DNA of 64,000 nt. Origin: Roseivirga echinicomitans (GTDB lineage: Bacteria; Bacteroidota; Bacteroidia; Cytophagales; Cyclobacteriaceae). The translations under genes were made by a program, and so were the position numbers. Shown here piece after piece: positions 1 through 64,000 of this stretch. The stretch's first letter is position 1. Every line of letters starts with the position of its first letter. The stretch is taken from the NCBI RefSeq assembly GCF_001592935.1, contig NZ_LRDB01000050.1, positions 496,001 through 560,000 on the forward strand. Direction: 5' to 3'. Under the pieces are notes generated by a model. That model was not told where the DNA came from and searched no databases. It saw nothing but the letters and a program-made list of their open reading frames with translations.

Positions 1-1179
1 TCAAAACAAGATACTTTTGAACACCCTGATTTCTACGGAATGGATTCCATGCTTACCGAAGAGCACATCATGGTGCGTGGCGCGGTGCGTGATTTCGTAA
101 AGCAAGAAATCTCTCCTTATATAGAAAGCTGGGCGCAAAACGCGCACTTCCCGCTAGAAATGGTGAAGAAATTTGGTGACATCGGAGCTTTTGGGCCTCA
201 GTTACCTACTGAATATGGTTGCGGTGGTATGGACTACATTTCCTACGGTTTGATTATGCAAGAAATTGAGCGTGGTGACTCGGGCATGCGTTCTACGGCT
301 TCGGTACAAGGTTCTTTGGTGATGTACCCTATTTACAAATTTGGAAACGAAGAACAACGCCACAAATACTTACCTAAACTGGCTTCTGGCGAATGGTTGG
401 GTTGCTTCGGTTTAACAGAACCAGATCACGGTTCTAACCCTTCGGGCATGACCACCAATTTTAAAGACATGGGCGACCATTACCTTTTGAATGGTGCTAA
501 AATGTGGATCTCAAATGCTCCTCATGCGGACGTGGCTGTGGTTTGGGCAAAAAGCGAAGAAGGAAGAATTCACGGACTGATTGTAGAGCGTGGTATGGAA
601 GGTTTCTCTACCCCTACTACACATGGCAAATGGTCTTTGCGCGCCAGTGCTACTGGTGAATTGGTGTTTGACAATGTGAAAGTGCCGAAGGAAAATTTAT
701 TACCGAACAAAAGTGGTTTGGGTGCGCCAATGATGTGTCTGGATTCAGCCCGTTATGGCATTGCTTGGGGCGCTATTGGTGCCGCAATGGATTGTTACGA
801 GTCGGCTAGAAAGTATTGCGCAGAGCGTATCCAGTTTGATAAGCCCATTGGTGCCTTCCAATTGCAGCAAAAGAAATTGGCAGAAATGCTGACAGAGATT
901 ACCAAAGCGCAGTTATTGAACTTCCGTTTAGGCCAGCTTTTTAACGAAGGAAAAGCCACTACGCCTCAAATTTCTATGGCCAAGCGTAATGCCGTAGAGG
1001 TTGCTTTAAACATTGCCCGCGAAGCAAGACAAATGCATGGTGGAATGGGCATTACAGGCGAATACTCAATGATGCGCCATATGGCCAACCTGGAATCAGT
1101 ACTTACCTACGAAGGAACACATGATATTCACTTGTTAATTCTTGGTGCTGAGATTACAGGGATTCCTGCTTTTAAGTAA
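1..1179 (+). CDS. Glutaryl-CoA dehydrogenase (acyl-CoA dehydrogenase family), 5' end cut by window
   Basis: FAD flavoprotein that would oxidise and decarboxylate glutaryl-CoA to crotonyl-CoA in lysine/tryptophan breakdown. The reading frame is open from base 1, and the residues before the first ATG (position 40) still look like family sequence, so the true start lies just left of the window. Seen: GDSGMRSTASVQ, where the Arg matches the substrate-carboxylate-binding Arg of known glutaryl-CoA dehydrogenases; GCFGLTEPDHGSNP flavin motif; and TYEGTHDIH near the C terminus, whose Glu (residue 358 counted from the ATG at 40) sits at the catalytic-base position. Length after that ATG is 379 residues, close to the family's usual ~390. 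The Arg and the TYEGTHDIH form favour glutaryl-CoA over short-chain acyl-CoA substrates. The HMG-CoA lyase at 56 kb is another amino-acid/acyl-CoA catabolism gene but is not linked to it. Confidence 0.9.
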   Translation, partial: SKQDTFEHPDFYGMDSMLTEEHIMVRGAVRDFVKQEISPYIESWAQNAHFPLEMVKKFGDIGAFGPQLPTEYGCGGMDYISYGLIMQEIERGDSGMRSTASVQGSLVMYPIYKFGNEEQRHKYLPKLASGEWLGCFGLTEPDHGSNPSGMTTNFKDMGDHYLLNGAKMWISNAPHADVAVVWAKSEEGRIHGLIVERGMEGFSTPTTHGKWSLRASATGELVFDNVKVPKENLLPNKSGLGAPMMCLDSARYGIAWGAIGAAMDCYESARKYCAERIQFDKPIGAFQLQQKKLAEMLTEITKAQLLNFRLGQLFNEGKATTPQISMAKRNAVEVALNIAREARQMHGGMGITGEYSMMRHMANLESVLTYEGTHDIHLLILGAEITGIPAFK

Positions 1180-1189
1180 GGATTCAAGA

Positions 1190-1228
1190 GTGACGTATAG
1201 CACTTAATATATCATCGCTATACGTCAC
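1190..1228. promoter_or_regulatory. Perfect 12-bp inverted repeat upstream of the XRE regulator
   Basis: GTGACGTATAGC (1190-1201) pairs exactly with GCTATACGTCAC (1217-1228) around a 15-base loop. It starts 10 bases after the dehydrogenase stop and ends 35 bases before the XRE-gene ATG. It could be an operator of the XRE protein or a terminator of the dehydrogenase, but no T-run follows. A degenerate copy lies at 1836-1852, at the same distance from the next gene, which favours an operator. Confidence 0.5.
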
Positions 1229-1263
1229 ATTTGTGACTCATAAATAACGTTGGTAATAATTTA

Positions 1264-1809
1264 ATGGAAAACAGAATTAAATATCTAAGAGTAAAAGAAA
1301 ACTATACACAAAGTGAATTAGCCGCCAAAACAGGATTATCGTTACGCACCATACAGAGAGTCGAATCTAACCAAGTTGAAGTAACCGGTCACACTTTAAC
1401 TGCTCTTTCAACGTTTTTTAATATTGAACCTTCACAAATTAATTCTAAAGTTAATCAGACAATCATCAATATAAGATTGATAAATCTGTCTACCTTACTT
1501 TTTATATTTCTACCCATTGTACACTTAATTTTACCTATACTCCTTTGGAGAAAATACAGAAAGTTAAATCCAGTTATTGACGAAGCAGGTAAACAAATAA
1601 TCAATTTTCAGATTCTTTGGTCTATAGCGTCTCTATTGTTAATAATTTTTGCTCCGTTTATCGAACATATATTTATTGATTATGTTTCGATAATTTTCCT
1701 TGTTATAGCATTATCTATCCTATCAAATTTATTTTGGATTGCACGTTCTGCATTATTTATTAATAAAGAAAAATATCAAAAATTTTCTATAGCACTTCGA
1801 TTAATATAA
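1264..1809 (+). CDS. XRE-family HTH regulator with C-terminal membrane domain
   Basis: 181 residues. Residues about 5-60 form a Cro/CI-type helix-turn-helix (KENYTQSELAAKTGLSLRTI, then QRVESNQVEVTG). The rest is hydrophobic, with about three to four predicted membrane segments (around 72-93, 114-130, 137-160) joined by a short basic loop. This is a membrane-tethered regulator with a DUF4870-like tail. The gene is more AT-rich than its left neighbour and is followed 78 bases later by the erythromycin-esterase-like gene on the same strand. The inverted repeat ending 35 bases before its ATG recurs in part at the same distance before the next gene, so it may control both. The ligand or signal is unknown. 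Confidence 0.8.
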   Translation: MENRIKYLRVKENYTQSELAAKTGLSLRTIQRVESNQVEVTGHTLTALSTFFNIEPSQINSKVNQTIINIRLINLSTLLFIFLPIVHLILPILLWRKYRKLNPVIDEAGKQIINFQILWSIASLLLIIFAPFIEHIFIDYVSIIFLVIALSILSNLFWIARSALFINKEKYQKFSIALRLI

Positions 1810-1835
1810 GCCGTAAAATAGAATTGGCGCAAAAT

Positions 1836-1852
1836 TGACGTATGGCTGTCAC
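1836..1852 (+). promoter_or_regulatory. Degenerate copy of the upstream XRE element, before the esterase-like gene
   Basis: TGACGTATGGC matches 10 of 11 bases of the left arm at 1191-1201, and GTCACATT (1848-1855) is identical to 1224-1231. In both places GTCACATT begins exactly 40 bases before an ATG (1264 and 1888). The likely role, by inference, is a second binding site for the XRE protein. Confidence 0.4.
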
Positions 1853-1887
1853 ATTGTATTTGATCATAAACTGTTTGTTTTGCTATT

Positions 1888-3093
1888 ATGAAAAAACACA
1901 CAACAAAAACCCTGTCAATTTTAATTAGTTTTCTTTTTACACTAATTACAGTAAAAGCCCAAACTATAGATTTATTAAAGGAAAATTCATTTGTTGTTAA
2001 TGATTTAGCTTCCACTGAACTCACTGATTTTTTAAATAAAAAAATAGAAAACAGTCAATTTATCATGTTAGGGGAACAACACGGAATAAAGGAGGTTGGT
2101 GATATCTCCAATGTTATTTTTAATATTAGTAAACCATTTGGATACAACACCCTTTGTATTGAGACAGATTTTATTGCTGCTAAAACCATAGAGAATATTT
2201 TCTCTAAATCTACAAGCCCTAGTGAGGAGCTTAAACAATTATATCAAAAATACCCGTTTTCAATACCATTTTATAACAATAAAGACGACATTAAACTATT
2301 TAGTAACATAATTGATAATGGTGGTAAAATTTGGGGTGTTGATCAAACCTTTATGGTTCAATTTAGATTAAATTTTGAATATATTATAAAAAATAGTGAG
2401 AGTGAGGCGTTAAAAAAAGCAATTAAACTACTGCTTGAGGAAGCTAAAATAGGGTTTCAAAAAGCTATTGATGAAAAAAACTTAATGGCACCATTTATTT
2501 TTAAGTATTCAGATGATTTACATAATCAATTAGTCTCATTAACGAATTCTGAAAGTGATAAAAATCTACTGAATGATTTAAAAATGACACGAGAAATTTA
2601 TAATTTAAATTTTCAAAAAGAATATTATTTAAACAATAATAAACGTGCAGAATTGATGAAACGTAATTTTTTGAATTACTATAATAACTCAAAAGAATCT
2701 AAAACTCACCCTAAAGTATTATTTAAATTAGGTGCTAACCATGTAAAAAAAGGGTTAAACAATAACAATGTATTTGATATATCAAATATGATCTCTGAAT
2801 TAGCAATAGTAAATGGAAAAACATCCCTACATATTTACGCTACAGGAATTAACGGGACACAAAATATTGGGAACCCATTTACACCTGTTTCCATAGTGCC
2901 TTTTGACAATAGTAAAGATATTCCTGAAGAAGTTAGAGAGTTAATGAAAAATCAGTTAGGCAAATATTTCATAATTGACACTGAACCTTTAAGGGTAAAA
3001 GGAAATAGCCTAACAGAAAAAATGAACGACCTGGCATTAAAATATGATATCCTTATATATATTAAAGATTGTGAAGCTGTTGAAAAACTATGA
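1888..3093 (+). CDS. Erythromycin-esterase-like exported protein
   Basis: 401 residues with a signal peptide (MKKHTTKTLSILISF..., cleavage probably after VKAQ, ~residue 25). The mature part begins a domain of the erythromycin esterase / ChaN-TraB-like fold: IMLGEQHGIKEVGDIS at about 60-75 has the GExHG-type active-site motif, CIETD follows at about 93, and LGANHVKKG at about 287-295 supplies a late His. EreA/EreB-type enzymes open the lactone ring of macrolides, but many relatives have no known substrate, so resistance cannot be assumed. It is AT-rich and Lys/Asn-rich compared with genes after 7 kb, which suggests recent acquisition. It follows the XRE regulator and may be controlled by it. 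Confidence 0.7.
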   Translation: MKKHTTKTLSILISFLFTLITVKAQTIDLLKENSFVVNDLASTELTDFLNKKIENSQFIMLGEQHGIKEVGDISNVIFNISKPFGYNTLCIETDFIAAKTIENIFSKSTSPSEELKQLYQKYPFSIPFYNNKDDIKLFSNIIDNGGKIWGVDQTFMVQFRLNFEYIIKNSESEALKKAIKLLLEEAKIGFQKAIDEKNLMAPFIFKYSDDLHNQLVSLTNSESDKNLLNDLKMTREIYNLNFQKEYYLNNNKRAELMKRNFLNYYNNSKESKTHPKVLFKLGANHVKKGLNNNNVFDISNMISELAIVNGKTSLHIYATGINGTQNIGNPFTPVSIVPFDNSKDIPEEVRELMKNQLGKYFIIDTEPLRVKGNSLTEKMNDLALKYDILIYIKDCEAVEKL

Positions 3094-3287
3094 ACAAAAT
3101 TTTTCTATTGGTGAATATTAAAAACTATTGCCAGTGTATGATTAATTGCTTGGTCACTGTCAACTTATGAACATTCCTGCGGAATATTCTATCTGTGACT
3201 TATTTACTAAATTAGGTACTTATCCACGCAGCTAACCAAATACAAACCCGTTGGCAACAATTTGGCAAACCTCTAACCACCAACACT

Positions 3288-3728
3288 ATGGACAAATACC
3301 TCAACGAAGCAATTAATCAAGCCAAAATAGGGCTTGAAGAAGGCGGCATACCGATAGGCTCAGTATTAGTTCACAATGGTCAAATTATTGGAAAAGGCCA
3401 TAACAAGCGAGTTCAACAAAAAAGTGTTGTACTACATGGAGAAATGGATGCCCTAGAAAACGCAGGTAGACAACCCGCATCTGTTTATAGAGCATCTGTT
3501 TTATATACTACACTGTCGCCCTGCCCAATGTGTACAGGAGCTATATTACTTTATGGGATCCCAAAAGTTGTCATTGGAGAAAATCAAACCTTCATGGGTT
3601 CGGAAAAATTATTAGAGGAAAACGGAGTTGAAGTGGTCATAGAAAACAATGCGCAATGCATTAAAATGATGCAAGACTTTATTGAAACGAATCCCACTTT
3701 ATGGAATGAAGATATCGGAGAACCTTAG
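3288..3728 (+). CDS. Cytosine deaminase, yeast Fcy1-like (CDA-fold nucleoside deaminase family)
   Basis: 146 residues. The zinc site is complete: HGE with His50 and Glu52, and SPCPMC with Cys79 and Cys82. Beyond the general CDA fold it matches remembered yeast cytosine deaminase closely: EGGIPIG, GHNKR, LHGE, LYTTLSPC-MCTGAI, YGIP, GEN, and the C-terminal W-EDIGE that closes over the pyrimidine in the yeast enzyme. Bacteria more often use the unrelated amidohydrolase CodA for this reaction, so it is likely a salvage enzyme converting cytosine to uracil. It stands alone after a 194-base gap and is followed by a hairpin at 3751-3775. Another base or nucleoside substrate is possible. Confidence 0.8.
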   Translation: MDKYLNEAINQAKIGLEEGGIPIGSVLVHNGQIIGKGHNKRVQQKSVVLHGEMDALENAGRQPASVYRASVLYTTLSPCPMCTGAILLYGIPKVVIGENQTFMGSEKLLEENGVEVVIENNAQCIKMMQDFIETNPTLWNEDIGEP

Positions 3729-3750
3729 GCCGTTATCATAGTTTTCCGCC

Positions 3751-3775
3751 CTTGTTGGTGTTCTTCACCAACAAG
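3751..3775. repeat. Hairpin repeat, copy 1
   Basis: CTTGTTGGTG / TTCTT loop / CACCAACAAG gives a perfect 10-bp stem, 22 bases after the deaminase stop. Copy 2 at 7074-7100 has the same stem and loop with one C-to-T change that keeps a G-T pair. No T-run follows, so it is either a weak terminator or a REP-like dispersed palindrome. Confidence 0.7.
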
Positions 3776-3915
3776 CCACCTAAGCTACATCCCGTCCTAG
3801 ATTAGGTTGAATCGCAAATCAAACGCTTACTGAGCAAAAGCCGGTTGAGCAGTATTTATTATCACAATCACAGCATAATTCCAAAAGTCTTTTTATCTTC
3901 TCCACGTCCTAAGTA

Positions 3916-4824
3916 ATGGATCGCGTCAATCACCTTCGGTCGTTACTTAGCATTGATAGAATCAATATGGAAGCATTAAAGAAGTTTTTAGAATTCGAGT
4001 TGTTTCACATAGGAGAATTCCATTTAAGAGTGCTCTCCCTCGTGATCATTTTTGTAATTTTTTTAGTCACCAAGTTGATATTGCTCTTAATCAAGAAAAC
4101 AATTTTCAGTCGTGAGAATAGTAAACTTGATATAGGCGCCAGCTATGCATTGTTCAAAATCATTAAATACCTAATCTGGGTGATTGCCATTGGTTTGATT
4201 TTAGAAGCGCTTGGCGTCAAATTAACCGTATTAATTGCAGGCTCTGCGGCCTTACTTGTGGGGGTAGGTTTAGGCTTACAGCAGACGTTCAACGATATTT
4301 TATCTGGGATCATATTGCTTTCAGAAAAGTCCATTAAAATTGAAGACGTCTTAGAAATAGATGGCGACATCGTAAAAATTCAGAGCATTGGGCTCCGAAC
4401 TTCCAAGGCCTCAAATACCGATGATGTTTCTATTATCATTCCAAACTCATTGATTACCACCAATAAAGTGATCAACTGGAGTCATCAAACCACCAAGGCC
4501 CGCTTTAGAATTAATGTAGGCGTTGCTTATGGGAGTGACATAGACATGGTGATAAAAATACTGGAAGAAAGCGCACATGAACATCCAGATGTCTCTACAA
4601 TTGATTCTACTGAAGCACGATTGGTGGATTTCGGTAATTCATCATTAGACTTTCAACTCTTGTTTTACAGTCAAAATATTTTCCGAATCAGTAAAGTGAA
4701 AAGTGATATCCGCAGAAGCATCAGTCGAAAATTCGTTTCCAGCAATATCACGATCCCATTCCCTCAAATGGACTTGCATGTGAAATCAAATTCTACGGAG
4801 AAAACAAAAGATGATGAGGAGTAG
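3916..4824 (+). CDS. MscS-family small-conductance mechanosensitive channel
   Basis: 302 residues. An N-terminal tail is followed by membrane segments at about 38-58, 80-100 and the pore helix at about 105-128 (LIAGSAALLVGVGLGLQQTFNDILSGI), the Gly/Ala-rich TM3 typical of MscS. The cytoplasmic beta domain follows (EDVLEIDGDIVKIQSIGLRT and IIIPNSLI). It releases osmolytes at hypo-osmotic shock in the inner membrane. It is one of the shorter single-module family members. The ATG at 3967 (residue 18) is an equally plausible start, because the first 17 residues are not conserved-looking. It stands alone between non-coding gaps of 187 and 242 bases. Confidence 0.88.
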   Translation: MDRVNHLRSLLSIDRINMEALKKFLEFELFHIGEFHLRVLSLVIIFVIFLVTKLILLLIKKTIFSRENSKLDIGASYALFKIIKYLIWVIAIGLILEALGVKLTVLIAGSAALLVGVGLGLQQTFNDILSGIILLSEKSIKIEDVLEIDGDIVKIQSIGLRTSKASNTDDVSIIIPNSLITTNKVINWSHQTTKARFRINVGVAYGSDIDMVIKILEESAHEHPDVSTIDSTEARLVDFGNSSLDFQLLFYSQNIFRISKVKSDIRRSISRKFVSSNITIPFPQMDLHVKSNSTEKTKDDEE

Positions 4825-5066
4825 AACGGCATAACAATGGCCATAAGTTATTACTGAGCTTTTTCTCCTAAGAATTTCTGTGCTTCGTTGCCAGAAGTTG
4901 ACTCACACATGAATAACTCCCTATTTTGAATTTGGCACCAGATTCCTCTGCCGTGTCGGTGCCCTTCTCAACCAGGCTCTGATGGTCTAAGCAAAAAATT
5001 ATTTTTCTTTTTGTAACATTTTTTTGATTCCAATACTTACCCAGCAAAATTCTAAAAATCAAAAAA

Positions 5067-5933
5067 ATGAAATATCTAAAAACGATTACCGCTGCATTAA
5101 TATTTACGCTAGTTTTTAACCTCTCTCAAGCTCAGGGAAAAGTAAAATTAGAGAACTCTGTATTGTGGAAAGTAGAACATTCATCGCTTAATGAACCATC
5201 TTATATCTTGGGCACTTTACATTTAATGTGTGAGAATGATTTTAGCATCTCTGAAAAAGTAACCCAAACGCTGCAGGGTGTTGATGCATTAGTCTTGGAG
5301 GTTAACTTATCTGACCCTAAGGAAATGCAAATATTACAAACCTCTATGGCTAATCCACAGAAGATTTCTGAAGAACTATCTGAAAAACAATTCAACGAAT
5401 TAGATGAACTTGTACAAAAAGTGATGGATGTGCCATTGATCAATTTTGATACCTATGGACTATCTACCCTAAATGCTATAATGATAAGTAAAATGTTACC
5501 CTGCACAGAAATAAAATCCCTCGAAACAGAACTCACTCAAATGGCCATAGAAAAACAAATACCATTGTATAGTTTAGAAAAAGTTTCAGAACAAATGGAG
5601 TCTTTTAAAAAGGCATACCCTACCGATTATAACTTCAAGCAAATAATGTTATTTGAATCGTATAAAAGAGATTTCAACGCTGCCATATCAAGCTACATTA
5701 GCGAGGACATAACTACTACTGTAGATTTAATTTCGAAAGAGATTTATATGAATGAAAATGCAACCGCATATATGCAAATAAAACGAAACAAAAACTGGGT
5801 TGAAAAAATGCCCCAAATGATGAACGAGAGAAGCAACTTATTTGCAGTTGGTGTCGCTCACTTAACAAGCGAATATGGCATAATCCATCTTTTACGACAA
5901 AAGGGATATACGATTACGCCTGTATTTAATTAG
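5067..5933 (+). CDS. TraB/GumN (Tiki-like) family exported protein
   Basis: 288 residues. Signal peptide MKYLKTITAALIFTLVF... is cleaved around residue 22 (SQAQ). Family motifs are the N-terminal YILGTLHLMCENDF, ALVLEVNLSDP, and the C-terminal FAVGVAHLTSEYGIIHLLRQKGY, giving the paired GxxH motifs that form the likely metal site. Relatives include animal Tiki metalloproteases and bacterial TraB/GumN proteins, mostly of unknown function. The ECF sigma gene begins 10 bases after its stop and the membrane-protein gene overlaps that sigma gene, so these three form one operon. It may be a target or partner of that stress system. This is inferred from linkage only. Confidence 0.85.
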   Translation: MKYLKTITAALIFTLVFNLSQAQGKVKLENSVLWKVEHSSLNEPSYILGTLHLMCENDFSISEKVTQTLQGVDALVLEVNLSDPKEMQILQTSMANPQKISEELSEKQFNELDELVQKVMDVPLINFDTYGLSTLNAIMISKMLPCTEIKSLETELTQMAIEKQIPLYSLEKVSEQMESFKKAYPTDYNFKQIMLFESYKRDFNAAISSYISEDITTTVDLISKEIYMNENATAYMQIKRNKNWVEKMPQMMNERSNLFAVGVAHLTSEYGIIHLLRQKGYTITPVFN

Positions 5934-5943
5934 ACCAATATTG

Positions 5944-6447
5944 ATGCAGTTATCTGAACAGGACTTTCTAACAGCCATAAATAAACATAAAGGTATTCTT
6001 TATAAAGTGTCTAGAATGTACTTTGATACACTCGAAGACCAACAAGACCTGTTTCAAGAGATCATTTTCCAATTATGGAAATCTATAGGCTCATTTAAAG
6101 GTGAAAGTGAGTTTTCTTCTTGGATGTATAAAGTGGCATTGAACACAGCTATAGTGTTCTTTAAGAAGGAAAAAAGAAAGCCTGACAGTTATGTCGATCT
6201 AAAAAAAGAACCTGTTGCTTATCAAGACTATTGCGATGAAAAAGACCAGCAGTTAGATCATTTTTACAAGGCTGTTAAGAAATTAAATAAAATTGAAAAA
6301 GCATTAATACTTCAGTTCATAGAGGGATTTTCTGGAAAAGAAATAGCTGAAAATCTGGGCCTCTCAGAAGTTAATGTTAGAGTAAAAATGAACAGGACAA
6401 AGAATAAATTACAAGAAATAATAAAAAATCAAGGATATGGATTTTGA
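5944..6447 (+). CDS. ECF-type RNA polymerase sigma factor
   Basis: 167 residues from the ATG at 5944; a TTG three bases earlier is a less likely start. Region 2 is at about 10-75 (LEDQQDLFQEIIFQLWKSI and FSSWMYKVALNTAI). Region 4 is at about 110-160, with the HTH EIAENLGLSEVNVRVKMNRT. The C-terminal sequence is basic. It follows the TraB-family gene closely, and its last 11 bases overlap the next gene, the usual sign of translational coupling to an anti-sigma or partner. It is probably autoregulated together with the operon, but I cannot identify its promoter. Confidence 0.92.
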   Translation: MQLSEQDFLTAINKHKGILYKVSRMYFDTLEDQQDLFQEIIFQLWKSIGSFKGESEFSSWMYKVALNTAIVFFKKEKRKPDSYVDLKKEPVAYQDYCDEKDQQLDHFYKAVKKLNKIEKALILQFIEGFSGKEIAENLGLSEVNVRVKMNRTKNKLQEIIKNQGYGF

Positions 6448-7060
6448 AAATATAAAACGGAAAATGAACGCTGAAAATATGGATGGCGGTCAAATTCCAA
6501 CAAAGATAAAGCAAATAGAAGCGAGTAAAATGCCTATCCAAAAAGTAAGGCAAAGCATGAGGAATGAAATTTTCACCCAACTAGTGTTCATCTTAATCTT
6601 TTTTGCCGCTCCTAGCTTTATAGAAATGCATCAATCACCGAAAGCCATTTACTATATCTCAATGTTCATAACTAGTCTGATTACTTTAGGCTATTTAGCG
6701 AAAATGAGTTGGTTTTTAAACAGATCTAATGGAATAAGCAACAATGGAAAAGAAACTGTAGTCGCTTTCATTTATGACCTTAAATTAACTTTAGAAGTAT
6801 ATAAAACAGCAATAGTTTCAGGAAGTCTTTTGCTTCCACTGTCACTAATAGCTTTATATTTTGGGAGGGTGAAAATGGATGAGGAATTATTCTCAAATTT
6901 AATTCTGTTGAACCTGCCTACAACAACACTGCTTCTGTATGTGCTTGGCTATTTAATTGTTGCCTTACTTTTATATTTCATTACTCTTTCGTGGTCAAAT
7001 CAACTGTATGGCGTACACATCAAAAACCTTGAGAAAACCTTGAAAGAATTTGAGGCATAA
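6437..7060 (+). CDS. Four-helix membrane protein, putative anti-sigma or sensor partner
   Basis: 207 residues. A hydrophilic N-terminal stretch of about 45 residues (MDFENIKRKMNAENMDGGQI...) is followed by four hydrophobic segments at about 49-65, 71-90, 126-145 and 157-180. This is the layout of a cytoplasmic sigma-binding tail plus membrane anchor, but no ZAS-type His/Cys motif is visible. Its ATG lies inside the end of the sigma-factor gene (11-base overlap), so production is probably coupled. The anti-sigma role is inferred only from position. Hairpin copy 2 follows the stop by 13 bases. Confidence 0.6.
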   Translation: MDFENIKRKMNAENMDGGQIPTKIKQIEASKMPIQKVRQSMRNEIFTQLVFILIFFAAPSFIEMHQSPKAIYYISMFITSLITLGYLAKMSWFLNRSNGISNNGKETVVAFIYDLKLTLEVYKTAIVSGSLLLPLSLIALYFGRVKMDEELFSNLILLNLPTTTLLLYVLGYLIVALLLYFITLSWSNQLYGVHIKNLEKTLKEFEA

Positions 7061-7073
7061 TAAAGCACTCTTT

Positions 7074-7100
7074 CCTTGTTGGTGTTCTTCATCAACAAGG
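7074..7100. repeat. Hairpin repeat, copy 2
   Basis: CCTTGTTGGTG / TTCTT / CATCAACAAGG gives an 11-bp stem with one G-T pair, just after the sigma/membrane operon. It is the same element as at 3751-3775. It could act as terminator for the operon. Confidence 0.7.
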
Positions 7101-7203
7101 AACTAACCATTATTTAATGTCCACTCTGCTTCTGAAAATGGTCTCAGAAACTTTCAGGTAAGGTGACAATTCTAAACGATTGTGGATATAACCGCTTGGT
7201 TCT

Positions 7204-8814
7204 TTATTTAATAATTATAAACTCTACCCTGCGGTTTGATTCTCGACCAGCAACGCTAAAGTTTTGGCCTACGGGCTTTTCGCCACCAAAACCCACGGTT
7301 TCTATGCGCTTTCCAGAGATTCCTTTTTCTACTAAGTAATCCTTTACTGCATTTACGCGATCCAAAGAAAGCTCTTTGAGCAACTTAGGATTACCTCGAT
7401 TATCGGTGTGGCCTTCTAATCGGATTTCTAAATCCGGGTTATTTAGCATCAAAACAATCAGTTCCTCCAACTGGATAGCTGCTGCCTTTGCGTTGGCAAA
7501 AGATGAAGTTCCTTCATTGAAAAGCACATTTTCAATCTTGATTTTCGTACCCACTTCTCTCGAAGTCAGCTTAAAGCCTTCCACCCCTTTCGGCTCATTA
7601 CCACCACTCCGTGGGGTGGCCGAGGCCACAAAGGTTTCTTTATACTTTAGAAAACCTTCAGCGTCAATCTCAACATTCACTTCAAGGCCTTCTTCAATAG
7701 TTACTAAAAATTTTTTTTCAGGAGAGTCTAGTTCTGCGGTATTGATCTCAATTTCCTTTTCTCCAAAATTCAGTTTCACAACACCATTGATTGGCTGATC
7801 ATTACTGATATCCAGCACCTGCATAGTCATTACCACTACTGGCTTTTCTTGTGCCTTTGGTTCAGTTACTTTCGTTATTGGAGTTTCAGTATTCGATACT
7901 ATTTCTTGTAATACCTTTTCTGTTTTGTTCAAAGGGAAACCAAAGATATCACCAAAACCCTCGCTATTTTGCGTAGAAGAAAAATAAGCCAATTCTCCCA
8001 ATTTTGGAATCGCATAGCCTAACTCAACTCCGGCTGTATTCATTTCAGCACCTAGGTTAACAGGTTTCGTCCAATCTGTCCAAGAGCTGCCCTTACGATT
8101 ACTCACAAAAATATCGCGGCCACCTTGCCCTTCAAACCCATTTGACGAGAAGTACAAGGTCTTTAAATCTGGGGCCAAATAAGGCGACCATTCTTCACCC
8201 TCTGTATTGATATCTGCCCCCAAGTTCTCGGGCTGACTCCAACTGCCATTGCTTTCTTTAAAAGTGACATAAAGGTCTTCATTCCCAAAAGTATCGTAGC
8301 TTTTATACGACAGAATCATCACTTTTTCGTCAGGCGAAATTGAACCACTGATGTACTCAGAATTATTTGCAAAATAACGAATATCTAAAGGCTGAGGAAC
8401 AGACCAATGATCCATCACCCATTCGGCCATAGCAATTCCTTTATGTAAATTCCCCTCAGAGTCTTTGTAATTCAAAAGGTAAATTCGTTCGCCATCGGCT
8501 GAAAAACCCACAACACCATTCAATCCAGTATGGTTAATAGTACTACCAGCATGTTTGGCCAGAGACCAACCCTTTTCTGTTTTGTCAGAATACCAAATAT
8601 CACCACGATCGATTACTCCCCCTTGGTTTCGAGCGTGCCCTGAACGTACAAAGTACATCCGTTTACCATCAGGCGTAAGTACAGGGTTCTGCTCATCAAA
8701 ACTAGAACTGATGCTATCCATTTTCACATGGCTTTGGGTCTGCCCCATCAGCATTGCTTGATGACAAAAAAGAACTAGAAGAGTGGTATATAGAGTCGTT
8801 TTCAAAGCTAACAT
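7204..8814 (-). CDS. OmpA-family outer-membrane protein with PD40 beta-propeller repeats
   Basis: 536 residues. A signal peptide at 1-24 (ends MLMGQ) is followed by WD40-like PD40 repeats over about 35-290, recognisable as NPVLTPDGKRMYFVRSG, GVVGFSADGERIYLLN, GSISPDEKVMILSY, YLAPDLKTLYFSSNGFEG and ELAYFSSTQN. A short linker and a beta-rich domain span about 320-420. The OmpA/Pal peptidoglycan-binding domain covers about 425-536, with NPDLEIRLEGHTDNRG, LSLDRVNAVKDYLVEKGI and FGGEKPVGQN plus NRRVEFII. It likely anchors the outer membrane to the cell wall. It is monocistronic with 224 bases of upstream intergenic DNA. Similar proteins accompany type IX secretion and gliding loci, but none of those genes are here. 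Confidence 0.9.
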   Translation of the reverse strand: MLALKTTLYTTLLVLFCHQAMLMGQTQSHVKMDSISSSFDEQNPVLTPDGKRMYFVRSGHARNQGGVIDRGDIWYSDKTEKGWSLAKHAGSTINHTGLNGVVGFSADGERIYLLNYKDSEGNLHKGIAMAEWVMDHWSVPQPLDIRYFANNSEYISGSISPDEKVMILSYKSYDTFGNEDLYVTFKESNGSWSQPENLGADINTEGEEWSPYLAPDLKTLYFSSNGFEGQGGRDIFVSNRKGSSWTDWTKPVNLGAEMNTAGVELGYAIPKLGELAYFSSTQNSEGFGDIFGFPLNKTEKVLQEIVSNTETPITKVTEPKAQEKPVVVMTMQVLDISNDQPINGVVKLNFGEKEIEINTAELDSPEKKFLVTIEEGLEVNVEIDAEGFLKYKETFVASATPRSGGNEPKGVEGFKLTSREVGTKIKIENVLFNEGTSSFANAKAAAIQLEELIVLMLNNPDLEIRLEGHTDNRGNPKLLKELSLDRVNAVKDYLVEKGISGKRIETVGFGGEKPVGQNFSVAGRESNRRVEFIIIK

Positions 8815-8923
8815 TGAGTTTACTTCTCTTTCAACGTATGAAATAGAAAATATTTTGACCCTAAGATAAGGGTTAAGCTTTAAACTACCCTGTTATGGGT
8901 GCTGAATAACATATTTTAACAAG

Positions 8924-8958
8924 GGCTTAGATGTTAGCATTTAGTACATAGTATTTAG
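8924..8958. repeat. Degenerate period-7 repeat ending in TAG, left of the zinc-ribbon gene
   Basis: Five consecutive 7-mers read GGCTTAG, ATGTTAG, CATTTAG, TACATAG, TATTTAG. The right side of the next gene carries a cleaner version (9517-9543), so the gene lies between two like-oriented heptad tracts. Confidence 0.5.
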
Positions 8959-9038
8959 AAGCTGGTTCTTTTTTGTTATTCGGTAAGTTTTGAGCACTTT
9001 CAGATCGGAAATCACATATCAGTAATGTTCTCTTAAAT

Positions 9039-9515
9039 ATGAAACCAGAGTTCACCTATATAGAGCAATTCATCAATCGAATTGATGTGGAATGCCCCAG
9101 TTGCAAAGCCAAAGCAGTTGTGACTTCAAGCCCAGAAAATCGAGCTGAGACCAGGTTTACTTGTGTTCGTTGCGGTTCGACAAAGCATTGGATTGGTAAA
9201 GAAAATGTTTTTCAAACGGGAAGCAGCATATTCAATTCGGGAGGAATTCTTTTGGGAAGCCCTATTGATTGTTACTTCAAATATCCGCTGTGGTATCAAA
9301 CCGAAATTAAAGGAGAAGTACTTTTTGGCTATAACCTAGAACACCTCACCTATTTACTCAATTTCATTTCTAGCAAAGTAAGAGAACGTCAGTCGAATGA
9401 GCATGGCTGGAGTAACCGAAGTTTGGAAAGCAGATTGCCTAAATGGATGCTTTCTGCCAAAAACCGAGAGGTGATTGAGAAAAAACTGAAAGAACTAATG
9501 GCAAAGGAAGGTTAG
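9039..9515 (+). CDS. Zinc-ribbon protein of unknown function
   Basis: 158 residues. Near the N terminus, CPSCKAKAVV and, about 20 residues later, CVRCGSTKHW make a four-Cys zinc ribbon (Cys at about 19, 22, 42, 45). The middle (WYQTEIKGEVLFGYNLEHLTYL) and the basic C terminus (SRLPKWMLSAKNREVIEKKL) resemble small Bacteroidota proteins whose function I do not know. It is not in an operon. The stop codon is followed at once by a perfect heptamer repeat, and a degenerate tract of the same period precedes the gene by about 80 bases, suggesting a movable or repeatedly inserted unit. Confidence 0.7.
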   Translation: MKPEFTYIEQFINRIDVECPSCKAKAVVTSSPENRAETRFTCVRCGSTKHWIGKENVFQTGSSIFNSGGILLGSPIDCYFKYPLWYQTEIKGEVLFGYNLEHLTYLLNFISSKVRERQSNEHGWSNRSLESRLPKWMLSAKNREVIEKKLKELMAKEG

Positions 9516-9516
9516 G

Positions 9517-9543
9517 GTTTAGTGTTTAGTGTTTAGTGTTTAG
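9517..9543. repeat. Tandem heptamer repeat (GTTTAGT), nearly four copies
   Basis: GTTTAGT at 9517, 9524 and 9531 and a six-base fourth copy at 9538, one base after the zinc-ribbon stop codon (9513-9515). See the related degenerate tract at 8924-8958. Confidence 0.85.
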
Positions 9544-9585
9544 AACGAAGAATTGAAAGAAGAGGGTTCTTTTGCTAAAGGAAAT

Positions 9586-10671
9586 TTAATCTTCCAAAAA
9601 CTTACACAATAGGCTGTGGAAATGATGGACTCCTTTTTCCATTTTAGGTGAATATCTTCCAGATTTATAAAATCTAGAATTGATTCCCATCTGAACACCT
9701 TCTACCACAAACTCATCTTCGCGTTCTACTTTATCCAATAAAGCACCTGCACCGCTGTCTATTTTACTTTCATCATACACATAGGTAATAAAGCTCACGC
9801 GAGTTCGGTTGACGGAAATTGGCTTGACCACATTGATGGAAAGCCCCCAAGGATAGAAATTGAACATCATATTAGGGAAGACCCAGAAATAATAAGCCGC
9901 CACATTCTTGCCGTGATCTATATGTCCTTCCGGTAGATCAAAAGTATCTTCGGCTGAACTCGCAAAGCCAACTTGAAGGTTCATGTGCTCATAAAGCACT
10001 GATTCATAAGAACCGTAGTCCAACACCGCATTCAAGTCACTATGTACGAATGGAATATGAAAACCTTCCAAGTAATTATCGCAATACAAAGACCAATGCG
10101 CATTCACCAAGTAATCTTGTGAACGCTGCGAATCATGCCTAAACTCATGCAAGGGCATAAAGCCAATACGTTCTAGCATTCCCTCCAAAACAGGTTCAAA
10201 GTTGAAACTGGGATCGAGCCCCATAAACAGCAAAGGCCCCAATTGCTTCAAAGGAAATTGATGCAGACTGTCAGAGGCGCAAGGAAAGTTTTCGGCTTCT
10301 TTAAATTCGGGCATGTGTTCAAAAGCGCCATCTAAGCCAAACCTTCGCCCATGGTATTTACAGACTAACTTTCGTTCCGAACCAGGGTGATGACATACGA
10401 TATTCCCTCGGTGCGTACACACGTTAGTAAGGCAATGAATCTCTTCATCCTCGGTTCTGGTCAATAACACTGGCTCTGTTAGGTAGCCCTCTAATAGAGT
10501 GAATGGATAAACCTGCTTCGGTAACTTCACCAAAGACTCGTCTCCAATCCATTGCCAAGATTTTAAAAAAACCTTCTCCTTCAACGTTTCAAACACTTGA
10601 ATATCACGATAAAAACTTGAGGGAAGTGTGTGCGCTTTTTCAATTTCTGGATGAATGGAGTAGTTAGGCAT
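9586..10671 (-). CDS. Rieske non-heme iron oxygenase, alpha-subunit type
   Basis: 361 residues. The Rieske [2Fe-2S] site is C-T-H-R-G...C-K-Y-H-G-R-R-F at about 85-110 (two Cys, two His). The catalytic domain has the mononuclear-iron motif DNYLEGFHIPFVH at about 197-209. Overall it resembles aromatic-ring hydroxylase and quaternary-amine oxygenases (choline, carnitine and glycine-betaine monooxygenase type), and the substrate cannot be named. No reductase or ferredoxin gene is adjacent. It is divergent from an amino-acid permease and a DDAH-family hydrolase across a 72-base gap, so a role in breakdown of a methylated or nitrogen-rich amine is reasonable but inferred. Confidence 0.85.
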   Translation of the reverse strand: MPNYSIHPEIEKAHTLPSSFYRDIQVFETLKEKVFLKSWQWIGDESLVKLPKQVYPFTLLEGYLTEPVLLTRTEDEEIHCLTNVCTHRGNIVCHHPGSERKLVCKYHGRRFGLDGAFEHMPEFKEAENFPCASDSLHQFPLKQLGPLLFMGLDPSFNFEPVLEGMLERIGFMPLHEFRHDSQRSQDYLVNAHWSLYCDNYLEGFHIPFVHSDLNAVLDYGSYESVLYEHMNLQVGFASSAEDTFDLPEGHIDHGKNVAAYYFWVFPNMMFNFYPWGLSINVVKPISVNRTRVSFITYVYDESKIDSGAGALLDKVEREDEFVVEGVQMGINSRFYKSGRYSPKMEKGVHHFHSLLCKFLED

Positions 10672-10743
10672 GTTCAGCTTTTATCAATATATTTCAAATG
10701 GAATACTTGCTAAAATAGGTATTCTAATTCGATTTTTTCAGCT

Positions 10744-12048
10744 ATGAGCAACAGCAAAAACTCCAGTAAAAAATTAGGCGTTTGGACGACCACCGCACTC
10801 GTTGTGGGTGGAATGATTGGTTCGGGCATATTTTCTTTACCCGTTGCATTGGCACAATTTGGAGGCATCAGCCTTTTCGGATGGCTCTTCGCGGCCTTGG
10901 GTGCTTTTATTTTGGCTAAAATTTTGGGTCAGTTAAGTAAGGTAATTCCAGATACTGGCGGTCCTTATGCCTATAGCCGAGCGGGTTTTGGAGACTTCAT
11001 TGGTTTCTTTGTAGGCTGGGGCTATTGGCTATCACTTTGGGCGACAAACGCTGCCATTGCCATCTCCTTCGTAAGCTATTTGAGTGTATTTATTCCAATC
11101 TTAAAAGACAATTCACTTCTCTCTTTAATTACCGCCCTAATCACTATTTGGCTACTGACAGCACTAAACAGTTATAGTGTTAAGGGAGGCGGAAAAACCC
11201 AATTGATAACAACGCTACTGAAAATTGTTCCCTTATTAGCGATTACTGTCGGAGGCTTTTTCTTTATTGACTGGAGCAACTTCAGCCCATTTAATGTGAG
11301 CGAAGTTTCATCTATTCAGGCCATCACCATTAGTACGGCCATATGCCTCTTCGCATTTCTGGGCATTGAAGCGGCCACCATTCCAGCAGGCAATATTAAG
11401 TCACCTGAAAAAACAATTCCGAAAGCCACCATGTATGGAACCATAGCAGTTTCCATTCTTTATATGGCCAGTTCTTTTGCTTTGTTTAGCGTGTTACCTC
11501 CAGCTGAAATGGCCAATACCGTTTCTCCTTTTTCAGATGCCGCCTCTAAAATGTGGGGAGCGAATGCGGAGTATATTGTAGCTGCAGGTGCTTGTATTTC
11601 AACTTTTGGAGCCTTGAATGGCTGGATTCTAATTTCTGGTCAAATGCCTATGGCAATGGCCAATGATGGTATTCTACCCAAACCCTTCGCCAAAATCAAT
11701 AAAAATGAGTCGCCTTACTTTAGCATCATTGTATCAAGCGGAATTGTCACCATTTTATTATTACTCAATCAGACCAAGGGCTTGGCAGATGTTTATACTT
11801 ATATGATATTGTTAAGCACAGTCGCCACGCTGGTATCTTATATCTTTAGCGTATCGGCATTCGGCTTATTTTCCATTGAAAGGAAATACGATTTCAAGCC
11901 AAAACTCACCAATTTCATTCTTACACTTGTAGGCTTTGGCTTTTCCATATGGATGATGTTTGGCTCGGGCCACGAAGCGGTTTCTGTTGGTTTTATTGGT
12001 CTTTTATTGGGAATTCCAGTCTATATTTGGAGTAAACGAAAAATCTAA
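10744..12048 (+). CDS. APC-family amino-acid permease (basic amino acid antiporter type)
   Basis: 434 residues with about 12 membrane helices. TM1 has GGMIGSGIFSLP, the backbone-binding GSGIF signature of the APC superfamily, followed by TGGPYAYSRAGFGDF. The sequence matches the arginine/ornithine and agmatine/putrescine antiporter branch more than the GABA branch. The next gene, a guanidino-group hydrolase, starts two bases after its TAA, which supports import of arginine-like substrates or exchange for the product. It stands divergent from the Rieske oxygenase gene with a short shared promoter region. Confidence 0.88.
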   Translation: MSNSKNSSKKLGVWTTTALVVGGMIGSGIFSLPVALAQFGGISLFGWLFAALGAFILAKILGQLSKVIPDTGGPYAYSRAGFGDFIGFFVGWGYWLSLWATNAAIAISFVSYLSVFIPILKDNSLLSLITALITIWLLTALNSYSVKGGGKTQLITTLLKIVPLLAITVGGFFFIDWSNFSPFNVSEVSSIQAITISTAICLFAFLGIEAATIPAGNIKSPEKTIPKATMYGTIAVSILYMASSFALFSVLPPAEMANTVSPFSDAASKMWGANAEYIVAAGACISTFGALNGWILISGQMPMAMANDGILPKPFAKINKNESPYFSIIVSSGIVTILLLLNQTKGLADVYTYMILLSTVATLVSYIFSVSAFGLFSIERKYDFKPKLTNFILTLVGFGFSIWMMFGSGHEAVSVGFIGLLLGIPVYIWSKRKI

Positions 12049-12049
12049 A

Positions 12050-12925
12050 ATGCATACCTCTCATTCGGAATACGGAACAATTAAATCCCTTTGGATTAAG
12101 CCTGTAACACATGGTTTTGTAGATCAGCAAATGATTGACAGCCAGTGGATAGAATTGAACTTTCTAGAATGCCCGATCTACCCAAAAGCACTTCAGGAAT
12201 ACGATAGTTTCAAAGCAAATTTCTATTTTCTTGGGCCGAACTTAAAGACTTTCAGTTCGAATGATTACGTGAAAATAGATTCCATATACTGTAGAGATGC
12301 TTCGATCGCCACTGACTACGGAATGATTCTCTGCAATATGGGTAAAGCCGGCAGAGTCAATGAGCCCATGTCGCATAGAGAAGCTTATGAGGCGGTTGGC
12401 ATAAAGATTTTTGGGCAAATTGAAGGGCCTGGCACTTTGGAAGGCGGTGATGTGGCTTGGTTAGATGAAAAAACTTTGGCGGTTGGAAATACTTACCGCA
12501 CCAACCCAGAAGGAATCAGACAACTCAAAGCACTTTTAGAACCCAAGGGGATTGAGGTGCTCACCGTAGATTTACCACATTACAAAGGCCCCTCCGATGT
12601 ATTCCATCTTATGTCTATCCTTAGCCCTGTGGATAAAGATTTGGCGGTGATTTACTCTCCTTTAATGCCTATTTCCTTTAGAAATGAATTAATCAGAAGA
12701 GGTTTTGAGTTTATAGAAGTACCCGAAGACGAGTTTGACTCTATGGGATGTAATGTATTGGCCATTTCGCCCAGAAACTGCTTAATGGTGGATGGCAACT
12801 CTTCTACAGAAGAGCAATTGAAGGAAGCGGGTTGCAGGGTAACGACCTATCAAGGCGATGAAATAAGCTATAAAGGCGGTGGTGGCCCGACTTGCCTTAC
12901 CAGGCCAATGATGAGGGAAATCTAA
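12050..12925 (+). CDS. DDAH / arginine-deiminase superfamily amidinohydrolase
   Basis: 291 residues from the ATG at 12050, two bases after the permease stop; an in-frame upstream ATG at 11960 would overlap the permease and lacks family sequence. Pentein-fold motifs: IYCRDASI, GTLEGGDVAWLDE (the ExGGD substrate/guanidine contact), DVFHLMSILSPV with the catalytic His, and the C-terminal GGGGPTCLTRP with the catalytic Cys. Family members hydrolyse methylarginines to citrulline and methylamines, arginine to citrulline, or citrulline. The exact substrate is not decided by sequence alone. It is translationally close to the permease, so the pair probably imports and opens one guanidino compound. Confidence 0.82.
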   Translation: MHTSHSEYGTIKSLWIKPVTHGFVDQQMIDSQWIELNFLECPIYPKALQEYDSFKANFYFLGPNLKTFSSNDYVKIDSIYCRDASIATDYGMILCNMGKAGRVNEPMSHREAYEAVGIKIFGQIEGPGTLEGGDVAWLDEKTLAVGNTYRTNPEGIRQLKALLEPKGIEVLTVDLPHYKGPSDVFHLMSILSPVDKDLAVIYSPLMPISFRNELIRRGFEFIEVPEDEFDSMGCNVLAISPRNCLMVDGNSSTEEQLKEAGCRVTTYQGDEISYKGGGGPTCLTRPMMREI

Positions 12926-13059
12926 GCACTTTCATTTCGCCCAATCCAAAATCATTTTGAATAGAAGCCCTGAAAACTTTTTAGGCTCTAAATTCTATGC
13001 GATCTTCGTAAGCGGAACGGCTCAAGGCTCGTTCTTCCAACCTCAAAAACCGAATAACT

Positions 13060-15096
13060 ATGCCTCATCAAGCGAATCGACTGATCAATTCTTCTTCCCC
13101 TTACCTTTTGCAGCATGCCTATAATCCTGTAGACTGGTTCCCTTGGGGGGAAGAAGCCTTGGAGAGAGCAAAGAAAGAAGACAAGCCGATTATCGTGAGT
13201 ATTGGCTATTCGGCTTGCCATTGGTGCCATGTGATGGAAAGAGAAAGCTTTGAAAACGAGAAGATTGCGGAAATCATGAACGCGCATTTCGTTTGTATTA
13301 AAGTGGACAGAGAAGAGCGCCCCGATGTAGATCAAGTATATATGGATGCCGTGCATGCCATGGGTTTGCAAGGTGGTTGGCCACTGAACGCCATCCTCCT
13401 ACCCGACCAACGCCCATTTTATGGAGGGACATATTTCCCCGCCCAAGGTTGGGCAAATTTGCTGCTTCAAATCGCAAAAGTATTTAAAAAGCAACGTACC
13501 GAATTAGAAAAATCAGCTGAAGGTTTTATGAATTCGCTCAGCGTGAGTGACATTCAAAAGTATGGTTTGAACTCTATCGGTGCTGATTTCAGTAAAGCGG
13601 ATTTGAGCCAGATGTTCAATATCCTCAATCAGAATTTTGACAAGGAAAAGGGCGGCATGAACAAAGCTCCTAAATTCCCAATGCCCGTTATTTATTCCTT
13701 TTTGCTTCGTGAATTTGAAGCGAATAAAAACGAAGCCGCTTTAGCTCATGTTAAGCTTACGCTCAATAAAATGGCTTTTGGTGGCCTCTACGATCAAATT
13801 GGTGGCGGTTTTACCCGCTACTCTACCGATGCGGATTGGTTTGCACCCCATTTTGAAAAAATGCTTTACGACAATGGACAGCTTGTAAGCCTCTATTCAG
13901 AAGGCTTTCAGGCTACAAAAGATCCGCTTTATAAAGAAATCGTTTTTCAAACCATTGAATGGCTACAAAGGGAAATGACTACCGAAGAAGGTGGTTTTTA
14001 CTCGGCTTTAGATGCCGACAGTGAAGGTGAAGAAGGGAAATTCTATTGTTGGACAGCTTCTGAATTTCGCGAGGTACTTGGCCCCGATGCCGAACTGATG
14101 TTTGCCTACTATAACCTCACTGAAAAGGGAAATTGGGAGCCTCAAAAGAACATTCCACACAGAAGCCTAACCGACTCGGAGTTCGCAAAGACTCATTACC
14201 TTTCATTAGAAGAGCTACAAGATTTGGTGAAAGCAGCTAACCTCAAATTGCTCAAGCAAAGAGAAAACAAGGTTCGCCCAGGTTTAGATGACAAAATACT
14301 TTCTGGCTGGAATGGGCTAATGCTCAAAGGTTTGGTAGATGCCTATGCAAGCTTTCAAGTACCAGAGTTTCTTCAAATGGCCATTAAAAATGCAGAGTTC
14401 ATTTGCTCCAAAATGAAAAATGGGAAAGGCCTATTTCGAAATTACAAAGCAGGAAAAGCCAGTATTGATGCCTATTTGGAAGATTACGCAGCAGTAACTC
14501 AGGCTTTCAATGCACTCTATCAGGTCACCTTTGATGAGAAATGGCTCAACCAAGCTGTCCAATTGACAGAATATACGATTGAGCATTTCTATGATGAAGA
14601 AGAGCGCTTTTTCTTCTTCACTAATGATGAATCTGAAAAACTGATTGCCCGAAAGAAGGAGATTTTCGACAACGTCATTCCAGGGTCAAATTCATTGATG
14701 GCCCAAAATCTATATACTTTGGGTACGATTACCAGTAATCAAACCTATACCGACATGGCAATCGAAATGCTCGGTAGGGTGAAGAAAATGGTGATGGTAG
14801 AACCTCAATATTTAACCAACTGGGCCTGTTTGGCTACTCAAATGGTAACGCCCACGGCTGAAATCGTTATAGTGGGTGATGATATTCAAACACAGGCCTT
14901 TAGTTTCTTTGATCAATTTATGCCGAATAAGGTATTGGTTGGTGCAGAAAACGAAGGCAAGAGTAAACTAGAACTATTGACCAACCGAGGCAGACTAAAT
15001 GATCAAACCACCTTTTACGTTTGCTTCAATAAAGCCTGCCAATTGCCGGTAAATTCAGCAAGTGAAGCAATAAATCTAATTCAGGATATAAAATAG
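13060..15096 (+). CDS. DUF255 thioredoxin-like / six-hairpin glycosidase-fold protein (YyaL/SPATA20 family)
   Basis: 678 residues, the usual length for the family. The N-terminal thioredoxin-like domain starts [21 protein letters not shown] and carries the invariant [15 protein letters not shown] at about 47-61. The central and C-terminal parts are an alpha/alpha-barrel like N-acylglucosamine epimerases ([11 protein letters not shown]-like [39 protein letters not shown]). No reaction is established for the family. It is followed 66 bases later by priA on the same strand, probably with a separate function. Confidence 0.92.
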
Positions 15097-15162
15097 TTTT
15101 GGCAGACGAGGATTATTTCTAACCTTGCCAAAGGTTCAAAACCAAGGTATTTCCTAAACGAT

Positions 15163-17673
15163 TTGACGATAGAACAACTCAATATTGACGATGCAGATGA
15201 GCAGGTACTTTATGCCGATGTGGCTTTACCAGTCCCTGTGCCCATGCTTTACACTTATAGTATTCCAGCCGAATATCGTGGAAATATAAAGGAACGCACG
15301 AGGGTCATCGTTCAGTTCGGGAAAAAGCGAATCGTTACAGGAATTGTAGAAAAGGTACATGGAAATCGTCCAGAAATCTATGCTGCCAAACCCATATTAG
15401 AAGTATTGGATACCGAGCCCGTCATTACCCGCATGCAAATGGAGGTGATGAAATGGATGGCAAACTACTACATGTGCACCTTTGGTGAAGTCATTAATGC
15501 CGCTTTGCCTTCTGGCCTTAAATTGAGCAGTGAGTCCCGAATTCAATTGCATCCACACAACGATTGGAACGATAGTGAATATCCATTCGATGATCGAGAG
15601 CTGTTGATTCTAAAAGCACTTGAAAACAACGATTCGCTTACCTACAAAGAAGCTGCAGAGGCCATCGATCAAAAAAGCGCACTGAAGTTTATTAAATCCC
15701 TCATTCAGAAAGATGTCATCATTATTTATGAGGAAGTAAGGGAGAAGTATAAACCTAAAATAGTCAAGAAAATACGTCTGGCAGCAAGTTATGCAGCAGA
15801 TGAAAAAACACTTCAATCACTTTTTGCAGAACTGGAGAAAAGACCAAAGCAAAGTGATATTCTGCTCAAGTACCTTCAAATGGTGCCTGTATATCAGAAG
15901 CCTGAACGAAATGAAGCCGGTATTCCTAAAAGCACTATTAACGAAACGGGACTCTCCGTTTCCTCACTAAACACCCTCATTAAGAACAAAATATTTGAGG
16001 AGTTCGAAGAAATTATTTCTCGTTTTGAAGAGAATACCGAGGTTTTTGAAGCTTCTCCCCTTTCCGAGATTCAAGAAAAAGCCAAGCAGGAAATTCTCGA
16101 TATTTTTGAAGAGAAATCAACTGCCTTGCTCCATGGAATTACGGGCAGTGGAAAAACGGAAATCTACATTTCACTCATACAGGAGGCCTTGGACAATGGC
16201 TTGCAGGTGCTTTATCTGCTTCCAGAAATCGCCCTTACCGCACAAATTGTTAACCGGCTAAAAGTGGTTTTTGGTGATCGAATGGGCGTGTATCATTCTA
16301 AATTCTCTGACAATGAGCGTGTGGAAGTTTGGATGGGTTTATTGGATGGCCGTTTCGATTTCATCGTTGGTGTAAGAAGTGCTATTTTCTTACCCTTTGC
16401 TGATTTAGGTTTGATCATTGTGGACGAAGAGCATGAAAACTCTTACAAGCAATATGATCCAGCCCCTCGCTATCATGCCCGTGATGTCGCACTTTTCCTC
16501 GCCCATAAGCACGGAGGTAAAACCATTCTAGGTTCGGCCACTCCTTCCGTTGAATCCTTCTACAATGCCAAAATAGGCAAATATGGATTGGTGACCATCA
16601 ATAGTCGATATGGTGACGCGCAATTACCTCAGATGGTTTTCGCTGACATTAGAACCGAAAAGAAACGTAAAACTGCCACTGGGAATTTCTCTTCCGTACT
16701 AATTGAAGCTTTGGGCGGAATACTGGAGAAGAAAGAGCAAGCCATTGTCTTTCAGAACCGCAGAGGCTATTCAAATTTCATTACTTGCGATGACTGCGGC
16801 TATACCCCAGAGTGTCCACGATGTGCAGTAAGTCTCACCTATCACCAGTACAAAAACCAGCTCAACTGTCATTACTGCGGACATAAAGAGCCTGTTCCTG
16901 TCACCTGCCCTGCTTGTGGTAGCCAACGCATTAGAACGGTAGGTTTTGGAACCGAAAAGATTGAGGAAGACCTTAAACTGATTTTTCCAGATGCCAAAAT
17001 CCAGCGTATGGATTTAGAAACCACAAGGGCTAAATATGCCTATCAAAACATCATTAAAGATTTTGAGGATGGCAAAATAGACATTCTGGTAGGTACGCAA
17101 ATGGTGAGCAAGGGCCTCGATTTTGATCGCGTAAGTTTAGTGAGTGTTTTCGACATCGATCGAATGATCCATTTCCCCGATTTCAGGTCCATGGAACGCA
17201 CTTACCAATTGACTACCCAGGTAAGTGGACGTGCAGGAAGAAAGGATATTGCTGGTAAAGTGATTATTCAAACAGGCGACCCGGAACAGCCCATTCTAAA
17301 GCTGATTTCGCAACAGAATTACAACACTTTTTTCGACCTAGAAATGCAGGAAAGAGAAAAGTTTAACTACCCGCCTTTTTCTAGAATGATCAAGATTTTG
17401 GTAAGAAGTAAGGATAAAAAACTCTCTAAATATGCTGCTGAATTTTTAGGAAATATTCTGAAGGAAGACCTAGGTACATACCGCGTTTTAGGACCACACG
17501 AGCCCATTGTCAATAAAATAAGGGATAAGTACCTGATGGAGATTTATCTCAAAATTGAACGCAAATACAATATCAATTCGGTTAAGGAAAAGATTAAGGT
17601 AGCCTACTTAGAAGCCCTTCGAAAAAAGGACCTCACACAAGTAGAGTTTATCACCGATGTAGATCCCTATTAG
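15163..17673 (+). CDS. priA: Primosomal protein N' (replication restart helicase PriA)
   Basis: 836 residues. It reloads the replisome at stalled forks as a 3'-5' superfamily 2 helicase. The N-terminal 3'-DNA-binding domain begins ADVALPVPVPMLYTYSIP. Walker A is GITGSGKTEIY at about 325-335 and Walker B is DEEH (IIVDEEHENSYKQ). The zinc-binding insert has CDDCGYTPECPRC and CHYCGH...CPACGS, eight Cys for two zinc ions. Helicase motifs V/VI include GTQMVSKGLDF and QVSGRAGR. The start is TTG: no in-frame ATG lies between the preceding stop and conserved sequence. Confidence 0.97.
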   Translation: MTIEQLNIDDADEQVLYADVALPVPVPMLYTYSIPAEYRGNIKERTRVIVQFGKKRIVTGIVEKVHGNRPEIYAAKPILEVLDTEPVITRMQMEVMKWMANYYMCTFGEVINAALPSGLKLSSESRIQLHPHNDWNDSEYPFDDRELLILKALENNDSLTYKEAAEAIDQKSALKFIKSLIQKDVIIIYEEVREKYKPKIVKKIRLAASYAADEKTLQSLFAELEKRPKQSDILLKYLQMVPVYQKPERNEAGIPKSTINETGLSVSSLNTLIKNKIFEEFEEIISRFEENTEVFEASPLSEIQEKAKQEILDIFEEKSTALLHGITGSGKTEIYISLIQEALDNGLQVLYLLPEIALTAQIVNRLKVVFGDRMGVYHSKFSDNERVEVWMGLLDGRFDFIVGVRSAIFLPFADLGLIIVDEEHENSYKQYDPAPRYHARDVALFLAHKHGGKTILGSATPSVESFYNAKIGKYGLVTINSRYGDAQLPQMVFADIRTEKKRKTATGNFSSVLIEALGGILEKKEQAIVFQNRRGYSNFITCDDCGYTPECPRCAVSLTYHQYKNQLNCHYCGHKEPVPVTCPACGSQRIRTVGFGTEKIEEDLKLIFPDAKIQRMDLETTRAKYAYQNIIKDFEDGKIDILVGTQMVSKGLDFDRVSLVSVFDIDRMIHFPDFRSMERTYQLTTQVSGRAGRKDIAGKVIIQTGDPEQPILKLISQQNYNTFFDLEMQEREKFNYPPFSRMIKILVRSKDKKLSKYAAEFLGNILKEDLGTYRVLGPHEPIVNKIRDKYLMEIYLKIERKYNINSVKEKIKVAYLEALRKKDLTQVEFITDVDPY

Positions 17674-17690
17674 GAACCCATATCACTTAT

Positions 17691-19088
17691 TTATTCTCCT
17701 TCAAACTCTTCACTATTGTCTAATGAAGGATCTTTTGTTTCGGGCTTAATTTCATCTTTAGGCTCAACCTTTGGCTCTACTTTCTTTGGGACTATGGATG
17801 CATTAGCTTGAGTTCTGATAGGCTCGGCAGTTCTCAAATCCGGCTCCATACGCTCGATAAAATATGAGATCTTACGTGCTCCTTTAATGCCTTCCGGCAA
17901 AGTATCTGTGTTTTTACTGAAGCTAATCAAGCCCCAAGTCATAATGATACTCGTTGATAAAATGGTAATCAAAATGATATCTCCATTAAACAATTCCGAT
18001 TGAAGTTCGACAGGAATTGAGAAGAACAATAACACCGTAATTAAACCTCTTGGGGTAATCATCAATTCCGGAAGAATAGACTTCTTCCAGAAAAAGGCCT
18101 TTAAAACAATGAAGCGAATCAAGAAGAATGAAGCGACAATCATTAAGCTAATACCCAACACTTCTAGATTGACCAATGCAGATAGGTTAATCGTAGTTCC
18201 AAATACCACAAAGAAGAATGTTCGCACTACAAATGCCGTTTCTCTAGTGACCAGGTGGAGCTCATCCAGAATCTTATCTATTACATCATGTTTGATCCAC
18301 TTTTGCAGCTTCCCAACAAAAAATAGCTTGCTGTTATTAATTACCAAACCAAAGGTCAGGATAATTACCAAAGAAGAAAGGTGCATTTGCTTGCCTATGG
18401 CATAAATCAAAATCAACATGGCAATCAGTAAAAAGAGCTTTACTTCACCTTCGATCCTCTGAAACAACAATACCAAACCATAACTAAAAACGAATGAGAT
18501 GACGATCGTGATAATGATGTTACCTATAATTCCGTAGACTACTTCCCCTGCTTGCTCAGTTTCTGCATTTCCTGTTAGAAAATAGAAAAACATAATGCCA
18601 AGAATATCAGAAAACGTACTCTCATAAATCATGAACTCCTTTTTGTCTTTCATTAAGCTGGTTACGCTCGGAATTACAATGGCACTACTTACAATAGACA
18701 ATGGTATGGCGTACACCAATGAGATCAAAGGGTCCTCATGGTAAAATTGATTGATGATTAGCGCAATTAGAAAAGCACAGCCGCCCAATGAAATTAAGGC
18801 CACAGTAAAGGATTTCCATATGATGGGCCATTTCTCCTTACTCAACTCCAGGTCTAAAGCTGCTTCCAAAACAATCATTATAAGCCCTACAATCCCTAGC
18901 AGTTCTAGGGTACTAAAAATCAGCTTGTCTTGATTGATCCCATAGGCGTCAAGTCCAAACTTTATCCCAATACCCAAGATGATCAAAAGGATGACACTTG
19001 GGATATTTGTACGCTTAGAAAGTATATTGAACAAGTGTGAAAAAATGATCACACAAGACAGCGCTATAATCAGGTTGTATACATTCAT
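17691..19088 (-). CDS. Cation/proton antiporter, CPA family (NhaP/KefB-like membrane domain)
   Basis: 465 residues. About 12-13 membrane helices over residues 1-405, starting MNVYNLIIALSCVIIFSHLFNIL, with the Glu-rich half-helix ALDLELSKEKW and the region SIVSSAIVIPSVTSL corresponding to the ion-binding helices. No RCK/TrkA-N domain follows; instead there is a ~60-residue charged tail rich in Pro, Glu and Lys (VEPKVEPKDEIKPETKD). It exchanges Na+ or K+ for H+ at the inner membrane. It converges with priA, 17 bases apart. A second antiporter of another subfamily is at 20409. Confidence 0.85.
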   Translation of the reverse strand: MNVYNLIIALSCVIIFSHLFNILSKRTNIPSVILLIILGIGIKFGLDAYGINQDKLIFSTLELLGIVGLIMIVLEAALDLELSKEKWPIIWKSFTVALISLGGCAFLIALIINQFYHEDPLISLVYAIPLSIVSSAIVIPSVTSLMKDKKEFMIYESTFSDILGIMFFYFLTGNAETEQAGEVVYGIIGNIIITIVISFVFSYGLVLLFQRIEGEVKLFLLIAMLILIYAIGKQMHLSSLVIILTFGLVINNSKLFFVGKLQKWIKHDVIDKILDELHLVTRETAFVVRTFFFVVFGTTINLSALVNLEVLGISLMIVASFFLIRFIVLKAFFWKKSILPELMITPRGLITVLLFFSIPVELQSELFNGDIILITILSTSIIMTWGLISFSKNTDTLPEGIKGARKISYFIERMEPDLRTAEPIRTQANASIVPKKVEPKVEPKDEIKPETKDPSLDNSEEFEGE

Positions 19089-19295
19089 GGTCTAATAATA
19101 GGGAAAAGAAAAATTCAGAGCTTAAAAATGCGGTTAATAATTGACTTCAACCTCATTTCTACGTTTATGGTTACAAATATATAAACAGATGAAAAGTTCC
19201 TGAATCGGATCTGTGTATTTGTCTCAATGCTTGGTTCAAAAAAATATTCATCTCCAAGAATTGAAAATAGCGAGTGATACTCTAATATTGCATCA

Positions 19296-19670
19296 ATGAA
19301 GCACCTGTTCAAGTCCATCTTAATATCACTCACCTTATTGGTGTATGGGATTAGTGTAGATAGTTTGTTGCACAGGACTTTGGTTAAACACCAAGTTGAG
19401 TACACTCAAGCAGACAACGTTGAGGATGCCTTCACTCCTTCTTATTCTAGTTTATTTCATTTACCAGCCTTTAATGAGTTGGTTACTGAAACATCAACTA
19501 GTTTTCAGGAGTCAGAGACAAACTACCTCCCTCATTGGGCAGTCGTTAAAAACTCAGATTCTGATAACACAAAGCAAGCCCTTTGGCGGAAGGAACTGGT
19601 AAGAACCAGTCAAATCAATCTGAGCCTTACGGTGAAAGACATCATTTTCCCTTTCCATACCTTCTCGTAA
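19296..19670 (+). CDS. Small secreted or anchored protein of unknown function
   Basis: 124 residues. A hydrophobic N-terminal stretch (FKSILISLTLLVYGISVDSLL, ~5-25) acts as signal or anchor. The rest is hydrophilic without Cys and matches nothing I recognise. The reading frame has no competing long frame and starts cleanly at ATG, 207 bases after the divergent antiporter. It may share regulation with the next small gene 107 bases downstream. Confidence 0.5.
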   Translation: MKHLFKSILISLTLLVYGISVDSLLHRTLVKHQVEYTQADNVEDAFTPSYSSLFHLPAFNELVTETSTSFQESETNYLPHWAVVKNSDSDNTKQALWRKELVRTSQINLSLTVKDIIFPFHTFS

Positions 19671-19777
19671 GCATTCCATTTATCTCTTAGGCGAACGATC
19701 CGTTGGCCATGTATTTTTTGGTTTCAGAATTCATTATGGGGTTCTGTGGCCTCCAATATTATTTAATCTAAAAGAAA

Positions 19778-20266
19778 ATGGAATTATCATCAACACTATT
19801 TGGTATAGCTGCCATGGCAGTATTTGTACTCCCTATTGTTTATTTACAAGGAATGCAGAAGAAAAAGGAAAAGAAATTATTCGCTGAATTTCTCCAGTTA
19901 ACGCAAGAGAAAGGCTTAAAACTCACCCACAGTGAGGTATGGAATTATGTGTATTGTTTGGGTTTAGATGCTCAAACCAAGCAGCTCATTCATTTCAAAA
20001 AGAAAGGTGAAACACCTGAAATACTGCTGATCGACTTGAAGCCATTCAAAAAATGCGCGGTCAATAAAGTGGGTAGAACGGTGAAAACAAATGATGGCCC
20101 TGTTACGATAATTGAGCGTTTACACCTGACTTTAACACCTTCAAACGCACAGAGTAAAGCTCAAAACATAGAGTTTTACAATGCGGATGAAAGCAGTTCG
20201 GTGACTACTGAGTTGCCTTTACTTGCCAAATGGGAAAAACAAATTACTGAGGCCCTTCAAGCATAA
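19778..20266 (+). CDS. Membrane-anchored protein of unknown function
   Basis: 162 residues. One N-terminal membrane helix (FGIAAMAVFVLPIVYLQGM, ~8-26) is followed by a Lys-rich stretch (KKKEKKLF, positive-inside) and a cytoplasmic domain of about 125 residues with alternating beta strands (QLIHFKKKGETPEILLIDLK and VTIIERLHLTLTPS). I do not recognise the family. A strong terminator follows the stop by 16 bases, so transcription ends here. Confidence 0.65.
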   Translation: MELSSTLFGIAAMAVFVLPIVYLQGMQKKKEKKLFAEFLQLTQEKGLKLTHSEVWNYVYCLGLDAQTKQLIHFKKKGETPEILLIDLKPFKKCAVNKVGRTVKTNDGPVTIIERLHLTLTPSNAQSKAQNIEFYNADESSSVTTELPLLAKWEKQITEALQA

Positions 20267-20282
20267 ATCATCATAAAACATA

Positions 20283-20321
20283 GAAGGTCTTGCAAACTGT
20301 GGTTTGCAAGACCTTCATTTT
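20283..20321 (+). terminator. Rho-independent terminator after the 19778 gene
   Basis: A perfect 15-bp stem (GAAGGTCTTGCAAAC, 20283-20297, with 20302-20316) and a TGTG loop, followed by ATTTTT. It separates the small-protein genes from the antiporter. Confidence 0.85.
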
Positions 20322-20344
20322 TAAAATGAATTCAATAGTATTTG

Positions 20345-20373
20345 TTGAAAACAGCCTCCAAAAGTTATCTTTG
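20345..20373 (+). promoter_or_regulatory. Bacteroidota-type promoter for the antiporter gene
   Basis: TTG at 20345-20347, 18 bases, then TATCTTTG at 20366-20373, matching the TTG / TAnnTTTG housekeeping pattern of the phylum. It lies 35 bases before the proposed start. Confidence 0.6.
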
Positions 20374-20408
20374 CATCTTTTAGGCTTGTCCATTCTAAAC
20401 TAACCTAC

Positions 20409-21878
20409 TTGAGTTTAACCATAGAAAACATCATGTTGATTGGTTCGCTATTGCTGTTCATCAGTATTATAGCGGGTAAAACCTCATACCGTTTTGGAGT
20501 GCCAACCTTGGTATTGTTCTTGGCCATTGGAATGTTGGCTGGCTCTGATGGTATTGGAGGCATCTATTTCGACAACCCTTCGGTAGCACAGTTCATCGGA
20601 GTAGTTTCGCTTAACTTCATTCTTTTTTCCGGAGGGCTCGACACCAACTGGTCATCTATCAAGCCTGTATTATGGGAAGGAATTTCCCTCTCAACTCTTG
20701 GCGTTTTGCTCACAGCGGTAACCATGGGCACCTTTGTTTGGGCCATTACTGACTTCACCATCTATGAAGGCCTGCTACTTGGCGCCATTGTATCTTCCAC
20801 AGATGCAGCAGCCGTTTTCTCTATTTTAAGAGGTAAAAACTTAGCCCTTAGGAATAATCTAAGACCTACCCTAGAGCTCGAAAGTGGAAGTAATGATCCT
20901 ATGGCTTATGTATTGACCATTGCTTTTCTCGCCATGGTCATCAACCCAGATCAAAGTCTAGTCTCCATTATCCCATTGTTTTTAAAGCAGATGATTATTG
21001 GTGGAATCGCTGGATTGCTTTTCGGAATGGCCAGTAAGTATGTCATCAACAAAATCAAACTCGGATTTGAAGGACTCTATCCTGTTTTGGTGATTTCGTT
21101 GATGTTTATCACTTTCTCTGGCACTGATGCACTTGGTGGAAATGGCTTTTTGGCCGTTTATTTATGTGCTGTTTACCTCGGTAATCAAGACTTGATCCAT
21201 AAGAAAACCATCTTAAAAATGTTTGATGGTTTGGCTTGGCTTATGCAAATTGTACTCTTCCTTACCCTAGGGCTTTTGGTTTATCCAACAGAAATCCTTC
21301 CCATTTTAGGCATAGGTTTATTGATTTCACTTTTCCAGATTTTTGTCGCCCGACCACTCAGCGTATTTCTAAGCCTAACGCCCTTCAAAATGAAAATGAG
21401 AAGGCGGTTCTATATCTCATGGGTAGGCTTAAGAGGTGCCGTGCCCATTGTTTTTGCTACTTATCCTTTAATTGCAGGAATCGAAAAGGCCAGTATGATT
21501 TTCAATATTGTGTTCTTTATTTCGCTTTCTTCGGTGCTTATTCAAGGCACTACGTTATCCGTAATAGCCAAATGGCTGAATGTATCTTTGCCAGAAGACT
21601 CTAAACCTAAATCGCCATTGGATGACCTCCTTTCAGAAACGGCCAAGGCCATTATGGTAGAAATCAAAATGCCAGCAAATGGTGTAGCGGTAAACAAAAA
21701 GATAGTTGACCTCAACTTCCCAAAAACAGCGCTGATCGCAATGATTAATCGCGATAACAAATTCATTACTCCTAGTGGGGCCACTGAAGTTTTAGCAGAA
21801 GACACTTTAGTCGTGCTTTCTGACACACAAGATGGCATCAACGAAGTCTATGAGTGCTTACAGGTTGAAAAGCCCTAG
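20409..21878 (+). CDS. Potassium/proton antiporter, CPA1 family (CvrA/NhaP2-like) with RCK_C domain
   Basis: 489 residues. The membrane domain (~1-385, 12-13 helices) contains the CPA1 motifs FSGGLDTNW, GAIVSSTDAAAVFSIL and LESGSNDPMAY, which hold the Asp pair of the ion site. Residues about 410-485 (EIKMPANGVAVNKKIVDLNFPKTALIAMI...) form a TrkA-C/RCK_C ligand-binding domain as in NhaP2/CvrA. It exports K+ (and perhaps Na+) for protons and helps at osmotic or pH stress. The start is TTG at 20409; ATG at 20433 is an alternative that would lose eight residues. It converges on metF, 10 bases away. Confidence 0.9.
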   Translation: MSLTIENIMLIGSLLLFISIIAGKTSYRFGVPTLVLFLAIGMLAGSDGIGGIYFDNPSVAQFIGVVSLNFILFSGGLDTNWSSIKPVLWEGISLSTLGVLLTAVTMGTFVWAITDFTIYEGLLLGAIVSSTDAAAVFSILRGKNLALRNNLRPTLELESGSNDPMAYVLTIAFLAMVINPDQSLVSIIPLFLKQMIIGGIAGLLFGMASKYVINKIKLGFEGLYPVLVISLMFITFSGTDALGGNGFLAVYLCAVYLGNQDLIHKKTILKMFDGLAWLMQIVLFLTLGLLVYPTEILPILGIGLLISLFQIFVARPLSVFLSLTPFKMKMRRRFYISWVGLRGAVPIVFATYPLIAGIEKASMIFNIVFFISLSSVLIQGTTLSVIAKWLNVSLPEDSKPKSPLDDLLSETAKAIMVEIKMPANGVAVNKKIVDLNFPKTALIAMINRDNKFITPSGATEVLAEDTLVVLSDTQDGINEVYECLQVEKP

Positions 21879-21888
21879 TATATCACCA

Positions 21889-22842
21889 TCAAAATAACTC
21901 TGAAGCAATCTGCTTTACTATCTGAGACTTGCTCATCGTATAATAATGTAAACATGGCACTTTGGCTGCCATCAATTCTTTTGATTGCTGAATGCACCAC
22001 TCAATCCCTACTTCTCTTGCTGCCTTATTGTCCTTGCACTTATCCAGCTCATCCACCAAATCATCTGGTAAATCGACATCGAAAATACTCGGTAATATAG
22101 TGCTATGATTCAATGTAGTAATCGGCTTTAGCCCTGGAATAATAGGCACATTGATATCTGCTTTCCGACATTTTTCCACAAAATCGAAATACTTCTGATT
22201 ATCGAAGAACATTTGGGTTACGATGTACTCAGCCCCCATTTCTACCTTTTGCTTCAGGTACTTCATGTCACTTTTTAAGCTTGGGGCTTCAAAATGTTTT
22301 TCAGGATAGCCAGCCACCCCCATGGAAAAATTGGTTTTGGCCATTTCCGCTTCTTCATTCAGGTATTTCCCCTGATTTAAATCCAATACTTGTTGCATCA
22401 ATTCCGTTGCGAATGAGTGACCATCAGGATCAGCAACGAATCTTCCCTCAGATTTAATGGCATCGCCACGCAACACCAACACATTGTCTATTCCCAAGAA
22501 ATCAAGGTCGATTAATGCGTTCTCTGTTTCTTCCCTACTGAAACCACCACAAATGATATGAGGCACGGCATCTATGCCATACTTGTTCATTATGGCAGCA
22601 CAAATCCCAACTGTTCCTGGACGCTTCCGGGTAGTTACTTTTTCAAGTAAACCATTAGCGTGTTGCTTATAAATGTACTCTTCACGGTGATAAGTAACAT
22701 CAATAAACGGTGGGTTGAACTCCATTAATGGGTCAATCGCATCAAAAATACCATTTACGTTTTCCCCTTTTCTTGGAGGAAGAATTTCGAAGCTAAAAAG
22801 TGTTTTACCTTTTGCTCTTTTTATATGTTGGGATACTTTCAT
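21889..22842 (-). CDS. metF: 5,10-methylenetetrahydrofolate reductase
   Basis: 317 residues, the full length of bacterial MetF. The TIM-barrel flavoenzyme makes 5-methyl-THF, the methyl donor for the MetH encoded upstream. Motifs: TLFSFEILPPRKGENV at the N terminus with the catalytic Glu, DVTYHREE, LDFLGIDNVLVLRGD, SMGVAGYPEKHFEAPS and EYIVTQMFFDN (active-site Gln and FAD contacts), and PIIPGLKPI. It is the last gene of the riboswitch-led met operon, separated from metH by the inserted S23-type gene and an octamer-repeat tract that ends 27 bases before its ATG. Confidence 0.97.
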   Translation of the reverse strand: MKVSQHIKRAKGKTLFSFEILPPRKGENVNGIFDAIDPLMEFNPPFIDVTYHREEYIYKQHANGLLEKVTTRKRPGTVGICAAIMNKYGIDAVPHIICGGFSREETENALIDLDFLGIDNVLVLRGDAIKSEGRFVADPDGHSFATELMQQVLDLNQGKYLNEEAEMAKTNFSMGVAGYPEKHFEAPSLKSDMKYLKQKVEMGAEYIVTQMFFDNQKYFDFVEKCRKADINVPIIPGLKPITTLNHSTILPSIFDVDLPDDLVDELDKCKDNKAAREVGIEWCIQQSKELMAAKVPCLHYYTMSKSQIVKQIASELF

Positions 22843-22869
22843 GTCTAATGTACTTATGTATTGTTGTTT

Positions 22870-22925
22870 TGAAGTGTTGAAGTGTTGAAGTGTTGAAGTA
22901 TTGAAGTGTTGAAGTGTTGATGTAA
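22870..22925. repeat. Tandem octamer repeat (TGAAGTGT), left arm of the S23 element
   Basis: Seven units of 8 bases: TGAAGTGT three times, TGAAGTAT, TGAAGTGT twice, then TGATGTAA. AAGTGTTGATGT (22912-22923) and AAGTGTTGAAGT (22904-22915) have exact inverted partners at 23356-23367 and 23372-23383, on the other side of the S23-type gene. Confidence 0.9.
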
Positions 22926-22938
22926 TTCACAACACCTT

Positions 22939-23313
22939 CTATTGGCCTACTTTATTTCTTAAGTATTTTATGAATGCTAAAATTGAGGCCTTCGCTTCTT
23001 CAGTTTGATTTTGTAAGCTCTCGATATCTTCAGCTGGAAAATAACTGAGATCGAGCATCAAATAAGTCATGCTTTTTACTTCAGTACAGGAAGCAGCAGC
23101 ATAATCAAGAAATTTTATAAAGTCTTTTGGAGAAAATCGCCCAAATCCTTCAGCAATATTATTCATGATTGAAAGCCCTGCTCTCTTGAACTGCGAACGT
23201 GTGTCAAAATCTTTGGCTAACTGACCTTGATTAGACATGGTATACACTTGAAATGTGAGCTTCCTAGCTAATTGCCAACATCTTAAATCTTCAAACCGTG
23301 TAACCTTTGTCAT
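22939..23313 (-). CDS. Four-helix-bundle protein of the S23 / 23S rRNA intervening-sequence family
   Basis: 124 residues, typical family length. Hallmarks: FEDLRCWQLARKLTFQVYTM at the N terminus, QFKRAGLSIMNNIAEGFGRF in the middle (RAxxSixxNIAEGfgR), and FIKFLDYAAASCTEVKS. Relatives are encoded inside intervening sequences of 23S rRNA genes (Leptospira, Coxiella) and as scattered copies in Bacteroidota genomes; a pentameric basic bundle that binds nucleic acid is known for the related Avd protein. The biological role is unknown. It sits inside the met operon between metH and metF with 12-bp inverted arms on both sides, which no methionine function explains, so it is probably an insertion. Confidence 0.92.
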   Translation of the reverse strand: MTKVTRFEDLRCWQLARKLTFQVYTMSNQGQLAKDFDTRSQFKRAGLSIMNNIAEGFGRFSPKDFIKFLDYAAASCTEVKSMTYLMLDLSYFPAEDIESLQNQTEEAKASILAFIKYLRNKVGQ

Positions 23314-23354
23314 ATCTATATCATTTAATCTTTTGATGGGTTTAAATACCTAAA

Positions 23355-23383
23355 CACATCAACACTTAATTACTTCAACACTT
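23355..23383. repeat. Right arm of the S23 element
   Basis: ACATCAACACTT (23356-23367) and ACTTCAACACTT (23372-23383) are exact reverse complements of units in the 22870-22925 tract. The arm runs into the metH stop codon (23382-23384), which supplies its last bases. Confidence 0.85.
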
Positions 23384-26096
23384 ATAAATCATAGGCTAAA
23401 TTTGGAGACAACCACTTCTCAGCTTCTTCCAAAGTCATTCCTTTGCGTTTGGCATAGTCTTGCACTTGGTCTTTTTCAATTTTACCCAAACCGAAGTATT
23501 TGGCCTCTTCATGCATAAAATAGAGCCCACTTACGGAAGAAGCTGGGTACATCGCCATAGACTCAGTAAGTATAATCCCTGTCTCTTCTTGCGCATTGAG
23601 TAAATCAAAAAGAATGGGTTTTTCAGTATGGTCTGGACAAGCTGGGTAGCCTGGCGCAGGACGAATTCCCTGATAGCTTTCTTTGATTAAAGATTCGTTG
23701 TCCAATGTTTCGTTCTTCGCATAACCCCAAAGTTCCTTGCGCACTATTGCGTGCATGGCTTCTGCAAAGGCTTCTGCCAAACGATCGGCAATGGCTTTGA
23801 TCATAATCGAGTTGTAATCATCATGATCCTTCTCGTATTTTTCAACGAGTGGCTCAATACCTAATCCACCAGTAACTGCAAAACCACCGACATAGTCGAT
23901 CTTACCTGAATCTTTTGGCGCGACAAAATCGGCTAAGGACAAGTTTGGAATTCCTGTCCCTTTTTTGCCTTGCTGTCTTAAGCTATGAAATACAGTTTTT
24001 ACTTCGGAACGAGTTTCATCAGTATATACTTCAATATCATCGCCCACACTGTTGGCTGGATAAAGCCCAACCACGCCATTGGCTTGTAGTAGGTTATTCT
24101 CAATCACTTCATCGAGGACTTTCTGAGCATCATCGAACAGCTTTCTTGCTTCTTCCCCAATGGTTTCATTTTCAAAAATTCGTGGATATTTACCTTTTAG
24201 CATCCAGGTTTGGAAGAAAGGTGTCCAGTCAATGTATTTTCTAATAATATTCAGATCGAAGTTTTTAAAGACCTTATTACCAATAAAACTAGGCTTCACA
24301 TACTCCTTCTTCTGCCAATCTACTTTTAGTCGATTACCTAAAGCCCTGTTATAAGGAATGTAATGCTTGATTTCTTTACGGTTAGCGTGATCTTCTCTGA
24401 GCTTGGCATATTGTTGTTTAATTTCCGCATTGTACTCCACCTTGCGTTCTCCACTAATCAGTTCTCCAGCCACAGGCACACTCTTAGAGGCATCCAAAAC
24501 ATGTACAACTGGACCAGAATAGACAGGATCAATCTTTACTGCAGTATGAATTCTAGAAGTGGTTGCACCACCTACCATAAGAGGAAGCTTCATCTTCCTT
24601 CTTTCCATCTCCTTGGCCACATGTACCATTTCATCCAAAGAGGGTGTAATCAAGCCACTTAGACCAATTACATCTACATGTTCTTCAATGGCTTTGTCCA
24701 GAATTTTATCTGCAGGCACCATTACGCCCATATCGATGATCTCGTAGTTATTACAGGCCAAAACCACCCCTACAATGTTCTTCCCAATGTCATGAACGTC
24801 ACCTTTTACAGTGGCCATAAGGATTTTTCGCCCTGCGTCAGTTTTAGTTTGATCACGATTGGGATCATTACGTTTGGCTTCCTTCTCTTCTTCTAAATAA
24901 GGTAAAAGATAAGCCACCGCTTTTTTCATCACACGAGCACTCTTCACCACTTGTGGCAAAAACATTTTACCAGAACCAAAAAGGTCCCCTACTACATTCA
25001 TTCCATCCATTAAAGGCCCTTCAATGACCTTCAATGGACTTACATATTTCTGGCGAGTTTCTTCTGTATCTTCATCGATAAACTCTATAATTCCTTTTAC
25101 CAAAGCATGCTCAAGTCGTTTCTCCACCGATTCTTTTCTCCACGCATCGTCTTTTACTTGCTTCTTACCCTCGCCCTTTACCGTTTCGGCAAAATCGAGT
25201 AAACGCTCGGTAGAATCTGGTCTACGGTTTAAAAGTACATCCTCCACCCTTTCCAATAGATCCTTCGGAATATCACTGTAGATCTCCAACATGGTAGGAT
25301 TGACAATCCCCATGTCCATTCCATTTTGGATGGCATGATAAAGAAAGGCTGAATGCATGGCTTCGCGAACAGGGTTATTCCCTCGGAATGAGAACGATAC
25401 ATTACTTACACCGCCACTCACATGAGCACCCGGTAGGTTTTCTCTAATCCATTTGGTCGCCATGAAAAAATCGACCGCATTATTATTATGCTCTTCTATC
25501 CCTGTGGCCACAGGGAAGATATTCGGATCGAAGATGATGTCGTTTTTATTGAACTTAACTACATCAACTAGAATATCATAAGAACGCTTACAGATTTCAA
25601 TTCTTCTATCATAAGAATCTGCCTGACCATCTTCATCAAAAGCCATGACGATGACAGCCGCTCCGTAACGTTTTACTTTCTTTGCATGAGCAATAAATTG
25701 CTCTTCTCCTTCTTTTAAAGAAATTGAATTCACTACACATTTCCCCTGAACACACTTCAACCCAGCTTCGATAATTTCCCATTTTGAAGAGTCTATCATA
25801 ATGGGTATTCGAGAGATATCTGGTTCAGCAGCTATCAGATTCAGGAATTTAACCATCGCTTCTTTCCCATCAAGCATTCCTTCATCCATATTGACATCTA
25901 GAATCTGTGCCCCACCATCTACTTGATCACGGGCGACTTCTAAAGCGTCATCAAATTTCTCTTCCAAGATTAGTCGTGCAAAACGCTTAGAACCTGTTAC
26001 ATTGGTTCGTTCACCCACGTTTACAAAATTAGATTCGGGGGTAACAATTAGGGGTTCGAGGCCTGAAAGTTGAAGTGTACTGTTGTCGTTTCTCAT
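23382..26096 (-). CDS. metH: Cobalamin-dependent methionine synthase, folate / B12 / reactivation part
   Basis: 904 residues. It transfers the methyl group of methyl-THF to homocysteine through cobalamin. Domains in order: pterin-binding domain (~15-290; [26 protein letters not shown]), B12 cap helices (~320-420), cobalamin-binding Rossmann domain (~425-560) with the [11 protein letters not shown] His ligand motif and [13 protein letters not shown], and the C-terminal AdoMet-dependent reactivation domain (~570-904; [30 protein letters not shown]). The homocysteine-binding domain is missing here but is encoded by the gene just upstream (36-base gap), a two-gene arrangement seen in Bacteroidota. 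Confidence 0.96.
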
Positions 26097-26132
26097 TTGC
26101 TATGCAATAAGTAAAAAGTCTTCTGAATCGGT

Positions 26133-27155
26133 TTAATCTTGAATTATTTGACGCTCCAAGCTACGTGGTTCGTACCTACTGGCCACTTCAGCAATGGCTC
26201 TAATATGATCTGGTGTGGTTCCACAACAGCCTCCAACAATGTTCAAGAAATTGCTAGAAAGGAAGTCTTCAATCTGCTCTGCCATTTCTTCAGGCGATTC
26301 ATCATATTGACCAAATTCATTAGGCAAACCAGCATTCGGATGAGCACTGGTGAAAAAATCGGCCTTTTCAGAAAGCGTTTCCAAATATGGGCGAAGTTGC
26401 TTAGCTCCTAAAGCGCAGTTTAAGCCTATAGAAAGTAAAGGCATATGAGAGACAGAAATTAAAAAAGCCTGAGTGGTTTGTCCTGAAAGTGTTCTTCCAC
26501 TGGCATCCGTAATAGTTCCAGAAACCATAATTGGCCATTCCTTTCCCTTTTCTTCAGAAACCTCTTCAATTGCAAAAAGTGCTGCTTTAGCATTAAGTGT
26601 GTCAAAAACTGTCTCTACTAATAGTAAGTCAACCCCACCATCGGTTAATGCAATTACCTGTTCTTTATAAGCCTGTACTAATTCATCGAAGGTAATTGCC
26701 CTAAAACCAGGGTCATTTACATCAGGTGATAAAGAAGCAGTTCTGTTGGTTGGGCCAATTGAGCCCGCTACAAAACGAGGCTTATGAGGCTCTTGGGCCG
26801 TTATTTCATCGGCCACTTCTCTTGCGATTTTTGCCGACTCGAAGTTGATTTCATACACAGCATCTTCCAAATGATAATCTGCTTGGGCAATCGTAGTACC
26901 ACTAAAAGTATTGGTTTCTACAATATCAGCTCCAGCTAAAAAATACTGGCGATGGATGTCTTTGATGATTTCAGGACGAGTAATAGAAAGCAGATCATTA
27001 TTTCCTTTTAGGGAATGCGGGTGACCTTTGAATCTTTCTCCTTTAAAGTCTTCTTCCTCTAAAGGGTGCCTTTGAATCATGGTGCCCATTGCACCATCTA
27101 AAACCAAGATTCGTTCTTTGAGAATTTCCTTAATATTTCTTGACATATTTTGCAT
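26133..27155 (-). CDS. metH: Methionine synthase, homocysteine-binding domain as a separate protein
   Basis: 340 residues forming the complete Hcy S-methyltransferase barrel: [12 protein letters not shown] at the N terminus, [33 protein letters not shown] (first zinc Cys) and [17 protein letters not shown] (two further zinc Cys). It supplies zinc-activated homocysteine to the cobalamin protein encoded next. The start may be the ATG at 27155 or the one three codons later (27146). Only eight bases separate the ATG at 27155 from the SAM-I riboswitch aptamer, so this is the gene directly governed by it. Confidence 0.93.
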
Positions 27156-27163
27156 TTAGAATG

Positions 27164-27296
27164 CTTATCAAGAAAGGTAGAGAGAGTTTTGAGGGCCCAT
27201 CTTTTCCCCGAATAAATTCGAGGCTAGGAGTTAGCACCAGCTTTTACAGGTTGCTAAGACATCACAGGGCCTAGTCCCTCAGTCTTTCTTGATAAG
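27164..27296 (-). promoter_or_regulatory. SAM-I (S-box) riboswitch controlling the met operon
   Basis: Read on the minus strand, a perfect 13-bp P1 helix pairs CTTATCAAGAAAG (27296-27284) with CTTTCTTGATAAG (27176-27164). Between them are the conserved S-box core elements GAGGGACTAGGCCC, TGATGTC, AGCAACC, GGTGCTAACTCC and AAAAGATGGG. It senses S-adenosylmethionine. The aptamer ends eight bases before the ATG, and no terminator hairpin fits between, so control of translation or an unusual platform is likely. Confidence 0.95.
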
Positions 27297-27436
27297 TGAT
27301 GCAAAGAAAGTAAATAAAGAACAAACCGAAGATCGTTATGTAAATTATTTCAAGAAAAAATGACTGAGACAGACTGCTATAAAAATTCACTCAATGCTCC
27401 TTCTCACAATAATATTCTCTAATTTAATGCCCATCT

Positions 27437-28345
27437 ATGAGTAGTCTAAGGTTAGCAGCAATTGATATAGGTTCTAATGCCATAAGGTTTCAAGTCACAA
27501 ACGTGTTGAGCTATGAAGGTCAGCACACCTTCAAAAGACTAGAGTATGTAAGGTTTCCCTTAAGGTTGGGGCAAGATGTTTTTGCACTCAAGAAAATTGG
27601 GCCTGACAAGGAAGATAAATTCTTGAGGCTAATGCATGCGTTTAAACTGCTCATTGATCTATATGAAGTGGATGATTATTACGCTTGCGCCACCTCAGCC
27701 ATGCGTGAAGCAGAAAATGGATACAAACTAGCCGAAAAAGTAAATCAACTTTTAGGGCTCAAAATCAGAATAATCAGTGGAGACGCAGAAGCTGAACTCA
27801 TTAATAAGGTAGTGCTCAAAAAGCTCGACAATGAGAATTACCTACATATTGATGTGGGTGGTGGTAGTACTGAGCTTAACTTAATTTCCAATGGAAAGAA
27901 AGTAGCTTCTCAATCTTTCAAAGTAGGGTCTGTTAGAAGTATTGAACAATTAGGCACGTCTGACATTCTTGAAAAAATCGATAAATGGGTTCTGGAAAAC
28001 GTAACCGGAAAATACAAAGTAATTAATGCCATAGGAACTGGTGGAAACATCAATAAGACCTATGAACTGGCAAACAAGCGTAAAATCGACCGTATTCTAA
28101 GTTTGAAAGAGGTTTTGGATGTTCAAACCTATGTATCAGGCTTCACATTAGATGAAAGAATCAATAAACTTCAGCTTAACCCAGACAGGGCGGATGTTTT
28201 AATTCCAGCTTCCCACATTTACATGCATGTAATGAAGTCTGCCAAATGCCGAAAAATATTGGTGCCAGATGTTGGTCTTAAAGATGGCATAATGCACATG
28301 CTCTACGAAAGAAACATTAAGGATACTGAGGTTGACTTTAAATAA
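27437..28345 (+). CDS. Ppx/GppA-family phosphatase
   Basis: 302 residues, the short form without the C-terminal HD-like domain. Sugar-kinase/actin-fold motifs: AAIDIGSNAIRFQV at residues ~6-20, CATSAMREAENG, and HIDVGGGSTELNLI at ~138-151, with Gly-rich AIGTGGNINK near 210. Enzymes of this family hydrolyse polyphosphate and/or pppGpp to ppGpp, and sequence alone does not decide which. Its promoter region abuts the divergent met-operon riboswitch. No polyphosphate kinase is adjacent. Confidence 0.9.
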   Translation: MSSLRLAAIDIGSNAIRFQVTNVLSYEGQHTFKRLEYVRFPLRLGQDVFALKKIGPDKEDKFLRLMHAFKLLIDLYEVDDYYACATSAMREAENGYKLAEKVNQLLGLKIRIISGDAEAELINKVVLKKLDNENYLHIDVGGGSTELNLISNGKKVASQSFKVGSVRSIEQLGTSDILEKIDKWVLENVTGKYKVINAIGTGGNINKTYELANKRKIDRILSLKEVLDVQTYVSGFTLDERINKLQLNPDRADVLIPASHIYMHVMKSAKCRKILVPDVGLKDGIMHMLYERNIKDTEVDFK

Positions 28346-28445
28346 AGAATTTACACTCTGTATCCAATTCCTACCCTTGGTGTAATTCGTTATCACTCAT
28401 TAAACCATTAGGCTTCAGGCATGTCCAATGCTGAAACGAATCAAA

Positions 28446-28856
28446 ATGAGAAAAAGAACTCTATTAATTGTGGCGATATTCTTTGCTGTAGCAGCAACAG
28501 CATTCGCTCAGCGTGGTGGCCGTGGTCAAGGTGGGCAAAGACCCGATCCTAAGGTACAAGCCAAAACTACGGCAGATACTTGGCAAGAAAAATTTGGATT
28601 GTCAGATGAACAACGTACTAAGGTTTATGACCTACTGATAGTTTCTTCGGAAAAACAAACGGCAAAAATGACCGAGCTAAGAGCTAGTGGCACTATGGAT
28701 CGTGAGGCTATGACGGCCGCAATGGCCAAAATGCAAGAAGATCAAGACAAGGAATTGAAGAAAATTTTCAGTGCAACCCAATGGACTGCATATGAAGTAT
28801 GGAAGAAGGAAAATCCACCAATGCAAGGAAGAAGAGGCGGAGGCGGACAAGAATAG
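28446..28856 (+). CDS. Small exported Spy/CpxP-like helical protein
   Basis: 136 residues from ATG 28446 (an in-frame ATG at 28428 adds six residues ahead of the signal peptide). Signal peptide MRKRTLLIVAIFFAVAATAFA, then a Gly/Arg/Gln-rich patch (QRGGRGQGGQR), a helical region with FGLSDEQRTKVYDLL and many Met, Gln and Lys, and a C-terminal RRGGGG patch. The LS-x-EQ-x-KVYDLL helix recalls the LTxxQ motif of Spy-type periplasmic chaperones. Function is unproven. A strong terminator follows. Confidence 0.7.
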   Translation: MRKRTLLIVAIFFAVAATAFAQRGGRGQGGQRPDPKVQAKTTADTWQEKFGLSDEQRTKVYDLLIVSSEKQTAKMTELRASGTMDREAMTAAMAKMQEDQDKELKKIFSATQWTAYEVWKKENPPMQGRRGGGGQE

Positions 28857-28878
28857 TCTTTGTTTTTTCAGTTGATGG

Positions 28879-28910
28879 AACCCGATAACTAAATGGTATC
28901 GGGTTTTTTT
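28879..28910 (+). terminator. Rho-independent terminator
   Basis: AACCCGATA (28879-28887) pairs with TATCGGGTT (28897-28905), followed by a run of T to 28910. It ends the Spy-like gene's transcript and lies just before the convergent SemiSWEET gene. Confidence 0.88.
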
Positions 28911-28924
28911 ATGCCTTTTACCCC

Positions 28925-29203
28925 TTAATTAATAACCGTTGCCTTCCTCTTCTTGAACGTTACTTTAAAGTAAATCAAAGTGAGACTGAGTACAAGTATA
29001 GCTGAATTCGCTATGAGCACTGGAATTAGCCATAAAGCGAAGCCATAAATCAGCCAAACAATTGTGCTGCAAAAAACGATCACGAGCATCCCCATACTCA
29101 AATCATCAGCGCTTTTAATTTTCCATGTTCGAATAACTTGAGGTAAAAAAGTAAAACTACTTAAAATAGCGCCCATCAAGCCCATTGATTCGTATATATC
29201 CAT
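28925..29203 (-). CDS. SemiSWEET-type sugar transporter (PQ-loop half protein)
   Basis: 92 residues, three membrane helices. TM1 ends in the PQ-loop signature FLPQVIRTWKIKSADDLS, followed by TM2 (MGMLVIVFCSTIVWLIYGFAL) and TM3 (LIANSAILVLSLTLIYFKV) with a basic tail. Bacterial SemiSWEETs dimerise to move sugars along their gradient. The substrate is not predictable. It is a single gene. Confidence 0.88.
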   Translation of the reverse strand: MDIYESMGLMGAILSSFTFLPQVIRTWKIKSADDLSMGMLVIVFCSTIVWLIYGFALWLIPVLIANSAILVLSLTLIYFKVTFKKRKATVIN

Positions 29204-29303
29204 CTCGTTATATCTAGGCCGAAATTTATTACATTATTTCGATAGATTTTTGAAATCAGCAAGCTTGTGTCAAAACATAACCTAGGGTTAAAACTGCCAA
29301 AGC

Positions 29304-29333
29304 CTAGCCCAAAGACTTGATTCTTCGGGCTAG
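29304..29333 (-). terminator. Possible terminator of the permease gene 29366-31807
   Basis: CTAGCCC (29304-29310) pairs with GGGCTAG (29327-29333), with an outer AAGACT/AGTCTT partial match. The stem is short, the loop is long and the T-run is weak. Confidence 0.35.
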
Positions 29334-29365
29334 TCTTCAATAGTTGAGTTTCTCTTTACTGACGA

Positions 29366-31807
29366 TTACTCGTATCGCAAAGCCTCAATTGGATTACGTC
29401 TAGCTACTTTGATGGATTGAAAAACCACTGTTAAAAAGGCAACCCCAAGGATTAAAACTGCTGGTATGGCAAAGATGTACCAAGCCAAATCAATTTGATA
29501 TGAGAAAGTCTGAAGCCACTTTTCGGCACCAAAATATGTGATTGGAAGGGCAATTATTACGGAAAGAAGAATAAGCTTCATAAAATTTGTGGAAAGCATT
29601 TGTATGATACTCGAGACGTTTGCTCCCAAAACCTTTCTAATTCCAATCTCCTTAATCTTCTGTTGAACTTCGTAAAGCACTAAACCGAACAAACCTAAGA
29701 TAGAAACAAAGACCGTGATGGAAGCAAAAACACCAAAGACGGTTCCAAACTGCTGATCGGCCTTGTATTGCTCGTTAAATTTCTCATCAAGGAAGAAATA
29801 ATCAAAATCACTATTCGGATAAACAGTTCGATACGCACTTTCAATCTTGGTGACCATCTCTTTATATGATCCCCCTGAATTTTCTGCATTCAGTTTCACA
29901 GAGGCGTAATTGCCATTATCCCCCTCCTTATCGAACCAAAAAATGGTAGGGTCAACACTAGTTTTCAATGAATGATGATTGTAATCATTAAACACGCCCA
30001 AAACCTGAACTTCATTACTCCAAAAATAAACCTTGGCCCCTATTGCCTCTTCGTTTGAATTAAAGCCCAACATTCTTCTGGCGGTTTCATTTATCATGAT
30101 AGAGGTAAAATCCTCACTGGCAGAAATATCTCTTTCATTATCGAAAGTGCGCCCTTCCAACACCTGAAAGCCAAAAGTTGGAACAAACTCAGCATCTACC
30201 CGATAGAAAAAGAAAACGCTATTCTTAGCCTCTTCATGACCTTGGGCATAAATTCCAGTCCCAGTATTCATTTCGCCTGTTCCTTGACCAAACAAGGTTT
30301 CAGAGTAAGCTACATTCGTCACTTGCGGCAATCTCTTTAGTTCGGTTTTGAAAGCTTGGCGTTTTAGTAATTGTGCTTCACCAGAGTCGGCTACGAGCGG
30401 AGATCGTACAACCACTGTCTGATCTATATTGACTCCTAACTTTTGATTCCGCATTTCTTGAACCTGAGAATAAATCACCATCGTTCCGGCCAAAAGCACC
30501 ATGGTAATCATAAACTGAAACACTACCAGTCCCTTTCTGAGTACTATTCCTTTTTTAGAACTTGCGAGGCTACCTTTTAGCACTTCAAGCGGCTTATAAT
30601 TCGATAGCACCAAAGCTGGGTAAACGCCCGAAGCCAGTGTACCAATCAAAAGTAGAGACATTACAAAGCCAAAAAGCTCAGGATCTGAAAACACATTGAA
30701 ACTTAAGCTGAGTCCAGAGAACTGATTAAAGAAAGGTAATACGCCCTGAATCAAAGTGAGTGTAAGTACCAATGATAAAAAGTTAATCAGGAAAGACTCT
30801 GTCAAAAACTGACTTAACAAAGCGCCCCTATTTGAGCCCAAAACCTTCCTTACCCCTACTTCTTTACCTCTTTCTAAAGCTTTTGCTGTTGATAGGTTAA
30901 TGTAGTTTACCCAAGCAATCACCAGTACAAATAAAGCCACCACCAATAAAATATTGACCGTTGCTTGATTTCCGTTCACATCTGCTTCAAAGGTTTTATC
31001 AGAATTAAGGTGAATATCAGTTAAAGGTTGAATGATCAATTTTTCGGCCCTGTCTTCTTCTGTTTTGGCTAAAAAACTCTGATTGAAACGTTCGGCAAAA
31101 GCATTATCGAGCTTTGCTCCATTCGTTTTTAAATACATGAATTCATTATTCCCGTTCCAGTTATTGTAATCCCACTCCAAGTACTGAACTCCCGTTTGGT
31201 AAGAAATTAGAATATCGAATTTAAGATGGGCGTTTTCTGGAACATCTTTAATCACTCCAGTCACCTGCATTGGAATTTCGGCCCCACCCGGTACTGCTGT
31301 TAGAATTTTACCCATTGGGTCTTCATCTCCAAAATACTTTTTCGCAACGCTTTCAGTAATTACAATCTTGGCTACTTCATTCAATGCCGATGCCTTATCG
31401 CCTTGAATCATTCCCCAGTCAAAAACATTTAACCAACCAGGGTTGGCAAAATACACGCGATCTTCATTAAAGGCTTTGTCTTCATTTTTAAACAAAAAGC
31501 GACCAATATGGCGTGCCATGGCAAAGTCTTCAACTTCTGGGAAATCCTCCACGGCCATAGGGCCAACTGCAGGGTAGCATTGGGCATCTGAAGTTTGCAA
31601 AGTACCTTCTGCATACAAATCCACCGTTACTCTATAGATATTTTCTGCTTGAGGATGAAAACGATCATAACTCATTTCGAACCTCGCGTAAGTCAAGATT
31701 AGAAAACAAACTGTCATACCAATGGTAAGTCCAAAGATATTAATGATAGCAAAAGACTTTCTCTTTTTTATATTTCTAAGGGCAACTATAAAGTGGTTAC
31801 GAAGCAT
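29366..31807 (-). CDS. FtsX/MacB-type ABC permease 1 (813 residues)
   Basis: N-terminal TM (~21-41) is followed by a MacB-type periplasmic domain to ~280, FtsX block 1 with three helices (EVGVRKVLGSNRGALLSQFL), one TM near 425-445, a second periplasmic domain (~450-670), and FtsX block 2 (EIGIRKVLGANVSSIIQML) with three TMs. It ends NPIEALRYE like its three paralogues. These duplicated permeases normally work with a LolD/MacB-type ATPase in lipoprotein, antibiotic or stress export, but no ATPase is encoded here. It has its own 198-base upstream region carrying a sigma-54-like element and two dyads, unlike permeases 2 and 3, which are packed behind permease 4. Confidence 0.9.
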   Translation of the reverse strand: MLRNHFIVALRNIKKRKSFAIINIFGLTIGMTVCFLILTYARFEMSYDRFHPQAENIYRVTVDLYAEGTLQTSDAQCYPAVGPMAVEDFPEVEDFAMARHIGRFLFKNEDKAFNEDRVYFANPGWLNVFDWGMIQGDKASALNEVAKIVITESVAKKYFGDEDPMGKILTAVPGGAEIPMQVTGVIKDVPENAHLKFDILISYQTGVQYLEWDYNNWNGNNEFMYLKTNGAKLDNAFAERFNQSFLAKTEEDRAEKLIIQPLTDIHLNSDKTFEADVNGNQATVNILLVVALFVLVIAWVNYINLSTAKALERGKEVGVRKVLGSNRGALLSQFLTESFLINFLSLVLTLTLIQGVLPFFNQFSGLSLSFNVFSDPELFGFVMSLLLIGTLASGVYPALVLSNYKPLEVLKGSLASSKKGIVLRKGLVVFQFMITMVLLAGTMVIYSQVQEMRNQKLGVNIDQTVVVRSPLVADSGEAQLLKRQAFKTELKRLPQVTNVAYSETLFGQGTGEMNTGTGIYAQGHEEAKNSVFFFYRVDAEFVPTFGFQVLEGRTFDNERDISASEDFTSIMINETARRMLGFNSNEEAIGAKVYFWSNEVQVLGVFNDYNHHSLKTSVDPTIFWFDKEGDNGNYASVKLNAENSGGSYKEMVTKIESAYRTVYPNSDFDYFFLDEKFNEQYKADQQFGTVFGVFASITVFVSILGLFGLVLYEVQQKIKEIGIRKVLGANVSSIIQMLSTNFMKLILLSVIIALPITYFGAEKWLQTFSYQIDLAWYIFAIPAVLILGVAFLTVVFQSIKVARRNPIEALRYE

Positions 31808-31835
31808 AATATTATGTTTGTTTTAACTAGCAATT

Positions 31836-31850
31836 ACAATTCAAATGCCA
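31836..31850 (-). promoter_or_regulatory. Candidate sigma-54 (-24/-12) promoter of permease 1
   Basis: On the minus strand TGGCATTTGAATTGT keeps TGGCA-N6-TTG with correct GG-to-GN spacing. It differs from consensus TGGCAC-N5-TTGC at two bases (C to T in each box). It is 29 bases before the ATG, and the tandem dyads lie about 65-100 bases further upstream, where an NtrC-type activator would bind. Confidence 0.45.
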
Positions 31851-31914
31851 CACTAGTAAAATACTGATTGTTAACTATTTACTGATACTCTGGAAAATAA
31901 TAGACCTTATTACC

Positions 31915-31950
31915 GTGTCATGATGGAACGGGCTTGTGTCATATTGGAAC
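31915..31950. promoter_or_regulatory. Tandem dyad pair, putative activator sites upstream of permease 1
   Basis: GTGTCATGATGGAAC (31915-31929) and GTGTCATATTGGAAC (31936-31950) share 13 of 15 bases, fit the dyad GTNNCANNNTGNNAC, and start exactly 21 bases (two helical turns) apart. Related sites lie before the response regulator at 39446-39483. Confidence 0.6.
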
Positions 31951-32005
31951 AGAAGGGACTCGCTCTTAAATTTCATTGAGTTCACTAAAATATAACATTT
32001 GAGTT

Positions 32006-34456
32006 TTATTCGCAGTGAAGCGATTCAATTGGATTTAGACGGGCGACTTTTAGAGTTTGCCCTATGACGATACATAAAGAGATAAATGCGATAACCACCA
32101 ATGGTAGCGCAAAGAAAACCCAACCAATATTGGTTCTAAAAGCATAGCCTTCCAGCCATGACTCAGCACCCATGTAAATCAACGGAAGGCCGATGAAATT
32201 GGCCAACAGAATAAGCCAAAGAAACTCCTTGGAGAGCAATTGCAAAACATCAACAACGGAAGCACCCAACACTTTTCTGATTCCTATTTCCTTTGTACGC
32301 TGAACAGCTGTATACCCCACCAAACCAAAAAGGCCAAGACAAGCAATGGCAATGGCTAAGAAAGAAAACAAGTTGAAAATCTTCCCGAATTGTTCATCAG
32401 ACTTATAAAGGTTATTAAATCGTGAATCCATAAAACCATACTCGAATACATCGCCTGGATAGAACTCATTGTAGGTTTGCTCAATATATGCTATTGTTTG
32501 TGGCACATTATCGGCACTCACCCTAATTTGATACGTGTCGCTATAGCCAAAGTAAATAGGTAGAATGAGTATAGGCTCTATTGACTCCTTAAGTGAACGA
32601 TGATGAAAATCCTCTGTTATGCCTACAATAGTCCATTCTTGTCCGAAGAACAATAACTTTTTATTCACAGCCTCTTCTGCGGTTTTAAATCCTAGAATTT
32701 TGGATGCCTTCTCATTTATTATAGCGGCATCAATTAGACTTGGATCTTCTTTGTGGTCTTCTTGGCGAAAAGGTCTCCCTGCTAGAAAATTGATCTGGTA
32801 AACATCAAAGAACCTATAGTTAGCCCCCATCCGATTAAGCATATGACCTTCAGTCTGCCCCAGCCTTCTCACATCAAAAACCCTTGGCATACGACTCCCA
32901 AAAACATTAGAGGATGTGCCAGCTTTTATAATATGTGCATCTTGTTCAAGTTTGTTTAAAAAGGCATTCATATGAGATACAATAGTAGTATCAAAACTCG
33001 CCAATGAAGGCCCCTCCACGGTAACCACATGCTCCATATTTACGCCCAAATCCTGACGCTTCATGAATTGGGTTTGCTTCATCACCAGATAGGTGCCCGC
33101 AATAAGTGCTGTGGAGAGAATAAATTGAAAAGTGACTAAGGACTTTCTCAAAATCCGTCCTTGCGAACTTTTACCATAATCTCCTTTAAGAGTTTGAGAA
33201 GGCTTAAACCCAGAAAGGACAAAGGCTGGATAAGTACCCGAGCCTATGGCGCCAAGCAATAGAATTAATAGCCCCCATACATACACTGGAAACGGCCCCA
33301 ACTCCATGGTAGCAAAACTTAATAGGGAAAGCTTTTCTTCAATCAAATTATTGAACGGAACCTGCAACACTTGAATAAGTGTAATGGCCAATATAAAAGC
33401 CAATAGATTCAGCATTATTGATTCGGTAAGGTATTGTCTAATTAACTGAACTCGGCTGGCGCCTACTACCTTTCTTATCCCAACTTCCTTTGCCCTTTGC
33501 AATGATTTAGAGGTGGTCAAATTCACGTAATTTACCCAAGCCATGACCATAATAAAGCCCGCAATGATGATAAGAATCCAAACCATTCTTCCATCGGAAG
33601 TTTCATGAATTTCATATTCATAATCAGAATATAGATGTACATCTGCCAAAGGTTGAAGGTGGAATTTTTCAAAAGTGCCCGTTACTTCATCACCTCTAAA
33701 ATACTTAGCAGAGAAGTCATCGAATTTGTTCTGAAACTGTTTATAGTCTACCCCTTCGGCCAGCTCTACGTAATGGTAATAGTCAGAATTTATCCAACTA
33801 AAACGGGCAGACTCTCCCCAGAGGCTAAAGAGTGTTACTCGCGAAAGAAGCGCTTCATATTGAAGGCTCGAGCTAGCTGGTGGGTCTGCAATCACTCCGG
33901 AAAGCTGCCATTTTGATCTCTCTGATCCCATTTCTAAAATGGTGCCCAAGTAGTTCGTCCAATTGGCATCCGTAGTCTGAAACATCTTCTCCACCATTGA
34001 CTCGGTCAAAACAATCTGATAGTTTTCACTCACCATTGTCTCTGGATTTCCGGCCAATACTTCCACATCAAACATTTCGAAGAAAGAGGGCTCTACTAAT
34101 AATGAAGAAGATATTTCCGTAGGCTTATTTTCATATAAGAATACATTTTCTACAAAAGGATTGATGGTGGTATGATTCAGAATTTCCGGATAATCCTCAG
34201 CCATTTGAGGCCCCACAGCGGAGTAGGTAATCTGACCTCGCTGAATCAGCTGATCACCTTCAAAGCGCTCGTTCATTACCCGATATAACTGATCCGACTT
34301 GTGGTGATACTTATCGAAGCTCAGCTGAAAAAAGGCATATTCTAAGATGAAGATACAGGCGGCCAAGCCAATAGAAAGCCCTAGAATATTGACCAAAGAG
34401 AAAGTTTTGTTCTTCCCTAAAGACCTAAATGTTGTTTTGAAATAGTTTCGTAACAT
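32006..34456 (-). CDS. FtsX/MacB-type ABC permease 2 (816 residues)
   Basis: It has the same architecture as permease 1: N-terminal TM ~21-40, periplasmic domain, FtsX block 1 (EVGIRKVVGASRVQLIRQYL), mid TM, second periplasmic domain (~460-690), and FtsX block 2 (EIGIRKVLGASVVDVLQLL). C terminus NPIESLHCE diverges from the RYE of the others. It begins 11 bases after permease 3's stop, so it is the third and last gene of the 39306-32006 operon. It probably pairs with a paralogue as a heterodimeric permease; the ATPase partner is elsewhere. Confidence 0.9.
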   Translation of the reverse strand: MLRNYFKTTFRSLGKNKTFSLVNILGLSIGLAACIFILEYAFFQLSFDKYHHKSDQLYRVMNERFEGDQLIQRGQITYSAVGPQMAEDYPEILNHTTINPFVENVFLYENKPTEISSSLLVEPSFFEMFDVEVLAGNPETMVSENYQIVLTESMVEKMFQTTDANWTNYLGTILEMGSERSKWQLSGVIADPPASSSLQYEALLSRVTLFSLWGESARFSWINSDYYHYVELAEGVDYKQFQNKFDDFSAKYFRGDEVTGTFEKFHLQPLADVHLYSDYEYEIHETSDGRMVWILIIIAGFIMVMAWVNYVNLTTSKSLQRAKEVGIRKVVGASRVQLIRQYLTESIMLNLLAFILAITLIQVLQVPFNNLIEEKLSLLSFATMELGPFPVYVWGLLILLLGAIGSGTYPAFVLSGFKPSQTLKGDYGKSSQGRILRKSLVTFQFILSTALIAGTYLVMKQTQFMKRQDLGVNMEHVVTVEGPSLASFDTTIVSHMNAFLNKLEQDAHIIKAGTSSNVFGSRMPRVFDVRRLGQTEGHMLNRMGANYRFFDVYQINFLAGRPFRQEDHKEDPSLIDAAIINEKASKILGFKTAEEAVNKKLLFFGQEWTIVGITEDFHHRSLKESIEPILILPIYFGYSDTYQIRVSADNVPQTIAYIEQTYNEFYPGDVFEYGFMDSRFNNLYKSDEQFGKIFNLFSFLAIAIACLGLFGLVGYTAVQRTKEIGIRKVLGASVVDVLQLLSKEFLWLILLANFIGLPLIYMGAESWLEGYAFRTNIGWVFFALPLVVIAFISLCIVIGQTLKVARLNPIESLHCE

Positions 34457-34467
34457 GAGTTTTGAGT

Positions 34468-36885
34468 TTATTCGTAACGAAGTGAATCGGAAGGATTCGT
34501 ATTGGCAGTTTTTAAAACTTGATAGCCCACCGTAACCAAGGTGAGTACAAAAACAATCAGCATTGGAACTAGAAATAAGGTCGCTCCAATGTTTATGTGG
34601 TTTGCAAAATTAGCCAACCATTTATGAAGGAAAATGTAGCCTATGGGTATGGAAATAAAGGAGGCTAATAAAATCAGCCATGCATATTCTTTTGTTAGTA
34701 GAAGAACCAACTGACGAATAGAAGCGCCCAACACTTTTCTAACGCTTACTTCTTTGGACCTTCTATTAATATTGTAAAGTGATAGGCCAAACAGACCGAG
34801 TACGGTGATTACAATCGCCAATATTGAAAAGAAGCTCACAATACTGCCGAAAAGGCGATCTGATTTGTATTGTCTATTGAAGTAGTCATCCAAGAAGAAA
34901 TACTCGAAGTAGCTATTCGAATAATTTCGGTCAAAAGCTTGCTCAATTTGACCCATAGTGTTTTGCATATCTTCAGAACCCAACTTTATGGAATAGTATA
35001 TTACCCTATCATGATGGGTGTAAATATGAGGTTCAATATTTGACTTTAATGACTCTTGACTGATATCGTCCACGATGCCCACTAACGTGTAAGGGTCGGT
35101 TTCATAATAGATGGTTTTGCCAATCCAGTCTGCAAGTTCTTCCCCTTGTAATAAATCCTTAGCAGCCGACAGACTCAGTATTATTGACTGATCATCATCA
35201 AAATCATTACTAAAACTTCTGCCATACAGGACTTGAATATCATAAAGGCTTATAAATGATTCATCGACAGAAATATCTTTGGCGTACAAGGCTTTATCAT
35301 CCTCTGCTGGCCCAAGTGCCACAAACCTCATTCTTGAAATTTCATAACCCGGAATCTCAGAAGAGGCTGCAATGGATTGTACTCCACTCATGTTTTTAAC
35401 ATCGTTGACAAACGCAGATTTGGTACGTTCCCTATTGGCTTCATCCATAAAGGGCTTTTTGACAATCAAAGTTTGGTCAATGTCCATCCCCAAAGATTGG
35501 TTTTGCATAAAATTCAACTGCGATTGAACAGCCATCGTCCCCAAGATCAAAACCAAGGCCACGACATTTTGAAACACTGTAAGCGATTTTCTAAGGGCTA
35601 AGCCAGAATTGCTGGTTTTTGCCTTTCCTTTTAAAACGACTATTACTTTCTGTATCGAAAACAACCAAGCTGGATAGAGCGCAAAAAACAGAGAACCCAA
35701 TGTAAAGAGCACAAGTAATACCAAGGTCTGTTTTAATGAGTTTGCACCAAAAAAATCAATCGGAATCCCTAATAAATTTTCAAAAAACACACTGCTAAAT
35801 TGTAATAGTGTAAGTGCTAAGAGCATTGCAAGGAAGTTGATAATTAGGCCCTCAATTAGAAACTGACCGATGAGTTGTGATTTCACCCCCCCCAACACCT
35901 TTCTAATGCCCACTTCTTTACTCCTATCAATCAACTTAGTGGTGCTCAGGTTGACATAATTCACCCATGCGATCACCATGATAAATAAGCCTACTATGCT
36001 CAGAAAGCCTACAGTTGACTTATTGCCATTCACTTCCATCTCGAAAGAATGGTGCGAGGTTAGATGGATATCTTGAGTTTTTTGCAGTTTAAAAGTCACC
36101 CCCTCATCTTTAAACCAAGCCCCTTCAATGCCTACAAAAGCCCTGTTGATTTTGTCTTCAAGCAAATTGGGATCACCCGAACTATTGAGTTTGAGATAAG
36201 TGAAAAAGTTACCCCATCCGTAATTGTTATCTAAGTCCCATTCGCTAGGCAATGACTTAAAAGAAACCAGTACATCATATTTGAAATGTGTGTTTTCAGT
36301 GAGATCTTCGAAAACACCAGTCACTTTAAAGTCCTGCTCCATGTTTTTAAATCTCAGCAGTTTACCAATGGCAGACTCTTTGCCGAAAAATCGTTCTTTA
36401 TAGGAAGCCGAAATCACCACTTCATATGGATTTTCTAAAGAGGCTGTATTAGCCCCTTCCTCCCAATTCATGGTGAAAATTTTCAGTGCATCGTCATCAG
36501 CAAAATAAGGCCTAGGGATATTGAAGGTTTTGATGTCTCCAGTTGGAGCATAATAGCTAAAAGCAAACGACTGGAATATTTTGTCAGAGCCAATTACACG
36601 GGCAATATTTTCAACTTCTGGAATAGAGCTTTTAATTACTGGTGCCATAGGCGGAAACACAGAGGCTACTCCGTCATTAGGCGCCTCACCTTCCGCAATT
36701 CTATAAATTCTAAATACACTCTCTGCATTTTCAATATGGCTATCATAGCCCTTTTCGAACGAAACATATTTAAAGATCAACAGGCAAGCGACCATGGAAA
36801 GCGATAAGCCAAGCATATTGATTAAAGAGAAAACCTTATTTCTCTTTAAATGACGAATAGCGATAAGGATGTTGTTTCTGACCAT
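34468..36885 (-). CDS. FtsX/MacB-type ABC permease 3 (805 residues)
   Basis: Paralogue with N-terminal TM (~21-40), periplasmic MacB-like domain, FtsX block 1 (EVGIRKVLGGVKSQLIGQFL), mid TM near 435, second periplasmic domain, and FtsX block 2 with a variant EVSVRKVLGASIRQLVLLL. C terminus NPSDSLRYE. It lies 12 bases downstream of permease 4 and 11 upstream of permease 2 in one operon. Sequence differences between the periplasmic domains of the four copies are large while the cytoplasmic RKVLGA coupling motifs are kept, as expected if each handles a different ligand with one shared ATPase. Confidence 0.9.
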   Translation of the reverse strand: MVRNNILIAIRHLKRNKVFSLINMLGLSLSMVACLLIFKYVSFEKGYDSHIENAESVFRIYRIAEGEAPNDGVASVFPPMAPVIKSSIPEVENIARVIGSDKIFQSFAFSYYAPTGDIKTFNIPRPYFADDDALKIFTMNWEEGANTASLENPYEVVISASYKERFFGKESAIGKLLRFKNMEQDFKVTGVFEDLTENTHFKYDVLVSFKSLPSEWDLDNNYGWGNFFTYLKLNSSGDPNLLEDKINRAFVGIEGAWFKDEGVTFKLQKTQDIHLTSHHSFEMEVNGNKSTVGFLSIVGLFIMVIAWVNYVNLSTTKLIDRSKEVGIRKVLGGVKSQLIGQFLIEGLIINFLAMLLALTLLQFSSVFFENLLGIPIDFFGANSLKQTLVLLVLFTLGSLFFALYPAWLFSIQKVIVVLKGKAKTSNSGLALRKSLTVFQNVVALVLILGTMAVQSQLNFMQNQSLGMDIDQTLIVKKPFMDEANRERTKSAFVNDVKNMSGVQSIAASSEIPGYEISRMRFVALGPAEDDKALYAKDISVDESFISLYDIQVLYGRSFSNDFDDDQSIILSLSAAKDLLQGEELADWIGKTIYYETDPYTLVGIVDDISQESLKSNIEPHIYTHHDRVIYYSIKLGSEDMQNTMGQIEQAFDRNYSNSYFEYFFLDDYFNRQYKSDRLFGSIVSFFSILAIVITVLGLFGLSLYNINRRSKEVSVRKVLGASIRQLVLLLTKEYAWLILLASFISIPIGYIFLHKWLANFANHINIGATLFLVPMLIVFVLTLVTVGYQVLKTANTNPSDSLRYE

Positions 36886-36897
36886 GCTGTTTTGCCT

Positions 36898-39306
36898 TTA
36901 TTCGTACCGAAGGGAATCGATTGGGTTTGATAAGGTTGATTTAACCGAGTGAAAAGAAACGGTTATGGCTACCACCAAAAAACAAATACTGGTGGATAAC
37001 AAAAATATATCAACCGTGATGGAAGTGCTATAAGCAAACCCCGAAAGCCACTGATCCATAAAATAATAGGAAATGGGTAGCGATATGGCTGTGCTCAACA
37101 GAATCAACCAAATGGTTTGTCGGTTTAAGAGAATGAGCACATCGGAGAAACCAGCCCCAAATACTTTTCTAATGCCAATTTCCTTCGTTCGATTGGCCAT
37201 ATTAATCCCCGTTAGCCCAAAGAGCCCAATACAGGCGATGATTATCCCCAATACTGAAGCCACATTAATGATCTCTTTCCATTTTTGGTTGTCCTTATAG
37301 CGGCTACTGAGGTAATCGTTAAGGAAGCTCACTTCAATTTCCTTTCCCGGAACAATCTTTTCAGCGGCAGCTTTAATGGCTGCAATCCCAGCTTCATTTT
37401 TCCCCGCTCCGATTTTTACGAACAAATCTGAAAGACTACTGCTCTCTGCTACATGGAATCTAAAAGGCCCAATGGATTTCTGGAGTGATTCAAAATGAAA
37501 ATCATTGACAACGCCCTGAATGTCCTTTTGCACAAAATTATACATTGCCGTATCAGACTTATAAAGGTCATAGAGTCTTTTGTTTATTATTGATCGATTT
37601 CCTAATGCCTCTACCCCCATTTCTTCACTAAAATACTCACCCTCCAAAAGAGGGATGCTAAAGGTTTTAAAGAAATCGAAATCTACTCTGGCGCTCTGCA
37701 CCCAATATTGAATGTTGTTAATCACAATACCACCCCTGCTGGTTGAAGGAGTGAAAATCCCGTTGACACCAGTTACAGATTGGATAGCTGTATTGGAAGC
37801 CAGTTCCTGCTTCATCAATTGAGTCTTTCCCCAAAGTCCGCGAACGTAAACAATCTGTTCTTTGTCAAAACCTAAGTCTTTGTCATTGATATAATTGAAC
37901 TGCCGCGTCATAGCCAAACCCATGGAAATAAAGAACAGACAAAGCACAAACTGAAACACCACCATAGACCTTATCAAAAGCGGTTTGATTTTATAGGTAG
38001 TATTTCCCTTAAGGCCATTCACCACTTTAAATCGGGATAAAATTTGAGCCGGATATATGCCGGCCAGAAATGCCAGTACTAATGAAAAAAGAAGGCCGAT
38101 ACTTAAGATTTGAATGTTCTCGAATAAACTTAATTCGATTGACTTCCCCGCCAATTCATTGAACCTTGGTAGAATGAGTTGCATTAATGTGAAACCACCC
38201 AGCACAGCAAATGCAGAAATAATCAGCGCTTCTAAATAGAATTGGCTGTGTAAATGTGTTCCGCTTGCTCCCATTACTTTTCTCACGGAAACTTCCATTT
38301 GTCTGCCGCCCGAAGAAGCCACGTTAATAGAAAGGTAATTGATACAAGCGATTAGGAGGATGAGTAGCCCAATGCCAATTAGTATAATAGAATAAAGCGG
38401 AGAAGAACTCTTTCCATAACTTATACTTGGGTCGAGATATAAGCCTTGGATATTCTTTAAGCCATATTGCACAACAGGATTGGATGCTGATAGCTTCAGC
38501 ATTTCGCGTTGACTGGAAATATTATCAGCAAATCGTTCAGTATAAATTTCACTTATCTTTTGGCCTACTATACTGGCATCTTCTGGATTATTAAGAAGCA
38601 GAAAGCATGAAATGGCACTATAACCCCAATTGTCAACATGCTCCTTGTAATAATAGGAATTCGCAAGGTTGAGTACAATATTCAACTCCAAAGAAGAGTT
38701 TACAGGCTTTTCTATTACTCCAGAAACTTGGTAAACATCACCTTGTTCTGTCCCACTCGAAAAAGTTTCACCCACAGCGTCCACCCTTCCAAAAAGTTTC
38801 ATCGCCATTGCATCTGTAATAACCGCGCTTTTAATCTCCTTCAGTACGGTGCTTGGTTCGCCATACAAAAAATTAAAACTAAAATGCTCAAAGAAGTCTG
38901 AATCTACGTAGTTGACATACTCGGACAATTCCTTTTCATCCTTTTTGATGCTCATGTAATTCCCTTCAACCCTAATTACCTTGTCAATTTCAGGTACACT
39001 TTCTTTCACCAACTCCAAAAATGGAAGATTATGAGATGTACCCTTCTCAATTCCTTTATCTGGTTTGGTGTCAAACCAACCAAGCTCCAATTTTGGGTCG
39101 TCCGTTTTGAAATCCGTTTTATAGAGAAGAAACAGATTGTCTCCCTTGGAGTGAAATCCATCATAATTCCACTCATCTTTCACAAATACGAAAACCAATA
39201 AGCCTATCATCACGGCAATGGACAGGCTTGTGAAGTTTATGGCACTGTATAACCTTCGTTTGGAAAGGTTTCTAAAGGACATTTTGAAGTAGCTCTTGAT
39301 CATCAT
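36898..39306 (-). CDS. FtsX/MacB-type ABC permease 4 (802 residues)
   Basis: First gene of the three-permease operon, divergent from the response regulator. It is the most divergent paralogue: N-terminal TM ~20-42 (AINFTSLSIAVMIGLLVFVFV), FtsX block 1 EVSVRKVMGASGTHLHSQFYL, mid TM with LIRSMVVFQFVLCLFFISMGL, and FtsX block 2 EIGIRKVFGAGFSDVLILL. It ends NPIDSLRYE. A dyad pair at 39446-39483 is 140-177 bases before its ATG (39306, or the second Met three bases later). I found no convincing -24/-12 element in between. Confidence 0.9.
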   Translation of the reverse strand: MMIKSYFKMSFRNLSKRRLYSAINFTSLSIAVMIGLLVFVFVKDEWNYDGFHSKGDNLFLLYKTDFKTDDPKLELGWFDTKPDKGIEKGTSHNLPFLELVKESVPEIDKVIRVEGNYMSIKKDEKELSEYVNYVDSDFFEHFSFNFLYGEPSTVLKEIKSAVITDAMAMKLFGRVDAVGETFSSGTEQGDVYQVSGVIEKPVNSSLELNIVLNLANSYYYKEHVDNWGYSAISCFLLLNNPEDASIVGQKISEIYTERFADNISSQREMLKLSASNPVVQYGLKNIQGLYLDPSISYGKSSSPLYSIILIGIGLLILLIACINYLSINVASSGGRQMEVSVRKVMGASGTHLHSQFYLEALIISAFAVLGGFTLMQLILPRFNELAGKSIELSLFENIQILSIGLLFSLVLAFLAGIYPAQILSRFKVVNGLKGNTTYKIKPLLIRSMVVFQFVLCLFFISMGLAMTRQFNYINDKDLGFDKEQIVYVRGLWGKTQLMKQELASNTAIQSVTGVNGIFTPSTSRGGIVINNIQYWVQSARVDFDFFKTFSIPLLEGEYFSEEMGVEALGNRSIINKRLYDLYKSDTAMYNFVQKDIQGVVNDFHFESLQKSIGPFRFHVAESSSLSDLFVKIGAGKNEAGIAAIKAAAEKIVPGKEIEVSFLNDYLSSRYKDNQKWKEIINVASVLGIIIACIGLFGLTGINMANRTKEIGIRKVFGAGFSDVLILLNRQTIWLILLSTAISLPISYYFMDQWLSGFAYSTSITVDIFLLSTSICFLVVAITVSFHSVKSTLSNPIDSLRYE

Positions 39307-39445
39307 CTCTTATTTATTCATGTTCTACCTTTGACTTAAAACCCTTAGTAGACCTGTACAGCAATAGCCTACAATCATGCCGAAATCACAAACACCTAAA
39401 TAACAGCAACTTACAGTATATACAATCCCGTTTATCAATTATTTT

Positions 39446-39483
39446 GTGTCAATGTGAAGCAAATGAACGTATCATAATGGTAC
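39446..39483. promoter_or_regulatory. Dyad pair between permease 4 and the response regulator
   Basis: GTGTCAATGTGAAGC (39446-39460, one mismatch to the dyad in the final half-site) and GTATCATAATGGTAC (39469-39483, full fit to GTNNCANNNTGNNAC), starts 23 bases apart. Same motif as at 31915-31950. It could serve the divergent permease operon, the regulator itself, or both. Confidence 0.5.
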
Positions 39484-39524
39484 ATTTCATACCTTTATAT
39501 TCCATCAGAGAACAATTAAGACCA

Positions 39525-40898
39525 ATGTCAAAAGTTGATGCTAAAATTCTAGTATTAGATGATGATCCGGGAGTGCTCTACACTGCCAACATGATCTTGA
39601 AACAATACTTTCAAACTGTCATTACAGAAAAAGACCCTGCCAAATTAGATTTTCTTCTTAATCAGCACGAGTATGACGTTATAGTATTGGACATGAATTT
39701 CTCCTATGGTTTGACGGGGGGTAAAGAAGGGATCAAGCTTTTGAAAAGAGTTTTGGAGAAAGATCCAAAAGCACACGTATTAATGAATACGGCCTATGGT
39801 GATATTGACATTGCCGTAGAAGCTATGAAAGAAGGTGCTGTCGATTTTTTAGTAAAACCTTGGCCAAAAGAAAAGTTATTGGCCACCGTATTGGCCATTT
39901 ATGAATTGAGTAAAAGTAGAAAGGAAGTTCAAGAGTTAAAGACCGGTCAGAAGATTCTGATGAAGGACCAACAGAAAGAGTTGAGTGATATAATTTCTGT
40001 GAGCCCTGTGATGAAGCCTATTTTTCACACCATTGAGAAAGTTGCCAAAACCGATGCCAACGTACTTGTTTTGGGTGAAAATGGAACGGGGAAGGAGTTA
40101 GTTGCTAGAGCGATTCATAATCAATCTAAAAGGGGCAATGAAAATTTCATTAAGGTAGATTTAGGAGCAATTTCCGCTACCCTATTTGAATCCGAGCTAT
40201 TCGGCCATGTAAAAGGTGCTTTTACCGATGCCCGAGAAGATCGGCCAGGCAGGTTTGAGTTGGCTTCAAATGGAACATTATTTTTAGACGAGATTGGAAA
40301 TCTATCCTTACCCCTTCAAGCGAAATTACTCACTGCACTTCAGTTCAAACAAATTAGCCGTGTAGGTTCTAATAAAGTACTTCCTTTAAATATTCGTTTG
40401 GTTTCTGCCACCAATATGCCCCTTTACCAAATGGTAAAGCATAATGAGTTCAGGCAAGATTTGCTCTACAGAATGAATACGGTGGAAATTAAACTCCCTC
40501 CTTTGAGAGAAAGAAAAGAGGACATCGCACCATTGGCAAAGCATTTTCTTACCACATATACCAAAAAGTATCAGAAGGAAAAAATGAGGTTAAACGAAAC
40601 CACCTTGAATAAACTACTCGGTTATAGCTGGCCAGGAAATATTCGTGAACTTCAGCACGCCATTGAAAGGGCCGTGATTATGGCCAACTCTCCTCTTTTA
40701 GCTCCTGAAGACTTTCTCTTGAAAGATGACAGCATTGAAGGTCATAGCCAGCCAGAATCCTTGAATATTGAGGCCATGGAAAAGACGGCCATCCAAAACG
40801 CAATACGGAAAGCTGGGGGGAACTTAACGCAGGCCGCAATAGAATTGGGCTTTGGGCGCAGTACCTTGTATAGAAAAATGACTAAGTACGGACTCTGA
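39525..40898 (+). CDS. Sigma-54-dependent response regulator (NtrC family)
   Basis: 457 residues from the ATG at 39525, where family sequence begins (KILVLDDDPGVL); a longer frame from 39444 runs through the dyad sites and looks spurious. Receiver domain ~1-125 with phospho-acceptor Asp56 (VIVLDMNF) and the Lys of LVKPWP. AAA+ domain ~145-385: Walker A GENGTGKE from residue 184, the sigma-54-contact loop as GAFTDA (231-236) instead of GAFTGA, and Walker B LFLDEIGN. Fis-type HTH at the C terminus (NLTQAAIELGFGRSTLYRKM). It is encoded with the kinase at 41524 and divergent from the permeases, which are its likely targets. Confidence 0.93.
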   Translation: MSKVDAKILVLDDDPGVLYTANMILKQYFQTVITEKDPAKLDFLLNQHEYDVIVLDMNFSYGLTGGKEGIKLLKRVLEKDPKAHVLMNTAYGDIDIAVEAMKEGAVDFLVKPWPKEKLLATVLAIYELSKSRKEVQELKTGQKILMKDQQKELSDIISVSPVMKPIFHTIEKVAKTDANVLVLGENGTGKELVARAIHNQSKRGNENFIKVDLGAISATLFESELFGHVKGAFTDAREDRPGRFELASNGTLFLDEIGNLSLPLQAKLLTALQFKQISRVGSNKVLPLNIRLVSATNMPLYQMVKHNEFRQDLLYRMNTVEIKLPPLRERKEDIAPLAKHFLTTYTKKYQKEKMRLNETTLNKLLGYSWPGNIRELQHAIERAVIMANSPLLAPEDFLLKDDSIEGHSQPESLNIEAMEKTAIQNAIRKAGGNLTQAAIELGFGRSTLYRKMTKYGL

Positions 40899-41056
40899 TA
40901 ATTAATATAAATAGATTAGATTCAGCCTAACATTAATTAACCAAAACATTAAGTTATAAACTCTTCTTTCCAGCATTAGATTTGACAAATTAAGTTCCAC
41001 ACATGTAGTTGTATGTTCTTAAAGTCTAAGTGAAAAGTTTCTGAGATTCGAAAAAT

Positions 41057-41527
41057 ATGCGTACTCTTCTAATCATTATCTGCCTGATTGGAATTCGACT
41101 CCATGCCAATGGACAGCGAAGTCTAGAAGAAGTACACGATAGAATAAAAGAAAGTCAGTTGTCGGATGAAAAGTTTAAATGGAAGCATTTTGGCACTCTT
41201 AATTTTGAAGTAGCAGGCACTCAAAACGCAGGAGATTATAAACTAAATATTGAAGCCGGAACTACCGTAAGAATGTATTTGCTGTCAAAAACAGAATGCA
41301 TTACTTACTTTGATGTGCGTGACCCACAAACACGATATGTTTTTGGCTCGAACAATAAAAATAGTTTGGAAACCGAAGTCGAAGGATTTAAGGCCACTAC
41401 AGCTGTTTATACTTATGAAAAAGACGCCACTATGGCCATTCGATTTGGGGTAAGGTGGGGTTGTCCAAGAATGCAACGAACCAAGCTAAAGCTCTTGGTC
41501 TTCTATCAAATAAAAGAAACTGAATGA
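41057..41527 (+). CDS. Exported small protein coupled to the histidine kinase
   Basis: 156 residues. Signal peptide MRTLLIIICLIGIRLHANG (cleavage ~19-20), then a soluble periplasmic domain with a beta-rich stretch (TLNFEVAGTQNAGDYKLNIEAG and VRMYLLSKTECITYFDVRD) and two Cys that could pair. I recognise no family. Its stop overlaps the kinase start (ATGA, 41524-41527), so the two are made together. A role as ligand-sensing partner or stability factor for the kinase is inferred from that coupling only. Confidence 0.7.
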   Translation: MRTLLIIICLIGIRLHANGQRSLEEVHDRIKESQLSDEKFKWKHFGTLNFEVAGTQNAGDYKLNIEAGTTVRMYLLSKTECITYFDVRDPQTRYVFGSNNKNSLETEVEGFKATTAVYTYEKDATMAIRFGVRWGCPRMQRTKLKLLVFYQIKETE

Positions 41528-42855
41528 GGTATAAGTACTTTCGATTAAACGTAGTACTGCGAATTCTGGCCTTGCTGGTCTTGGGCTATTCAGGCTTCTA
41601 TATTCTTACCCAAACCCATTTTTGGCTGGTTTCTTTTTGGCTTTTTCTTGCGCTAGTGATTGTCCTCATCAGCCTTATCCGTTACGTAGAACGCTCTAAT
41701 CGAGATTTAACTTACTTTCTCCTATCCATCAAACAAAATGATTTCAGTAATTCATTCCCCTATAAAAAAACTGATGAACTGAATTACGCTTTTCATGAAA
41801 TCAATCAGGTGATGAAAAACCTGAGGAATGAAAAGGCTTCGAACTACATCTACCTGCAAACCGTGGTAGAGCATGTTCGGGTAGCGGTGCTTTGTTTTGA
41901 TGAAGACGATAAGGTGGCACTTTCAAACAAAGCCGCAAAAGAACTTTTCCAGAAGGATCACATCAGTTCACTCGCTTCTTTGGCAAAAGTATCTGAAGAG
42001 GTTGCTAGCAAAGTAGAACAGCTTAAATCGGGTGAAAGAGAACTGGTGAAGGTGAAGGTTGGAGGAACACTTCTTAATCTTTCTGTACAGGTCACCACCT
42101 TTAAACTTCAGGATAAAGGCTACAAGTTGGTGTCATTTCAAGACATTAAGAGCGAACTGGAGGAAAAGGAAATAGAATCGTGGCAACGCCTTATTCGTGT
42201 GCTTACGCATGAAATCAAGAATTCTGTAATCCCCATTTCTACACTTTCAGAAGTAATTCTTCAGGTATTTAAAAAGGAAGTTCAGGCCAAGAGCAGCAAC
42301 AAAACGGAAGTAGAAGCTTATCAGGATATTGTGGGTGGACTGGAAACCATTGAAGCCCGCAGCAAGGGTTTGGCTCATTTTGTTAATACTTATGATCAGC
42401 TCACTAAAGTATCTAAGCCTGAGTTCAGTACTGTGCAGCTGCTCCCCTTGGTCATGCGAATTGAAAACTTATTCAAACCTGACTTAGAAGCCGCCAATAT
42501 CGATTTTAAGATAGAAGTAAATTCAAGCATTGAGATTAATGCCGACCCCAACCTTTTGGATCAAGTGTTGATCAACCTGGTGAAAAATGCCATTGAGGCA
42601 ATTAAGGATCAGCCTTATAAATCCATTCAGTTGAGCACTCGAATTGAACAGGACAAAGTAATTCTGTCCATTCGTGATAATGGCCCAGGCATTCCAGATG
42701 AGGTTTTGGAGAATATTTTTGTGCCCTTCTACACCACAAAGCAAAGCGGCTCAGGCATTGGGCTTTCTCTTTCCCGTCAGATTATGGGCTTACACAAAGG
42801 CAGTATTGCGGTTAAATCAGGCAACGAAGGAACTAGCTTTGAGTTGATTTTTTGA
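41524..42855 (+). CDS. Membrane histidine kinase of the sigma-54 two-component system
   Basis: 443 residues. Two membrane helices close to the N terminus (~10-28 and 33-53) with almost no periplasmic loop, then a linker helix, a PAS-like region ~105-210 (VRVAVLCFDEDDKVALSNKAAKELF), HisKA with His229 (LTHEIKNSVIPIS), and HATPase_c ~330-443 (N box NLVKNAIEAI, DNGPGIPDE, FYTTKQSGSGIGLSLSRQI). The lack of an external sensor domain suggests signal input in the membrane or through the small exported protein encoded just before. It phosphorylates the regulator at 39525. Confidence 0.93.
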   Translation: MRYKYFRLNVVLRILALLVLGYSGFYILTQTHFWLVSFWLFLALVIVLISLIRYVERSNRDLTYFLLSIKQNDFSNSFPYKKTDELNYAFHEINQVMKNLRNEKASNYIYLQTVVEHVRVAVLCFDEDDKVALSNKAAKELFQKDHISSLASLAKVSEEVASKVEQLKSGERELVKVKVGGTLLNLSVQVTTFKLQDKGYKLVSFQDIKSELEEKEIESWQRLIRVLTHEIKNSVIPISTLSEVILQVFKKEVQAKSSNKTEVEAYQDIVGGLETIEARSKGLAHFVNTYDQLTKVSKPEFSTVQLLPLVMRIENLFKPDLEAANIDFKIEVNSSIEINADPNLLDQVLINLVKNAIEAIKDQPYKSIQLSTRIEQDKVILSIRDNGPGIPDEVLENIFVPFYTTKQSGSGIGLSLSRQIMGLHKGSIAVKSGNEGTSFELIF

Positions 42856-42916
42856 GGCTGGTAATCTGTTACATTTTTCAGGACGAGACAGAGCAATCCT
42901 AAAATCATTCAGGTAT

Positions 42917-42949
42917 AAAAAAAGGCAACCGTTTTCACAGTTGCCCTTT
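42917..42949 (-). terminator. Terminator of the M19 peptidase gene (possibly bidirectional)
   Basis: GGCAAC (42924-42929) pairs with GTTGCC (42940-42945), with AAA/TTT outside. On the minus strand a run of seven T follows. The kinase gene converges from the left and may use it too. Confidence 0.7.
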
Positions 42950-42973
42950 ACAATTATAAACCAAAAATGATTC

Positions 42974-44287
42974 TTATTTTCCTTGAATCTGCTTAGCTAC
43001 AGCTTGTACTTCGTCTAAAACGCGAAGTAAGTTACCGCTCCAAAGCATTCCAATTTGTTCTTCAGTATAGCCTCTACGTACCAATTCTAAAGTTACATTG
43101 AAGGTTTCTTCAGCGCCATTCCAGCCTTCAACTCCTCCGCCACCATCAAAATCAGAGCTAATACCAACATGCTCTAAACCTATTTTTTTCACTAGGTAAT
43201 CGATGTGATCAGCGAAATCAGAAACATTTACGGCAGGTGCTGCTGTTCTTGCTTCCTTGTCAATCGCATCTCCATGCTTTTCTCTAAAATCAGCCAATGC
43301 AGTCATGTATGCCTCTCTTGCCTCGGCATCCATTCCTCTCATTTCAGATCTATCCTTCACTTCAAAGCCATTCTCTTCAGCTATTCTGGCTGTTACTTCT
43401 CCGACTTTTGCGCTGCTGGCGTTGTTTTTATCAGTGTTTACATAGCTTTTGAAAGCCACTGTCTGAATTACACCGCCATTTTCTTTCAACATCATCAATT
43501 GCTCATCGTCAAGGTTACGGCTTACATCGTTCATCGCTCTAGCAGATGAATGTGAAGCAATTACAGGTGCCTTTGAAAGCTTCATCATTTCCATGTTCGC
43601 TACTTTAGAAGGATGCGAAAGGTCAATCATGATTCCCCATTTGTTCATTTCTGCAATTACTTCACGACCTAAATCGCTCAAGCCATTGTGTAACCAAACG
43701 CTATCGCGCTCACCTGTGTTAGAGTCGCTCAATTGGCTGTGGCCGTTGTGTGCCAAAGACATATAACGCGCGCCTCTGTCGTAGAATTCTTTTACTCTAG
43801 AAATGTCGGTTCCGATAGGGTAACCGTTTTCTACACCAATCATGGCCACTTTTCTTCCAGAAGCAACAATGCTTCGTACATCGTCAGAAGTAAGTGCCAA
43901 GCCAATTTTATCTGGCGCAATTTCTTCTGTCAGTCTGTGAATGGCCTTGAACTTGTCATCGGCATTTTCATAGGCTCTATCATAACCTTCTTCGGTTAAG
44001 TCACCTTGGCCAGTATATACCACCAACCAAGCCACGTCTAAGCCACCTTCTTCCATCTTAGGAATGTTTACTTGAGTGGAAAGGCGTTGGGTGTAATTCT
44101 TCTCTGCGGTAAAGTTGGAAGTATTAATGTCATCGTGCGTATCAAGTGTAATCACACGCTCGTGAATTCCTCTCGCATATTCGGTTAGTTCGGCTTCGGT
44201 CATATCTCCTACCTCTTTTTGTTTAGGCTCACAGGCAACGAGTACAAAAAATGCTGCGAGGAGTAATGGTTTCCATTGTTTTTTCAT
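42974..44287 (-). CDS. Membrane (renal-type) dipeptidase, peptidase family M19, lipoprotein
   Basis: 437 residues. Lipoprotein signal MKKQWKPLLLAAFFVLVAC with lipobox Cys at 19. M19 zinc-hydrolase motifs: TLDTHDDIN (HxD type, second His replaced by Asp-Asp context), MIGVENGYPIG (bridging Glu), YMSLAHNGHSQLSDS, MIDLSHPSK, VIASHSSARAM, and HVGISSDFDGGGG. It likely cleaves dipeptides with L- or D-residues at the outer face of a membrane. It is a single gene with its own terminator. Confidence 0.92.
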   Translation of the reverse strand: MKKQWKPLLLAAFFVLVACEPKQKEVGDMTEAELTEYARGIHERVITLDTHDDINTSNFTAEKNYTQRLSTQVNIPKMEEGGLDVAWLVVYTGQGDLTEEGYDRAYENADDKFKAIHRLTEEIAPDKIGLALTSDDVRSIVASGRKVAMIGVENGYPIGTDISRVKEFYDRGARYMSLAHNGHSQLSDSNTGERDSVWLHNGLSDLGREVIAEMNKWGIMIDLSHPSKVANMEMMKLSKAPVIASHSSARAMNDVSRNLDDEQLMMLKENGGVIQTVAFKSYVNTDKNNASSAKVGEVTARIAEENGFEVKDRSEMRGMDAEAREAYMTALADFREKHGDAIDKEARTAAPAVNVSDFADHIDYLVKKIGLEHVGISSDFDGGGGVEGWNGAEETFNVTLELVRRGYTEEQIGMLWSGNLLRVLDEVQAVAKQIQGK

Positions 44288-44436
44288 AATTGATATTTAA
44301 GGTCTAGTACTAAACTAGATGATTTCTACTGCCTTATGAAGCGAAATGATTTGAGTGGCAGAAGATCAACAAATTTCGGTGAGATTAGCCCTTCTAAATA
44401 GTTTGGAAAATTGGCTTAGCTGTTATTGCTTAATAG

Positions 44437-44459
44437 GGTCGCAGCGAGACGCTACGACC
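44437..44459. repeat. REP-like palindrome (GGTCGCAGCG / CGCTACGACC)
   Basis: A 10-bp arm pair with one C/T difference around an AGA loop, in the non-coding gap 44288-44583 that otherwise shows no gene I can support. The form is that of dispersed palindromes in many bacterial genomes; only one copy was noticed here. Confidence 0.55.
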
Positions 44460-44583
44460 AGCATCAGGCAAGCGTCAGAGCAGCAAAAAATTCTATTGGC
44501 AGTAGATTTTATCCGCTTAATGGATTTTAGCGTCTCCTTAGCTAAAAGCGAGTACCTTTATCCTAAACCCTATACACAAGCAT

Positions 44584-44979
44584 ATGAACACAAAAATACT
44601 CATGATGATCACTGCCCTATTTTTAGGCCTTATAGGAGTCACACTTGCTTTTATGCCGCAAGAGGTTGCTGTCTTTTTAAATATGGGTTCAGACCAATAC
44701 ACGGAACTTGCCACGCAATTATTGGGTGCCCTTTACCTTGGTTTTGCCATGCTGAACTGGATGGCGAAGGATAATTTAATGGGTGGAATTTACGGCAAAC
44801 CCGTAGCCATGGGCAATCTTATGCACTTTGTAGTAGGCGCCTTTGCCTTACTCAAAATGCTTTCCACCATTACCATGCATTGGGAATATATGGTAGGTTT
44901 CACTGTGCTTTATATAGTTTTCGCACTGAGCTTTATCTTTCTGTTTGTGAACCACCCGAAGGAGAAGACTGAGAATTAA
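44584..44979 (+). CDS. Four-helix integral membrane protein of unknown function
   Basis: 131 residues. Four hydrophobic helices: ~4-22 (ILMMITALFLGLIGVTLAF), ~44-60, ~76-95 and ~102-122. The layout resembles small DUF4345-type membrane proteins, but I am not certain of the family. It is followed closely by the TonB-like protein gene, possibly co-transcribed. Confidence 0.7.
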   Translation: MNTKILMMITALFLGLIGVTLAFMPQEVAVFLNMGSDQYTELATQLLGALYLGFAMLNWMAKDNLMGGIYGKPVAMGNLMHFVVGAFALLKMLSTITMHWEYMVGFTVLYIVFALSFIFLFVNHPKEKTEN

Positions 44980-45020
44980 TTAATCATTTGGATGGATATA
45001 GACTTTTAATATATTTAATC

Positions 45021-45437
45021 ATGAGAATTCTAGTCGTCCTTTTATTACTAAGTACTCCCTTTTTTCAACTTCGTAGCCAAGATTACATAAAGGCTGATTT
45101 TGAGCCGGTAATATCCTCCCCTGTCCCTAATATGGTCTTTCCGAAGTTCAAAGGTGGAAAAAAAGCACTTGACCAATACTTGAGGGACAATGTAATTGTC
45201 CCTGATTCACTTCAAAAAATTAATAATGAGGGTGTAATTGTAATGAGCTATAGGGTCAATACAAATGGCCAAATTACTGAAGTGACCACAGATAAAATCA
45301 ACACCACTTTAAGCGAGTCTTTCCACAAATTAGTTCTAGACGTTATGAAAAAAGCTGGCCCTTGGCAGCCAGGTTTAAAAAATGGCAAACCTTTTAATGC
45401 GAAGTTAGAAATCAGTTTCAAGTTCAACACGAAATAG
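45021..45437 (+). CDS. Exported TonB-C-terminal-domain protein
   Basis: 138 residues from the ATG at 45021, which opens the signal peptide MRILVVLLLLSTPFFQLRSQ; an earlier in-frame ATG at 44988 adds 11 residues ahead of it. The mature protein is one TonB-C-like domain: VFPKFKGGKKALDQYLRDNV, VPDSLQKINNEGVIVMSYRVN, and ESFHKLVLDVMKKAGPWQPG followed by KPFNAKLEISFKF. It has no proline-rich spacer or membrane anchor, so it is a free periplasmic relative rather than an energy transducer. Its role is unknown. Confidence 0.75.
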   Translation: MRILVVLLLLSTPFFQLRSQDYIKADFEPVISSPVPNMVFPKFKGGKKALDQYLRDNVIVPDSLQKINNEGVIVMSYRVNTNGQITEVTTDKINTTLSESFHKLVLDVMKKAGPWQPGLKNGKPFNAKLEISFKFNTK

Positions 45438-45444
45438 GAATCCC

Positions 45445-45585
45445 TTACTTGTTAGTCGTTTCGTCTAATTCTTGTTCTGCTCCTATTAAGATATCCTTGA
45501 TCTTGAGTAAAATCGCTTCATCTTCAAGTTCACAGATTGCCTTTATCAACTTTAGCTTTAGCTCATTTAATTCTTGCTCTCCCAT
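45445..45585 (-). CDS. 46-residue helical protein, third gene of the toxin-antitoxin locus
   Basis: Its ATG shares one base with the toxin's TAA stop (TAATG at 45587-45583), the classic arrangement for translational re-initiation. The product (MGEQELNELKLKLIKAICEL... then DEAILLKIKDIL) is an acidic, leucine-rich helix pair resembling the short helical antitoxin-like proteins common beside ParE/RelE toxins in Bacteroidota. It stops eight bases from the convergent TonB-like gene. It could be a second antitoxin or chaperone-like component. Confidence 0.6.
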   Translation of the reverse strand: MGEQELNELKLKLIKAICELEDEAILLKIKDILIGAEQELDETTNK

Positions 45586-45938
45586 TATTGATTGCGTTTT
45601 GGTAGTTGTAGGTTGTCCTTTTCGGTTGGGAAAAAATCCGTTATGTAAACCGTAAATGACGGTTGATCAATATAGTAAATCACTTTAACATCTGTACGTG
45701 AGGTTCGCGTGTACAATATGTAGCGGTACCCTTGTGAACGATTAGCTAATTTACTTTCTAGTGTTCCCCTTTCTGGATGGTGGTGCAGTTTATTGGCTGT
45801 ATCTCTTAATTCATCAGCTATCTGTTCGGCCCTTTCACGCGGATAGTTATCGTAGAGATAATCAAGAATCTCATAAAACCTGACCTCTGCCTGGTCAGTA
45901 ATAATTACTTGGAACTTGCTCTCTTCTGTATTTTCCAA
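45585..45938 (-). CDS. ParE/RelE-superfamily toxin
   Basis: 117 residues. RelE/ParE fold features: VIITDQAEVRFYEILDYLYDN at the N terminus, ERAEQIADELRDTANKLHHHPERGT, GYRYILYTRTSRTDVKVIYYID, and FTVYITDFFPT at the end. The family either cleaves mRNA at the ribosome (RelE) or poisons DNA gyrase (ParE), and this sequence does not decide which. The first 34 bases overlap the antitoxin gene, so it is coupled to it, and its stop overlaps the start of a small third gene. Confidence 0.85.
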   Translation of the reverse strand: MENTEESKFQVIITDQAEVRFYEILDYLYDNYPRERAEQIADELRDTANKLHHHPERGTLESKLANRSQGYRYILYTRTSRTDVKVIYYIDQPSFTVYITDFFPTEKDNLQLPKRNQ

Positions 45939-46132
45939 TTTTCGTAGTTGGTGTTGAACTGATCAAAACTTTTAACCTTCCCAGAAGCAATATCCTGTTC
46001 TGAAGTCTCCGCTCGACTCTCCATTTCTTCACTGGCTATCATTTCCTTGATGTAGTTCAACACCCTGTCCTGCTGGTCTTTTTCCAACCTGAGTAAGTGA
46101 CTCATCAACTCTTTGTCTATAGCTTTCTCCAT
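45905..46132 (-). CDS. Antitoxin partner of the ParE/RelE-type toxin
   Basis: 75 residues, acidic N-terminal helices (DKELMSHLLRLEKDQQDRVLNYIKEMIA) and a flexible C-terminal tail (KSFDQFNTNYENWKIQKRASSK) of the kind that wraps the toxin. No obvious DNA-binding fold can be named; the family is of the short Bacteroidota addiction-module type. It overlaps the toxin gene by 34 bases. The 277-base upstream gap contains a palindrome at 46254-46270 that could be an operator. Confidence 0.75.
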   Translation of the reverse strand: MEKAIDKELMSHLLRLEKDQQDRVLNYIKEMIASEEMESRAETSEQDIASGKVKSFDQFNTNYENWKIQKRASSK

Positions 46133-46253
46133 GACTATGATTCTAACGTTTGATATAAAGTTAACGATTTATACAATTATTGTTGCTGGTTTTGGGAAAG
46201 TACCGAGTTACAAGTAGCAATGCGAGTCGGTCTTTATTCTCCAATACTAAACA

Positions 46254-46270
46254 ATGCACTTCAAGTGCAT
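46254..46270. promoter_or_regulatory. Palindrome upstream of the toxin-antitoxin operon
   Basis: ATGCACTTCAAGTGCAT is a perfect 8+1+8 palindrome 122 bases before the antitoxin ATG. It may be an operator for the toxin-antitoxin complex or only a hairpin; no T-run in either direction fits a terminator well. Confidence 0.35.
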
Positions 46271-46340
46271 CATAAAAAAGGTACTCGCCAAAGGCAAGGT
46301 GATCAATTAAATTTCTCCCACAAGTTATTCATTCAAACTA

Positions 46341-46379
46341 AAAAAACCAGCCTTCCCTACATTCGGGAAAACTGGTTTT
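46341..46379 (-). terminator. Terminator of the alaS-gatB-TlpA operon
   Basis: AAAACCAG-CC-TTCCC (46343-46357) pairs with GGGAA-AA-CTGGTTTT (46365-46379) around a short loop. On the minus strand the stem is followed by a T-run, 30 bases after the TlpA-like gene's stop. Confidence 0.8.
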
Positions 46380-46409
46380 GATGTTTTCTTCTAATAAGAG
46401 AAAAAGTAT

Positions 46410-47528
46410 TTACTCAAATATGCTCGCAAGCTTATTTTGGAGTGCTTTACCTCTTAGGTTTTTGCCAATCACGCGGCCTTCAGGGTCTAACAGCAATGCA
46501 AAAGGAATCGCATTCACTTTGTAGGTCATGGCTGCAGCCGACTGAAAGTACTTAAGGTCAGAAACGTGCGAAGGCCAGATCAAACCGTCTTGAGCAATGG
46601 CATCCACCCACTTGTCTCTGGTTCTGTCTAAGGACACGCCAAATACCTCAAATCCATCTTTGTTGTACTTGTTGTACATGGCCACCACATTTGGATTTTC
46701 CTTGCGGCAAGGGCCACACCAGCCTGCCCAGAAATCGAGCAGAACGTACTTTCCTCTCAAGTCTGAAAGGTTAATTACTTTACCATCGGGAGTAGGTAAA
46801 GAAATTTCAGGGGCTACATCCCCCATTTGTACTGCAGGCTTAAAGTAAGCCAAGTTGCCAACAAACATTTCTACCTGACTTGAGTTTGGCAATTCCTTTT
46901 GTAGTTTCTGACCTAGGCTATCTAAAAACTGATATTCTTGAGATTTATCAGGAAAATAATCGGTCACCATTAAAGGCACAATAGATTTGTTCATTTTCCA
47001 AGCCATGGCTTTAAGCTTCTTCACCTTACCAGCTTCTAAAGCAGTTCCTTCTTCTACAAGCTCTTCCATTTTAAGATTATCACCCGACTGCTGTGCTTTG
47101 CTATAACGCTCGTTAAAATCACGTACTACATAAGAATACTCTTCCATAAAGTCCTGCACCTGAGCAAGGTGTTTTAGGTCTTCAGATCCTTTGGCTTCAA
47201 TCATTTGTCCACCTTGGCCATCGGCAGTAATGGTAATATCTTCTTTGTCTAACACTAGAATTTCAAACTGCTGGCCATACACATTGATGCGGTAAAAACC
47301 TGGTTCAGTTACTTCGGTCTCTATTTCGAAATTGCCGTCAGTATCTGCATTGACCGTTTTTACGGGCACCACCTGACCTACTTCAAACTTCTCCAAAATG
47401 ATTTCTCCTTGCGGAATCGGGTTTTTGATCACACCTGAAACCCTGACCATTCCGTCATTTTTGGAAGCAGAGCAAGCACTGATGATCAATAACACCAATA
47501 CAATCGCAATATTTTTCTTCAATGTCAT
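46410..47528 (-). CDS. TlpA-like thiol-disulfide oxidoreductase lipoprotein with DUF4369 domain
   Basis: 372 residues. Lipoprotein signal MTLKKNIAIVLVLLIISAC (lipobox Cys 19). The N-terminal DUF4369-like beta domain spans ~28-120 (GVIKNPIPQGEIILEKF and FYRINVYGQQFEILVL), then comes a helical middle and a thioredoxin domain ~232-372 with the WCGPC redox pair in FWAGWCGPCRKENP. It works outside the cytoplasm in reducing or isomerising disulfides, for example in cytochrome maturation. It starts two bases after the gatB stop, so it is at the end of the alaS-gatB transcript. Confidence 0.92.
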   Translation of the reverse strand: MTLKKNIAIVLVLLIISACSASKNDGMVRVSGVIKNPIPQGEIILEKFEVGQVVPVKTVNADTDGNFEIETEVTEPGFYRINVYGQQFEILVLDKEDITITADGQGGQMIEAKGSEDLKHLAQVQDFMEEYSYVVRDFNERYSKAQQSGDNLKMEELVEEGTALEAGKVKKLKAMAWKMNKSIVPLMVTDYFPDKSQEYQFLDSLGQKLQKELPNSSQVEMFVGNLAYFKPAVQMGDVAPEISLPTPDGKVINLSDLRGKYVLLDFWAGWCGPCRKENPNVVAMYNKYNKDGFEVFGVSLDRTRDKWVDAIAQDGLIWPSHVSDLKYFQSAAAMTYKVNAIPFALLLDPEGRVIGKNLRGKALQNKLASIFE

Positions 47529-47530
47529 AC

Positions 47531-49000
47531 CTATGAAAGTTCTTTTTCTATCAATCGTTTTAACTTCTTTGGATCGGCCTTGCCCCCACTTTTCTTCATT
47601 ACTTCGCCCATAAAGAGCCCAAGCAGACCTTTCTTACCACTTTGGTAAGCCTTTACCTTGTCGGGCAAAGTTAGTAAGACTTCTTTGATCAAGTCTAACA
47701 GCTCATCACTATCAGCCACCATCAACAAATCAAGTGACTGGGCTAGTTCCATAGCCGTGGCTTCTTCTTCTAAAAGCTTCGGCAATATACGCTGAGAGGC
47801 AATAGAAAAGCTTACTTGGTTACTTTCCACTAAATTAATCAAGCCACTAAGTCGCTCAACCGTCAAATTGGTTTGGGAAAGTTCAATTCCTTTTTCGTTC
47901 AACAGTCCTTTTATTGGGCCACTAATCCAGTTGGCAGCCGCCTTATACGCTAGGTTTCCATTGCATAACGCGTCAAAGTAGTAAGCGGTTTCAGCTTCTT
48001 CCGTAAGCAAAAGCACATCGTAGGCTGCCAAACCATAAACTTCTGTAAACTTTGTTCTAAGTACAGAAGGAAGGACGGGCATTTCTGAGGCGATCTCCTC
48101 TAGAATCTCCTTTGTGATAATCGCTGGGGCTAAATCAGGGCAAGGAAAGTAACGATAATCGTTCATGGTTTCCTTAAAGCGCATTCCAGCCGTAGTTCCT
48201 GAAACTGGGTCGAAGGTTCTGGTTTCTACCGCAATCGCTTCGCCTTTTAAAGCCATTTTCAATTGCCTTTCCAGCTCGTGGTCAATGGCGCGTTTTACGT
48301 TACTAATGGAGTTCATGTTCTTGACTTCCACTTTTTCACCTAATTCCTTAGCGTCAAGTCGCATGATAGAAATGTTCGCATCGCAGCGCAATTCTCCATC
48401 TTCCATGTTTCCAGAACTGATGTTGAGGTAACGCACCAAACGCCTGATTTCCTGAAGACAAGCCGCAGCTTCCTCAGAAAGGCTCATATCGGGATCAGTC
48501 ACTATTTCAATGAGTGGTGTGCCTGCTCGGTTCAAGTCGATTAGTGTGTCTGGGCCTTCATCATGAATGGATTTCCCCGCATCATCCTCCAAATGAATAT
48601 GGTGCAATTGCACAAATTGTTTGGCCAATTGCTCCCCGAACAACTCAATCTTCCCTCCTACACAAATGGGCGTTTTATCTTGGGTAGTCTGAAAACCCTT
48701 CGGGGAATCTGGATAGAAGTAATGCTTTCGGGCGAAGTGATTCACTTCCGTAATTTGAGACTGGCAAGCCAAGCCCATCTTAATCGCCTTTTCTAAAACG
48801 GCCTCGTTCAACACAGGCAAAGTACCTGGGTGTGCCAAAGAAACCACGCTCACATGCTTGTTCGGTTCAGCGCCAAAGTCATTTGGGTCGGAAGAAAAAA
48901 TCTTCGATTTTGTATTCAACTGAACATGAACCTCAAGCCCTATAACCGACTTATAACCTGATTGATATAGTTTCTCTTGAATACTACTCAAGACCGGCAA
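47531..49000 (-). CDS. gatB: Aspartyl/glutamyl-tRNA amidotransferase subunit B
   Basis: 489 residues, full length. It activates Glu-tRNAGln/Asp-tRNAAsn within GatCAB so that the ammonia from GatA can amidate it. Motifs: VIGLEVHVQLNTKSKIFS, RKHYFYPDSPKGFQ, DLNRAGTPLIEIVTDPD, MEDGELRCDANIS, EVKNMNSISNVKRAI, and the C-terminal YqeY-like tail. Its start overlaps the alaS end by 17 bases, so translation is coupled. gatA and gatC are not nearby. Confidence 0.97.
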   Translation of the reverse strand: MPVLSSIQEKLYQSGYKSVIGLEVHVQLNTKSKIFSSDPNDFGAEPNKHVSVVSLAHPGTLPVLNEAVLEKAIKMGLACQSQITEVNHFARKHYFYPDSPKGFQTTQDKTPICVGGKIELFGEQLAKQFVQLHHIHLEDDAGKSIHDEGPDTLIDLNRAGTPLIEIVTDPDMSLSEEAAACLQEIRRLVRYLNISSGNMEDGELRCDANISIMRLDAKELGEKVEVKNMNSISNVKRAIDHELERQLKMALKGEAIAVETRTFDPVSGTTAGMRFKETMNDYRYFPCPDLAPAIITKEILEEIASEMPVLPSVLRTKFTEVYGLAAYDVLLLTEEAETAYYFDALCNGNLAYKAAANWISGPIKGLLNEKGIELSQTNLTVERLSGLINLVESNQVSFSIASQRILPKLLEEEATAMELAQSLDLLMVADSDELLDLIKEVLLTLPDKVKAYQSGKKGLLGLFMGEVMKKSGGKADPKKLKRLIEKELS

Positions 49001-51617
49001 GTTTTGCTTTGGCTTCAGTAATTACCTGATCCAAACCAGACAAGTCTTTTCCGCCAGCAGTAGCAAAGAAAGGCTGTCCGCCCCCCCCACCTTTGATGGC
49101 TTTGGCCAAATCTCTGATCATTACGCCAGCGTTCAGGCCTTTGTCATTTACCACATTGTCGGAAAGCACAATTGCGATTTGCGGGCTTCCATCAACATTT
49201 GCGGCCAGCACTGCAAAAAGGTTTTCTACTTCATTTCTGAGCTCGAAAGAGATCTTCTTCACTGCATCCGCATTCGGAACAGTGATTTTTTCGATGATCA
49301 CATTCAATCCCTTTTCAGCAACCATCTTCTTCGCCAACTCTTCTTTCAGTTGACCAGATTGCTTGGCATGCAAAGTTTCTAATTCCTTGTTCAGCTTTTG
49401 CCTTTCCTCCATCAGGGAAGTAATGGCCTTGGCCACATCGCTCGGGCTTTTCAGCATTTCCTTGATTTCCTTCAGCAACTTATCTTGCTCCTGAACCAAA
49501 TCGAAAGCCTTAGGGCCAGAAACCGCTTCAATTCTACGCACACCTGCCGCTACGGCTCCTTCCGAAACAATCTTGAACACCCCTATTTGACCTGTAGCCG
49601 CCACATGGGTTCCTCCGCAAAGTTCTACAGAATAACTCGGGTCGAAAGTGATGACGCGAACAAACTCACCGTATTTCTCACCGAAAAGGGCTGTCGCACC
49701 CAACTTCTTGGCTTCTTCAATCGGTACGTTCCTTTGCTCGTTCAACTTGATATTCTGGCGAATATGGTCGTTCACGATCCTTTCAATTTCTTCGATTTGC
49801 TCTGGCTCTACTTTCGCAAAATGTGAGAAATCGAAACGCAATATTTTATCTGAAACCAACGATCCTTTTTGCTGTACATGGTTACCAAGTACTTGACGCA
49901 AGGCAGAATGCAACAGGTGAGTTGCAGAGTGGTTGTTCTTAATCAATTCCCTTCTTGACGTATCAATAATAGCTTCAAACTCAGCTTCTGGTTGGGCTGG
50001 AATACGGTCTGTATAGTGTACAATCAGGTCATTTTCTTTTTGAGTATCTAAAACCTTAATGGTTTCTGTCTCATTCTTGAGTACCCCCTTGTCTCCTACT
50101 TGACCTCCACTTTCGCCATAAAAAGGCGTTTGGTCTAGCACCAACTGATAAACAGTTCCTTTCTTTTCTTTGATTTCGCGGTATTTGATGATTTTGGTTT
50201 TTAAGGCCACTTCATCGTAACCTACAAACTCAGAAGTTTCTTCTTCCGACACTTGAATCCAATCCCCTTTTACTTGAGCAGCATCTGCTTTTGAGCGCTG
50301 CTTTTGAACAGCCATGGCTTCCGTAAAGCCTTTCTCGTCAATGCTCAAGCCGTTTTCTCTTGCAATCAGTCCTGTTAAATCTACTGGGAAACCGAAAGTA
50401 TCGTACAATTCAAAAACTACTTGACCATCAATCACATCAGTTCCTTCGGCTTTCATATTGGCCTGCACTTGGTCTAATCGCTTGAGGCCGTTTTCAAGCG
50501 TTCTGAGGAACGAAGCTTCTTCTTCTTTGATCACCTTAGCAATAAAGTCTTGCTGACTTACAAGCTCATCGAAAACGCCAGAGAACTGCTCTGCTAAAAT
50601 TGGCATGAGGCCATATAGGAATGGCTCTTTAAAATTGAGAAAGGTGTAACCGTAACGCACTGCCCTTCTCAAGATTCTTCGGATTACATAACCCGCCTTG
50701 TTGTTTGAAGGCAATTGACCATCGGCAATGGCGAAAGAAATCGCACGAATGTGGTCTACGATTACCCTGATAGCGATATCCGTTTTTTCAGAAGTACCAT
50801 AAGCAACTCCCGACTGTTTCGCGATGTAATCAATCAGTGGCGTAAATACATCCGTATCATAAGTTGAGCCTTTCTGCTGTAAAGCCATTGAAAGACGCTC
50901 AAAGCCCATTCCAGTATCAATATGCTGGGCAGGAAGGCTTTCTAAATGGCCATCTGCTTTTCTATCGTATTGCATGAAAACCAAGTTCCAAACCTCCACC
51001 ACTTGTGGGTGGTCGTTGTTCACAAGGTCTTTCCCAGGTGTTTTGGCTATTTCTTCATCTGACCTTAAGTCAATATGAATTTCGGAACAAGGCCCACACG
51101 GCCCCGTTTCGCCCATTTCCCAGAAGTTATCTTTCTTGTTTCCACCCAGAATACGGGCTTCATCAATGTATTGCTTCCATAAATCGAATGCTTCTTGGTC
51201 AAAATCAAGGTCTTCAGACTTATCTCCTTCAAAAACGGTGACGTATAATTTATCCTTTGGCAGGCCATATACTTGCGTCAATAATTCCCAAGCCCAAGTA
51301 ATGGCGTCCTTCTTAAAGTAATCCCCAAACGACCAGTTGCCCAACATTTCGAACATGGTGTGGTGGTAGGTATCAATTCCTACTTCCTCTAAATCATTGT
51401 GCTTTCCAGAAACACGCAAACATTTCTGGCTATTGGCTGCACGGCTATAATCGGCCTTTGAGTTGCCTAAGAAAAGGTCTTTGAACTGATTCATCCCAGC
51501 GTTCGTAAACATCAGGGTTGGATCATTTTTGATCACCAAAGGCGCTGAAGGCACAAATTGATGTGATTTTGATTTAAAAAATTCGATAAATTTCGATCTA
51601 ATTTCCTTTGATTGCAT
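48984..51617 (-). CDS. alaS: Alanyl-tRNA synthetase
   Basis: 877 residues from the ATG at 51617 (SKEIRSKFIEFF, the normal start); the frame stays open upstream but adds non-family residues. Class II aminoacylation core ~1-250 (FVPSAPLVIKNDPTLMFTNAGMNQF), editing domain with the zinc motifs HSATHLLHSAL and CGGTH, and C-Ala domain (MIRDLAKAIKGGGGGQPFFATAGG). It is first gene of the operon with gatB and the TlpA-like gene. It is divergent from the M23 peptidase over a 115-base gap. Confidence 0.98.
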   Translation of the reverse strand: MQSKEIRSKFIEFFKSKSHQFVPSAPLVIKNDPTLMFTNAGMNQFKDLFLGNSKADYSRAANSQKCLRVSGKHNDLEEVGIDTYHHTMFEMLGNWSFGDYFKKDAITWAWELLTQVYGLPKDKLYVTVFEGDKSEDLDFDQEAFDLWKQYIDEARILGGNKKDNFWEMGETGPCGPCSEIHIDLRSDEEIAKTPGKDLVNNDHPQVVEVWNLVFMQYDRKADGHLESLPAQHIDTGMGFERLSMALQQKGSTYDTDVFTPLIDYIAKQSGVAYGTSEKTDIAIRVIVDHIRAISFAIADGQLPSNNKAGYVIRRILRRAVRYGYTFLNFKEPFLYGLMPILAEQFSGVFDELVSQQDFIAKVIKEEEASFLRTLENGLKRLDQVQANMKAEGTDVIDGQVVFELYDTFGFPVDLTGLIARENGLSIDEKGFTEAMAVQKQRSKADAAQVKGDWIQVSEEETSEFVGYDEVALKTKIIKYREIKEKKGTVYQLVLDQTPFYGESGGQVGDKGVLKNETETIKVLDTQKENDLIVHYTDRIPAQPEAEFEAIIDTSRRELIKNNHSATHLLHSALRQVLGNHVQQKGSLVSDKILRFDFSHFAKVEPEQIEEIERIVNDHIRQNIKLNEQRNVPIEEAKKLGATALFGEKYGEFVRVITFDPSYSVELCGGTHVAATGQIGVFKIVSEGAVAAGVRRIEAVSGPKAFDLVQEQDKLLKEIKEMLKSPSDVAKAITSLMEERQKLNKELETLHAKQSGQLKEELAKKMVAEKGLNVIIEKITVPNADAVKKISFELRNEVENLFAVLAANVDGSPQIAIVLSDNVVNDKGLNAGVMIRDLAKAIKGGGGGQPFFATAGGKDLSGLDQVITEAKAKLAGLE

Positions 51618-51732
51618 CTCAGATGAATTAATTGCGTTTAGGCTAAAGCTTAATTTTCGTACCTTTGTGAGGAACTTTGTGTTTCCCTTTTGTAAAAGCA
51701 CAAAATTAGGAGAATTTCAAAAAGGATTCTTA

Positions 51733-52725
51733 ATGTCAAAAATAAAATATTACTACGATACCGAGACTTGTAAATACGAGCGCATCAAGGTCAAAAAGCG
51801 CGATGTAGTTATTAACGCTCTCGGCTTCTTATCATTGGCTCTCGTGCTCTCTGTGGGCATTATTGTGGTACTCGGTCAATATTTCGATTCCCCAAAAGAG
51901 GCTGCTCTAAAAGAAGAAAACAACGAACTCAAGCTTTATTATGATCTGATGAAAGATCAAGTAGACGGAATGGATGCCATGCTAGGCGTGCTTCAAGAGA
52001 AAGATGATAACGTTTATCGTGTCGTTTTTGAAGCTGAACCAATTCCAGAAACAGTAAGAGAAGCCGGTTCTGGCGGTGCTCTACGCTACCGCCAGTTGCT
52101 AGAGAGCGACATGGAGAATAAGAATCTAGTAGTCAGCGCACTAGAGAAGATAGACAACGTAAAAAAGAAAATGTACATCCAAACCAAATCTTATGATGAG
52201 GTAATGGCCCTTGCATTAGACAAAGAACGCCTCTACTCTTCCATGCCTGCCATACAACCTGTATCTAACAAAGATTTGAGAAGGTTCTCTTCGGGTTTTG
52301 GGTATAGAACCGATCCTATTTTTAAGGTAAAAAGAATGCATTACGGTAGTGATTTCTCTGCTGAGCAAGGCACCCCTATTTATGCCACTGGTGATGGTGT
52401 TGTTTCCAAAACCACATCTAGCACCATCGGCTATGGTAAACACATCATTATCGATCACGGTTTTGGCTACGAAACACTCTATGGCCACATGAGCCGATTT
52501 GCTGTTCGCCCAGGGCAAAAGGTAAAACGAGGTGAAGTCATAGGCTATGTTGGGAATTCAGGAAAATCTACTGCCCCTCATTTGCACTATGAAGTGCACA
52601 TCAATGGCGTAGCCAAAGACCCTATTAACTATTTCTTTAAAGATCTGAATGCTGCTGAGTATGAAGAAATCTTGAGGCTTTCCTCTATAGAAAACCAGTC
52701 GTTAGGTTCATATTCTTACCGCTAG
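51733..52725 (+). CDS. Membrane-anchored M23 (LytM/lysostaphin-type) peptidase
   Basis: 330 residues from the ATG at 51733; a GTG at 51667 would add 22 residues that do not look like family sequence. The N-terminal cytoplasmic part (YYYDTETCKYERIKVKKRDV) is basic, one TM at ~28-50 (LGFLSLALVLSVGIIVVLGQ), a coiled coil to ~110, and M23 domain ~205-310: SGFGYRTDPIFK, MHYGSDFSAEQGTPIYA with the zinc His/Asp, and APHLHYEVHINGVAKDP. It is a peptidoglycan endopeptidase, or an activator of one, acting in the periplasm. TACCTTTG at 51660-51667 may be its -7 promoter box. Confidence 0.93.
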   Translation: MSKIKYYYDTETCKYERIKVKKRDVVINALGFLSLALVLSVGIIVVLGQYFDSPKEAALKEENNELKLYYDLMKDQVDGMDAMLGVLQEKDDNVYRVVFEAEPIPETVREAGSGGALRYRQLLESDMENKNLVVSALEKIDNVKKKMYIQTKSYDEVMALALDKERLYSSMPAIQPVSNKDLRRFSSGFGYRTDPIFKVKRMHYGSDFSAEQGTPIYATGDGVVSKTTSSTIGYGKHIIIDHGFGYETLYGHMSRFAVRPGQKVKRGEVIGYVGNSGKSTAPHLHYEVHINGVAKDPINYFFKDLNAAEYEEILRLSSIENQSLGSYSYR

Positions 52726-52848
52726 ATTTCGGCCGCTATTTCATATTTAATTGGGTTTAAATATTCAGTTCAAATTCCTTACATTTGAAATAGTGACCTT
52801 TTGGTTAGCTTAAAGTAATTCTTTTACTTCTTTTCATAACCCGTTGAC

Positions 52849-53187
52849 ATGCCTTACAAAGAGAAACCAATAGAAAAGAAATACTTCACCATTGGGGAAG
52901 TCGCCAAAGAGCTTGGTGTGGCTACTTCATTGATTAGATTCTGGGAAAGTCAGTTCACTTTCATCAGTCCAAAAAAGAACAAAAAAGGCAATCGAAAATT
53001 CACACAAGAAGATTTAAAAAAGATCAAACTGGTGTATCATTTGGTGAAGGAGAAGGGCTACACCCTACAAGGTGCGCAAGAGCATATCAAGAATCATAAA
53101 GAAACGATCAGCTCCGAAGCGGAAATGATTACTTCCCTAAAGAAAATAAGGGGTTTTTTGGAAGAAATGAAAAGCCAACTGCCATGA
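52849..53187 (+). CDS. MerR-family regulator (small)
   Basis: 112 residues. The winged-helix HTH (~10-80) is typical: KYFTIGEVAKELGVATSLIRFWE, then KKNKKGNRKFTQEDLKKIKLVYHLVKEKGYTLQGAQEHIK. The effector domain is nearly absent, and no Cys-based metal site is seen. Bacteroidota carry this small MerR protein directly before dprA; the two overlap here by four bases (ATGA, 53184-53187). What it regulates is unknown. Confidence 0.92.
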   Translation: MPYKEKPIEKKYFTIGEVAKELGVATSLIRFWESQFTFISPKKNKKGNRKFTQEDLKKIKLVYHLVKEKGYTLQGAQEHIKNHKETISSEAEMITSLKKIRGFLEEMKSQLP

Positions 53188-54290
53188 ACCAAGACAAGCT
53201 ACATCAAGTAGCCTTGTCGCTCATCCCTAAAATTGGCCCTAGCCTTTCTAGGCAACTGATTAACTACTTCTCTACCCCGCAACAGGTGTTCAATGCCACC
53301 AAGGGAAAACTTTCAAAAATACCGGGCGTTGGCCCAAAGCTTTCTGCGCTGATTCCAAACCAAAAGGAACTTCTAGTGAAAGCAGAAAAGATCATTGAAG
53401 ACTCCATCAAAAAAGGCATTTCAATCCACTACTACAAGGAAGATCATTACCCTAAAAGGTTGATGAACATATCTGATGCACCTATTTTACTGTATTCCGT
53501 AGGCAAAGTGGAACTCAACCCACCAAGAACCATTGGGATTGTGGGAACACGCAGGGCGACAAAGTATGGCTTACAAATCACTGAAGACATCGTTGCACAA
53601 ATAAAACCTCAAGTAGCGACTATCATCTCAGGCTTGGCTTACGGTATTGATGTAAAAGCACATGATTCCGCTTTAAAGCAACAATTACCCACCATTGGCG
53701 CCATGGCCTGCGGTTTGGATAAGATATATCCTTCAGGCAATCGAAATACAGCTCTAAAGATGCTGGAAAACGGTGGTCTAGTCAGTGAATACCCCGTTGG
53801 TACAGAAGCTGACGCACGGTTATTTCCTGCCAGAAACAGGGTAATTGCCGGAATGTCGGATGCGCTGATTGTGGTGGAAGCGGCTAAAAAAGGAGGTGCA
53901 CTTATTTCAGCCAATATTGCCGACAGCTATGATATTCCCGTTTTTGCCGTACCCGGTGAAGTTGGAAATACCTATTCAGAAGGCTGTAACCTATTGATCA
54001 GAAACATGAAAGCGGCCATTTTTACTTCTTTTCAAGACGTGGTAGAAGCCCTCAATTGGGATGTTCAGGAAAGCACACAACCCAAGAACCCAGAATTAAA
54101 GTATAAGGATTTACAAGGTGATGAAAAGGCCATTGTTGAGGTATTGCTGAAAAACGGACAGCAAATGCACATTGACAAGCTCTGCTGGCAAAGTCAATTG
54201 AACATGAGCACATTGGCTTCCCTGCTATTACAAATGGAGTTTGCAGGCTATATCAAGCCTTTGCCGGGGAAAGAGTTTAGGTTGGTTTGA
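53184..54290 (+). CDS. dprA: DNA-processing protein DprA (natural transformation)
   Basis: 368 residues. It loads RecA onto incoming single-stranded DNA during transformation. N-terminal helical domain with a helix-hairpin-helix (LSKIPGVGPKLSALI), then the Rossmann-like DprA domain ~85-290: IGIVGTRRATKYGLQITEDI, IISGLAYGIDVKAHDSAL, MACGLDKIYPSGNR, SEYPVGTEADARLFPARNRVIAG, VVEAAKKGGALISANIADSY, and VFAVPGEVGNTYSEGCN. A C-terminal winged-helix (DprA_WH) spans ~305-368. It is co-translated with the MerR gene. Confidence 0.96.
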   Translation: MNQDKLHQVALSLIPKIGPSLSRQLINYFSTPQQVFNATKGKLSKIPGVGPKLSALIPNQKELLVKAEKIIEDSIKKGISIHYYKEDHYPKRLMNISDAPILLYSVGKVELNPPRTIGIVGTRRATKYGLQITEDIVAQIKPQVATIISGLAYGIDVKAHDSALKQQLPTIGAMACGLDKIYPSGNRNTALKMLENGGLVSEYPVGTEADARLFPARNRVIAGMSDALIVVEAAKKGGALISANIADSYDIPVFAVPGEVGNTYSEGCNLLIRNMKAAIFTSFQDVVEALNWDVQESTQPKNPELKYKDLQGDEKAIVEVLLKNGQQMHIDKLCWQSQLNMSTLASLLLQMEFAGYIKPLPGKEFRLV

Positions 54291-54354
54291 GCTTAATGAC
54301 TTTAACCCTCAATTTGCAAACAAGACATTTTCAGTTAATGATAATTTTGATAAA

Positions 54355-54819
54355 ATGGAGTTTTTAGGCAGAGTTGGTAAAAGGAAAATTTATTACCTAC
54401 AAGTAAGAAGCCATCCTGAATGGGCTAACTCATTACCTAAAAATGACTGGATTGCATTTACTATAGCTCATAAAGAGGATGAAGAATTAATCCCACCAAT
54501 TGTCAAAAAATGTATCGACAAAAATGTCTCTTACACATGTAGTTCAGGTGAACTAGCTGATCTTACTGAAGATTATTTTGACGAAGAAGTATTATGGCGG
54601 AGTATTGATGAAAATGAATTTGGCAATAATTCAATACTTATGACAACTGCACATCGAGACTTTGAAGAGGGCTTTTGGTTCTCATCTGCAGTTGCGCACG
54701 ATGATAAATTTGATCTTAATCAGGTAGTTTGCATTGATGCAACTAAAAGGAACACGAAAGTGCTTCTAATCAAATTAATTGAAAAAATAAACAAAGGCTG
54801 GTTGCCACCTGAATCTTAG
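54355..54819 (+). CDS. Unrecognised 154-residue acidic protein
   Basis: From the ATG at 54355 (64 bases after dprA); an earlier in-frame ATG at 54241 would overlap dprA by 50 bases. Acidic and without signal peptide or membrane helix. Features: VGKRKIYYLQVRSHPEWANS, IAFTIAHKEDEELIPPIVKKC, YTCSSGELADLTEDYFDEEV, and MTTAHRDFEEGFWFSSAVAH. The alternation of strands and helices suggests a small alpha/beta fold. It resembles small defence/immunity-type orphan proteins in size and composition, but I cannot assign a family. Confidence 0.6.
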   Translation: MEFLGRVGKRKIYYLQVRSHPEWANSLPKNDWIAFTIAHKEDEELIPPIVKKCIDKNVSYTCSSGELADLTEDYFDEEVLWRSIDENEFGNNSILMTTAHRDFEEGFWFSSAVAHDDKFDLNQVVCIDATKRNTKVLLIKLIEKINKGWLPPES

Positions 54820-54909
54820 CTTTCGAACTAAATGTCCACCTCGCAGTGACGATCCTAATTTATGCTTTGCAACCCTTAGCGCTCTTTGCGGTTAGCCTAA
54901 AAATCAAAA

Positions 54910-56277
54910 TTAACGCTGCCCTAAGCCGTAGCTCCCCTCTTCTAGCAGATTATACACCAAGTTGTGAATATTCGGACGCACATTCAGTTGATAGATCTTG
55001 CTGTTATCTCTTGTAGGATTGACTCTATTGGAAAGAAAGACGAATAAGAGCCCAGTAGCAGGGTCTGCCCAAACGAAAGTTCCTGTATAACCCGTATGTC
55101 CAAAACTTGCTGGGCTGGCGTGTTGCGCTACGCTAGAGGCCGAGAAGCTGTAATCCACTAAGGGTTTATCAAAGCCTAAACCTCTGCGGTTACCTGTTTC
55201 ACAAAACTGACAATCAGTAAACTCCTTAATCGTAGCCGCACTCAAGTATTCCTTTCCGTCATACACACCCCCATTCAAGAGCATTTGGTACACTTTGGCC
55301 AAATCTCTGGCATCGGAGAATAAGCCAGCATTACCAGAAACACCCAACATCATGGCGGCACCCTCGTCATGTACATCTCCATGCAATGTTTCCATTCTGA
55401 AAAAGTCATCCACTTCGGTAGGAACAATTCGATCTAAAGAAAATCTTTCCTTGGGCTTGAAACCTAATGTTTCCGCGCCCAATGGCTTGTAGAAGTTATT
55501 ATTTAAGAACACGTCAAACGCTTCTCCAGACTCCCTTTCCACCAATTCTGGGAATAAATAGAAGGGCAAACCAGAGTAGAGATAGCTCTTATCATCGCTC
55601 ACTTTCGTGCGCTTAATCATTTTATAAATCTTCTTCTCCTTAAAATCCTTGTGCAGAAAAAGGCCTGTTTCAGAAATGCGGTATGGAAATCTTCTAGAAG
55701 AGTCTGGTTTTACTGTATTCCACTTGTATTTGCCATTCTTACGCTGCACTTCAGACCAATAGGGAATCCACGCTTTTAATCCTGCCTGGTGCGCCAAAAC
55801 ATCCCGAATGGGTAAATCAGCCTTTTCACCTGTGGCTATTTTGGGGAAATAGTGCCCGAAATTTTCTTCTAAGCTGAATTTCCCCTCATCGTGAAGCTTC
55901 ATGAGCGCCAAAGTAGCTGCGGTAGTTTTCGTTACCGAAGCCAAATCGTAGATATCGCTATTTTTTACTTCGATGGACTGATCATAAGTATGGTAACCGA
56001 ATGATTTTTCGTAGAACACAATGCCATCCTTGGCAATCAATAGCTGACAACCCGGAAAGGCACCAGAATCTAAAGCCTGTTGAATGATGGATTGGATTCC
56101 AGCCTCCAATGCAGCCGAATTGATCCCTAGTTCTTCAGGTTTGCCATCAATCAGTTTATTGAAAATGCTTTCAATCTTAACAGGCGTTTTCTCCTTTACC
56201 TGAAAGTCCGTTTGCCGAGCCATTGAAGAAAATGAACTCAAAATTAAACTGGCTAATAAAAAAATATTACGGATCAT
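54910..56277 (-). CDS. Exported serine hydrolase of the beta-lactamase (class C) family
   Basis: 455 residues from the ATG at 56277, which gives a clean signal peptide (MIRNIFLLASLILSSFSSM); an ATG 11 codons upstream is an alternative. Penicillin-binding fold motifs: SVTK nucleophile (YDLASVTKTTAATLALMKL, ~Ser115), YSG in KSYLYSGLPFYLF for the Tyr motif, and HTGYTGTF for the KTG-type triad. Likely a D-aminopeptidase- or esterase-like peptidoglycan or peptide hydrolase rather than a drug-resistance enzyme. It ends the minus-strand pair with HMG-CoA lyase 51 bases upstream. Confidence 0.88.
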   Translation of the reverse strand: MIRNIFLLASLILSSFSSMARQTDFQVKEKTPVKIESIFNKLIDGKPEELGINSAALEAGIQSIIQQALDSGAFPGCQLLIAKDGIVFYEKSFGYHTYDQSIEVKNSDIYDLASVTKTTAATLALMKLHDEGKFSLEENFGHYFPKIATGEKADLPIRDVLAHQAGLKAWIPYWSEVQRKNGKYKWNTVKPDSSRRFPYRISETGLFLHKDFKEKKIYKMIKRTKVSDDKSYLYSGLPFYLFPELVERESGEAFDVFLNNNFYKPLGAETLGFKPKERFSLDRIVPTEVDDFFRMETLHGDVHDEGAAMMLGVSGNAGLFSDARDLAKVYQMLLNGGVYDGKEYLSAATIKEFTDCQFCETGNRRGLGFDKPLVDYSFSASSVAQHASPASFGHTGYTGTFVWADPATGLLFVFLSNRVNPTRDNSKIYQLNVRPNIHNLVYNLLEEGSYGLGQR

Positions 56278-56328
56278 TTTCGAATATATCAAGCTTAAGG
56301 ACTGCATCAAAGTTATGGGTGATTTATG

Positions 56329-57177
56329 CTAGGAAGGGAACACTTCACTGGCCATCAGCATGGCTTCCGAGAAGGCCTTTCGATCTAAGTTCAACGCTAC
56401 ATTTTGCTCATCAAAATAACGGACTAAAACTTCGGTATCGATATTACCCGTGAGTGCATCGGTCGCCATTGGGCAACCACCAAAGCCTTTAATTGCAGTA
56501 TCGAATCTGCGGCAGCCCGCATCGTAAGCCGAGCTCACTTTCTCAACAATCTTCTGAGGCGTAGAATGGAAATGCGCCCCTATTTCCGTAGTTGTATAAG
56601 CGGTTATGCTATTATTGAAAATCTCTTTAATTACCTCTGGTTCAGCTACTCCTATCGTATCAGATAAACTTATTATTTCAACTTTAAGTTGAACAAGCTT
56701 TTCAACGAACTCAGCTACAATTTCGGCATTAAAGGTTTCTCCATAAGGGTTTCCGAAGCCCATAGAAATGTAAGTCACCAGCTTTTTGTCGTGTTTGATA
56801 CAGAGGTTTTGAATCGACTCCAACTGCACCAAAGCTTCTTCAATGGACTTGTTTGTGTTCCGCATTTGGAACTGCTCCGAGATAGAAAGCGGGAATCCCA
56901 AGTAGGTGATTTCTTCGAAATTCACAGCATCCTCCGCCCCTCTTGTGTTGGCAATAATGGCGAGTAATTTCGACTTAGTTTTAGACAAATCTAGCTGACT
57001 CAATACCTCGGCTGTATCACGCAATTGTGGAATGGCCTTGGGCGATACGAAGCTTCCAAAGTCGATAGTATCGAAACCAACTTTTAGCAGTTGATTGATA
57101 TAGGCTGCTTTGGTTTCTGTAGGTATAAAATCATGGAGGCCTTGCATGGCATCCCTTGGGCATTCAATAATTTTCAT
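56329..57177 (-). CDS. Hydroxymethylglutaryl-CoA lyase
   Basis: 282 residues, slightly shorter than the usual ~300. The HMGL-like TIM barrel splits HMG-CoA into acetyl-CoA and acetoacetate, the last step of leucine breakdown. Motifs: IIECPRDAMQGL (RDAxQ catalytic Arg/Asp), FGSFVSPKAIPQL, GFGNPYGE, SLSDTIGVAEPEVI, GAHFHSTPQK (metal-ligand HxH) and KGFGGCPMATDALTGN with the reactive-loop Cys. The leading residues are ECPRDAMQG instead of EVxPRDGLQ, a modest variation. No other leucine-degradation gene is beside it. Confidence 0.9.
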   Translation of the reverse strand: MKIIECPRDAMQGLHDFIPTETKAAYINQLLKVGFDTIDFGSFVSPKAIPQLRDTAEVLSQLDLSKTKSKLLAIIANTRGAEDAVNFEEITYLGFPLSISEQFQMRNTNKSIEEALVQLESIQNLCIKHDKKLVTYISMGFGNPYGETFNAEIVAEFVEKLVQLKVEIISLSDTIGVAEPEVIKEIFNNSITAYTTTEIGAHFHSTPQKIVEKVSSAYDAGCRRFDTAIKGFGGCPMATDALTGNIDTEVLVRYFDEQNVALNLDRKAFSEAMLMASEVFPS

Positions 57178-57280
57178 GGACTTGCTTTGAGTTACTATTT
57201 AAAACAATTGAGGCTAAAAGTAAAATCTCATTACACTAACACTCCGGTAAACTCAAGGTTCCCGCTTTTTCCCCTCAAAC

Positions 57281-57309
57281 AAAAAAAGCCCCCGATTTTC
57301 ATCGAGGGC
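57281..57309 (-). terminator. Terminator of the fasciclin gene
   Basis: GCCCCCGAT (57288-57296) pairs with ATCGAGGGC (57301-57309) with one mismatch and a TTTC loop. On the minus strand seven T follow, 30 bases after the stop. Confidence 0.85.
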
Positions 57310-57339
57310 CAAATCAACATAACCACAATCAACCATGAA

Positions 57340-57843
57340 CTATTTCATCATGCTCGGAGGCAAAATCACTTTATCAATAACATGCACTACTCCATTGCTA
57401 GCTTTCACATCAGCAGCCACTACAGTAGCTCCACTGATCATTACTTTACCATTAGCCATCATTACTTTCACTTTCTCTCCTTGTACGGTAGCAGCTTCCT
57501 GACCATTAGAAAGGTCGGTGGACATTACTTTACCCGAAACAACGTGATAAGTTAACACTGCTACTAGTTTATCCTTGTTCTCTGGCTTTAGCAACATCTC
57601 TAAAGTTCCAGCAGGTAATGCAGCAAATGCGGCATCGGTAGGAGCGAAAACAGTGAAAGGACCCGTGCTTTTCAAAGTCTCAACCAAGCCAGCAGCTTTA
57701 ACAGCGGCTACTAGCGTTTTTAGGTTGTCATTTCCTACTGCTAAATCAACGATGTCATTAGATTGCGCTTTAGCAACATTGATAGTAGCAAATAAAGCTA
57801 CAACTGTACCTAAAATTAGATTTCTTAATTTTTGAGTTTTCAT
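57340..57843 (-). CDS. Exported fasciclin (FAS1) domain protein
   Basis: 167 residues. Signal peptide [26 protein letters not shown] (~26), then one FAS1 domain: [56 protein letters not shown] (YHVV box), and [21 protein letters not shown]1 proteins act in adhesion at the cell surface. It is downstream of the sigma/anti-sigma pair on the same strand after a 78-base gap that can hold its own promoter. The mycobacterial SigK/RskA system likewise controls FAS1 proteins (MPT70/MPT83), so it is the probable target. Confidence 0.95.
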
Positions 57844-57921
57844 AATTAGAATGATTTGAACGTGTTTTAGTTTAAATTCACTCTAACTACGACCAAAGAG
57901 ATGGCTATAGATTTTTGATGC

Positions 57922-58737
57922 CTAACTTTTTTTCAAAAAACCTCTGGCATAGGTTTGATCTACGGTAGCAACAGGTGTACCCCCCTCTTCTTCAAGCGTA
58001 ATGGCAAAAGCTTGCACCTCTCCTTTGATCACTTTTAATTCTTGCACTAATTGGTTATGGTCAAAAATTCCGGCATCTATTGGATCTTGACCGGCTTTGA
58101 TGGCCCAAAGTTGATATTGATGTCCTTTTGGTGGTTCAGGCAAATTATCTACACTGATAAATACTGCGTTCGTATTCTTGTTCCAGAAAACGTTGGCAAA
58201 AGATTGCGGTGAGAGATCAGATCCATCTAAACGCACATGTACGTTATCATCATTTAAGAAATGTGCTACCCGTAATTCGGCATAGTCTAATTCTTGCTGC
58301 GTAGATTCTATTTCATAAGCCATTTTTGAGTTTTCAGTGGCTATTCTGCGAACGTCATCTTTCGCACTAGTCATTCTCAGGAAGAAATAAACATTGAAAG
58401 CAATGCTCAAAAACAACAAAACAGCAGCCGCTGCCGACCACCTTGGAATTATACTAACTTTCTTTATTTGTGTATCAGGCTCTTCAATGGCTCTTAAAAA
58501 AGCCTCTTTTTCCTCATCACGGATAGTATTCGTCACTAAATCTATTACTGTATTATCACCAGAAGAAGGTTGGCTACTGGCCAAAGTGATTAAAACATTT
58601 CTTAACTCATCAAGCTCATCGGCCACCTGAGGATAGCGTGCCGCCATTGCATCCACGGCTTGCATTTCTTCATCATTGAGCTCGCCTGCCCAATAAGATT
58701 CCAAAATTCCTGATGCTATGTACTCTTGAATATTCAT
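57922..58737 (-). CDS. RskA-type anti-sigma factor
   Basis: 271 residues. Cytoplasmic N-terminal sigma-binding part ~1-75 (IASGILESYWAGELNDEEMQAVDAMAARYPQVADEL), one TM at ~100-120 (SAAAAVLLFLSIAFNVYFFL), a coiled coil to ~160, and an RskA-like periplasmic domain (VFISVDNLPEPPKGHQYQLWAIKAGQDPIDAGIFD). It holds the adjacent SigK-like factor inactive until regulated proteolysis. It overlaps the sigma gene by four bases, the usual partner coupling. Confidence 0.92.
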   Translation of the reverse strand: MNIQEYIASGILESYWAGELNDEEMQAVDAMAARYPQVADELDELRNVLITLASSQPSSGDNTVIDLVTNTIRDEEKEAFLRAIEEPDTQIKKVSIIPRWSAAAAVLLFLSIAFNVYFFLRMTSAKDDVRRIATENSKMAYEIESTQQELDYAELRVAHFLNDDNVHVRLDGSDLSPQSFANVFWNKNTNAVFISVDNLPEPPKGHQYQLWAIKAGQDPIDAGIFDHNQLVQELKVIKGEVQAFAITLEEEGGTPVATVDQTYARGFLKKS

Positions 58738-59300
58738 TCTACTATTGACCTTAAATGTTGCAACGCCATTCTTATGCGCGTTTTCACTGTTCCCAAAGGA
58801 ATACTTAGTCGTTCCGAAATCTCAGGATGGCTATACCCTTCAAAAAACGACATACTAATCAGCGTACGTTGTTTTTCGGGTAGTTGAAATATCAATTCTC
58901 TTACTGACTTATCATTTGCCTCTGATTCATTTCCAAACGTGTCCGATATAAATACGAGGTCAACTGATTGTTCAGATTTTTGCCTTTGCTTAAAATCTTT
59001 AGATCGTGTCTTATCAATGGCCGCATTACGGCAAACTCTCACTAACCAAGTAAACAAACTACCTTTGGATGGATCAAAATTAGTAGAATTACGCCAAATT
59101 TTTAATAAAGCGTCTTGAAGTACATCTTTGGCGACATCATCATACTTTACTATCCTCAAAATTACGTTCAGTAAAATTGATGAATAGTTTTTATATATGA
59201 GCCCCACAGCCGTCCTATCACGGTCGGCCAATAGCATCGCTATCCTTTCTTCAAGGGGAGTATCAGATGTTAGATATTTGAGTTGAGTAGGCAAAATCAA
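58734..59300 (-). CDS. SigK-like ECF sigma factor
   Basis: 188 residues; the start is TTG at 59300, with no ATG in a better place. Region 2 ~25-95 (VGLIYKNYSSILLNVILRIV, AKDVLQDALLKIWRNS and GSLFTWLVRVCRNAAID), region 4 ~130-180 (FQLPEKQRTLISMSFFEGYSHPEISERLSIPLGTVKTRI). Encoded first in the sigma / anti-sigma / fasciclin order. The 163 bases upstream contain a GGGTCGAA sequence (59345-59338 on the minus strand) similar to GGTCGTA upstream of the fasciclin gene, a weak hint of a shared ECF promoter. Confidence 0.93.
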   Translation of the reverse strand: MILPTQLKYLTSDTPLEERIAMLLADRDRTAVGLIYKNYSSILLNVILRIVKYDDVAKDVLQDALLKIWRNSTNFDPSKGSLFTWLVRVCRNAAIDKTRSKDFKQRQKSEQSVDLVFISDTFGNESEANDKSVRELIFQLPEKQRTLISMSFFEGYSHPEISERLSIPLGTVKTRIRMALQHLRSIVE

Positions 59301-59463
59301 GGATTATAGGGTTGGAACTAAAGTATAAGGCAATTGTTTCGACCCAGTGTTTAAATAAAGAATTTTGTAATTCTCAATACCAGTGATCAATAGAAAATTG
59401 AGATGATAATTAATTACTCAAAACAAAAGCCTCAATTCTATACGAATCAATTAATTTGCGTCT

Positions 59464-62364
59464 ATGAATTTGAATGCGCTTCAATCTGATCTCCAAGGTG
59501 ACTTATTCACCGATAACACCACGCGGAAGCTTTACGCAACCGATGCTTCCGCTTATCGTGAACTCCCCTTGGCTGTCGCTATCCCTAAAGACCAAAAGGA
59601 CCTTGTAACCTTGGTTAATTTTGCACGAGAGAACAAAACAGGACTGATTCCAAGAACTGCAGGCACCTCATTGGCCGGCCAGGTAGTTGGCAATGGTATT
59701 GTAGTAGATCTGTCCAAACACTTTGGGAAAGTGCTGGAAATCAATAGTGAAGAAGGTTACGTTTGGGTCGAGCCCGGAATCGTTCGTGACGACCTCAATA
59801 AACATTTGGCGCAATACGGAATGTTTTTCGCACCAGAAACCTCTACTGCCAATCGCGCCATGATTGGCGGAATGATTGGCAATAATTCATGCGGTTCAAA
59901 TTCAGTCGTATACGGAAGTACTAGAGAGCATTTACTTGAAGTAAAAACCATTTTGGCCAATGGCAGCGAAGCTAGTTTCGGCCCAATGGATGCAGATCAG
60001 TTGCTAAATCAGGACAAATCACTTCAGCGTAAAATTTATGCTGAAACACTCGAAATGTTACAGCAGCCCATTAATCAGAAAGAAATAATTGATGGTTTTC
60101 CAAAACCAGATGTACCCAGAAGAAATAATGGTTATGCGCTCGATATGCTTTTACGGCAGCAGCCATTTACCGAAAACGGTGAGCCTTTTAATCTCAGTAG
60201 CTTAATAGCAGGCTCCGAAGGCACCTTATGTTTTATTACCCAAGCCAAACTAAAACTCACTCCGCTCCCACCCAATCACAAACGTTTGGTGTGTATTCAC
60301 TCTGAAACTATTGATGATTCACTTCGAGCCAATTTGGTGGCGCTAAAGTATGCGCCATCAGCCTGTGAGCTAATGGATCACTATATTCTGGAAGCGACCA
60401 AGCGAAATGCCATGTACAAGTCCAATCGCTTCTTTGTTCAAGGCGACCCACAAGCCATTTTGGTGGTGGAATTAAATGACGAAACTGAAGCTGCAGCGGA
60501 TGAAAAAGTGAATTCACTAATTGCCGAGTTAAAAGCCTCTAATCATGGATACGCTTATCCTATAGTACAAGGTGATGGTATTAAACTCGTTTGGGATTTA
60601 CGAAAAGCAGGCTTAGGACTGCTATCCAATATTCCGGGCGATGCCAAGCCTGCTCCTGTGATTGAAGATACCGCAGTAGATGTTAAAGATTTACCTGCCT
60701 ACATTCGTGAATTCAACCAAATCCTTAACAAGTATGGATTGTTTGCAGTGCATTATGCACATGCAGGTTCGGGTGAATTACACTTGCGCCCTATTCTTAA
60801 TTTAAAGACGGAAGAAGGCCAAAGACTCTTCCGCACCATTGCCGAAGAAATTGCCACTTTGGTAAAGAAATACAAGGGGTCACTTTCTGGTGAACACGGA
60901 GACGGACGTTTGCGCGGTGAGTTTCTGCCTCAGATGATTGGTGAGCACAATTACCAATTGGTAAAGCAAATGAAGCGAATTTGGGATCCTGAGAACATTT
61001 TCAACCCCAACAAGATTGTGGATACCCCTCCAATGGACACTTTCTTACGCTACGAAAAAGGTCAAGTCACTCCTGAATTTGACACCACATTTGACTTTTC
61101 GGAACATGAAGGTATTTTGCGTTCCGCAGAATTGTGTAACGGTTCGGGTGACTGCCGAAAAACAGAACTGAGTGGCGGAACGATGTGCCCGAGTTACATG
61201 GCTACTCGTGATGAAAAAGACACTACTCGCGCCAGGGCCAATATGCTGCGCGAAATTCTCACTCATTCCACAGAAGCCAATCCTTTCGATAATCCAGAGA
61301 TTAAGGAGGTAATGGATTTATGTCTATCGTGCAAAGGTTGTTCTTCTGAATGTCCGTCTAATGTGGACATGGCCAAGCTAAAAGGCGAATGGCAACATCA
61401 GTACCACAAAAGCAACGGAATTCCTTTCCGCACCAAACAGATTGCGCACTTTTCTAAGAGCATGAAACTGGCCAGTAAAGCACCATGGGCTTATAATTTA
61501 GTTTTTGGAAACCGTCTAACTGGAAATATTGCCAAAGCGATTGCTGGATTTGCGAAAGAACGAAGCATGCCAGCATTAGCCAAACAGCCTTTGTCCCAAT
61601 GGCTGAAGAAGGAGTTTAAACCCAAGACCTCAAATCGCAAGGTCTATTTTTTCTGTGATGAATTCACCAATTACAGCGATGCTGAAATTGGCAAAACCAC
61701 TGTCCTGCTGTTGGACAAACTAGGCTATGAAGTCTTATTTGTCCCCCATGCCGATTCTGGTCGCCCGCAGCTTTCTAAAGGTTTATTGGATGAAGCCAAA
61801 GATTTAGCGGAACAGAATGTTCAACAATTCAGTGCACTAGTAGATGCCAACGCACCTTTGGTTGGTGTTGAGCCTTCCGCTATCCTGACCTTCAGAGATG
61901 AATATATGAGCTTAACACGGGGCGAATTGCAGCAAAAAGCAAAAGCACTTTCCGCATATGTATTTACGGTTGAAGAATTTTTAGCCCAAGAAATTGATAA
62001 AGGGAATATTACTTCCAAGCAATTCAATACGGAGACTAAGCTAATTAAAGTACAAGGTCATTGCCACCAGAAGTCGCTTTCATCTATGGTACCGACAAAG
62101 AAAATGCTTTCGCTGCCTAAGAATTTCACGGTACACATGATTGCTTCGGGCTGTTGTGGTATGGCAGGTTCTTTTGGTTATGAAAAGGAGCACTATGAGG
62201 TATCTATGAAAATTGGCGAACTGGTACTATTCCCTGCGGTGCGCCAGCAACCCAAAGAAGTGATCATTGCGGCTGCAGGCACTAGTTGTCGTCATCAAAT
62301 CAAAGATGGCACGAGCAGAATCGCCAAGCATCCAGTGGAAGTGTTGTGGGAGGCGGTTATTTAA
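59464..62364 (+). CDS. FAD-linked oxidase fused to Fe-S dehydrogenase (D-lactate/glycolate dehydrogenase type)
   Basis: 966 residues in two halves. Residues ~1-540 are a GlcD/DLD-type FAD-binding domain: GLIPRTAGTSLAGQVVGNGIVVDLSKHF, TANRAMIGGMIGNNSCGSNSVVYGS, AGSEGTLCFITQAKL, and VHYAHAGSGELHLRPI (active-site His). Residues ~560-650 hold Cys-rich 4Fe-4S motifs (LCNGSGDCRKTELSGGTMCPSY, CLSCKGCSSECPSNVD). The C-terminal half is a CCG/GlpC-like domain (GHCHQKSL, ASGCCGMAGSFGYE). Likely oxidises D-lactate or a similar 2-hydroxy acid and feeds electrons to the quinone pool. Confidence 0.92.
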   Translation: MNLNALQSDLQGDLFTDNTTRKLYATDASAYRELPLAVAIPKDQKDLVTLVNFARENKTGLIPRTAGTSLAGQVVGNGIVVDLSKHFGKVLEINSEEGYVWVEPGIVRDDLNKHLAQYGMFFAPETSTANRAMIGGMIGNNSCGSNSVVYGSTREHLLEVKTILANGSEASFGPMDADQLLNQDKSLQRKIYAETLEMLQQPINQKEIIDGFPKPDVPRRNNGYALDMLLRQQPFTENGEPFNLSSLIAGSEGTLCFITQAKLKLTPLPPNHKRLVCIHSETIDDSLRANLVALKYAPSACELMDHYILEATKRNAMYKSNRFFVQGDPQAILVVELNDETEAAADEKVNSLIAELKASNHGYAYPIVQGDGIKLVWDLRKAGLGLLSNIPGDAKPAPVIEDTAVDVKDLPAYIREFNQILNKYGLFAVHYAHAGSGELHLRPILNLKTEEGQRLFRTIAEEIATLVKKYKGSLSGEHGDGRLRGEFLPQMIGEHNYQLVKQMKRIWDPENIFNPNKIVDTPPMDTFLRYEKGQVTPEFDTTFDFSEHEGILRSAELCNGSGDCRKTELSGGTMCPSYMATRDEKDTTRARANMLREILTHSTEANPFDNPEIKEVMDLCLSCKGCSSECPSNVDMAKLKGEWQHQYHKSNGIPFRTKQIAHFSKSMKLASKAPWAYNLVFGNRLTGNIAKAIAGFAKERSMPALAKQPLSQWLKKEFKPKTSNRKVYFFCDEFTNYSDAEIGKTTVLLLDKLGYEVLFVPHADSGRPQLSKGLLDEAKDLAEQNVQQFSALVDANAPLVGVEPSAILTFRDEYMSLTRGELQQKAKALSAYVFTVEEFLAQEIDKGNITSKQFNTETKLIKVQGHCHQKSLSSMVPTKKMLSLPKNFTVHMIASGCCGMAGSFGYEKEHYEVSMKIGELVLFPAVRQQPKEVIIAAAGTSCRHQIKDGTSRIAKHPVEVLWEAVI

Positions 62365-62375
62365 ACAATAAAACT

Positions 62376-63080
62376 ATGATTAAGAAAACACTCTCTCTGA
62401 TTGCCTTTTGTTTATTCGCTTTTTCGTGCCAAAATGATTCAGCCAGTAAATCCTTACCGCTTCTAGATATTACAAACCAACAAGCACTAGATTACCTATT
62501 AAATAAACAACAAGTCACTGGGTATATTGATTTTGTTAGGGAGCCAATTGAGGCACTGAAAAAAGCACGATCATTAGGACAAGTAGCTATTAGTGATGGC
62601 GATTATAAAGAATATAAGAATCAATTGAGCTTGGTTGTAGAACAGATTAGCAAACTAAGCCCTTCCTTAAGCAAGGATTTAACCTTTTTTGATTCAAAAA
62701 TTACAGACCCTGAATCATTGTTCGTTAAAGAGAATATACTGATAGCGAAGACGAGCCAAATGTTAATGGATTATTTTTTACTATCAGATATGGCCTTTGC
62801 CCAAGTGAATTTTGGTTCTAATAGTCTTCAAAAAGGAAAAGCTACACATGGAAGAGTCTATCTATCCGTAGGATTATCTACCCTAAAGAATCTAGTGGAG
62901 TTTGATATTATAAATCAAGACACCAAAGAAATTGAAGAACATATTAATTCAGAGACAAATATTCTATTTGACTACACACCAAAATCTAAAGGCACTAAAA
63001 TAATAAGAGGTATTATAACTACAATGCAAGGTGGAGTAGTTCAAGAGATTCAAATAGAGGACTCCATTGAAGTGAAGTAA
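62376..63080 (+). CDS. Lipoprotein of unknown function
   Basis: 234 residues from the ATG at 62376, 11 bases after the previous stop. Lipoprotein signal MIKKTLSLIAFCLFAFSC (lipobox Cys 18). The mature protein is mostly helical with many Lys and Ser (LSLVVEQISKLSPSLSKDLTFF), and a small beta region near the end (GTKIIRGIITTMQGGVVQEIQIEDSIE). I do not recognise the family. It is probably co-transcribed with the FAD/Fe-S enzyme. Confidence 0.75.
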   Translation: MIKKTLSLIAFCLFAFSCQNDSASKSLPLLDITNQQALDYLLNKQQVTGYIDFVREPIEALKKARSLGQVAISDGDYKEYKNQLSLVVEQISKLSPSLSKDLTFFDSKITDPESLFVKENILIAKTSQMLMDYFLLSDMAFAQVNFGSNSLQKGKATHGRVYLSVGLSTLKNLVEFDIINQDTKEIEEHINSETNILFDYTPKSKGTKIIRGIITTMQGGVVQEIQIEDSIEVK

Positions 63081-63436
63081 GATAAACACTTTTCTGTTGC
63101 CTTAATGTAGCCACATTACAGAAAATCCGAAGATGTGTTATTAGTTCCTTCGCTTCACTCAGGATGAAAAGGAGCTTTAATCAGTTTTCTGTATTAATAG
63201 AAGCCTTAGCGGATGATAATCGAAGTGTCTAGCGATTTAATCACTGAGTACTGTATTAAAGCATCATATTCTGCTTGCCTCAATTTCTTCGCTGCGCAAA
63301 AGGCCTTGGCCTTGTAATCAACTTTTCATAATATTTTCTTCCTCCTCCAACCTTGCATTTTGATTTTGGGTCTAGGGATCATTGTTAGTTTCTTTTCAAG
63401 GAGTTAGCAGGTCAAAAACTCAAAATTTTAAATCAT
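63081..63436. other. 356-base non-coding gap
   Basis: No supported gene. It contains a 9-bp inverted repeat TACAGAAAA (63117-63125) / TTTTCTGTA (63185-63193) around TTCCTTCGCTTCACTCAGGA (63145 onward), a stretch of the kind that recurs in dispersed intergenic repeats of Bacteroidota genomes. The rest is AT-rich leader for the gene at 63437. Confidence 0.5.
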
Positions 63437-64000
63437 ATGTATACACCTAAATGGTCATTTAGGCTGATGCTTTTATTCACATTAGCCATCTCATCGTGCT
63501 CATCAGATGATAGTACGGTCCCTGAAAAACGTCTTTTACCAGAGACATATTCGGAATTGAATTATAGTCGAACACTTTATTTTGATAGCCAGTATAGGTT
63601 GATCAGAATTTACATGGTCTCTAAGTACTCAGACGAAAGTTGGGGCGAATCAACTCAAGTCTACTTCTATGATGACGAAGGCATTTTAATAGAGTCTCAT
63701 GTTGATAACGGATGGAGAATGGTCTATACATACGCTGATGACAAAATCGTAAGAACAGATGAATATGTTTATTCGAGACTCAATCAATTTCATACTTTTG
63801 AATACAATGAACAAGGAAGGCTGTCCAAGTCTGTCACATATCAAGATATTCCAGAAGAGGGCGGAGTGACTCCAGTAAGTGGAGAAAGTTATGATTACGA
63901 TGAAAAGGGTAACATAACCGAGCAGCGCCTATACTATTATACTTCCAACGGAGACGAGGCGAAACTCCTTACTGTTTTCACTTATAGCGGCTATGATGAT
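63437..64000 (+). CDS. Lipoprotein with RHS/YD-like repeats, 3' end cut by window
   Basis: 188 codons are visible and the frame is still open at the last base. Lipoprotein signal MYTPKWSFRLMLLFTLAISSC (lipobox Cys 21). The mature part has repeating YD-type strands: SRTLYFDSQYRLIRIYMV, VYFYDDEGILIESHVDN, HTFEYNEQGRLSKSVTYQD, and SYDYDEKGNITEQRLYYYT. Such repeats form beta structures in surface proteins of Bacteroidota. It is probably exported to the outer surface; function unknown. Confidence 0.8.
   Translation, partial: MYTPKWSFRLMLLFTLAISSCSSDDSTVPEKRLLPETYSELNYSRTLYFDSQYRLIRIYMVSKYSDESWGESTQVYFYDDEGILIESHVDNGWRMVYTYADDKIVRTDEYVYSRLNQFHTFEYNEQGRLSKSVTYQDIPEEGGVTPVSGESYDYDEKGNITEQRLYYYTSNGDEAKLLTVFTYSGYDD

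Follow-up and report, generated by a model that had tools for sequence, protein, structure and literature searches.

The S23-type gene between metH and metF in Roseivirga echinicomitans is probably one copy of a dispersed hairpin cassette that resembles the intervening sequences (IVSs) of rRNA but lives in operon mRNA, not in 23S rRNA. In the window, which is the whole 64,000-nucleotide stretch of DNA analysed, the minus strand carries the homocysteine-methyltransferase half of metH (27155-26133), the larger half of metH (26096-23382), the S23, or four-helix-bundle, gene of 124 amino acids (23313-22939) and the downstream host gene of the operon, metF (22842-21889). ORF listings and profile matches identified all four. 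A gene of the S23 type had been proposed at this place from the sequence alone, and the profiles agreed: the 124-aa ORF matched PF05635 with an E-value of 2.8e-30 (105.1 bits versus a curated cut-off of 33.8) and TIGR02436 with 2.6e-28 (98.4 bits versus 24). It lies outside any rRNA gene, its site being the metH/metF junction. The two genes that make up metH in the window (23382-27155) are themselves separated by an S23 cassette in genomes G008, G010, G011, G012 and G015. By sequence, the solved relatives of the protein are 2gsc (XCC0516) and 2rld; the S23 protein of Xanthomonas is described as five four-helix bundles arranged as a ring (PMC4990558; here and below, statements on cited papers refer to the excerpts available to us).

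The gene is framed by inverted repeat arms, both on the minus strand. The spacer from the metH stop to the S23 start is G-rich with TGAAGTGT-like units, and the 5′ arm (in mRNA sense; 23344-23383), delimited by arm pairing and folding, consists of octamer-like repeats that start within the metH stop codon. The spacer on the other side, from the S23 stop to the metF start, contains a C-rich array with about 6.5 units of CAACACTT, and repeat finding placed this 3′ arm at 22866-22927, just upstream of metF. The octamer tract that the sequence-only reading had described on this side was recovered at 22869-22920 as 6.5 copies of TTGAAGTG (95% match). Likewise, the two 12-mers that it had noted on the other side (23356-23367 and 23372-23383) were exact reverse complements of tract units, the second one entering the metH stop codon. 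The longest well-paired arms found by an inverted-repeat search spanned 40 nt with 85% complementarity (22888-22927, the best-paired portion of the 3′ arm, and 23344-23383). The own-flank alignment score of this locus was 28, while mismatched flanks in a comparison of 100 S23 genes averaged 7.9 (sd 2.5). When the mRNA stretch was folded, the closing helix suggested earlier was present in the computed structure (-126.9 kcal/mol, z = -3.1 against 100 shuffles), so that by computation the terminal arms are able to form a stem around the S23 gene. The best-lag self-similarity of the two spacers beside the gene was 0.72 and 0.55 at lag 8, while that of the other listed intergenic spacers of the window (15-400 nt) was at most 0.42, save for an 18-nt spacer (0.55) and a tract at 9515 (0.49). 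The latter (9515-9543) contains four TTTAGTG heptamers right after the stop of a plus-strand gene and before a convergent gene; the profile search gave no S23 match of this genome there, and the tract is possibly an orphan 5′ arm.

The same layout was found at other places of this genome. Seven S23 profile matches corresponded to six loci, since the lepA|folD copy is frameshifted and matches twice. The loci were fadB|fadA, trpE|trpG, metH|metF, sufB|sufC, scoA|scoB and lepA|folD, and all six S23 genes were on the same strand as both of their same-direction neighbours. The five other loci were also flanked by protein genes, none of them lying in an rRNA gene. Nine of the ten other neighbours matched named families in profile searches, some below the curated cut-off, and the remaining one, at trpE|trpG, we take to be TrpG by recognition. 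Repeats were visible beside the S23 gene at all six loci, with a repeat unit that differed from locus to locus: the trpE|trpG copy carries TAACTGA units, while the window copy carries the octamer. Own-flank scores of the five intact copies were 12 (fadB|fadA), 18.5, 28 (window), 20 and 25. The expectation that the other S23 copies would be flanked by inverted arms held for the four other intact ones (12 to 25), and the frameshifted lepA|folD copy paired poorly (score of 10). Inverted arms of the same type as those of the window copy had also been anticipated; arms exist, but every locus has its own unit and none showed TGAAGTGT by eye. Used by itself, the repeat finder detected arms running from flank to flank at only three of the six loci (L002, L003 and L005), the evidence for the others being the alignment score.

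We then considered 116 distinct S23 genes, 105 of them from this genome and 18 genomes of the same genus and 11 from more distant ones. Their products were mildly basic (median pI of 8.6; pI above 8 in 73 of the 116). Both neighbours were co-oriented with the S23 gene for 102 of the 105 genus genes and for 5 of the 11 distant relatives, and the corresponding figure for other genes of the window was 20 out of 47. Neighbours were assigned by ORF length and overlap rules rather than by a gene finder, with approximate start codons. In the arm test, 130 nt upstream of each S23 gene were aligned to the reverse complement of a 120-nt stretch around and downstream of its stop, using a threshold of at least 12. 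It was applied to the 105 of 116 genes that had same-strand neighbours close by (100 from the genus and five from outside). Own flanks reached the threshold in 86 of the 105 (82 of 100 and four of five, respectively) versus 11% of the mismatched pairs, and the mean score was 15.4 versus 9.3 (sd 2.3 for the mismatched pairs). The remaining 19 loci were under the threshold, and control flanks of neighbouring genes reached it in 6 out of 47 and 4 out of 45 cases. Spacers were also skewed, the 5′ one being G-rich in 76 out of 86 cases and the 3′ one C-rich in 74 out of 80, and their self-similarity peaked at lags 7 and 8, whereas the S23 genes themselves had no such peaks. The skew, the lags and the mismatched mean of 7.9 come from a first version of the arm test with cruder coordinates, run on 108 and then on 100 of 123 ORFs after fragments and genes with distant or opposite neighbours had been dropped.

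Within junctions, arm specificity was only modest. Own arms scored 15.2 and orthologous arms from the same junction 13.6, own arms being better in 66 of 96 comparisons, which are not independent. The mean difference in favour of own arms was positive at 15 out of 22 junctions and not at the other seven, with metH|metF contributing only +0.5; two of the "junctions" (J21 and J22) are pairs of neighbouring S23 genes. Minimum free energy folds of whole cassettes were closed by 15 or more pairs in 78 of 105 cases, compared to 35 of 105 for chimeras carrying the 5′ spacer of another locus, a control that still closes in a third of cases. Terminal inverted repeats common to all copies were not found, the arms being largely locus-specific, and the idea of one conserved arm sequence was rejected because units differ by locus. 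In several genomes, two S23 genes were close together; they adjoin each other in L075, L106 and G021:C191, and in some fadA neighbourhoods, such as L069, L084 and L112, an S23 gene was present on both sides of fadA (L138 also has two close genes).

If the cassette is an insertion, relatives should include genomes lacking it, and an empty site at metH-metF was found. Among the 18 genus genomes with metF, the junction was filled in five (G000, G004, G007, G012 and G001) and empty in 13, including G006, whose metF is 94% identical; the empty gaps were 15-48 nt long. This comparison covered 22 of 30 metF loci, one of which has no metH beside it, the eight others belonging to distant relatives. Presence was equally patchy among close relatives at four other junctions. 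lepA|folD was filled in 3 of the 11 genus genomes searched and clean empty in seven, with gaps of 7-16 nt in seven of the eight S23-free genomes, G006 (FolD 98% identical) among them; G009 has a 274-nt gap without S23 and was excluded from the clean empty sites. trpE|trpG was filled in 5 out of 12, and the gap of the empty sites was -4 to 23 nt in five of six and 80 nt in the sixth, with G007 excluded because the junction lies at a contig end. fadB|fadA was filled in 5 out of 12 genomes and measured 5-58 nt in the seven without an S23 gene, two of which are scars: G004 and G006 retain the end of the S23 gene and the 3′ arm. Similarly, sufB|sufC was filled in 2 out of 11 and measured 23-67 nt in eight of the nine S23-less genomes; in the ninth, G006, a 146-nt scar retains the C-terminal part and the 3′ arm with 94% identity to the copy of R. 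echinicomitans. The earlier proposal of a mobile unit sitting in a neutral gap is supported by these empty sites and by the arms of the other copies, but the gap is not obviously neutral, because empty junctions are tight, with spacings between a 4-nt overlap and some tens of nucleotides.

The copies also showed exchange and loss of such units. At trpE|trpG, G004 and G006, whose MetF and MetH proteins are 98% identical, encode S23 proteins that differ at 34% of positions and have arms of different types; the stretch that differs reaches from the trpE stop to the trpG ATG, and it is precisely at this start codon that the two sequences agree again. G013 and G015, whose hosts are 12% apart, share an identical S23 protein at an FtsZ-like junction, within a high-identity block spanning the S23 gene, the 3′ arm and the first part of the gene that follows. 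G016, which was outside the trpE|trpG search, retains both arms at this junction and has lost about 300 nt of the S23 gene. Its next junction, trpG|trpD, holds an intact S23 gene that shares 85% identity with the copy found at trpE|trpG in G015. In a protein tree of the 116 sequences, the nearest neighbour came from the same junction for 88 of the 99 genes whose junction occurred at least twice, and the tree required 25 junction changes, the minimum being 22 for 23 junctions. These junction-specific clades leave frequent free hopping unsupported, and much of the pattern can be explained by old insertion, loss and recombination. Strict vertical inheritance was unsupported too, given the swap and the weak correlation between same-junction S23 distance and host distance (rho 0.29, 211 pairs). 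The five metH|metF copies of the genus cluster in a single clade confined to this junction, consistent with an old insertion followed by losses and/or spread through flanking-gene recombination; comparing them gave no sign of movement. Altogether, the history fits a rare founding of junctions, spread between relatives by recombination of flanking genes and repeated loss. Homing by a dedicated enzyme may occur but need not be invoked.

These data bear on whether S23 is simply a normal gene of the host operon that has a regulatory hairpin, for example an RNA-binding autoregulator that some lineages have lost. Purifying selection on S23 is indeed strong (median dN/dS of about 0.06 in the 11 same-junction pairs kept, those with dS between 0.05 and 1.2) and the clades are junction-specific, ten junctions holding four or more of the collected genes. 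We nevertheless find this explanation unlikely, as it has to cope with many unrelated junctions, patchy presence among relatives that are 94-98% identical, clean empty sites of 7-16 nt, a frameshifted lepA|folD copy and a whole-cassette swap. A MITE-like DNA transposon with terminal inverted repeats, mobilised by a transposase acting in trans and forming an RNA hairpin only as a by-product, would agree with the inverted arms that bound the unit and with the existence of forms lacking S23, namely the ORF-deleted cassette of G016 and the TAACTGA-array hairpins found at trpC|trpF in G006 and G007. Such an element seems improbable, because the arms vary between loci, and because a DNA-only element would need neither the orientation with the operon, nearly invariable in the genus, nor a skew polarity fixed to the gene. 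Moreover, target-site duplications were not visible by eye at the filled and empty junctions compared, whose spacers have diverged, and neither a transposase nor movement in progress was seen among these cassettes and junctions.

A cassette residing in mRNA is further suggested by the spacing between the host genes. With the cassette in place, the gap between the same-direction genes is about 460-540 nt, and in the 86 of 105 loci with clear arms the upstream stop and the downstream start were a median of 458 nt apart. When the paired arms were collapsed, the gap left outside them in the same loci had a median of 4 nt (interquartile range of -14 to 16). Together with the small gaps of the empty junctions, this median implies that pairing would restore about the ordinary stop-to-start spacing, and we infer that it does so in cells. 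We propose that the unit consists of a 5′ arm, the S23 gene and a 3′ arm between two same-direction genes with which it would be co-transcribed. In the operon mRNA, the complementary heptamer or octamer arms would pair, leaving the S23 gene in the loop and returning the upstream stop and the downstream start to about the distance found in an uninterrupted operon; this restored spacing may be why the host tolerates the insert. New junctions would be founded rarely, through a putative copying step; whole units would be swapped between relatives at the same junction, probably through flanking-gene recombination; and they would disappear through deletions in which the 3′ arm can stay behind. The S23 protein would be conserved for the function of the unit, most likely by binding its own hairpin RNA to fold, process or move the unit, a role to be compared with that of its relative Avd in diversity-generating retroelements. 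The occurrence of the same layout in many operons, together with the empty and scarred sites of relatives, makes it look like a widespread element that inserts without breaking operons.

Heptamer arrays were also present away from S23 genes. TAACTGA arrays without an S23 gene occurred in L353, L359, L360 and L364 and at the contig ends G000:C14, C20 and C51, many of them just upstream of start codons. Three of the seven arrays tested (the second array of L353, L360 and L364) folded more stably than all 50 shuffles, and these have TTGATCAG-like repeats upstream. At trpC|trpF, G006 and G007 have a mini form, an array hairpin without S23, and G011 and G016 have an S23 cassette. That TAACTGA arrays are always scars was not borne out, since L352 and L358 have neither a stable hairpin nor S23, and the reversed pattern was about as frequent in some genomes, indicating that other heptamer arrays exist too. 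It could therefore be argued that periodic spacers are a genome feature of their own, like the TAACTGA repeats upstream of start codons, with S23 merely adjacent and the second arm produced locally through quasi-palindrome templating. C-rich arrays of 7-8-nt units can occur at empty junctions and at S23-free sites, and such repeats have been reported in a paper whose text gave no hit for S23 (PMC4679880). This explanation is very improbable in our view: at sufB|sufC and fadB|fadA the array can be recognised as a scar by the S23 coding sequence that still adjoins it; besides metH|metF, only one other spacer of the window has an array like the S23 arms; and a 5′ arm of opposite skew goes with S23.

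An operon-borne hairpin cassette also appears to extend beyond the genus. The S23 family was detected in 153 of 198 genomes drawn across the phylum. In the 30 best loci of this sample (best match per genome), arms were over the threshold in 26, versus 20% of mismatched pairs, and neighbours were co-oriented in 25. From loci of named organisms, 74 of 80 were usable; arms were present in 47 of 58 loci from Bacteroidota and in 14 of the 16 that carried labels of other phyla, versus 17% of mismatched pairs. Co-orientation was weaker outside the genus than within it, with 54 of 58 for the Bacteroidota and just 9 of 16 for the others. Four of the 30 phylum loci, 11 of the 58 named Bacteroidota and two of the 16 others fell under the arm threshold. 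The other labels included Ignavibacteriae, Balneolaceae and kin, Nitrospirae, Deltaproteobacteria, Planctomycetes and Clostridia; these loci are mostly metagenome bins and some labels may thus be wrong. Genus, phylum and named-organism loci were all picked by best score and not at random. We see a roughly even chance that most bacterial S23-family genes are members of a single class of mRNA-resident, non-spliced "operon IVS". Such an element would be a hairpin that inserts at junctions, hides itself by restoring the stop-to-start spacing and is the source of many intergenic heptamer repeats in Bacteroidota and other phyla, S23 being an RNA-binding protein that acts on the hairpin and on which its movement or tolerance depends.

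PF05635 resembles Avd, with homology of the solved structures being indicated (PMC10053308). Neither of the two RVT_1 frames in this genome lies close to an S23 locus, and an RVT_1 match was obtained in only 14 of 39 genomes, this one included. S23-rich genomes of the genus (G016, G013, G014, G015 and G003) gave no match, which in draft genomes is no proof of absence. A reverse transcriptase is thus seemingly not required, and a resident one was rejected as the mobiliser.

S23 or "four helix bundle" genes are abundant and unexplained. S23 ORFs have been described within rRNA insertions of CPR bacteria (PMC11270868), and a table for Flavobacterium columnare places a four-helix-bundle gene between those for guanylate kinase and nicotinate-nucleotide adenylyltransferase (PMC5524665). 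In the excerpts of two others, a 2023 article in Science (PMC10910872) and a genome study of Arthrospira (PMC8700078), the family is only mentioned. The literature searched, mostly outside subscription journals, yielded no earlier description of operon S23 genes with flanking arms. If S23 is the protein of an mRNA-level hairpin element, the family would gain a testable role, heptamer repeats so far reported without a mechanism would have an origin, and rRNA IVSs, operon spacers and Avd would become linked. It would also advise caution against reading S23 genes as functional members of host operons or cas loci.

Several known systems can be compared with these cassettes. In Pleurocapsa, an S23 gene lies between cmr3 and cmr2 according to the coordinates quoted, and was read as having a CRISPR-Cas-associated function (PMC3936711). 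Its position at an operon junction is the same as here, but our view would make this gene a passenger, and other S23 genes called CRISPR-associated may be passengers as well. The Avd protein of diversity-generating retroelements shares kinship through PF05635, whereas our S23 loci lack an adjacent reverse transcriptase. MacGregor (2015) described intergenic TAACTGA heptamers in Bacteroidetes, Cyanobacteria and Beggiatoaceae and proposed them as the site of a translational regulator (PMC4679880); the arrays are of the same kind and likewise located just upstream of start codons, but at least some of those seen here are arms or scars of S23 cassettes. A close parallel is the 23S rRNA IVS of Leptospira and Coxiella. 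The cassettes described here, known from sequence, differ from it in being placed between the protein genes of operons, with several occupied junctions in a genome, and in having arms of 7-8-nt repeats that change from locus to locus. They share with it a similar unit size, inverted arms, an S23 gene in the loop and a sporadic presence, as in the Coxiella IVS of 428 nt, in which inverted terminal arms form a 28-bp stem around S23 (PMC4990558).
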